The notes beneath the pieces are model-generated. The model did not search any database, had not been told where the DNA came from, and worked only from the letters and a program-made list of their open reading frames with translations. A program made the translations under genes and the position numbers. From a virus, in the IMG/VR virus record IMGVR_UViG_3300009505_000053, positions 1-29,194 of that record: a stretch of DNA of 29,194 bases; one strand, given 5' to 3'. Positions 1-29,194 of this stretch are shown piece by piece (position 1 is the stretch's first letter; every line of letters begins with the position of its first letter).

Positions 1-2
1 AT

Positions 3-1973
3 AGGAGTGAGCAGTATTGGAAACGTCAAGCCATGCCTGCGGCCATCAAAGGGATTCGCTCTATGGATGAGTGGGCGCAACAGCCGAGTAACTTTCGCAA
101 AGCCTATCGTCCATATATCGAGCAAGAATTTAAGCGTAGGTCTGAAGGAGTTTGGCTTTACATTAACGGTAAAAAAACTTACATAACAGGAACACATTAC
201 TTCATGCTTCAGTGGGTGAAGATTGATGGTTCATTCTACGGGGACTACCTCGCATTTCAACGTACACTATTTATTCACGCAGAAGCCTGTAAGGTTGACC
301 CACGATGCGTAGGTCAGTTGTTTACTAAGTGTAGACGTTCAGGATATACTAACATGGCTGTTGCAACTCTACTAGCAGAGGGCACAGTGGTGAAGGATAA
401 GGTATTAGGTATCATGTCTAAGACGGGTGGCGATGCACGTGATAACGTCTTTATGAAGAAGGTGGTATCTATGTATAGACACTTTCCTTTCTTCTTTAAA
501 CCTATTCAAGATGGTTCTACTAACCCTCGTGTTGAGCTTGCTTTCCGCGAGCCTGCGAAAAAGATTACAAAGAACAATAAGACAGCTCAGACAGGTGAGG
601 CACTGAACACGATAATTAATTGGAAGAATACAACCAACAACGCATATGATGGTGAGCGCTTGTACTACCTGTTTCTCGATGAGGCGGGTAAGTGGGAGAA
701 GCCTGCTGATATACGTGAGGCTTGGCGCATTAACAGAACCTGTTTGATTGTAGGTCGTAAGATTGTAGGAACTGCTTTGGTGGGCTCTACGGTTAACCCT
801 ATGTCGAAAGGTGGCGAACAATATAAAGACCTTTGGAATGACTCAGACCCGTCGGAAAGAAATGCAAATGGCCGTACACGGTCTATGCTCTACCGTATAT
901 TCATCCCCGCTTACGAAGCGCTTGAAGGCTTCTTCGACAAGTTCGGAAACCCAATTGTTGACGACCCTGCAACTGCTGTTGAAACTTCCGACGGTGAGCT
1001 AATCGACTATGGCGCAAGGACTTACCTCAACAACGAAAGAAAAGCACTTAAGAATGATGCTAATGAATTGAACGAGGTTACTCGTCAGTTTCCATTCTCT
1101 ACACAAGAGGCATTCCGTGACTCCGTGGAAAGTAGTCTGTTTAATCTAGGTAAGATATACGAACAGAAGGAGTACAATGATATGATGTATCCTAGCCCCG
1201 TAGTGAAGGGTAACTTTCATTGGAAGAGTGGAGAACTAGACACAGAGGTTATATTTGAGCCATCACCCGAGGGAAGATGGACTCTATCATGGCAACCAAA
1301 GAAAGATAATAGAAACATAAAGTCAAAACACAGAAACGGGCACTATCAAGCTCCACACGGAAACTTAGGTGTAGGTGGGGTAGATAGCTATGACCTTGAC
1401 GCAACTACCGACGGGCGTGGCTCTAAGGGTGCTTGTCACTTCTATAACAAGTTCAGCATGAATGGAGCAAGCAATGTATTCGTAGCAGAGTACTGTTCTC
1501 GCCCACCAATGGCTAAGATATTTTATGAAGATGTATTAATGGCGGCAGTATACTTTGGCTACCCAATCCTAATCGAGAACAACAAATACGGTATAGCTCG
1601 TTATTTTGAGGAGAGAGGGTATTTGGAGTATCTGCTTGACCGCCCCGAGCATTTAGGCGGTGGTGCATCAAAATCAAAGACAAAAGGTATACCATCTACC
1701 TCAGCAGAGGTAATACAGGCTCATGCAATGGCTATTGAGGCTTATATACATAATAGTGTAGGTGAGAACATAGACACGGGACAGATGGGTAGAATGTATC
1801 TACAAGACACCTTGGAGGATTGGATTGGATTCCGTATAGATAATCGTACCAAGTATGATTTAACTATATCTAGTGGACTCTGTTTATTAGCCGCTCAGAT
1901 TAAGCCAAAGGTTACAAAACAAGCAGACTTTACTAATAAGACATTCTTTAGACGATACAACCCAAACGCTTAG
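3..1973 (+). CDS. terL: Terminase large subunit (5' end outside window)
   Basis: ATP-driven DNA-packaging motor and headful/terminal nuclease of the phage. The frame is open to the window edge; the first ATG is at 33, but the residues before it read as natural coding sequence, so the true start probably lies upstream. Numbering from that ATG: a Walker A-like KCRRSGYT at 99-106, Walker B YYLFLDEA at 211-218 (D216, E217), a coupling motif GTALVGSTVN at 247-256, and a C-terminal RNase H-like nuclease with acidic residues D451 (VDSYD), E516 (LIEN) and D609 (KYDL). The Walker A has no lysine before the Thr; its lysine is at the front, as in lambda gpA (KSARVGYS). The N-terminal segment with NGK..YITGTHYF and the KxRRxGYT motif resemble what I recall of crAss-like terminases. 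The portal gene follows 52 nt downstream, the usual order. Function is very likely; the crAss-like assignment is inferred. Confidence 0.93.
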   Translation, partial: RSEQYWKRQAMPAAIKGIRSMDEWAQQPSNFRKAYRPYIEQEFKRRSEGVWLYINGKKTYITGTHYFMLQWVKIDGSFYGDYLAFQRTLFIHAEACKVDPRCVGQLFTKCRRSGYTNMAVATLLAEGTVVKDKVLGIMSKTGGDARDNVFMKKVVSMYRHFPFFFKPIQDGSTNPRVELAFREPAKKITKNNKTAQTGEALNTIINWKNTTNNAYDGERLYYLFLDEAGKWEKPADIREAWRINRTCLIVGRKIVGTALVGSTVNPMSKGGEQYKDLWNDSDPSERNANGRTRSMLYRIFIPAYEALEGFFDKFGNPIVDDPATAVETSDGELIDYGARTYLNNERKALKNDANELNEVTRQFPFSTQEAFRDSVESSLFNLGKIYEQKEYNDMMYPSPVVKGNFHWKSGELDTEVIFEPSPEGRWTLSWQPKKDNRNIKSKHRNGHYQAPHGNLGVGGVDSYDLDATTDGRGSKGACHFYNKFSMNGASNVFVAEYCSRPPMAKIFYEDVLMAAVYFGYPILIENNKYGIARYFEERGYLEYLLDRPEHLGGGASKSKTKGIPSTSAEVIQAHAMAIEAYIHNSVGENIDTGQMGRMYLQDTLEDWIGFRIDNRTKYDLTISSGLCLLAAQIKPKVTKQADFTNKTFFRRYNPNA

Positions 1974-1984
1974 GGATTTTTTCT

Positions 1985-1992
1985 TATCTTTG
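1985..1992 (+). promoter_or_regulatory. Promoter -7 box TATCTTTG before portal
   Basis: Matches the Bacteroidetes -7 consensus TAnnTTTG and is followed by CA, as in seven other promoters of this window. It sits in the 52-nt gap between terminase and portal, 33 nt before the portal ATG. No TTG is seen at the -33 spacing. Confidence 0.7.
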
Positions 1993-2025
1993 CACAATAG
2001 TTAATCAAGAGCGAAACGCACTACG

Positions 2026-4449
2026 ATGAAGAAGAATTACGGAAATTTCCCTGACCCTACCGCAAAGTCTAACGAGAAACTCTCTCAAGGATACGGTAAG
2101 GCATACGCAAAAGCCATCCTAGGTCAATGGGGTGGAACAGAGTCAACATCATCTTTGTATCAAAAAAGAATGAAGGAGTTTGAAAGAGCTAGAGATTACG
2201 CTCAAGGAACTCAATCTACTCAGATATATAAGCAGATACTAAACAGCTTAGATGGCACAGGTGGTGGCGGTACGCTACTTAATCTAGATTGGACTCCTGT
2301 ACCTATTGTTCCCAAGTTCGTAAAAATCGTAGTAAACAAAATACTATCACAAAAACCTTATCCTAACCTAGAGGCTATTGACCCTATCTCACGTGGTGAG
2401 AAGGAGAACAAGAAGGCTCGTGTCAAAGCTGCTATCGAGAACAAAGAGTTCTTGAGAGAGATGCGTGACCTAGGAGCACAGGTTACAGATGATATCGACA
2501 ACCTACCTGATACGCAGGAAGAGGCAGAGATATTCATGGATACCAATATCAAGATTGCTGCTGAGATTGCTGCACAGGTTGCATGTAACTTAACACTCGA
2601 GTGGAATGACTTTAACGATAGCACGTTCCGTAGAGCCGTAGAAGACTTAGTAGTCTGTGGTATGGCTGCAATAAAACGTGAGAACGACCCTAATCATGGT
2701 ATAGTTGAGCGTTACGTTGACCCTAGTCACTTGATACATTCTTATTCTGAAGACCCATTCCTTAAGGACTTGGTTTACGCAGGAGAGATTCGCATCATGA
2801 CAATCATGGAGCTAAAGAGAATTGCAGGAAACAGCGTCTCTGAAGAGCAATGGCAGATGATAGGTCAAGGAGTAAAGAATAAGTTTGGTAACGACAGCTC
2901 TAAGGTAGCTAGAAATTACTACGACCAACGTACAGGGCGTCAGTCTTATGGATATGACGAATACACAGTAAACGTATTAGACTTTGAATACATCGGTCTA
3001 GACGAAATGGTATACGAAGAGAAGATGTCTAAGTACGGAAACATGGGCTTCTACTTCAAAGGCGAAGAGTACAAGATGCCTACGCAGTCTGTATACGACA
3101 GAAATCCTGTATACATGAAGAACATGTGTTTATACGGTGGCCTATATATAGATGGTACAGACGTACTACTTAACTACGGCAAAAAGCACAACCAACCTCG
3201 TAACATACATGACCTAAGCAGAACTACTCTGTCTTACTCTATTGTGGCTACTAACCTACGTCGCATGATGCCTAAGTCTATGGTGACTAGCATTATCGGT
3301 TTCGCTGACCAATTACAGATTACACACCTAAAGATTCAGCAGTCTATCGCTAAGGCTAAGCCTGATGGAATTATGATTGACATCGAAGGTTTGGACAATG
3401 TACAGCTTGGAGCGGGCGGCGAGTTATCTCCGTTGGATATCCAAGATATCTACGAGCAAACAGGTGTTATGTATTACCGCTCTAAAAACCCTGAAGGAGG
3501 ATTCGCAAACCCACCTATCAGAGAGATAAACAATACTATACGTAACGTGAACGAATTGATTGGCTTATACAATCACTACTTAAGAATGATTCGTGACGCA
3601 ACGGGTGTAAATGAGGCTGTTGATGGCTCTACACCTAAGTCTGACTCGCTAGTTGGCGTACGTCAGCAGCAGATAGCTTCAGCTAACAACGCACTATATG
3701 ATATCACCCATGCTTCTTTAGTTCTATATAAGAGAGTATGTGAGGATGTAATCAAGTGTCTACAGATACTTCCAAAGGATTCCGTATTATTCGGCACTTA
3801 CAAGAAAGCTGTAGGCAAGCACGCTATGCAAACTATCAAGGAGTTCGAAAAACTACCTATGTTTAACTTCGGTGTAACTGTTAGTACAGAGATGGATGAA
3901 GGCGACAAGGTATACCTAGAGCAAAACATACAACAAGCATTAGCGCAGAAAGAGATTGACATTGAGGATGCTATCGCTATCCGTCGTTTAAAGGATGTTG
4001 ACCAAGCAGAGCGTCTACTCATAGTGCGTAGAGGCAAGCGCATCAAGCGTCAGCAGCAGCAGGCTCAACAAAATGCACAAATGCAAGGACAGTCAGCAGC
4101 TCAGGCGTCACAGGCTAAAGCACAAGCCGATATGCAAACGGCTCAAGCTCAGGCTCAGCTAGACATGCAGGCAGAGCAAATGAAAGCTCAGTTGGAAATG
4201 CAGCGCATGCAAATGGAGTATCAGTTCAAGTTGGAGCTAGAGAAACTTAAAGGAGCTAACGCTAAAGATGTAGCGGGAGCAAGTGCAGAGATGAAGAAAG
4301 CTGTTTCAGAGGCTCAAGAAGACCGTAAGGATTCTCGTGTTAAAAAACAATCTGTAGAGCAATCTAAGTTAATCTCTCAGCGCAAAGGCGAAAGAGGTGA
4401 ACTGCCCGAAGGAGAGGAAGACAGTTTCCTTGACTCAATGATGAAATAA
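2026..4449 (+). CDS. Portal protein
   Basis: Dodecameric ring at the capsid vertex through which DNA is packaged and ejected. The 807-aa length is at the large end for portals and typical of crAss-like and related podoviruses. Residues about 84-105 contain a DWTPVPIVPKFVK segment followed by the clip/wing region, a pattern I associate with Bacteroidetes phage portals. A middle region with ATGVNEAVDG at about 525-535 and VRQQQIASANN at about 545-555 precedes long helices. Residues about 674-742 are extremely Gln/Ala/Met-rich and predicted to form a long helix (barrel or crown region). The C-terminus is charged and acidic. It lies directly after the terminase and starts at an ATG 33 nt after a promoter box. 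The call rests on position, length and composition; a minor-head fusion is less likely. Confidence 0.85.
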   Translation: MKKNYGNFPDPTAKSNEKLSQGYGKAYAKAILGQWGGTESTSSLYQKRMKEFERARDYAQGTQSTQIYKQILNSLDGTGGGGTLLNLDWTPVPIVPKFVKIVVNKILSQKPYPNLEAIDPISRGEKENKKARVKAAIENKEFLREMRDLGAQVTDDIDNLPDTQEEAEIFMDTNIKIAAEIAAQVACNLTLEWNDFNDSTFRRAVEDLVVCGMAAIKRENDPNHGIVERYVDPSHLIHSYSEDPFLKDLVYAGEIRIMTIMELKRIAGNSVSEEQWQMIGQGVKNKFGNDSSKVARNYYDQRTGRQSYGYDEYTVNVLDFEYIGLDEMVYEEKMSKYGNMGFYFKGEEYKMPTQSVYDRNPVYMKNMCLYGGLYIDGTDVLLNYGKKHNQPRNIHDLSRTTLSYSIVATNLRRMMPKSMVTSIIGFADQLQITHLKIQQSIAKAKPDGIMIDIEGLDNVQLGAGGELSPLDIQDIYEQTGVMYYRSKNPEGGFANPPIREINNTIRNVNELIGLYNHYLRMIRDATGVNEAVDGSTPKSDSLVGVRQQQIASANNALYDITHASLVLYKRVCEDVIKCLQILPKDSVLFGTYKKAVGKHAMQTIKEFEKLPMFNFGVTVSTEMDEGDKVYLEQNIQQALAQKEIDIEDAIAIRRLKDVDQAERLLIVRRGKRIKRQQQQAQQNAQMQGQSAAQASQAKAQADMQTAQAQAQLDMQAEQMKAQLEMQRMQMEYQFKLELEKLKGANAKDVAGASAEMKKAVSEAQEDRKDSRVKKQSVEQSKLISQRKGERGELPEGEEDSFLDSMMK

Positions 4450-4464
4450 TAAACAATATATAAA

Positions 4465-4740
4465 ATGGCAGCAAGAAAAACAAATCTCACCAACACAGGT
4501 GATTTCCAAAACGCAGCGTTTGGACAAAACGGATTTAGAGTAATCAACTCAGCAACGGTTCAACCCGCGGGTGAGGAGTATGTATGTATATACTGTATAG
4601 CAGTGGCGACAGGTGTAACTACCACAACTACTGCAGGCGATGCTTTAGCAGGTGTTGACCTTCAGGCAGGTATGGTTCTTTACGGAGACTTTACTACAAT
4701 TACTGTAGCTACGGGTAATGTTATAGCATACATCCGCTAG
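4465..4740 (+). CDS. Small beta-rich virion protein
   Basis: A 91-aa protein rich in Thr, Ala, Val and Gly. It begins MAARKTNLTNTG and has alternating hydrophobic stretches (EYVCIYCIAVATGVT, NVIAYIR at the end) that suggest a small beta-barrel or sandwich, such as a head-fibre or appendage adaptor. It starts 15 nt after the portal stop, behind an A-rich AATATATAAA stretch without a Shine-Dalgarno motif, and is presumably co-transcribed with the portal. I do not recognise the family. Its place between portal and fibres makes a structural role likely, but the function is unproven. Confidence 0.6.
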   Translation: MAARKTNLTNTGDFQNAAFGQNGFRVINSATVQPAGEEYVCIYCIAVATGVTTTTTAGDALAGVDLQAGMVLYGDFTTITVATGNVIAYIR

Positions 4741-4742
4741 TC

Positions 4743-4883
4743 ATGCTCGGTTTACCAAACATACTAACGAACATTAACAAAGAGGTTAACCAAGGGAACT
4801 TCGTTACATTGATTCTAGAAGAAGACAGTGACGGTATCCTTATGGAAAACGGATTCAATCTCATACGAGAAGGTCTACTCTAA
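4743..4883 (+). CDS. 46-aa small ORF, possible adaptor peptide
   Basis: An ATG two bases after the preceding stop opens a 46-codon frame ending in TAA, 19 nt before the next gene. It fills almost the whole gap between its neighbours. The protein begins MLGLPNILTNINKEV and contains TLILEEDSDGILMENG. The alternating LxxE/DG pattern resembles short beta-repeat segments that I recall at the ends of phage tail and fibre proteins. It is easily missed because it is below usual ORF cut-offs. Tight packing supports it as a gene; the function is unknown. Confidence 0.5.
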   Translation: MLGLPNILTNINKEVNQGNFVTLILEEDSDGILMENGFNLIREGLL

Positions 4884-4902
4884 TTAAATAATAAACACAA
4901 AA

Positions 4903-5607
4903 ATGGCAAACGTAAAAATATCAGAACTAACCGTACTAGGTGATGTTGCGAGTGAGTCGATTCTCATACCCGTAGTAGACACCACTGACCTTACACAGGC
5001 TAACTCGGGTTCTACAAAAAGAATGACAGGTGCAGACCTTACCGCTCTAGTAGCTGACGACACCCAAGGATACTTAGGGCTGTTGACTGCTTTTTATTTT
5101 AGTGGCACTGCTACTTCTCATGAAATTGAAATTGCTGACGTAGATGTATGGCAGGACGTTATAATGACGATTCACCCTTCGGGAACTTCGGATGAGAGAC
5201 CAACAGCAATGAAGGCGGCTAAGGCTACGGGCTACGAGGGAGACGGTTCTGACGGAAACCCTATTAAGTTTCTATTGGAAGGACTAGGCATTAAAGGCTC
5301 TGCTACACTTAGAGCGTCTTTATCTTTCATTCCCGACGAAGATGGAGGAAGATTGGATTCAAGGATATTCTTGGAGAGACACTCTGCAGCTAGCCCTTCG
5401 GAAGATTTTCCTATTCCTGCTGCAGGTTTGGCCATGGAGTCGGGTGCTGATGAAGACTATCCTCACCTTGTTGATATACAGTTCTTTATCGGAGATACTA
5501 TCAACACCAACGGCGTTAATGACGCAGGTAAACTTAGATTTCAGATTAAGTCTGATGTCACGGGTACAGTTAACATGAGAGAAATGGCTCTATTTATACA
5601 AGCATAA
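4903..5607 (+). CDS. Tail-fibre/appendage adaptor protein
   Basis: A 234-aa protein starting MANVKISELTVLGDV, followed by SILIPVVDTTD and a T(K)RMTGADL segment. This KISEL...lvPVVD...t.adL pattern is the common N-terminal attachment segment of many phage tail-fibre proteins. Residues about 65-234 are predicted to be beta-rich with jelly-roll-like spacing and end in MREMALFIQA. The start follows an A-rich leader (ATAAACACAAAA). It lies in the portal transcription unit ahead of the 1197-aa fibre and may link that fibre to the tail or head. The exact position in the virion is unknown. Confidence 0.62.
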   Translation: MANVKISELTVLGDVASESILIPVVDTTDLTQANSGSTKRMTGADLTALVADDTQGYLGLLTAFYFSGTATSHEIEIADVDVWQDVIMTIHPSGTSDERPTAMKAAKATGYEGDGSDGNPIKFLLEGLGIKGSATLRASLSFIPDEDGGRLDSRIFLERHSAASPSEDFPIPAAGLAMESGADEDYPHLVDIQFFIGDTINTNGVNDAGKLRFQIKSDVTGTVNMREMALFIQA

Positions 5608-5621
5608 AATAAAACTAAACA

Positions 5622-8600
5622 ATGGCAAACAAGGTAAAAATATATTCAACGCTTAAATCGGGAAAGGTTTCTTTCGATGGCGCTAGAGTAAACAATAAAG
5701 AAATAGGTTCTCTATCTGTAGAAGCGCATCCTACGTTATCCAATAGAATCCGTATCAAGTCCCTCGTTCAATTCAAGAGAGGAAGCGAAACAGAGTACAG
5801 AGTATTCTTTGGTAAGCTAAACATAAACCGTATTCAGAATGAAGCGGGACAAGATTTAGTTGCTGACCTAGGAATGGACAGAGCTGCTGTTATCTCTTAC
5901 ATAGAGACTCAGATTACTAAGCCTATCGTAACGGAATACTTCGAGTACAATCCAATTACTGATAGATTAGAGGCTAATAAGAACATCGAGGTTAAGAAGC
6001 ATGGTTTCTTTATCGGTGGTAAGTATAAGATGGCTTCAGGTAACTCTAACCTTTACTACGAAGATTTAGCTACGGGCGGAAACTCTTATCCTGTAATGGG
6101 TGAAGTGTTAGACCAATCTGTTGCAGCTAATCAAGTCGCAGGCGCAGGAGCTACAACTCCTAAGATGAGAGTCTTCGGTGACTATCAGGTTATACCATTA
6201 GGTGGTTCTCCTGTAGACAACACAGCTATCGATTATGATGGAAACAACTTCTTCCCTTTCAATATCAGTGGTGTAGGTATCACTGTTAGAATAGCTGAGG
6301 CAGTAAGTGCTACGCAGCAATTGAAATATGAGATTATTGTTGATGGTATCTCAGTATACATACAATACTTACCCAAGCAAGCCTTAGCGGTAAACGAAGA
6401 CCTTACGTGGTACTTTGACCACCCGCTAGATATCGAGGCAGGTACAACTCTACGTGCTACCATATACAAGGTATCTACTGTAAACAACCAAGAAGTTAAT
6501 GACGGTATACTACAAGTTTGTGAAGGTGATGCTACACCAACTAGATATCAGACTTCTGTATTGAACAGATTCTTTGAAGATAAGGATTTAGAGTTAATCT
6601 CTCCTTACCTTAAATTACAAGCTATGGACTTTAGTGCTGACGCTACGGGGTCAAGCATCATAATGAAAGACCTTACATTAACTGCAGGAGCTCAAGTATT
6701 GACTCACCACGCTATTAATGAGTTGCAAGCTGTTGCTAATGGCTCGACCATTCAGATAAAGATAAAAGACGGAGCTAAGATTCTTGTGGACTCTTTACCT
6801 GTAGGTGGTGCTAGTATCAATGGAGTTCTTGTTAATTCTGTTCTGAACACGGCAGTAAGTGCTTTAAACACTTTGTTTACCAATGCTGCTTCTTTCAATA
6901 GCACAGGAAACCCTGTAACTAACTTTGTTTTATCGGGAGATGATTTAACTATCACCCTAGCTGACGGAACTAGTTTTACTAGCGATGTTACCACACTAGG
7001 TGTTGATACTGATAAGTTTGTAACTAGTGGAGCTGTTAGTGGTTCAGACTTGATTCTAACACTTGATGACGGAACTACAGTTACTATAGATGCTACCAAC
7101 TTAGTTAGTGGTTCTACCTTGTCAGCTACAAATGACAGATGGTATATATCGTACGGTACTAATGCTAACCAAGAGGTTGGAGTTACTACTATGACAAGTG
7201 CTGTCAACCTTCAAGGGCCGTACTACTTTGGACAGTCCCTTCTGAGAGGTTCTGAGTTTAAGTTTAATATTAACTCAGGTAATCAATTAAGATTGGGTAT
7301 ATGGGATGGCCCTGAAGAAGCTACAGCTTACAACGGCTCTCCTGCAATGAGTGACGCGTCCAATTGGGGCACAGTATTTAGCTACGCTAATGGTACTCAG
7401 AAGTTTACTGATTCTAGCAATACTGACATAAGTACCTACCACACAGGTGGTTATACTGTTACAAACGGTGCTGCCATGTCTATAAGATTCGGAGATGACG
7501 GACACTTAACTTTGCTTGACATAAGTGGAGCTACAGAGGTGATAGTAGGTAAGACTACAATTGCTTTAGGAGTTTCTTCGTTTAACTTGCAGTTCGGTGG
7601 GTTTAATAACTCTGCATTTCCTAATGGGATTATAAGCACTGTAGATTGGACTATCGTTCATGACTTCGCGGGAACTGAGGCGGGTATCGTTAACGGTATC
7701 CTAGACCACACTGTACTGAAGAGCAACGTCTCAATTGAGATAGGAGAGAAGATAATGTTTATGTTAGACGAGGTTGGTCAAGGCGACTACTTCGGAACTA
7801 ACTACAGTGCTGCAGCTACAGGCGTTTCAACAGCAGAGGAGCAGCTTGATAACGAATTTTCTTATGCAACTAATGAGGCTCTTGATTTTGAATTTGATGG
7901 AGTTTCAGATTGGAATGTAAACACTAACGCTACGTACTATTTCGATAATGGTGCAGGTATAGTAGGATACAGAAAAGGTGGAGCATCAACTGTTCAAGGT
8001 ATGTTCTCATTGAGATTCACTGCCGACGGAGAGTTAACTATCTACTCTGAAGATAACCAAGAACTAGTAGCTACAGCTAAGGCTAACCCAACTGTAGGCT
8101 CTAGTGTTAGTCTATACTTCGGTGTTAGAGGCAACAGAGCTTACTATTCTATTCCTGTAGTCTCTAAGCAGACCATAGGACAAGGGTCGCAGCCTAGCGC
8201 TAACTTTGCTCCAACTGTTGCTAACCAAACAGCTTCTGTAAGAGAGGGTCAATCACTGAACTTCCAAGTAGTATCTAGTGACAACATTGTTAATCAGTTT
8301 GTTGAATTAGACGCACCTAGTTGGATGACGATGAATCAGACTACGGGTGTCCTTAGTGGTGTAGCTCCTGCTTTCGTAGGCGGTGCTGCTGACACTATAG
8401 TTGTTAACTGTAAGGCAGGGAACGCGATAGGCGGTTCTACCACTTTCTCAGTAACGGTAACTGTAACGTCTTACGCTTCCACTAACACTAAGTCTCTCAA
8501 GTTCCTTAACAATTCTAGCGCTTACCTAAATGGTAATGCTACAAATGTAACGGCTTTACAAAGAGCGGCTAACGGAGCAGGTGCTTCTGATGCTTGGTCT

Positions 8601-9215
8601 GTATCTTTATGGATTAAGCCTTCTACTAGCACAGCAGTTCAGACTCTCTTTTACTATGGTGGAGATGATTTAGTTAATGAAGGTAGAATTGAATTACAGC
8701 AATTTAGTGGTAATAACATACTACTTAGATACGGTAACAATGCAGGTAACTTAAACTTTATCGGTGTGGGTACTTTCCCTACTAACGCTTGGAATCACGT
8801 CTTGATTACTTACAGTGGTGCTGACACTCTTACCGCAGCAGGTGGAGCTAGTGCTTTCCAAATGTACATTAATGGTGCTAACGGAGTTAGTCAGATTCAA
8901 GCTACAGGTGGTGGATACAGTGGTACTATTGTATCAGACAAATTCAGAATCGGTAGACTTGATGGCGGTACAACTAATCAGTATCTCTTAGATGGTATCG
9001 TAAACCAAGTAGCTATATTTGAAACAGATGAAAGCGCTAACTTAGCGACTATCTACAATAGTGGTGCAACTCAAGACTTGAGTGGATTAGCTTCAGCTCC
9101 TGTGCACTACTACGAAATAGAGGACTCTGAAACTACAGTAACTGACTTGATAGGAAGTGCTGACCTAGTTGGCTTCAACTTCACGGCGTCAGAATTGGTA
9201 ACAGACACACCATAA
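5622..9215 (+). CDS. Large tail fibre with Ig-like and LamG domains
   Basis: A 1197-aa modular receptor-binding or adhesion fibre. Residues 1-130 form a distinct N-terminal part (probable virion attachment). Residues about 430-495 hold fibre repeats of the type DLILTLDDGTTVTID. Residues about 505-845 include two similar beta domains (WYISYGTNAN... and KIMFMLDEVGQ..., each with an SLRF/SIRF..DG.LTI strand). Residues about 860-948 match a putative Ig-like (He_PIG-type) fold, with SWMTMNQTTGVLSG as its signature. Residues about 957-1160 are a LamG/concanavalin-like carbohydrate-binding domain with SVSLWIKP, AWNHVLITY and a closing ATIYNSGA. Similar ends occur in the LamG protein at 13980. The gene ends just before a strong hairpin. 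Fibre role is well supported; the glycan target is unknown. Confidence 0.82.
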   Translation: MANKVKIYSTLKSGKVSFDGARVNNKEIGSLSVEAHPTLSNRIRIKSLVQFKRGSETEYRVFFGKLNINRIQNEAGQDLVADLGMDRAAVISYIETQITKPIVTEYFEYNPITDRLEANKNIEVKKHGFFIGGKYKMASGNSNLYYEDLATGGNSYPVMGEVLDQSVAANQVAGAGATTPKMRVFGDYQVIPLGGSPVDNTAIDYDGNNFFPFNISGVGITVRIAEAVSATQQLKYEIIVDGISVYIQYLPKQALAVNEDLTWYFDHPLDIEAGTTLRATIYKVSTVNNQEVNDGILQVCEGDATPTRYQTSVLNRFFEDKDLELISPYLKLQAMDFSADATGSSIIMKDLTLTAGAQVLTHHAINELQAVANGSTIQIKIKDGAKILVDSLPVGGASINGVLVNSVLNTAVSALNTLFTNAASFNSTGNPVTNFVLSGDDLTITLADGTSFTSDVTTLGVDTDKFVTSGAVSGSDLILTLDDGTTVTIDATNLVSGSTLSATNDRWYISYGTNANQEVGVTTMTSAVNLQGPYYFGQSLLRGSEFKFNINSGNQLRLGIWDGPEEATAYNGSPAMSDASNWGTVFSYANGTQKFTDSSNTDISTYHTGGYTVTNGAAMSIRFGDDGHLTLLDISGATEVIVGKTTIALGVSSFNLQFGGFNNSAFPNGIISTVDWTIVHDFAGTEAGIVNGILDHTVLKSNVSIEIGEKIMFMLDEVGQGDYFGTNYSAAATGVSTAEEQLDNEFSYATNEALDFEFDGVSDWNVNTNATYYFDNGAGIVGYRKGGASTVQGMFSLRFTADGELTIYSEDNQELVATAKANPTVGSSVSLYFGVRGNRAYYSIPVVSKQTIGQGSQPSANFAPTVANQTASVREGQSLNFQVVSSDNIVNQFVELDAPSWMTMNQTTGVLSGVAPAFVGGAADTIVVNCKAGNAIGGSTTFSVTVTVTSYASTNTKSLKFLNNSSAYLNGNATNVTALQRAANGAGASDAWSVSLWIKPSTSTAVQTLFYYGGDDLVNEGRIELQQFSGNNILLRYGNNAGNLNFIGVGTFPTNAWNHVLITYSGADTLTAAGGASAFQMYINGANGVSQIQATGGGYSGTIVSDKFRIGRLDGGTTNQYLLDGIVNQVAIFETDESANLATIYNSGATQDLSGLASAPVHYYEIEDSETTVTDLIGSADLVGFNFTASELVTDTP

Positions 9216-9228
9216 TAAAAACTATCAT

Positions 9229-9258
9229 AGGGGGGAGGCATTCGCTTCCCCTCTTAAA
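9229..9258 (+). terminator. Hairpin terminator after large fibre
   Basis: An 11-bp stem (9229-9239 with 9244-9254; nine Watson-Crick pairs and two G-T pairs) closes an ATTC loop and is followed by TAAAATTTAAA. The U-tract is weak but the stem is GC-rich. It separates the portal-fibre unit from the promoter at 9270. Confidence 0.75.
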
Positions 9259-9269
9259 ATTTAAATACG

Positions 9270-9277
9270 TATCTTTG
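9270..9277 (+). promoter_or_regulatory. Promoter -7 box TATCTTTG, near-leaderless
   Basis: TAnnTTTG box followed by CAAC and then the ATG at 9282. Transcription from such a box normally begins a few bases downstream, so the mRNA would start at or next to the start codon. It lies 15 nt after the preceding hairpin. Confidence 0.72.
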
Positions 9278-9281
9278 CAAC

Positions 9282-9653
9282 ATGGGACTTAAAGCGAACT
9301 TAGACATAGCACAGAGGTTGGATATCACCTGTCGAAAAGGAGATACCTTCGAGCTAATCATTACTATTACAGACTCCGCAGGCGCGGCACTAGACCTTTC
9401 TGCTTATGCGGATTTCGAGATTGATGTACGCCCAACGGATGACGATAATGGAACTCCTATACTTAGTTTTCTTTTCGCTGATTTCACTGCTACTAACGCA
9501 GGTGTTTTAACAGCTACTAAATCTTACACGGCAATGGAAGCTGTAGAGGCAGGTACGTTTGTTTACGACCTACAAGCTACCGATGGTGGTTCAACTCGTA
9601 CGACTTGGTTCTATGGATTATTTACAATTATTGACGACGTAACATTATCTTAA
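9282..9653 (+). CDS. Beta-sandwich tail/baseplate-like protein
   Basis: A 123-aa protein with a KGDTFELIITITDSAGAALDLS segment early on and FEIDVRP, GTFVYDLQAT and TTWFYGLFTI strands. This layout (low-identity linear strand, D, then G-A-x-x-D-L-S) resembles the N-terminal beta-sandwich of phage upper-baseplate/BppU-like and fibre-base proteins. The ATG lies only 4 nt after the -7 box. The next gene begins 1 nt after its stop, so the two are co-transcribed and probably form one structure. The family is not certain; a structural role is likely from context. Confidence 0.6.
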   Translation: MGLKANLDIAQRLDITCRKGDTFELIITITDSAGAALDLSAYADFEIDVRPTDDDNGTPILSFLFADFTATNAGVLTATKSYTAMEAVEAGTFVYDLQATDGGSTRTTWFYGLFTIIDDVTLS

Positions 9654-9654
9654 G

Positions 9655-10020
9655 GTGGCTATAACAGCTAACATCACAGTACCTAGCAAGGGCAACTCCG
9701 TAACGGCTACTCAGAATACTCAAAGTGTATCTGTGCAGCAGAACGCCCCTAATCAAGTATCTGTTCTAGACCGTCAGTCTATTGCAGGAATACAGGGTGC
9801 TGCTGACAAGCACAAAACACTAGCACTTAACATAAACGCTTGGACTTCTGTGGGAAATGAACATGAGGTAACTCTAGTACATGGATTGAATAAAAAACCT
9901 GCAGTTACTTGTGTTGACTCCTTTAATCAAGTGCTTCAGCCCGAAGTGACATACATTGACGATAATACAGTCAAATTAATAGTCCGTGCGCAATTCTCAG
10001 GCAAGATACACTTTAACTAA
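9655..10020 (+). CDS. Small fibre protein with shared C-terminal beta domain (GTG start)
   Basis: A 121-aa protein. The start is GTG at 9655, one base after the preceding TAA; it gives MAITANIT and no early ATG exists in frame. The first ~45 residues are Ser/Thr/Gln-rich, probably a linker or stalk. Residues about 68-121 (EVTLVHGLNKKPAVTC ... VKLIVRAQFSGKIHFN) align by eye with the last ~55 residues of the fibre at 10065 (VAVTHNLGTTDVIVQL ... ATNDVRILI), suggesting a common beta-sandwich tip domain. Context places it in the tail-fibre assembly. The function beyond that is inferred. Confidence 0.6.
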   Translation: MAITANITVPSKGNSVTATQNTQSVSVQQNAPNQVSVLDRQSIAGIQGAADKHKTLALNINAWTSVGNEHEVTLVHGLNKKPAVTCVDSFNQVLQPEVTYIDDNTVKLIVRAQFSGKIHFN

Positions 10021-10027
10021 TTTTTCC

Positions 10028-10035
10028 TATCTTTG
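10028..10035 (+). promoter_or_regulatory. Promoter -7 box TATCTTTG before MKFLNN fibre
   Basis: TAnnTTTG box followed by CA, 29 nt before the ATG at 10065. No hairpin terminator is visible before it, so it adds to readthrough from the promoter at 9270. Confidence 0.68.
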
Positions 10036-10064
10036 CATCTAGTTATAACTAATACTATTTGCAA

Positions 10065-12134
10065 ATGAAATTTTTAAACAACTTAGACCTTCAGAGCAAT
10101 GAGTTACAGAATGCTGTAATTCAAAACTATGCGGGTAATCCTGACGGTACGCTGACAGGAACTGAGGGGCAGATTGTATACTCCACTACCGTTGATGCTA
10201 TATTCATCAATACGGACTCATCTACAGCATGGGACAGACTAGCGACAGGCTCGAGCGCTGTTGCCTCTGTAACCGCAGGTGATTCTTCTATTACAATTGG
10301 AGGTACAACAACAAACCCTACAGTCGCTCACGCTGACACATCGAGTGTTGGTAATCTTACTGCTACCGCTCGTACATACGTAGACGGTATAACTTTTGAC
10401 ACATACGGACACATTACTGCTATCAGTACATCTGCCGAAACTGTTACAAACAGCAATACTACTTATAGTATATCTGCTGTAGATGATGGCGCTGATGCTA
10501 TTATTCGCTTGACAGATTCAGGAGCAGGAACTGATGACATAACACTTGTCGCAGGTTCAAACGTAACTATTACTCCTTCAGGAGATGATATTACAATTGC
10601 TTCTGCTAACGATAATGATAACGACTTTGTAGATTCTGCTTCTTGGGCTTCAGGTACAGGTGTATTAACACTTAGTGTTGGTTCTCAGTCTGACGTTACT
10701 GTTGATTTAGATGGACGCTACTTAGAGTCTCAATCTGATGATTTCGGTTCTATTGCTGTTTCAGGACAGACTACTGTTGACGCTTCTAGTGCAGGTGATA
10801 CTGTAACTTTCGCAGGTGCAGGTGGTATGACTATCACTACAGGTACTGACTTAGTTACATTTACTTCTGCTAACGACAACGATATAGACTACATTAACGG
10901 TGCTTCTTTTGCTAGTGGTACTCTTACCTTAACAGGTGTAGGTAACGCAGGGACTTCTGTTTCTTTAGATGGACGCTACTTACAGTCTTACTCTGAGACG
11001 GACACCTTAGACGACGTTACAGGACGTGGAGCTACTACTACTAATGCTGTTACCGTTGGTGACCTTACTGTAAACGGTGACTTGACTGTTTCAGGTGCAC
11101 ACATCGTAACTCTTGCTGAAGAGGTTCGTGTAGAGGACAGCTTGTTTGTTCTTAATCATGGATTCACGGGAACTCCTGCTGAGGATGCAGGTATTTTGGT
11201 TGAGCGTGGCTCTGCTACAAACGTAGCAATGATTTGGGACGAGTCTGCTGACGAGTTTGTATTCGGTACAACTGCTGAAGCAGGTGCGGATAACGTACTA
11301 ACCTTATCAGGTACTGCTGCAGTTCGCACAGGTGCTCTTGAGGTTGACGGAACTCTTAAATTGGATTCTGTTGTTAACGCAGGTGTTGACACGGATAAAT
11401 TCCTTGTTCTTGATAGCTCGGGCAACGTAGACTTCCGTACAGGTGCTGAGGTTCGTTCTGATATCGGCGCAGGTACAGGTAGTGGAACAATGGATGACTT
11501 CGTCATTACTGATGGTTCTACTTCTACAACTGTTGCAGACGCAGACACAGTAACTCTTACGGGTACAGGTCTAATTTCTGTTGCTAACGTAGGTGGTACA
11601 TTTACTGTTTCTACTACAGCTAACAACTACTCTCACCCAACTCAGACTGCTATCTCGGTTACAGGTACGGGTGCATCAGTTATTGATAGCGTTACTGTTG
11701 ACACTTTAGGTCACACTACTGCTGTTACTAAGCGTACTCTTACTCTTGCTAACTTAGGTTACACGGGTGCTACGGATGCGAACAATTACGTTCTTCCGAA
11801 TGCTACTACTGCTGTAACAGGTGGTGTTGAAATAGCTACAACTACTGAAGCTAGCACGGGTACTTTAGGTAGTAACTATGCTGTTACTCCTGCAGGTGTT
11901 AAGAAGTTTGTAGACGATAGAAAGTTCAAGGCATCTATTGGTGACGGAACTGATGTATCTATTGCAGTTACGCACAACTTAGGAACTACTGATGTTATCG
12001 TTCAGTTATTCGATGTTTCTTCAGGGGACACTGTTTATGCTGACGTTGTAAGAACTAGCACTAACGTTGTCACAGTTGACTTCGGCGCTGCTCCTGCAAC
12101 AAATGATGTCCGTATTCTTATCCAAGCGATATAA
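10065..12134 (+). CDS. Tail fibre protein (MKFLNN family)
   Basis: A 689-aa trimeric-type fibre. I chose the ATG at 10065 rather than the in-frame TTG at 10059, because it gives MKFLNNLDLQ, matching the MKFLNNIEV start of the next fibre. The body is Gly/Thr/Ser/Asp-rich with tandem modules of the form DFV.SASWASGTGVLTL ... VDLDGRYL and YINGASFASGTLTL ... SLDGRYL (about residues 185-310). A TLDDVTGRGATT segment follows at about 315-325, a pattern I recall from many marine phage fibres. The C-terminal ~55 residues share a beta domain with the 121-aa protein at 9655. It has no S74 chaperone; that lies in the next gene. A receptor-binding or collar-fibre role is likely. Confidence 0.8.
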   Translation: MKFLNNLDLQSNELQNAVIQNYAGNPDGTLTGTEGQIVYSTTVDAIFINTDSSTAWDRLATGSSAVASVTAGDSSITIGGTTTNPTVAHADTSSVGNLTATARTYVDGITFDTYGHITAISTSAETVTNSNTTYSISAVDDGADAIIRLTDSGAGTDDITLVAGSNVTITPSGDDITIASANDNDNDFVDSASWASGTGVLTLSVGSQSDVTVDLDGRYLESQSDDFGSIAVSGQTTVDASSAGDTVTFAGAGGMTITTGTDLVTFTSANDNDIDYINGASFASGTLTLTGVGNAGTSVSLDGRYLQSYSETDTLDDVTGRGATTTNAVTVGDLTVNGDLTVSGAHIVTLAEEVRVEDSLFVLNHGFTGTPAEDAGILVERGSATNVAMIWDESADEFVFGTTAEAGADNVLTLSGTAAVRTGALEVDGTLKLDSVVNAGVDTDKFLVLDSSGNVDFRTGAEVRSDIGAGTGSGTMDDFVITDGSTSTTVADADTVTLTGTGLISVANVGGTFTVSTTANNYSHPTQTAISVTGTGASVIDSVTVDTLGHTTAVTKRTLTLANLGYTGATDANNYVLPNATTAVTGGVEIATTTEASTGTLGSNYAVTPAGVKKFVDDRKFKASIGDGTDVSIAVTHNLGTTDVIVQLFDVSSGDTVYADVVRTSTNVVTVDFGAAPATNDVRILIQAI

Positions 12135-12159
12135 TACAGACTACATAGTCTATAACACG

Positions 12160-12192
12160 AAGGGGGGTTGCTTGCGCATCCTCCCTTTTTTT
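12160..12192 (+). terminator. Terminator with T8 tract
   Basis: Stem 12160-12171 with 12176-12187 (one T-T mismatch, one G-T pair) closing a TTGC loop, followed directly by a run of T. The T-run abuts the next promoter box at 12195. Confidence 0.82.
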
Positions 12193-12194
12193 TG

Positions 12195-12202
12195 TATATT
12201 TG
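12195..12202 (+). promoter_or_regulatory. Promoter -7 box TATATTTG before S74 fibre
   Basis: TAnnTTTG box followed by CAGTATAA, 17 nt before the ATG at 12220. A TTG 20 nt upstream (12172-12174) could serve as a -33 element but lies within the terminator hairpin. Confidence 0.72.
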
Positions 12203-12219
12203 CAGTATAATTACTGCAT

Positions 12220-13980
12220 ATGAAATTTCTAAACAATATAGAGGTTGGGTCTAGTCCTAACTTTACACTTCCTTTGGCCGATGGGTCTTCTAATCAGATT
12301 CTACAAACGAACGGGTCAGGAACTGTATCGTGGATTGATATACCTGCAGGAACGACAGACACAAACGATTTCGTAAGTGCTGCTGCGTTCAATACCTCTA
12401 CGGGTGTTATTTCATTGACAGTAGACAACCAAACTACTGTAACGGTAGATATTGATGGTAGGTATCTTACTTCGGAGACTCACAGTTCTCAGGGATACCT
12501 TACAGACACAGGCTCAGCAATCACAAACGTTCTAGCAAACTACAACGCGGCAGACACAATAGGTTGGGCAAACGAGTCTAATACCTTGAACTCAACCAAC
12601 TTCAGGCTAATGTCTGATGGCTCGCAACTATCTTTAGCTAATGACGATTGGGCGAACAGAAACACAGGCGGTGTATCTCCTAAATACTTTGTGCACATCG
12701 CTCCCGACGGAGCAGGCTCACCACGTTCTTCTGTATTAAATGACGCAGATGAGTTCTTTAGTGCTAAGATTGCACAGGACAATCTATACATGGCTATAAG
12801 AAATGCAAACAACCTAGCAGGAGACGAGGTTGGATTGATGTTCCGTTCAGACAATGACGACTCTACAATTAGAATAAAAGGTATTGCGGGTTCTGACTCG
12901 ACTATTGATGAAACATTTAGAATAGAGTCTGTAAACTCTTCATCAAACAGACACAGACTACATATAGTTAATTACGGTGACCAACATTTCAGACTAGCTC
13001 AGTCGAGCGCCGACCAACCGTTTATGTTCTACTTTGGTGACGGTACAGCTATGGGAAACTCTACTAACCCATTTACAACACTTGGCGTTAGAATAGATGC
13101 TAGCGCAATAGCTGTTGATGGTACAAACAATCCTAGTACACCTAACTATCGATTCCTAGATGATGGAGATACAGGTATGTTCCTAGCCTCTACGGGTGTT
13201 ACAGCATTCTCTAGTGGTGGAACTCAAGTTATGAGTATCCCTACAGGCACAGGTACTAACGGTCAAGTTCTTACAACAAACGGCTCAGGTACAGCTTCTT
13301 GGACTACGGTTTCGAGCGGTGGTGGATTAGTTACTAGTCTTACTACTACGGGTACTTCAGGCGTGGCCTCGCTAAGTGGTGGTGGTGTTCTAAACATTCC
13401 TAATTACGCAGATACAGATACAACATACAGCAACGGAGCGGGTCTAGATATAACAGGCACTACATTCAGCGTGTCTACAGACCTTAGAACAGATGTAGAT
13501 TACATAGGTTTTAACTCAGACAACTATATAGACATGTCTGCAGCTAACGTATTGAAGTTTATTGTAACAGGTAGTGAAGCATTCAGAATAGATACTAGTG
13601 GTAACATTCATGCAGCAAACGACGTTGTTGCATTCTCTACTACAATATCTGATGCTAGACTAAAAGAAGACATAGAGACCATTGAGAGCGCTTCTAAGAA
13701 GGTTTCTCAGCTTAGAGGCGTGGAATACACTTGGAAAAAAGGAGGCCGTAAGGGGCAGCGTGAGATAGGTCTAATCGCACAAGAGGTTGAAGAGGTAATC
13801 CCTAGCATTGTTAGAGAGCACCAATTACCATTGGTTGAAGGACTAGATGACGCTTCTGCATCTTACAAAACGGTAGACTACGAGAAAATAGTAGCACTTC
13901 TTATAGAATCAAACAAAGAACAGCAAGATATCATATCTCAACTAGAGGAGCGTATTATCGATATTGAAAATAGACTGTAA
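12220..13980 (+). CDS. Tail fibre with C-terminal Peptidase_S74 chaperone
   Basis: A 586-aa fibre. The N-terminus MKFLNNIEV matches the preceding fibre. A DFVSAAAFNTSTGVISL ... VDIDGRYL module (about residues 48-87) is homologous to its repeats. Residues about 472-586 form an intramolecular chaperone/autoprotease of the Peptidase_S74 family: SDARLKEDI gives the expected Ser-Lys dyad (S477, K482), followed by GVEYTWKK, IGLIAQEVEEVIP, YKTVDYEKIVALLIE and a C-terminal coiled coil. In this family the domain trimerises the fibre, then cleaves itself off before the serine. The upstream GNIHAANDVVAFS segment is the usual lead-in. Its stop overlaps the next ATG by one base (TAATG). Assignment of S74 is firm. 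Confidence 0.9.
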   Translation: MKFLNNIEVGSSPNFTLPLADGSSNQILQTNGSGTVSWIDIPAGTTDTNDFVSAAAFNTSTGVISLTVDNQTTVTVDIDGRYLTSETHSSQGYLTDTGSAITNVLANYNAADTIGWANESNTLNSTNFRLMSDGSQLSLANDDWANRNTGGVSPKYFVHIAPDGAGSPRSSVLNDADEFFSAKIAQDNLYMAIRNANNLAGDEVGLMFRSDNDDSTIRIKGIAGSDSTIDETFRIESVNSSSNRHRLHIVNYGDQHFRLAQSSADQPFMFYFGDGTAMGNSTNPFTTLGVRIDASAIAVDGTNNPSTPNYRFLDDGDTGMFLASTGVTAFSSGGTQVMSIPTGTGTNGQVLTTNGSGTASWTTVSSGGGLVTSLTTTGTSGVASLSGGGVLNIPNYADTDTTYSNGAGLDITGTTFSVSTDLRTDVDYIGFNSDNYIDMSAANVLKFIVTGSEAFRIDTSGNIHAANDVVAFSTTISDARLKEDIETIESASKKVSQLRGVEYTWKKGGRKGQREIGLIAQEVEEVIPSIVREHQLPLVEGLDDASASYKTVDYEKIVALLIESNKEQQDIISQLEERIIDIENRL

Positions 13981-14945
13981 TGGCTTTACAATCATCAGGA
14001 CAAATAAAAATTAGCGATATACTAAGTGAAGCGGGTCTGTCTACTACTTTGGCTGATGCCTCATTGGGAGACTTAGAAAATCAAGCTCTATTTACTATAA
14101 ATACAGGGAACTCACCGAGCAATTACCCCGACGGTTCAGCTCCTGCTTCAATCAGCGAGTGGTACAGTTATGACCATAATCTAAGCGCCTACACTAATAC
14201 TCACTACTACGAAATAGATAGAGGACAGGCGTTAAAGTCAACGACTACAAGTTCTCCGTTTAATCTTAGTGGCTCTCAAGACCTAAGCATTTCATTGTGG
14301 GTCAGCAAAGGCGCAACTGTTAATAATGAGGTTATTTGGGATATGGCGAACAGCACTAGTACTGCTAATAGATTCTTCATTCAGTATAGTTATAGTCTCA
14401 ATAGATTCGTAATAAGACACAGAACAAGTAGTGTTAACTATGACCGTCAGTTCGCCTTGCATGATAATAACTCATCTATTGGGTGTGGGACTAGCTCAGG
14501 GACAAAGTGGAGCAACACGAACAAAGGTAACGTAAACGCTCAAGGAGCATGCCTAATAACTGTAACGTATGATGCATCTGAATCGAACGCGACCAATGGT
14601 ATTAAACTATATTGGAACGCTACAGAGGTAACAACTCAAGCAGCAGCAAACTCGGGAAGCAGGTCTACAAGCGCTGTTAATCAATTTACCCTAGGTAACA
14701 ATAACCACAACCCAACAACAACAGCGGGTGGGTTTAACGGTACTTTTGACGAAGTAAAAATATACAGCTCCGTACTCACCCCTGCTCAGGTTTCCACCAT
14801 ATATAACTCAGGCGACCCTGTGAATGCAGATAACTCATACTCCACTAATTTAATCACAGAATTTGACTTTGACGGAAACGTGAGAGATTCGGCAGGTGAT
14901 TTTGAAACTACAGCAAACAACACGGGGACTAGGGCAAGCTACTAA
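13980..14945 (+). CDS. LamG-domain fibre/adhesin protein
   Basis: A 321-aa protein. The N-terminus MALQSSGQIKISDI...GDL...SISEWYSYDHN is a common phage-fibre attachment module (about residues 1-68). Residues about 75-275 form a LamG/jelly-roll carbohydrate-binding domain with LSISLWVSKG, CLITVTYDAS, a FTLGNNNHN strand and a closing DEVKIYSSVLTPAQVSTIYNSG. This ending resembles the LamG end of the 1197-aa fibre. The C-terminal ~45 residues are Asn/Thr/Asp-rich. Translation is coupled to the S74 fibre by a 1-nt overlap, suggesting the two assemble together, with this one perhaps as a tip or decoration. The ligand is unknown. Confidence 0.75.
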   Translation: MALQSSGQIKISDILSEAGLSTTLADASLGDLENQALFTINTGNSPSNYPDGSAPASISEWYSYDHNLSAYTNTHYYEIDRGQALKSTTTSSPFNLSGSQDLSISLWVSKGATVNNEVIWDMANSTSTANRFFIQYSYSLNRFVIRHRTSSVNYDRQFALHDNNSSIGCGTSSGTKWSNTNKGNVNAQGACLITVTYDASESNATNGIKLYWNATEVTTQAAANSGSRSTSAVNQFTLGNNNHNPTTTAGGFNGTFDEVKIYSSVLTPAQVSTIYNSGDPVNADNSYSTNLITEFDFDGNVRDSAGDFETTANNTGTRASY

Positions 14946-14957
14946 CTTGTTTTTCAC

Positions 14958-14974
14958 ATATACCTTCGGTATAT
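14958..14974 (+). other. AT-rich hairpin between LamG protein and coiled-coil gene
   Basis: ATATACC / GGTATAT forms a perfect 7-bp stem around TTC. The T-run lies before rather than after it, so it is a poor intrinsic terminator. It may stabilise an mRNA end or be a processing site. No promoter box is seen between it and the gene at 15005. Confidence 0.35.
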
Positions 14975-15004
14975 TAGTATCATAACATTTTATTTCATTT
15001 TACC

Positions 15005-15265
15005 ATGAGTGCAAAAAAACTAACAAAGAAAGAACTCGAGAAGCTAACGACAGCATTATCGGAATTACGCGGAGCTGAGAGTCAGTTCGCGCACGCATCG
15101 AAAAACCTTAAACGAGTAGAAGAAGCTGTAGATATGGCTTGGACTGCTATTCAAGGGTTCGAAGGAGACTTAACTGCCTTACAATCATCAATGATGGAGA
15201 AGTATGGTAACGTAAACATTGACATTCAAACAGGTGAGTTCGTAGAGCCATCTGAAGAAAATTAG
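15005..15265 (+). CDS. Small coiled-coil protein
   Basis: An 86-aa charged protein starting MSAKKLTKKELEKLTTALSE. Residues 5-65 show heptad-like spacing (LTTALSELRGAESQFAHAS, then VEEAVDMAWTAI), consistent with a helical hairpin. The tail is NVNIDIQTGEFVEPSEEN. It follows the LamG protein after a 59-nt AT-rich gap with no promoter box, so it probably relies on readthrough from 12195, and it ends just before an inverted repeat and terminator. The family is not recognised; a small assembly or tail-chaperone role is possible but unsupported. Confidence 0.6.
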   Translation: MSAKKLTKKELEKLTTALSELRGAESQFAHASKNLKRVEEAVDMAWTAIQGFEGDLTALQSSMMEKYGNVNIDIQTGEFVEPSEEN

Positions 15266-15316
15266 ATTCGTGTAGGTTTTTATATGTTGTTGAAGTTGTG
15301 GTTTTCCACACGAATC
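15265..15316 (+). repeat. 9-bp inverted repeat bracketing a small hairpin
   Basis: GATTCGTGT (15265-15273) and its exact complement ACACGAATC (15308-15316) can pair across 34 nt. A competing 5-bp hairpin TGTGG-TTTT-CCACA (15297-15310) overlaps the right arm. The structure begins at the stop codon of the coiled-coil gene and ends directly before the terminator. Confidence 0.5.
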
Positions 15317-15318
15317 AT

Positions 15319-15350
15319 AAAGGAGGGCTTCGGCTCTCCTTTTCTTTTAT
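15319..15350 (+). terminator. UUCG-tetraloop terminator
   Basis: A 10-bp stem (15319-15328 with 15333-15342; one G-T pair) capped by a canonical C(UUCG)G loop, followed by TTCTTTTAT. A clear intrinsic terminator closing the S74/LamG fibre unit. Confidence 0.85.
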
Positions 15351-15364
15351 ATAGTATTTTTGTG

Positions 15365-15372
15365 TATCTTTG
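15365..15372 (+). promoter_or_regulatory. Promoter -7 box TATCTTTG, near-leaderless
   Basis: TAnnTTTG box followed by CATCT and then the ATG at 15378, so the mRNA would start at or within a few bases of the codon. It drives the small-basic-protein operon. Confidence 0.72.
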
Positions 15373-15377
15373 CATCT

Positions 15378-15668
15378 ATGGATAACCGCATAAAGAACTT
15401 ACTCAAGAAACACAGGCTTGCAGGAGTCAATAAAGCTAAGCGTACGCCTAAGCATCCTAAGAAGTCACACATTGTTTTGGCTAAGGAGGGTACTACTGTA
15501 AAGCTAATTCGTTTCGGTGAGCAAGGTGCATCCACAGCAGGCAAACCTAAAGCAGGCGAGTCTGACCGTATGAAAAAGAAACGTGCTTCATTTAAAGCTC
15601 GTCATCAAAGAAATATAAAAAAGGGTAAGCTCTCTGCGGCTTATTGGGCAAATAAAGTAAAATGGTAA
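15378..15668 (+). CDS. Small basic conserved phage protein (DUF6321-like)
   Basis: A 96-aa very basic protein. The start is set at ATG 15378, just after the promoter box; an in-frame non-ATG codon at 15360 lies upstream of the promoter and cannot be in this transcript. Landmarks: TPKHPKKSHIVLAKEG (about 21-36), KLIRFGEQGASTAGK (about 40-54), then KKKRASFKARHQRN and AAYWANKVKW at the C-terminus. I recognise this pattern from small uncharacterised proteins of many phages and Bacteroidetes (remembered as DUF6321; not checked). The conserved R, H and W residues suggest nucleic-acid binding, but the function is unknown. It overlaps the next gene by 7 nt. Confidence 0.72.
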   Translation: MDNRIKNLLKKHRLAGVNKAKRTPKHPKKSHIVLAKEGTTVKLIRFGEQGASTAGKPKAGESDRMKKKRASFKARHQRNIKKGKLSAAYWANKVKW

Positions 15669-15997
15669 TTGATTCTGTATTCTCAGTTATAACAGCCTTG
15701 GTTGTTGGTATAACGTCTACAAAGGCGTTTGACTACTATTGGAAAGTCTATAAGGCTAAATCTGATACAGGTGCTAACGGAGCTCTAGTAGCTAAAGACG
15801 AGACTATACAATTACTACGCACACAACAAGACAGCTTACTAAAGGATTTGGAAGAATTAAGAGATATATATGTTGACCTCAAAATGGAGGTAGCTACATT
15901 GCGCTCTGAGAACAAAGCAATGCAAACCAAGTTAGTAGACCTAGAGAAAGCTAACTTCGAATTGAAAACAGTAAACGAAATACTAAAAAGAAAGTAA
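15662..15997 (+). CDS. N-terminally membrane-anchored coiled-coil protein (holin or spanin candidate)
   Basis: A 111-aa protein. Residues about 2-20 are a hydrophobic segment (VIDSVFSVITALVVGITST), followed by FDYYWKVYKAK and then a long coiled coil (about 43-110) rich in Leu, Glu, Lys and Asp. One N-terminal membrane helix plus a coiled coil fits an inner-membrane spanin or an unusual holin; the amidase lies 1.5 kb away on the opposite strand. It begins within the last codons of the preceding gene (7-nt overlap) and the next gene starts 1 nt after its stop, so it is translationally coupled in the basic-protein operon. The lysis role is inferred from topology only. Confidence 0.58.
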   Translation: MVIDSVFSVITALVVGITSTKAFDYYWKVYKAKSDTGANGALVAKDETIQLLRTQQDSLLKDLEELRDIYVDLKMEVATLRSENKAMQTKLVDLEKANFELKTVNEILKRK

Positions 15998-15998
15998 A

Positions 15999-16571
15999 AT
16001 GAAACTAAAGAAGAAAAGCGCGAAAGGCAAAAAAGCAATGGTCGCTACTATCAGAAAGTATAACGAAGGTGGAAAGACAAAGAAGCAAGCAAAAACAACA
16101 GAGGCAGCGCAGGATGACAAAGCTAGACGTGTTGAAGAAGGCTCTGTAATTCGCAAAAAGGATTATGACTTATCTACCACGTCAGGTCAAGAGGCATTCC
16201 TAAAAGACCAAGCTGCAGCTAGAGCTAACCGTCGTCAACAAAAAGCCGACCAATTAGACGCTACTAGAGCGGCCAATGCTACAGGTAATACTGAAGTTAA
16301 AAAGGAGACTAAAAAGGACAACAGAGAAACTAACCAAGACCGCGCTGACCGAACTATTGAGGACGCTAAGAAAGTATCCGAAGCAGACAAGAAAAAAGAT
16401 ACAGAGAATACTACGTTTGTAGTCGGTAATGGCGGAATCAAAGTAAAGAAGTCGACCACTACTAAAAAAGCGCAAACTACAGGCGAAAAAGCTAAGGCGA
16501 TAAAGGAAAAGAAAAAGAAGGCAATCGTTACAGGGAACAGAACTAAGAAAAAAGACTTGCTCAATGGCTAG
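15999..16571 (+). CDS. Lys-rich, probably disordered protein
   Basis: A 190-aa low-complexity protein dominated by Lys, Thr, Ala, Asp and Glu, with few hydrophobic residues. It opens MKLKKKSAKGKKAM and contains KYNEGGKTKKQ at about 21-31, a glycine-pair motif also seen in the 122-aa protein at 16821. The middle is rich in charged repeats (ADRTIEDAKKVSEADKKKD), with a single more ordered strand (TTFVVGNGGIKVKK). It overlaps the next gene by 8 nt. The composition suits a nucleic-acid-binding or packaged internal protein. I do not recognise a family. Confidence 0.6.
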   Translation: MKLKKKSAKGKKAMVATIRKYNEGGKTKKQAKTTEAAQDDKARRVEEGSVIRKKDYDLSTTSGQEAFLKDQAAARANRRQQKADQLDATRAANATGNTEVKKETKKDNRETNQDRADRTIEDAKKVSEADKKKDTENTTFVVGNGGIKVKKSTTTKKAQTTGEKAKAIKEKKKKAIVTGNRTKKKDLLNG

Positions 16572-16821
16572 TAGGTCTGCATTGTTCTATAGAGCTAACA
16601 AGAAGGCAAGAGACAAGAAGAAGAAGTACGACAAAGCGTACAACGGATTGAATCTCGCTAAGATAGCTAGTCGTATGCGTGCTCGCCGTAAACTCCAAAA
16701 GGGTGGACGAGTAAAGCCTAACGATGGTATGGATGTAGACCACATTGACGGTAACCCAATGAACAACTCTCCTAGCAACCTTCGTGTTGTTAAGAAGTCT
16801 ACTAACAGGGCCAAAAAGTAA
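16564..16821 (+). CDS. Small HNH-type endonuclease-like protein
   Basis: An 85-aa basic protein. The N-terminal ~50 residues are Arg/Lys-rich helices (RSALFYRANKKARDKKKK). Residues 55-83 hold DGMDVDHIDGNPMNNSPSNLR, with H60 and N67/N68 matching the HNH/HNH_3 beta-beta-alpha metal core. The position of the final His is taken by N81 in STNRAKK, so it is an H-N-N form. Many phages carry a near-identical small protein close to packaging or head genes; HNH proteins can assist terminase nicking. The ATG lies inside the previous gene's end (8-nt overlap) and the stop shares a base with the next ATG. Fold call is good; catalytic activity is uncertain. Confidence 0.75.
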   Translation: MASRSALFYRANKKARDKKKKYDKAYNGLNLAKIASRMRARRKLQKGGRVKPNDGMDVDHIDGNPMNNSPSNLRVVKKSTNRAKK

Positions 16822-17189
16822 TGGCTAAGAAGTTTAAGGCACATATGATGTATAAGGGTAAGGAGTCTGTCATGGCTAAGACTATGGCTGACCACTTACG
16901 TTTAAAGAAGCAAGGCTACGGGCACACAGCTCCTAAGTATGCTGAAGGCGGAATCATGCCTAACGTCAAGCCTGACAACAGAGAAGACTTAATAGTTAGA
17001 TATAGTAAAGGTGGGAAAGCTAAGAGTACTGTTAATTCAGCAGGTAATTATACTAAGCCTACTATGCGTAAGCGTTTGTTCAATCGCATCAAAGCAGGGA
17101 CTAAGGGCGGAAGAGCAGGACAATGGTCAGCTCGCAAGGCGCAACTCCTCGCAAAGCTATACAAGAAAAACGGAGGAGGATACCGATGA
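16821..17189 (+). CDS. Conserved small basic phage protein with YxxGG motifs
   Basis: A 122-aa basic protein. It shows KYAEGGIMPN (about 39-48) and RYSKGGKAKSTVN (about 60-72), followed by GNYTKPTMRKRLFNRIKAG and GGRAGQWSARKAQLLAK, ending KNGGGYR. The last ~60 residues form a pattern I recall from uncharacterised proteins in many marine phages; no function is known to me. It overlaps the HNH gene by 1 nt and the next gene by 4 nt (ATGA), so expression is coupled. The high positive charge and Gly-Lys motifs shared with the internal protein at 27536 suggest a virion or DNA-associated role. Confidence 0.65.
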   Translation: MAKKFKAHMMYKGKESVMAKTMADHLRLKKQGYGHTAPKYAEGGIMPNVKPDNREDLIVRYSKGGKAKSTVNSAGNYTKPTMRKRLFNRIKAGTKGGRAGQWSARKAQLLAKLYKKNGGGYR

Positions 17190-17425
17190 GTCTAAGTAAA
17201 TCACAAAAGAGTCTAAAGAAGTGGACTGCACAGAAGTGGAGAACCTCTAGCGGTAAGAAGTCTAACGGTAAGCGTAGGTATCTACCCGAGGCTGCTTGGA
17301 ACGCTCTTACAGCAGCTCAGAAGGCCGCTACGAACAGAGCGAAGGCAAAGGGTGATGGAAAAGGCAAACAGCATGTCAAACAACCTCGCAAGATTGCTGC
17401 CTTAGTTAGAAGATTTAGAAAATAA
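17186..17425 (+). CDS. Small basic protein (DUF5872-like)
   Basis: A 79-aa very basic protein. The start is set at ATG 17186 (4-nt ATGA overlap with the preceding stop, with GGAGGAGG 12 nt upstream); a longer in-frame opening from 17123 would lie inside the upstream gene. Landmarks: SLSKSQKSLKKWTAQKWRT, RRYLPEAAWNALT, and a C-terminal GKQHVKQPRKIAALVRRFRK. This resembles the small family I remember as DUF5872, found in phages and large viruses (not checked). Function unknown; DNA or RNA binding is plausible from charge. Last gene of its operon, ending at a bidirectional terminator. Confidence 0.7.
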   Translation: MSLSKSQKSLKKWTAQKWRTSSGKKSNGKRRYLPEAAWNALTAAQKAATNRAKAKGDGKGKQHVKQPRKIAALVRRFRK

Positions 17426-17460
17426 AAAAAGCCCTGCATTTCGCGGGGCTCTTTCTTTTA
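17423..17460. terminator. Bidirectional terminator at convergent junction
   Basis: An 8-bp stem (17430-17437 with 17443-17450, one T-G pair) around ATTTC, flanked by an A7 run on the left and CTTTCTTTT on the right. It therefore has a T-tract in both directions, serving the forward basic-protein operon and the reverse lysis operon. Confidence 0.85.
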
Positions 17461-17871
17461 ACGATAACGCGGGAACTCTTTCCCAACATCAAAACAAGGG
17501 CAAGACTTACTGCTTACCTCATTGTGTCCTATTACTTCAATCCCACCGAACACAACATCTAGAGATGCTATTAGTTTCTGCATGGCTTGCATTTGATTGG
17601 AAGTCCTAGTGTCTTTTGGTATTCTGTGGTCTGCATCCATTCCGCCTACGTAGACTACTCCGATGCTACCTTGATTGTGTCCTTTTGCGTGAGCTCCAAT
17701 CTTATCTAGTGGTCGGCCCGCTTCGATAGTTCCGTCAATCTTAATCAAGTAATGATATCCGATGTCTGACCATCCTTTTGCTTTATGCCAAGCTCTAATG
17801 TCCTCTACATCATGTTCACGTCCCTCGGGAGTGTAAGTTGTATGTAGTACTACTTTTCTTATTGGCCTCAT
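17458..17871 (-). CDS. N-acetylmuramoyl-L-alanine amidase endolysin (T7 lysozyme-like)
   Basis: Cleaves the amide bond between the glycan strand and stem peptide of peptidoglycan during lysis. A 137-aa Amidase_2 domain protein, close in length to T7 lysozyme (about 150 aa). Zinc ligands are H10 (VVLHTT), H116 (IGHNEV) and C124 (KSCPCFDV); the catalytic partners are Y39 (IGYHYLI) and K122. Spacing H116-K122-C124 equals T7 H122-K128-C130. No signal peptide is seen, so release would need a holin. It is the last gene of a reverse three-gene operon, overlapping the 49-aa gene by 4 nt (ATGA), and faces the forward operon across a shared terminator. Function is well supported. Confidence 0.92.
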   Translation of the reverse strand: MRPIRKVVLHTTYTPEGREHDVEDIRAWHKAKGWSDIGYHYLIKIDGTIEAGRPLDKIGAHAKGHNQGSIGVVYVGGMDADHRIPKDTRTSNQMQAMQKLIASLDVVFGGIEVIGHNEVSSKSCPCFDVGKEFPRYR

Positions 17872-18017
17872 ATTCTGTTACCTTTTAAGTGGTGGCGGAT
17901 TGCATAGTTGGTTGCTTTCCTGCGTTCTTTGTACTCTTCGAATGTTTCGCCTTCGAGTCTTGCGTTGCTCATAGTAGCATAACGTTGCTCTAGAGTTTCT
18001 TTGTCTGTTTCTTTCAT
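17868..18017 (-). CDS. 49-aa charged protein in the lysis operon
   Basis: A 49-codon reverse frame starting at ATG 18017 and ending TGA at 17868, joined by ATGA overlaps to both neighbours: its start overlaps the stop of the exported protein and its stop overlaps the start of the amidase. The peptide reads METDKET-like at the start (MKETDKETLEQRY), then GETFEEYKERRKATNYAIR and ends HHLKGNRI. It is helical and basic with no membrane segment. Similar short FEEYKxRRK..N proteins occur in phages as I recall, without known function. The double overlap is strong evidence of a real gene; a regulator or partner of the amidase is only a guess. Confidence 0.68.
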   Translation of the reverse strand: MKETDKETLEQRYATMSNARLEGETFEEYKERRKATNYAIRHHLKGNRI

Positions 18018-18352
18018 TCTTCAGTCCAAATTAAAAATTGGTATCCTACCTGACCTTCAGGGCTTATCTCGTGTATTGCTACCGTATCGTATGCTTCGTT
18101 AGTCATGTATATTGCATTCCATCCTTCTTCTACCTCTGTCCAAATAGAATCTGCATCCATTCCAAACTCGTTAAGCATTCTAGCTTGACCTTCAGTAACG
18201 TCGTGTGCCCAAATGTTGAATACAGTTTCCCATACAGAGTCTGTAGTTAATACGCACGCATCGTCTAACGATATACTATTCTTTATATCACCTTTACTCT
18301 CAATAAAACAAATACAGATTAGAAATGTAATAATACTTAATAAACGTAACAT
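18014..18352 (-). CDS. Exported or membrane-anchored small protein in lysis operon
   Basis: A 112-aa protein. I chose the ATG at 18352, giving MLRLLSIITFLICICFIESKGD, a typical short signal or anchor sequence; a longer frame opens at 18397 but would start upstream of the promoter box. After about residue 20 the protein is acidic (DDACVLTTDSVWETVF, WAHDVTEGQARMLNEFGMDADSIWTEVEEGW) and ends YQFLIWTEE. Cys13 and Cys15 could be lipidated but do not form a clean lipobox. It leads the operon that ends with the amidase, so a spanin-like, anti-holin or superinfection-exclusion role is possible. I do not recognise a family. Confidence 0.58.
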   Translation of the reverse strand: MLRLLSIITFLICICFIESKGDIKNSISLDDACVLTTDSVWETVFNIWAHDVTEGQARMLNEFGMDADSIWTEVEEGWNAIYMTNEAYDTVAIHEISPEGQVGYQFLIWTEE

Positions 18353-18375
18353 AGTATATAATAATAGATTAGTAA

Positions 18376-18383
18376 CAAATATA
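18376..18383 (-). promoter_or_regulatory. Reverse promoter -7 box TATATTTG for the lysis operon
   Basis: On the reverse strand, TATATTTG lies 23 nt before the ATG at 18352 in a very AT-rich gap. It is the only reverse-strand box found at a gene start. It lacks the following CA of most forward boxes (GTT instead), so it may be weaker or differently timed. Confidence 0.55.
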
Positions 18384-18444
18384 ATATAAGGAAACATCTT
18401 GTATTATGCAAGTAGGTCTTGTATATTTATTAAATAATAATTAC

Positions 18445-18452
18445 TATCTTTG
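18445..18452 (+). promoter_or_regulatory. Promoter -7 box TATCTTTG for scaffold and capsid
   Basis: TAnnTTTG followed by CA, 24 nt before the ATG at 18477. TTG at 18419-18421 lies 23 nt upstream, within the reported -33 to -7 spacing for Bacteroidetes promoters. It diverges from the reverse box about 60 bp away. Confidence 0.75.
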
Positions 18453-18476
18453 CAGATATAAACAATTTAATTTACT

Positions 18477-19697
18477 ATGGCTAACGAATTTGAAAACTTG
18501 GCTGAATCACTAGGAATCAACTTAAGCAGCACTCCACCGAGTGAAGCATTAAACGAAGAGCCTACTGAGTCGCCAATAGCGGAAGCAACAGAAGAAGTGG
18601 TAGAGTCTACCGAAGAGCAACCTACTGAGGAGGCTGTTGAACAGACTGAAGTTCTTAACAATGATGAAACACAATCTACGGAAGTAGAGGATACGACAGA
18701 AGAGTCTGTTGATAATCCTGAATTGGATGCAGAGGTTGATGCAATCGAAGCTGAAGAGGAAACTACAGAAGAAGATAACATCTCTGACGAGGAGTACGAG
18801 GTTATGTTAGTACAGGCAGTGGGCGAAATGCTCGGCTTAGAAGGCGTAGACAAGGAGCAATTGTTAGAGAGACTAAATACAGAGCAGACACCTGCACCTG
18901 TAGAACTTGACCCTGCTGTCAAGGTTATTGCTGACTTCGTCGCTGAGACGGGTCGTAGTGTTGAAGAGTGGTTCGCTTATCAAAGCCTCAACCCATCTGA
19001 AATGGATGACGTGAGCGTGATGAGAAACAACTTACAACGTCAATACCCTGACTTGTCTAATGAAGACGCTGACTTGTTACTTGAAAATAAGTATAAGTTA
19101 GATACAGATTTAAACACAGAGCAAGACGCCCGTTTGGGTTCTCTACAGTTGAGGATGGATGCGCAGAATGCTCGGAAAGAGCTCGAGTCTGTACGTTCTA
19201 ATTACTTAGCTCCCGTAGCTAAAGCAGAACCTGCACAAGCTCCTGTTCAAGAAGAGATTGAATCACCTATAACCTCTGAGTGGATTTCCGCCATGAGTAA
19301 TGTAGCTGATGATATGGAAGCACTAGAATTTAATGTAGGTAAAGACCAATCATTTGCTTTCGGTATCTCAGACACTTACAAGGCTGAATTGAAACAAAGT
19401 AACGCTAAGATGGACGAGTACTTCGACCAATACGTTAGTGACGCAGGAGATTGGGACTTTGAGAAATTAAACGTTCACCGTACTATACTCGACAATATCG
19501 AGAACATTGTAGATGCTGCATTCAAACAAGGTTTGAGCCAAGGCACTTCGAATGTGGTAAAACAGGCAGTGAACCCGAGTGATGTTAATCCATCTAGCTC
19601 AAGTGCACCAAGCTCAGCTTCATCTGAGGATAAAGTGAGACAACAGATTTTAAACGCCTTGCAGGGTGGCGACGATACTCTGCGAATGAAATTTTAA
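18477..19697 (+). CDS. Putative scaffolding (capsid assembly) protein
   Basis: A 406-aa acidic protein directly ahead of the major capsid gene. Residues about 25-110 are almost entirely Glu, Thr, Val, Asp and Ser (low complexity, disordered). The middle is helical (YEVMLVQAVGEMLGLEGVD; ADFVAETGRSVEEWFAYQS at about 150-168). A Pro/Gln/Ala linker sits near 250-260, and the C-terminus has a Ser-rich stretch and ILNALQGGDDTLRMKF. An acidic N-terminus, helical core and short ordered C-terminal end are typical of scaffolds that bind the capsid inner surface. It shares a promoter and transcript with the capsid gene (26-nt gap). Sequence identity of scaffolds is low, so the call relies on context. 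Confidence 0.75.
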   Translation: MANEFENLAESLGINLSSTPPSEALNEEPTESPIAEATEEVVESTEEQPTEEAVEQTEVLNNDETQSTEVEDTTEESVDNPELDAEVDAIEAEEETTEEDNISDEEYEVMLVQAVGEMLGLEGVDKEQLLERLNTEQTPAPVELDPAVKVIADFVAETGRSVEEWFAYQSLNPSEMDDVSVMRNNLQRQYPDLSNEDADLLLENKYKLDTDLNTEQDARLGSLQLRMDAQNARKELESVRSNYLAPVAKAEPAQAPVQEEIESPITSEWISAMSNVADDMEALEFNVGKDQSFAFGISDTYKAELKQSNAKMDEYFDQYVSDAGDWDFEKLNVHRTILDNIENIVDAAFKQGLSQGTSNVVKQAVNPSDVNPSSSSAPSSASSEDKVRQQILNALQGGDDTLRMKF

Positions 19698-19723
19698 TGT
19701 TAACTAGCTAAAACTAAAACAAA

Positions 19724-21028
19724 ATGGCTTTTAATTCTCCGAGCGACTTTAACCCCGCTCTTATTAAGAACTTGGATATGTCCAAGTACGTTGACCTCGG
19801 TTCTTACATCAACGAGGTAAACAAAGAAGACAACCGTGAGGCTTTAATCAAGACTTATGGAAAGCAAGGTATCACAGGATTCCTTTCTATGGTAGGTGCT
19901 GTAAAAGCTCAAGCTGTTGCTGACGAAGTAACATATTGGGAAGAAGCACGTCTACATCAATTGCAAGTTGGTACTGCATCTGCAGGACTTACTGTAACTG
20001 CTGCTAACGCTGCTGCTATCGTAGTTCGTGAGAGCGACGTAGTATTGAGCGGTTCTGACCGTTTCTTTGTATCTGACATCACTGCATTGGTTATCACTTT
20101 GGTAGCTCTTGATGGTTCTGCTGTCTTGGCTAATGGTGCTGTTTCTTTATCGGTTATCGGTAACTTGTATGCTCAAGGTTCTGACCAACCAAATGGTGGT
20201 TTCGAAGCTAACGTTGTTAAGCGTACGAACCCGTTCATGATTATGAAAGAGGCTTACAAAGTAAGTGGTTCTCAGGCTACCAACATCGGTTGGATTAACT
20301 TGGGTAACGGTGACTACCGTTGGTACATGAAAGGTGAAGCTGATACACGTCAGCGTTTCATGGACAAGCGTGAGATGATGTTATTGTTAGGCGAGAAAAC
20401 TTCTGCTGTTACAGGTGTTAGCGGTTCTGAAGGTTACTTCGCTGCTATCGAAGACCGTGGAATCGTTGCTTCAGGTACTGATGCTGATTTCGCTTCTTTG
20501 GCTGACGTTGATGCTATCATCGTTGAGTTGGACAAGCAAGGTGGTGCTGCTGAGTACGCTATGTACGTTGACCGCTCTACTGACTTAGCTCTTGACGATA
20601 TGATTGCAGGTGGTGGTGCTTCTTTGAGCGCAGCTACTAGTGGTGTTGCAGGACAGTTCGGTGCATTTAACAATGACAAGGACATGGCTGTAGAATTAGG
20701 ATTCCGTACATTCGGACGTGGTGGGTATACTTTCCACAAGCATGACTTCAAACTGTTGAACGACCCTACTCTATTGAGTGGTGCTGACTTCGCAGGTGTT
20801 ATGATTCCTATGGCTAAAGTAGCTGATGCTAAGACAGGCGACAAAGCTCCTGCTCTTGAAATCAATTACAAGGCTACTAACGGATACTCTCGTGAAATGG
20901 AGCATTGGATGACAGGTTCTATCTTAGGTGCGTCTAACGCAACTGAGGATAGCGTTCAGTTCAACTACCGTTCTGAGTGTAACCTTATCACTCGTGCCGC
21001 TAACCGTCACGTATTGTTGAAGAAGTAA
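19724..21028 (+). CDS. Major capsid protein (HK97-fold)
   Basis: Forms the icosahedral shell. The 434-aa length and the scaffold-capsid order are typical. The N-terminal helix region (SKYVDLGSYINEVNKEDN, about 20-37) is followed by an E-loop-like segment, a beta-rich insertion (about 95-155), then TNPFMIMKEAYKVSGSQATN (about 168-187) and GWINLGNGDYRWYMKGEADTR, which resemble the P-domain entry in crAss-like capsid proteins as I recall. KRE and a long helix (FMDKREMMLLLGEKT) match the spine. The C-terminus reads YNYR-like (FNYRSECNLITRAANRH). No leader promoter or Shine-Dalgarno motif lies in front; the start follows ACTAAAACAAA. A terminator closes the unit. Confidence 0.87.
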   Translation: MAFNSPSDFNPALIKNLDMSKYVDLGSYINEVNKEDNREALIKTYGKQGITGFLSMVGAVKAQAVADEVTYWEEARLHQLQVGTASAGLTVTAANAAAIVVRESDVVLSGSDRFFVSDITALVITLVALDGSAVLANGAVSLSVIGNLYAQGSDQPNGGFEANVVKRTNPFMIMKEAYKVSGSQATNIGWINLGNGDYRWYMKGEADTRQRFMDKREMMLLLGEKTSAVTGVSGSEGYFAAIEDRGIVASGTDADFASLADVDAIIVELDKQGGAAEYAMYVDRSTDLALDDMIAGGGASLSAATSGVAGQFGAFNNDKDMAVELGFRTFGRGGYTFHKHDFKLLNDPTLLSGADFAGVMIPMAKVADAKTGDKAPALEINYKATNGYSREMEHWMTGSILGASNATEDSVQFNYRSECNLITRAANRHVLLKK

Positions 21029-21049
21029 TTCTTAACATATATTGAATTG

Positions 21050-21085
21050 AGAGCCTCTACATTTTGTAGGGGCTTTCTTTTTTAT
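21050..21085 (+). terminator. Terminator after capsid gene
   Basis: An 11-bp stem (21050-21060 with 21066-21076, including two G-T pairs) around ATTTT, followed by CTTTTTT. It closes the scaffold-capsid unit and lies 12 nt ahead of the next promoter box. Confidence 0.82.
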
Positions 21086-21096
21086 AAAACATTTTG

Positions 21097-21104
21097 TATA
21101 TTTG
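21097..21104 (+). promoter_or_regulatory. Promoter -7 box TATATTTG after capsid gene
   Basis: TAnnTTTG box, but followed by TAC rather than CA, the one exception among the forward set. It precedes the ATG at 21130 by 25 nt of A/T only sequence apart from one C. Confidence 0.68.
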
Positions 21105-21129
21105 TACTTTAATTATATTTATTTAAATT

Positions 21130-21942
21130 ATGTCTGACACAGTAAAGCGCACTACAAGTGCAAAGAAAAAGCCTGCAGCTCCTGCAGCAGCAAAGAAAGC
21201 GGCATCTAAGCGCCCCGCAAAGAAAGCAGCGCCAAAAGCAACAGTATTTACTATCACGAAGGGTGGCGGAATCTATTACAAGATTCGTCAGAAGTCTGTC
21301 TTAGTGTTTGATGAAGAAAACGGGTACAACCGTGAGATTCGTTACGCACGTGGAGAGCGTTCTATCTTTGTAGATGAGCAATCAGCTTCAGCTAAGCGTG
21401 AGGTTATTGTATTCCGTGATAAAAACTTATTAGTTAATCCTAATCAACCCGAGCTTCTTAGCTACCTACGTCAACACCCCGACAATGTCGCAAACGGTGG
21501 ACGTGTGTTTAACGAGGTTAACAATCAATCAACAGCAGAGGAAGATGTAGAAAACGAGTTCTTGGTACACGATGCTATCAGCTTGATTCGTTCAGCTTCA
21601 ATAGATGAGTTAATGCCTATGGTATTGTCTTACGGTATTGATGGAACAATGTCTTCTATGGAGATTAAGAAAGAATTATTGAAGTTTGCTAAAGGAAACC
21701 CTAAGAACTTTATGGAGTTGTACGACAGCCCTGTGGTACAGATTAAAGCTGACGTATTAACTGCTATTGACTTCCAAATTCTAGTAGCTAAGGCTGATGG
21801 AATGTATTGGGGAGATAACAGCGCATTGATTTGTCCTACTCCTATGGGTCAAAGCTCTGTCGAAGTGTTTACTCGCTTCTTAATGACAGACCGAGGTAAC
21901 AGCGTACGCGACGAGTTGCAACGTCAGATTGACAGTCTATAG
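21130..21942 (+). CDS. Head-module protein with histone H1-like N-terminal tail
   Basis: A 270-aa protein in a one-gene transcription unit between capsid and ring genes. Residues about 6-40 are Lys/Ala/Pro repeats (AKKKPAAPAAAKKAASK, PAKKAAPKA) like the C-terminal tail of histone H1 or bacterial H1-like proteins, suggesting DNA or polyanion binding. The rest is globular: YYKIRQKSVLVFDEENGYNR, IRYARGERSIFVDEQ, EVIVFRDKNLLVNPNQPELL, a helical centre and RFLMTDRGNSVRDELQRQI at the end. The tail is attached to a protein placed where head-completion or auxiliary capsid proteins lie. I do not recognise the globular part. It could be a packaged DNA-binding head protein or a capsid auxiliary protein. 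Confidence 0.62.
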   Translation: MSDTVKRTTSAKKKPAAPAAAKKAASKRPAKKAAPKATVFTITKGGGIYYKIRQKSVLVFDEENGYNREIRYARGERSIFVDEQSASAKREVIVFRDKNLLVNPNQPELLSYLRQHPDNVANGGRVFNEVNNQSTAEEDVENEFLVHDAISLIRSASIDELMPMVLSYGIDGTMSSMEIKKELLKFAKGNPKNFMELYDSPVVQIKADVLTAIDFQILVAKADGMYWGDNSALICPTPMGQSSVEVFTRFLMTDRGNSVRDELQRQIDSL

Positions 21943-21967
21943 GACTATTTGACATACGATTATATAC

Positions 21968-22002
21968 GGAGGGCTGCACATTGTGCGGCTCTTCTTTTTT
22001 TT
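21968..22002 (+). terminator. Terminator overlapping the next promoter region
   Basis: A stem of 21968-21979 with 21983-21994 (three G-T pairs) around a 3-nt loop, followed by T8. The next -7 box begins three bases after the T-run. Confidence 0.82.
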
Positions 22003-22004
22003 CG

Positions 22005-22012
22005 TATATTTG
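22005..22012 (+). promoter_or_regulatory. Promoter -7 box TATATTTG for ring and muzzle genes
   Basis: TAnnTTTG followed by CATTATAA, 21 nt before the ATG at 22034. TTG at 21981-21983 is 21 nt upstream, but lies in the loop/right arm of the terminator stem. Confidence 0.72.
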
Positions 22013-22033
22013 CATTATAATAATACAAGCAAG

Positions 22034-22780
22034 ATGGCTTCAGTTTACGAGGTATATAACATAATCAAGGATTTAACCAATAAGGACGAGCGTGGTATGA
22101 TTACACCTGCTCAGTTCAACTCCTTTGCTAGTGTAGCACAGACTAAGGTTTTTAATTCTTTATTCGCAGAGTTTCAAGACAACAAACGCTTCGCAGTTCG
22201 TAACGTTACGGCAGGACGCGATAAGAATCGAGTCAAGCAACTGCAGGAAGATTTATCTGTATTCTCTAAGTCTGTGACTCTAAGTAGTCCTTCAAACGCT
22301 TTAGGCTCGTTTATCAAGCCTGACGACTTAGCGCGTATTATATCTTTAACCACTCAAGGAGATTGGTTCTTAGACCAAACCACTAGTAACAGAATACAAG
22401 TAGTATACGATGAGGAGAAAATTGACATGATACTTCAATCATCATTGTCAGTACCCACGGAGGAGAGCCCTGTAGCGCTTGTATCAAGCGATATTCAAGT
22501 CTTCCCTACATCTATTCGTAAATTAAAATTACGTTATTACAAGCAGCCTGAAGGCCTCACAGCGGCAGGTGCTAAAACTGCAGCACTTCCTAAGTTTGGA
22601 TATACTGTTGATTCTAATGGCGTGGAACTAATTGATGTAGCTACAACTATTGACTTCGAATTACCCGACCACTATGTTGCTGACCTCGTAGTAGAAATAG
22701 CTAAAATGATTGGCATCAATATGCGTCAAGCAGATGTTTATTCGTATGCTACAGGCGAACAACAAAAAAACCTTAGATAA
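22034..22780 (+). CDS. Ring/head-tail connector protein 1
   Basis: A 248-aa protein. The start is ATG 22034 (MASVYEVYN), because an upstream in-frame opening at 21983 lies before the promoter. The N-terminal half is helical (TPAQFNSFASVAQTKVFNSLFAEFQ). The second half has IRKLKLRYYKQPEGLTA and TIDFELPDHYVADLVVEIAKMIGINMRQADVYSY. The R-Y-Y-K-P...IDFELPDHY..LV.EI pattern is one I recall from crAss-like ring/structural proteins below the portal. Its stop overlaps the next ATG (TAATG), and a second connector and the muzzle follow, as in that module. Assignment is from synteny and pattern. Confidence 0.7.
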   Translation: MASVYEVYNIIKDLTNKDERGMITPAQFNSFASVAQTKVFNSLFAEFQDNKRFAVRNVTAGRDKNRVKQLQEDLSVFSKSVTLSSPSNALGSFIKPDDLARIISLTTQGDWFLDQTTSNRIQVVYDEEKIDMILQSSLSVPTEESPVALVSSDIQVFPTSIRKLKLRYYKQPEGLTAAGAKTAALPKFGYTVDSNGVELIDVATTIDFELPDHYVADLVVEIAKMIGINMRQADVYSYATGEQQKNLR

Positions 22781-23583
22781 TGGCACGTAATAATGTATCA
22801 GTTAGCGAGGTAGTTAATGACTTTCTTCTAACCTTGTCAGAAGACGATTACGTTTCAAACGTAGCAGACTATCACGTACACCAATTAGCTCTTCGCGGTA
22901 TTCGCGAGATGGGCTTCGATGTAATGAAACGAGTAAAGAGTTTATCCCTTCCTGTCTCAGACAACAACACTGTTGCGTTACCTGATGATTTCGTAGACTT
23001 TTTAAGAGTCGGAATCGCAGGCCCGAGCGGAGCTATATCAGTATTAAAAGAAAACAAAAATATAAACATCTCTAGAGAGTATGTATTGGATGCTAGCGGC
23101 AACCCTATAGACTCAGACCAAGATGGTGTAAACGACAGAGTAGACTCAACGAAGACTACCGTCACAGGAACTAATAACTTAGACAACTATAGAGACCGCA
23201 CATATTTATACGAATCATCAGAAGGCCGTAACTACGGTGCAGGTGGTGGAAAAGGAGTAGGCTACTTCCGTATGAACTATGAGCAGAACAGAATCGAACT
23301 GAACTCAGAGGTTAATGTATCAGACTTGGTAATCGAGTACATTGCAGATGAGGCTCGTAGTAATAATCCTAGCGTTCATATTTACGCGGAAGAAGCACTA
23401 CGTCAGTACATATACTACAAGCTAGTACAGCGCAAGTCTAACGTCCCTATGGGCGAGAAGCAAATTGCACGTCAGAACTATTACAACGAACTTAGAATAG
23501 CGAAAGCTCGCATGAACTCGTTTAGCAAAGAAGAAGCTCTGAACGTGATTCGCAAGAACTTCCGCCAATCTCCTAAATACTAA
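22780..23583 (+). CDS. Ring/tail-connector protein 2 (with TSP3-like calcium loop)
   Basis: A 267-aa protein. HQLALRGIREMGFDVMKRVK (about 34-53), then LPVSDNNTVALPDDFVDFLR (57-76) and the core strand GAISVLKENKNINI match the pattern I recall for tail-tubular/ring proteins of crAss-like phages, related in role to T7 gp11. Residues 111-123 read DSDQDGVNDRVDS, the calcium-binding core of a thrombospondin type-3 repeat, inserted between connector strands. A Gly-rich stretch (NYGAGGGKGVGYF, 151-163) follows, and a helical C-terminus (EEALRQYIYYKLVQRKSN). It overlaps the previous gene by 1 nt and is followed by the muzzle after 5 nt. The role is well placed by context. Confidence 0.72.
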   Translation: MARNNVSVSEVVNDFLLTLSEDDYVSNVADYHVHQLALRGIREMGFDVMKRVKSLSLPVSDNNTVALPDDFVDFLRVGIAGPSGAISVLKENKNINISREYVLDASGNPIDSDQDGVNDRVDSTKTTVTGTNNLDNYRDRTYLYESSEGRNYGAGGGKGVGYFRMNYEQNRIELNSEVNVSDLVIEYIADEARSNNPSVHIYAEEALRQYIYYKLVQRKSNVPMGEKQIARQNYYNELRIAKARMNSFSKEEALNVIRKNFRQSPKY

Positions 23584-23588
23584 CACCT

Positions 23589-26500
23589 ATGGGCATCAAT
23601 ACCCTTACACCTCGCTATCTTAACCTAGATAACGATAGCCGCATTGTCGCTCCTCAAGAGATGATAGATGCTTTAAACATACGTGTTTCTGCTAATCAAG
23701 ACGGCAACCAAGGTGTGATTAAAAATATAAAAGGTAGCACAGCCGCTCCTTATGATGTAACTCCATTCGTAGGCGAGAACCAAGTAGTAGGTACTTACGA
23801 ACATGAGGGAACTAACAGACTATTTGTTTTTGTATGGAACTCTAACGGAAGTCATTCTATATACAAGATAGGTCAAGGCGAGTCATCGTTTACATTAATT
23901 ATACGTTCTACTCAATTACTTATGGCTAATAGCCCGTTGCACATAGATGCAATGATGGTTAGTGGTAAGTTATTTTTATACTTTACAGATGGCGTCAATG
24001 AACCACAGAAGGTAAATGTAGATTCGGGCATAGCTGTAAACTCTTACCCTTCAGACAGCGAGAGCATGGTCATGAAGAAAGCGCCCGATGCACCACAGGT
24101 AACTTGGTATAATGACACTTCTAGAACCACTAACGAGCTTTACGGAAAGTCGTTTCAGTTTGCTGTTCAGTACGTTTATCGTGATGGAGAAGTTTCTGCA
24201 ATAGGTGAATACTCTGCTAATACCGTGGGACTCAACACATTGAGTGCTACAGACCCTAGCGAGACTTACAAGAATCAATATAACAAGATAACCCTAGAGA
24301 TAGGGACAGGTACTTTAGGCTCGGGATTTGGTACTTCTATACTAGAGGTAAGATTATTCTTCAGAGACGTAAGCACAAACACAATGTTCTACATTGGTGA
24401 ATACACGTCTACAGAGTTGTTTAATGGAGTTGACTTTTTTAACGATGAGTCATACTCTGTTGTTTCAGACTCTGAGTTTAACAAGATTCAAGATGCTGTG
24501 CCGAAGGTTGCACAAGCTCAGACTATATCGTCAAACAGACTGTTTTACGGTAACTATAAAGAAGGCTTTGATAAGGCTAACGTATCAGCAGTTCTCTCTC
24601 CTGTGTATGGTGACAAGCCTGAAAACAACTTATTAGAAGTAGAGGCTAGTATACCTGCGGCAGATATAACCGCCAAGGTTGCTTTGAATACAGAGGAAAT
24701 GCAAGGCCTGCTAAACGGCACAGATGGTATTCCAACATTAGTTGCTTTTAAGTTTAACAGAGGAACTATACATAGCTTTGAGCAAAGAGCTATGACTTTA
24801 ACAGAACCAAGTGGTGGTAACTTCAAGGTGTTTACCCTTGCTGAGTCTGAGGCTAATCAGTCTAACAGACAAACATCACTGAGCGTTCAAGGAACAGAGT
24901 ACTCTCATCAAGTTACCGTGGGTGCTACATCATCTTACTCAGCTTACAACACAGCATTAGCTACCTCTATTAACGGGACTTCTATTGTTTGTGACTTATA
25001 TGCAGGTAGCGCATGGTTTAACGACGGAAGTAATTACTCTTGGAAGGCTAATTTCGGAGACGGAACTGTAACCCTTACTGTTAATGCTGTTGCTACTACT
25101 ACAGGTGTGGATATTACTTTTACACCTGCTAGCTTTATCGTAAGCGGAACAAGAGCTACAGGTAAGGCTAATACCATCTTGGTTACTCAAACTATAATCA
25201 GAAACTATAACTCTACATTGTCGGGCGTTTTTGGAACTACCGACGCTGATAACATTTGGAGTATATTTAGTCTAATCTCTAATCAGAGCTCCGCAAGTAC
25301 TACTGATAGTGAAAGAACTTTTAAAAACGGAGACAACCATTCTTTTGGAGTTGTATTCGAAGACTCTTTAGGTAGAGCGACAGGAGTGTACGAAATAGGT
25401 TCTTTAGCCGTTTCTCAACTTGCAGATAGAACAGAAACTCAAAAAGGCCGAGTCTCAGTAGAGTCAACGCTAACAGCTACGGGCTTAGACTCTAGCTTGT
25501 TAAGATACTTTTATGTATACAATGGCGGAAGCGTAGTCGAAGACTACACTCAGTATTCTGCTGCAGAAGCATTTGTAATAGATAACTCTAAGGTTGACGA
25601 AGCTGCAGACAGCTCTATATTAGTAGCCCTGAGAACACTTCAGGGAACTCCTGATTCTTATTGTGCGACTGAACAAATAGACTACACCTTTACCGAGGGT
25701 GATGAGCTTAGAATACTTTCTTACATAGATGAAGATGGTGTTAGGTTATATCCTAATAACTTAGTATTCGAGGTAGAAGCCTTAAGAAGCGTTACTGAAG
25801 ACGAAGACATACTTCTAGATGTCGGCACTATGCATGACGAAAGAAGATACGGAGATTTCTTAGTTCTAAAGAACGAGAATCAAGCGGACTTTGGTAGAAC
25901 TGAAATAATAGGCGGAACAGACTTATGGAAGCGCCACGTTGTTTTTGAGATACTCACTAAGAAAAAAGGTAACTCTACAAAGATATACAGAGCAGTTTCG
26001 GGTAAGTACGACGTAACGGCAATTGGAACAACCGACAGTATAACTGAAGGTAACGCTTGGTACAAAAGAAGAAACGTATTAATGCCTACGGGTCTTACTT
26101 CGGGTGGGAACGCTTGGGCTTTGACTCCTGAGTCTATGTACCTAGAGTCTAATCAATACTACGATAGAGATAGAAACTCTGTTGGTCAGCTTGGTGGAAA
26201 GCCTTACGCTGTTATAAATAACGAAAAAGAGCAAGAGAGAATATCTAGTGTGACTTACTCTGACGCACAGTTAGCAGACAGCGCACAAAACAACCTCTCT
26301 TCTTTCAATAATAGTTTAGCCAACTTCGCAGACTACGAGATGAACTACGGTGGTATCTACGGTTTAGTAGACTCTTCTGATAGTATAACTCTTCTTCAGT
26401 CTGACAAAGTATCTAGAGTACCTACAAGCCGTAACATATTGTCTACAGGCTCGGGTTCTCAGTTTGTTACTCAGTCTACAGACATACTAGGGCTACAACA

Positions 26501-27515
26501 ACATTACCCTGTCAACGCAGGGATTAACGACGATAGAACAGCGTTCTTGAAGTCTAATGGGGTTATATACATAGTAGATGTAACTAGAGCTAAGATAGTT
26601 TCTTTCTCTAACCAAGGAGTAAAGATTCTTTCCGATAATGGAGTATCCTCTTATGTTGAGTCTACTTGTTCTTCTATGTTGGCTGATGCTGATGGTTATT
26701 TCGTTTCGATTGGACAAGATAGATTGAACAATGAAATCATATTCTCTTTACAGAATATGCCTTTAACTAATACTAAATCATTAATTCTCTCAGTAGGACT
26801 AGATAAGTTTACTACATTTGTTAATTATACTAGTAGTTACTACGGTGCGCTAGGTTTAAGAAGTTTTGGTTTCAGACATGCCGATGGCGGTGCTGTACCT
26901 GTAGGACAAGAGCTAGGTGTTAATGCTGTGCATGGTAACTTCTTTGGCACTCAATATGACGCTACAATTACCTCTGTGTTCAATTCTAACCCTACATCAA
27001 GAAAGGTGTTCAATAGCATTAGCGTAGACGCTACTCAGAGCCCTTCTGCTGAAGTATCTACTATAGACCAAGATGTTGCTATACCTGCGGGGGCTTTTGC
27101 TCTTAAAGAGGGTGTGTACTACTCGAATGTTCCTAGAGAAGAAGGTACTTCTCAATTTGTAGCATTAGGTGAGGTTGCTTCAGAAGCTGACCCAAGTATT
27201 ACATTCATAAACAAAGTAAACAGACTACCCTTTAGATTGGGTGGAGATGTATATAAACTAGTAGGTTCTACATTGACCGACCTATCAGTAACCGTAAGCG
27301 GGGTCTCTAGTGCTAGAGTCCTAGAGGTTACAAACGGTGGCGCTGTAACGGCGGGGGATGTCTTAGCTGTAAAAGGAGAGGCCGTTGATGGAGACCCATT
27401 GAGAGGTGCTTATGCTGAGGTTAAAGTTGTATTTAACACAACAAGTGGTGTGGAGTTATTCTCTGTCGCTGCTCAGACTTCGGAAAGTGGGTTACACAAC
27501 AATAGTCAACAATAA
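23589..27515 (+). CDS. Tail muzzle / stabilisation protein
   Basis: A 1308-aa beta-rich protein that probably forms the end of the short tail (the muzzle of crAss-like phages, called stabilisation protein in many annotations). Residues about 128-143 read LFLYFTDGVNEPQKVN and about 187-209 KSFQFAVQYVYRDGEVSAI, matching the N-terminal hallmark of that family as I recall. Residues about 977-1014 (AGINDDRTAFLKSNG, IYIVDVTRAKIVSFS, GVKILSDNG) resemble the beta-propeller-like core segment in which a phage protein checks DNA-exit closure. Length is typical (about 1,200-1,500). It follows the two ring genes in one transcript. The last 60 residues are Val/Thr/Gly-rich. No frameshift is seen. Family call is strong on pattern and context. 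Confidence 0.78.
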   Translation: MGINTLTPRYLNLDNDSRIVAPQEMIDALNIRVSANQDGNQGVIKNIKGSTAAPYDVTPFVGENQVVGTYEHEGTNRLFVFVWNSNGSHSIYKIGQGESSFTLIIRSTQLLMANSPLHIDAMMVSGKLFLYFTDGVNEPQKVNVDSGIAVNSYPSDSESMVMKKAPDAPQVTWYNDTSRTTNELYGKSFQFAVQYVYRDGEVSAIGEYSANTVGLNTLSATDPSETYKNQYNKITLEIGTGTLGSGFGTSILEVRLFFRDVSTNTMFYIGEYTSTELFNGVDFFNDESYSVVSDSEFNKIQDAVPKVAQAQTISSNRLFYGNYKEGFDKANVSAVLSPVYGDKPENNLLEVEASIPAADITAKVALNTEEMQGLLNGTDGIPTLVAFKFNRGTIHSFEQRAMTLTEPSGGNFKVFTLAESEANQSNRQTSLSVQGTEYSHQVTVGATSSYSAYNTALATSINGTSIVCDLYAGSAWFNDGSNYSWKANFGDGTVTLTVNAVATTTGVDITFTPASFIVSGTRATGKANTILVTQTIIRNYNSTLSGVFGTTDADNIWSIFSLISNQSSASTTDSERTFKNGDNHSFGVVFEDSLGRATGVYEIGSLAVSQLADRTETQKGRVSVESTLTATGLDSSLLRYFYVYNGGSVVEDYTQYSAAEAFVIDNSKVDEAADSSILVALRTLQGTPDSYCATEQIDYTFTEGDELRILSYIDEDGVRLYPNNLVFEVEALRSVTEDEDILLDVGTMHDERRYGDFLVLKNENQADFGRTEIIGGTDLWKRHVVFEILTKKKGNSTKIYRAVSGKYDVTAIGTTDSITEGNAWYKRRNVLMPTGLTSGGNAWALTPESMYLESNQYYDRDRNSVGQLGGKPYAVINNEKEQERISSVTYSDAQLADSAQNNLSSFNNSLANFADYEMNYGGIYGLVDSSDSITLLQSDKVSRVPTSRNILSTGSGSQFVTQSTDILGLQQHYPVNAGINDDRTAFLKSNGVIYIVDVTRAKIVSFSNQGVKILSDNGVSSYVESTCSSMLADADGYFVSIGQDRLNNEIIFSLQNMPLTNTKSLILSVGLDKFTTFVNYTSSYYGALGLRSFGFRHADGGAVPVGQELGVNAVHGNFFGTQYDATITSVFNSNPTSRKVFNSISVDATQSPSAEVSTIDQDVAIPAGAFALKEGVYYSNVPREEGTSQFVALGEVASEADPSITFINKVNRLPFRLGGDVYKLVGSTLTDLSVTVSGVSSARVLEVTNGGAVTAGDVLAVKGEAVDGDPLRGAYAEVKVVFNTTSGVELFSVAAQTSESGLHNNSQQ

Positions 27516-27519
27516 TTCG

Positions 27520-27527
27520 TATATTTG
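27520..27527 (+). promoter_or_regulatory. Promoter -7 box TATATTTG, short leader
   Basis: TAnnTTTG followed by CATTTAGT and the ATG at 27536, giving a leader of only a few bases. It lies 4 nt after the muzzle stop with no terminator before it. Confidence 0.7.
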
Positions 27528-27535
27528 CATTTAGT

Positions 27536-28318
27536 ATGAAGTTAAAAGGAAAAGACGGTAAGGTAAAGAGATTCGCTATTGGTGGCGTTATCGGTGGTGG
27601 TGTTCAAGCTGTCGCAGGTGTAGGTCAAGCAATCTATGGTATGCAGCAGCTAAAAAAGGCTAACAGCCAAATGGACGAGTTGCTAGCAGGAGCACCTAAG
27701 TTAGGTCTCCCTTCTGCGTATGAGCAGTATGCAGCAAAGGCATTAGACCAATCTGCTTTACGTCAACAGACTGAGGCTATTAATCGTCGTCTGTCTACTT
27801 CTACTGACGCCCTAAGCAAGGCAGGTGGTCGCGCTCTATTGGGTGGGCTACAATCACAAGTTACTACTGCTAACACATCTGAGCTACAAGCTCAAGACGC
27901 ACAGCGTCAACGTGAGATGCAAGGGCTACAGGTTCTAGGTAACGCACAAGCTCAGAACCAACAAATGAAAGAGAATAGATTCCGTATGCAGTATGGTGCG
28001 GCTGATGCTGCTAAGCAGGCTGCACTAGGAAACATTGCAGGCGGACTAGGTTCTACAGCGGGCGGAGCTATGCAGGCAGGTCTTGAGTATGAGAAAGACA
28101 TGTTCAAAAAAGCAAAAGGTGGCAAAGTAGATAATAGCGGTAAGCTAGAGGGAGATTTCTCTCACGGCTCTAACCCTATAACAATGACTAACAAACAAGG
28201 CAAAGTAGTAGGGGAAGCTACAGGTAGTGAATATATCATTAACCCAAAGCAAGCTGCTGCTATTAAGAAAGAGTCTAAGTATTTCCGTAATCTACTTAGT
28301 CAAAAAAGATTCAAATAA
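27536..28318 (+). CDS. Internal virion (cargo/ejection) protein
   Basis: A 260-aa protein rich in Ala, Gln and Gly. The N-terminus KVKRFAIGGVIGGGVQAVAG (about 9-28) is a glycine-zipper-like segment that could insert in a membrane. Residues about 35-160 are helical with many Gln/Ala (LQAQDAQRQREMQGLQVLG). A second Gly-rich stretch (ALGNIAGGLGSTAGGAMQAG) sits at about 162-181. The C-terminus has KKAKGGKVDNSGK, DFSHGSNPITMTN and GSEYIINPKQAAAIKKE, which resembles the GE(Y/F)VI.P C-terminal motif of internal and tape-measure proteins. Position after the muzzle is where cargo proteins ejected with DNA lie. Its stop overlaps the next start by one base (TAATG). Confidence 0.66.
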   Translation: MKLKGKDGKVKRFAIGGVIGGGVQAVAGVGQAIYGMQQLKKANSQMDELLAGAPKLGLPSAYEQYAAKALDQSALRQQTEAINRRLSTSTDALSKAGGRALLGGLQSQVTTANTSELQAQDAQRQREMQGLQVLGNAQAQNQQMKENRFRMQYGAADAAKQAALGNIAGGLGSTAGGAMQAGLEYEKDMFKKAKGGKVDNSGKLEGDFSHGSNPITMTNKQGKVVGEATGSEYIINPKQAAAIKKESKYFRNLLSQKRFK

Positions 28319-29194
28319 TGGCTAACGGTACAGCAGGTTTAGGACAGGGCAATCAAGTGTTTGACTTTAGTAATCTAGGGCAAGCAGGCTTGGCTTATGA
28401 CGCACGTCAGTACGCAAAGAAACAAGAGTTTGTAAAGCAGAACGCTAGTTTATATGACGGTGTTGATGCCTCGGGTATCCGCGACGTAGACTCTCCGTAC
28501 ATCAACCAAGAGTTGGAGAAAGCCATGGAGTTATCTGCAACAGCTCAGAAGACTATGAATCCCGAGGATGCTCAAAGAGCTAAGAATGCTATGGCTGCTG
28601 TGTCTCAGTTAGCCGCAACATCAAAGGCTGCACTAACACAAGAGACAGAATCGTACGGAAAGCTACGTGAAACTCCCGAGTACGCTCGTAACTCAACGCT
28701 TTACTCAGACCACCTAGACCAACACAGACAGAGTACTGCTATGACGGCAGGAAACCAAGGAAAGGTAGGACAAGGAATACTATACCAAGCTCCCGTTATG
28801 TATGACACAGATAAGTCGGTGGCTCAGTTTGCATCGGTTGATGCAGAGAAGATATTACGTGGTGCACTAGAATCTTCGGGAAGAAGTGTAACTAACGCTG
28901 ACGGAACAAGCACAGGGTTTAGCTTAGCTGACGTAGACGAAGACACAAAGGCAGAGCTTATAACTCAGACCTACGGAACTCAAATGGAGTCTAACAAAGA
29001 GTTTAGACTAGCTATTGAAGCTCAGTTTATGGGCGACATGTTCGGTAAGGAAGATTTAACTGATGGCGATGTTCAGGCATTTACTCAGTTGCGCGAGTAC
29101 GGAAACGAAATACGTTCTAAGTACAGAAACATAGAAGACCTACAGGCAGACCCTGAGTTCGCTAACAACCCATTTGCAAGACGTAGAGCTGTTC
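28318..29194 (+). CDS. Large internal virion protein (3' end outside window)
   Basis: An open frame of 292 codons from ATG 28318 (TAATG overlap with the previous stop) to the window end, without a stop. It starts MANGTAGLGQGNQVFDFSN and continues with helical, Ala/Gln/Glu-rich sequence (ELEKAMELSATAQKTMN, AAVSQLAATSKAALTQ), then DVDSPYIN near residue 60 and KSVAQFASVDAEKILRGALE (about 170-189). Such a start is typical of long ejected cargo proteins of podoviruses. It is coupled to the internal protein upstream, supporting a common capsid or ejection function. No enzyme domain is visible in the part present; the remainder may contain one. Confidence 0.68.
   Translation, partial: MANGTAGLGQGNQVFDFSNLGQAGLAYDARQYAKKQEFVKQNASLYDGVDASGIRDVDSPYINQELEKAMELSATAQKTMNPEDAQRAKNAMAAVSQLAATSKAALTQETESYGKLRETPEYARNSTLYSDHLDQHRQSTAMTAGNQGKVGQGILYQAPVMYDTDKSVAQFASVDAEKILRGALESSGRSVTNADGTSTGFSLADVDEDTKAELITQTYGTQMESNKEFRLAIEAQFMGDMFGKEDLTDGDVQAFTQLREYGNEIRSKYRNIEDLQADPEFANNPFARRRAV

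Follow-up and report, generated by a model that had tools for sequence, protein, structure and literature searches.

What does the gene directly behind the major capsid gene of crAss-like phages encode, and what does the histone H1-like tail on its product contribute? Human gut viromes are dominated by crAss-like phages, and the product of this gene has no place in the main text of the published crAss001 virion structure. We addressed the question in one viral sequence of 29,194 nucleotides (the window), in which the studied gene is a confirmed open reading frame of 270 codons, beginning with ATG, at positions 21,130 to 21,942 of the plus strand. The window also encodes TerL, a portal, a capsid protein, two adaptor-like ring proteins, and a crassvirus muzzle protein, the last recognized by its crAss-related domains PF25731 and PF25729 in 23,589 to 27,515. 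The nearest annotated relatives are Cellulophaga phi38:1 and phi40:1 (Pervagoviridae), the Flavobacterium elemo phages, and Maribacter Panino, which are marine or freshwater podoviruses of Bacteroidota. The features of the locus are collected in Table 1.

Table 1. Features of the studied locus, with positions in the window
Feature	Position	Strand	Evidence or remark
Gene before the capsid gene	18477..19697	+	Strongly acidic N terminus; net charge -68 over 406 aa; no family match
Major capsid protein	19724..21028	+	phrog_13704, virion structural protein, E 4e-119
Terminator-like hairpin between capsid gene and studied gene	21049..21077	+	-20.6 kcal/mol, z -6.2
TATATTTGT, Bacteroidota-type -7 box (TAnnTTTG) upstream of studied gene	21097..21105	+	
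Disordered K/A/P-rich N-terminal tail, residues 1-37	21130..21240	+	Net charge +11; composition test, dN/dS, low pLDDT
N-terminal beta domain, residues 38-130 (predicted)	21241..21519	+	Conserved RYxxxExSIFxDEQ; separate model m5dd965d25635, pLDDT 90
SAP-like helix-loop-helix module, residues 131-199 (predicted)	21520..21726	+	Structure matches, Z 5-7; conservation
RecA C-terminal-domain-like module, residues 200-270 (predicted)	21727..21939	+	Structure; Pfam RecA_C in orthologues; hhalign
Terminator-like hairpin 3' of studied gene	21968..21994	+	-20.8 kcal/mol, z -5.5
TATATTTGC, TAnnTTTG promoter box of the next (ring/adaptor, muzzle) unit	22005..22013	+	

The studied protein matches phrog_34748 (E = 2e-43). 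We built a family profile (A2) from 89 nonredundant relatives and surveyed loci anchored on the capsid gene. In 169 of the 170 loci with a capsid gene, the family gene lies next behind it, usually 55 to 118 bases downstream, and the post-capsid position is also found in crAss001, phi14:2, and cr1_1. The profile detects crAss001 gp33 (E = 1.6e-6), the sole ORF of its region above threshold. Judged by profile match and position, the studied gene belongs to "gene 75," the post-capsid gene family of crAss-like phages, as does crAss001 gp33; gp33 is equated with gene 75 on the basis of gene order, in the numbering of Yutin et al. Gene 75 is among the few genes reported to be common to all crAss-like phages yet uncharacterized (PMC7886860). 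The family itself was already known, and what is added here is the domain assignment and the branch-specific basic tail. The GenBank label of gp33, "double-stranded DNA binding domain," matches no Pfam entry that we found and stands as an annotation.

The post-capsid position is shared by phi38:1 and phi40:1 gp094 and by phi18:3 gp105 (phrog_34748, phrog_16922), which are homologous to the studied protein over its whole length; unlike it, they have a short basic tail or none, and gp105 has a C-terminal extension. crAss001 gp33 likewise shares the position and a C-terminal SAP-like plus RecA_C region with the studied protein, but it has no K/A/P tail, and its N-terminal part is longer, mixed or acidic, and not alignable. 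In six loci (L062, L068, L091, L092, L130, and L058), 1.1 to 2.3 kb is inserted between the capsid and post-capsid genes, and in cr1_1 (L174) a GIY-YIG endonuclease gene lies there. In one further locus, translation table 11 puts two stop codons into the frame of the gut crAss orthologue (L181:2179-2928), perhaps a sign of stop-codon recoding.

The earlier note placed a Lys/Ala/Pro tail like that of histone H1 at about residues 6 to 40. The tail is real, but it ends at about residue 37. It contains 10 Lys, 12 Ala, and 4 Pro, and these three amino acids fill 26 of the 34 positions from residue 4 to residue 37, against 17% expected (binomial p = 7e-14). Among the 25 proteins predicted in the window, no other 34-residue stretch is as rich in K/A/P, the runner-up having 17. 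Comparison of the window with close relatives gives a dN/dS of about 0.15 to 0.36 in the tail and 0.05 to 0.1 in the domain; synonymous changes are plentiful in the tail codons, and insertions and deletions preserve the K/A/P make-up. By this codon comparison the tail is translated and constrained, tolerating substitutions and indels while its make-up stays. AlphaFold gives residues 1 to 30 a pLDDT of 50 to 64. The H1 likeness is compositional. The tail shares K/A/P composition and presumed disorder with histone H1 C-terminal tails and bacterial H1-like proteins, but it is N-terminal, about 37 residues long, and lineage specific, and a Pfam search found no H1 domain in the protein. An RGRP core with basic flanks (AT-hook) is absent from the window tail; some relatives have RGRP.

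Among the homologues, about half carry a basic tail, so the tail is not uniformly lacking in them, and the remainder have a stub of 7 to 20 residues. Long N termini are usual in the window's branch (median, 39 residues), whereas those of the distant branch have about 10 residues. The 77 long tails include 74 with a net positive charge and none with a negative one. A GRP motif, resembling the AT-hook core, occurs in 12 of the 77 (0.6 by shuffling) and changed at least five times on the tree; SPKK-like and [KR]P[K]-like motifs in the tails showed no excess over shuffles. At the sequence level, the change between K/A/P and GRP tails resembles the exchange of one DNA-affine tail for another. Because the make-up shifts in this way among relatives, exact H1 likeness is limited to the closest of them. 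Nor can the core function of the protein lie in the tail, which many relatives lack or have only as a short stretch. The gene before the capsid gene probably is a scaffold gene or holds the "gene 77" position, as judged from position only; across relatives, the more acidic its product, the more basic the tail, chiefly as a difference between branches.

We then turn to the folded part, which the earlier note had called an unrecognized globular domain. In the AlphaFold model of the studied protein (pLDDT 88, pTM 0.63), the disordered tail leads into a beta domain, after which come a helical module, which is SAP-like, and a small alpha/beta module with a RecA C-terminal fold; the boundaries are given in Table 1. 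The description as unrecognized holds for the beta domain, which, when predicted alone, reached a Z of only 2.6 in PDB fold matches and has no known fold; it carries many of the best-conserved residues of the family, in RYxxxExSIFxDEQ and in HPxN. Residues 131 to 270 can largely be placed. Searches of Pfam and PDB sequences with the window family alone gave no credible identity, and Foldseek found nothing under an E value of 0.001 for the whole model in the PDB.

The helical module matches the SAP domains of PIAS, 3'hExo, and FAN1 as well as T4 endonuclease VII. Its predicted helix arrangement and the conserved basic residues of its second helix resemble those of SAP/helix-extension-helix domains such as those of PIAS, FAN1, and the T4 endonuclease VII C terminus, and a basic residue is present at positions 154, 180, and 188 (R154, K180, and K188) in 93 to 100% of the members. 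However, no sequence match to SAP domains was found, and structural matches of this strength can simply mirror a common helix arrangement.

The C-terminal module shares its fold with the RecA C-terminal domain (PF21096): 31 RecA matches have a Z of 7.6 to 8.5 over 58 residues, the best with an rmsd of 1.9. A Z of 8 would be insufficient alone, and we assign the fold because the gut crAss orthologues (set A5) give independent sequence support. Pfam RecA_C was found in 13 of 35 of them (best E = 1e-7), hhalign links the studied family to them at an E value of 4.8e-9, and a search with their profile hits Deinococcus RecA at an E value of 4e-4, the lower values there stemming from fused RecA repeats. 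Several orthologues are named "protein RecA" or "double-stranded DNA binding domain" in GenBank. The window protein's C terminus had no direct profile match to RecA, and the window-family profile gave no alignment with RecA. Unlike RecA, the protein lacks the ATPase core.

Lysines of the RecA C-terminal domain bind double-stranded DNA (PMC4666392 and references therein). In an alignment by eye, only one of four such lysines (K286) appears to have a counterpart in the studied protein, most of those of Escherichia coli RecA seemingly being lost. In the window the net charge is -7 for the SAP-like module and -3 for the RecA-like module (family medians, -5 and -1). This acidity, together with the apparent loss of most of these lysines, is the main weakness of a DNA role. 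The predicted SAP-like and RecA C-terminal-like folds, the net-positive tails, and the AT-hook-like motifs in some of them nevertheless make such a role plausible.

The gene had also been proposed to have its own promoter and terminator and a dose set apart from that of the capsid. In the window, a TAnnTTTG box follows each of the flanking hairpin-plus-T terminators. The hairpin that separates the capsid gene from the studied gene is kept by 53 of 56 near and 40 of 43 far relatives (93 of 99 loci), and a promoter box lies 3' of the studied gene in 91 of 97 loci. The hairpin is thus nearly universal in the gap between the two genes, but the promoter box is not: a box in this gap occurs in 19 of 56 near relatives (3 expected) and in 1 of 43 far relatives. 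Consensus sigma-70 promoters, which are of the wrong type for this phylum, showed no excess over shuffles. The conserved hairpin after the capsid gene and the pattern of promoter boxes suggest that the dose is set apart from that of the capsid; since the capsid transcript would largely end before the studied gene, it is probably lower. The source would probably be terminator leakage in most relatives, with an own promoter in addition in the window's branch.

The evidence on virion content comes from MS/MS marks in the GenBank records of phi40:1, phi18:3, and phi14:2, which are old annotations. In these three records the capsid protein and tail-module proteins are marked as detected, including phi40:1 gp093, a homologue of the window capsid protein, whereas the homologue of the studied protein is unmarked in all three. 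Likewise, the main text of the papers on crAss001 structure and proteomics does not name gp33. Packaging in the virion is not supported by these data, which count against it, although a protein present in a few copies could have been missed by mass spectrometry.

Tentatively, we favor a role outside the virion: present at low dose, the protein would contact DNA or the head while heads are assembled and DNA is packaged, and its basic tail, specific to this branch, would increase its affinity for DNA. The analysis itself shows the family, its position, the domains, the tail statistics, and the terminators; DNA binding, the time of action, and the partner are inferred. The gene product would be made late and below the dose of the capsid protein. 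It would act inside the cell while heads assemble and take up DNA, without being a major virion component. The SAP-like and RecA C-terminal-like modules would contact double-stranded DNA, while the conserved beta domain may dock onto a component of the head or of the packaging machinery. The disordered basic tail of this branch would provide extra, nonspecific DNA affinity. A wider, rather doubtful version is that the universal post-capsid gene encodes a dedicated DNA-to-head coupling factor, in which the RecA C-terminal and SAP-like modules are joined to beta docking and the basic tails, whether K/A/P or AT-hook-like, tune the grip on DNA in each branch. If true, this would add a previously undescribed kind of packaging factor. 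The domain assignment makes this signature gene concretely testable, by binding to double-stranded DNA, procapsids, or terminase and by the effect of the tail on affinity, for which the branch-specific tails are natural variants.

The strongest rival, unlikely as we judge it, is a head-assembly chaperone or coscaffold without a DNA role, whose basic tail pairs with the acidic N terminus of the pre-capsid protein. The most basic tails do accompany the most acidic upstream proteins (raw rho = -0.68, 117 loci), the globular modules are net acidic, and a scaffold-like protein would go unseen in virions, as is the case in the three phages. However, the raw correlation is mostly one between two deep branches: in the far branch alone rho is 0.08, and phylogenetic contrasts give r = -0.26 (p = 0.15), or r = -0.24 (p = 0.015) when restricted to the first 110 residues. 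Because the correlation is weak after this correction, we keep the coupling as a rival only; it also leaves the RecA-like and SAP-like folds unexplained.

Those folds, which are of DNA-binding type, would suit a regulator of late transcription or DNA processing, for example, a partner of a phage RNA polymerase or a small-terminase-like recognizer of the packaging site, and so would the single-gene unit and the non-virion status indicated by the MS/MS marks. This possibility is quite unlikely, as the fixed adjacency to the capsid gene suggests a head partner and the small terminase of crAss-like phages has been proposed to be another gene, beside terL (PMC7886860).

Similarly unlikely is the suggestion of the earlier note, a packaged histone-like or capsid-lining protein whose tail condenses or neutralizes DNA inside the head, for although the tail has the K/A/P composition of H1 tails and the gene sits in the head module, the protein is unmarked in virions in which the capsid protein is marked, gp33 goes unnamed in the main text of the crAss001 papers, many relatives lack the tail, and the terminator ahead of the gene speaks against a near-capsid dose.

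Five small ORFs in 15,360 to 17,425 (starting at 15,360, 15,999, 16,564, 16,821, and 17,123) have net charges of +19 to +27; overall, they are more basic than the studied protein and may better suit a search for packaged basic proteins. The ORF at 16,564 encodes an HNH protein, and that at 17,123 overlaps its neighbor. An amidase gene (17,458 to 17,871) and a gene for a small protein (18,014 to 18,397) lie on the minus strand inside the otherwise plus-strand structural block. Finally, the C terminus of the protein encoded at 12,220 to 13,980 resembles, by reading only, the intramolecular chaperone of endosialidase (SDARLKEDI...GLIAQEVEEV).
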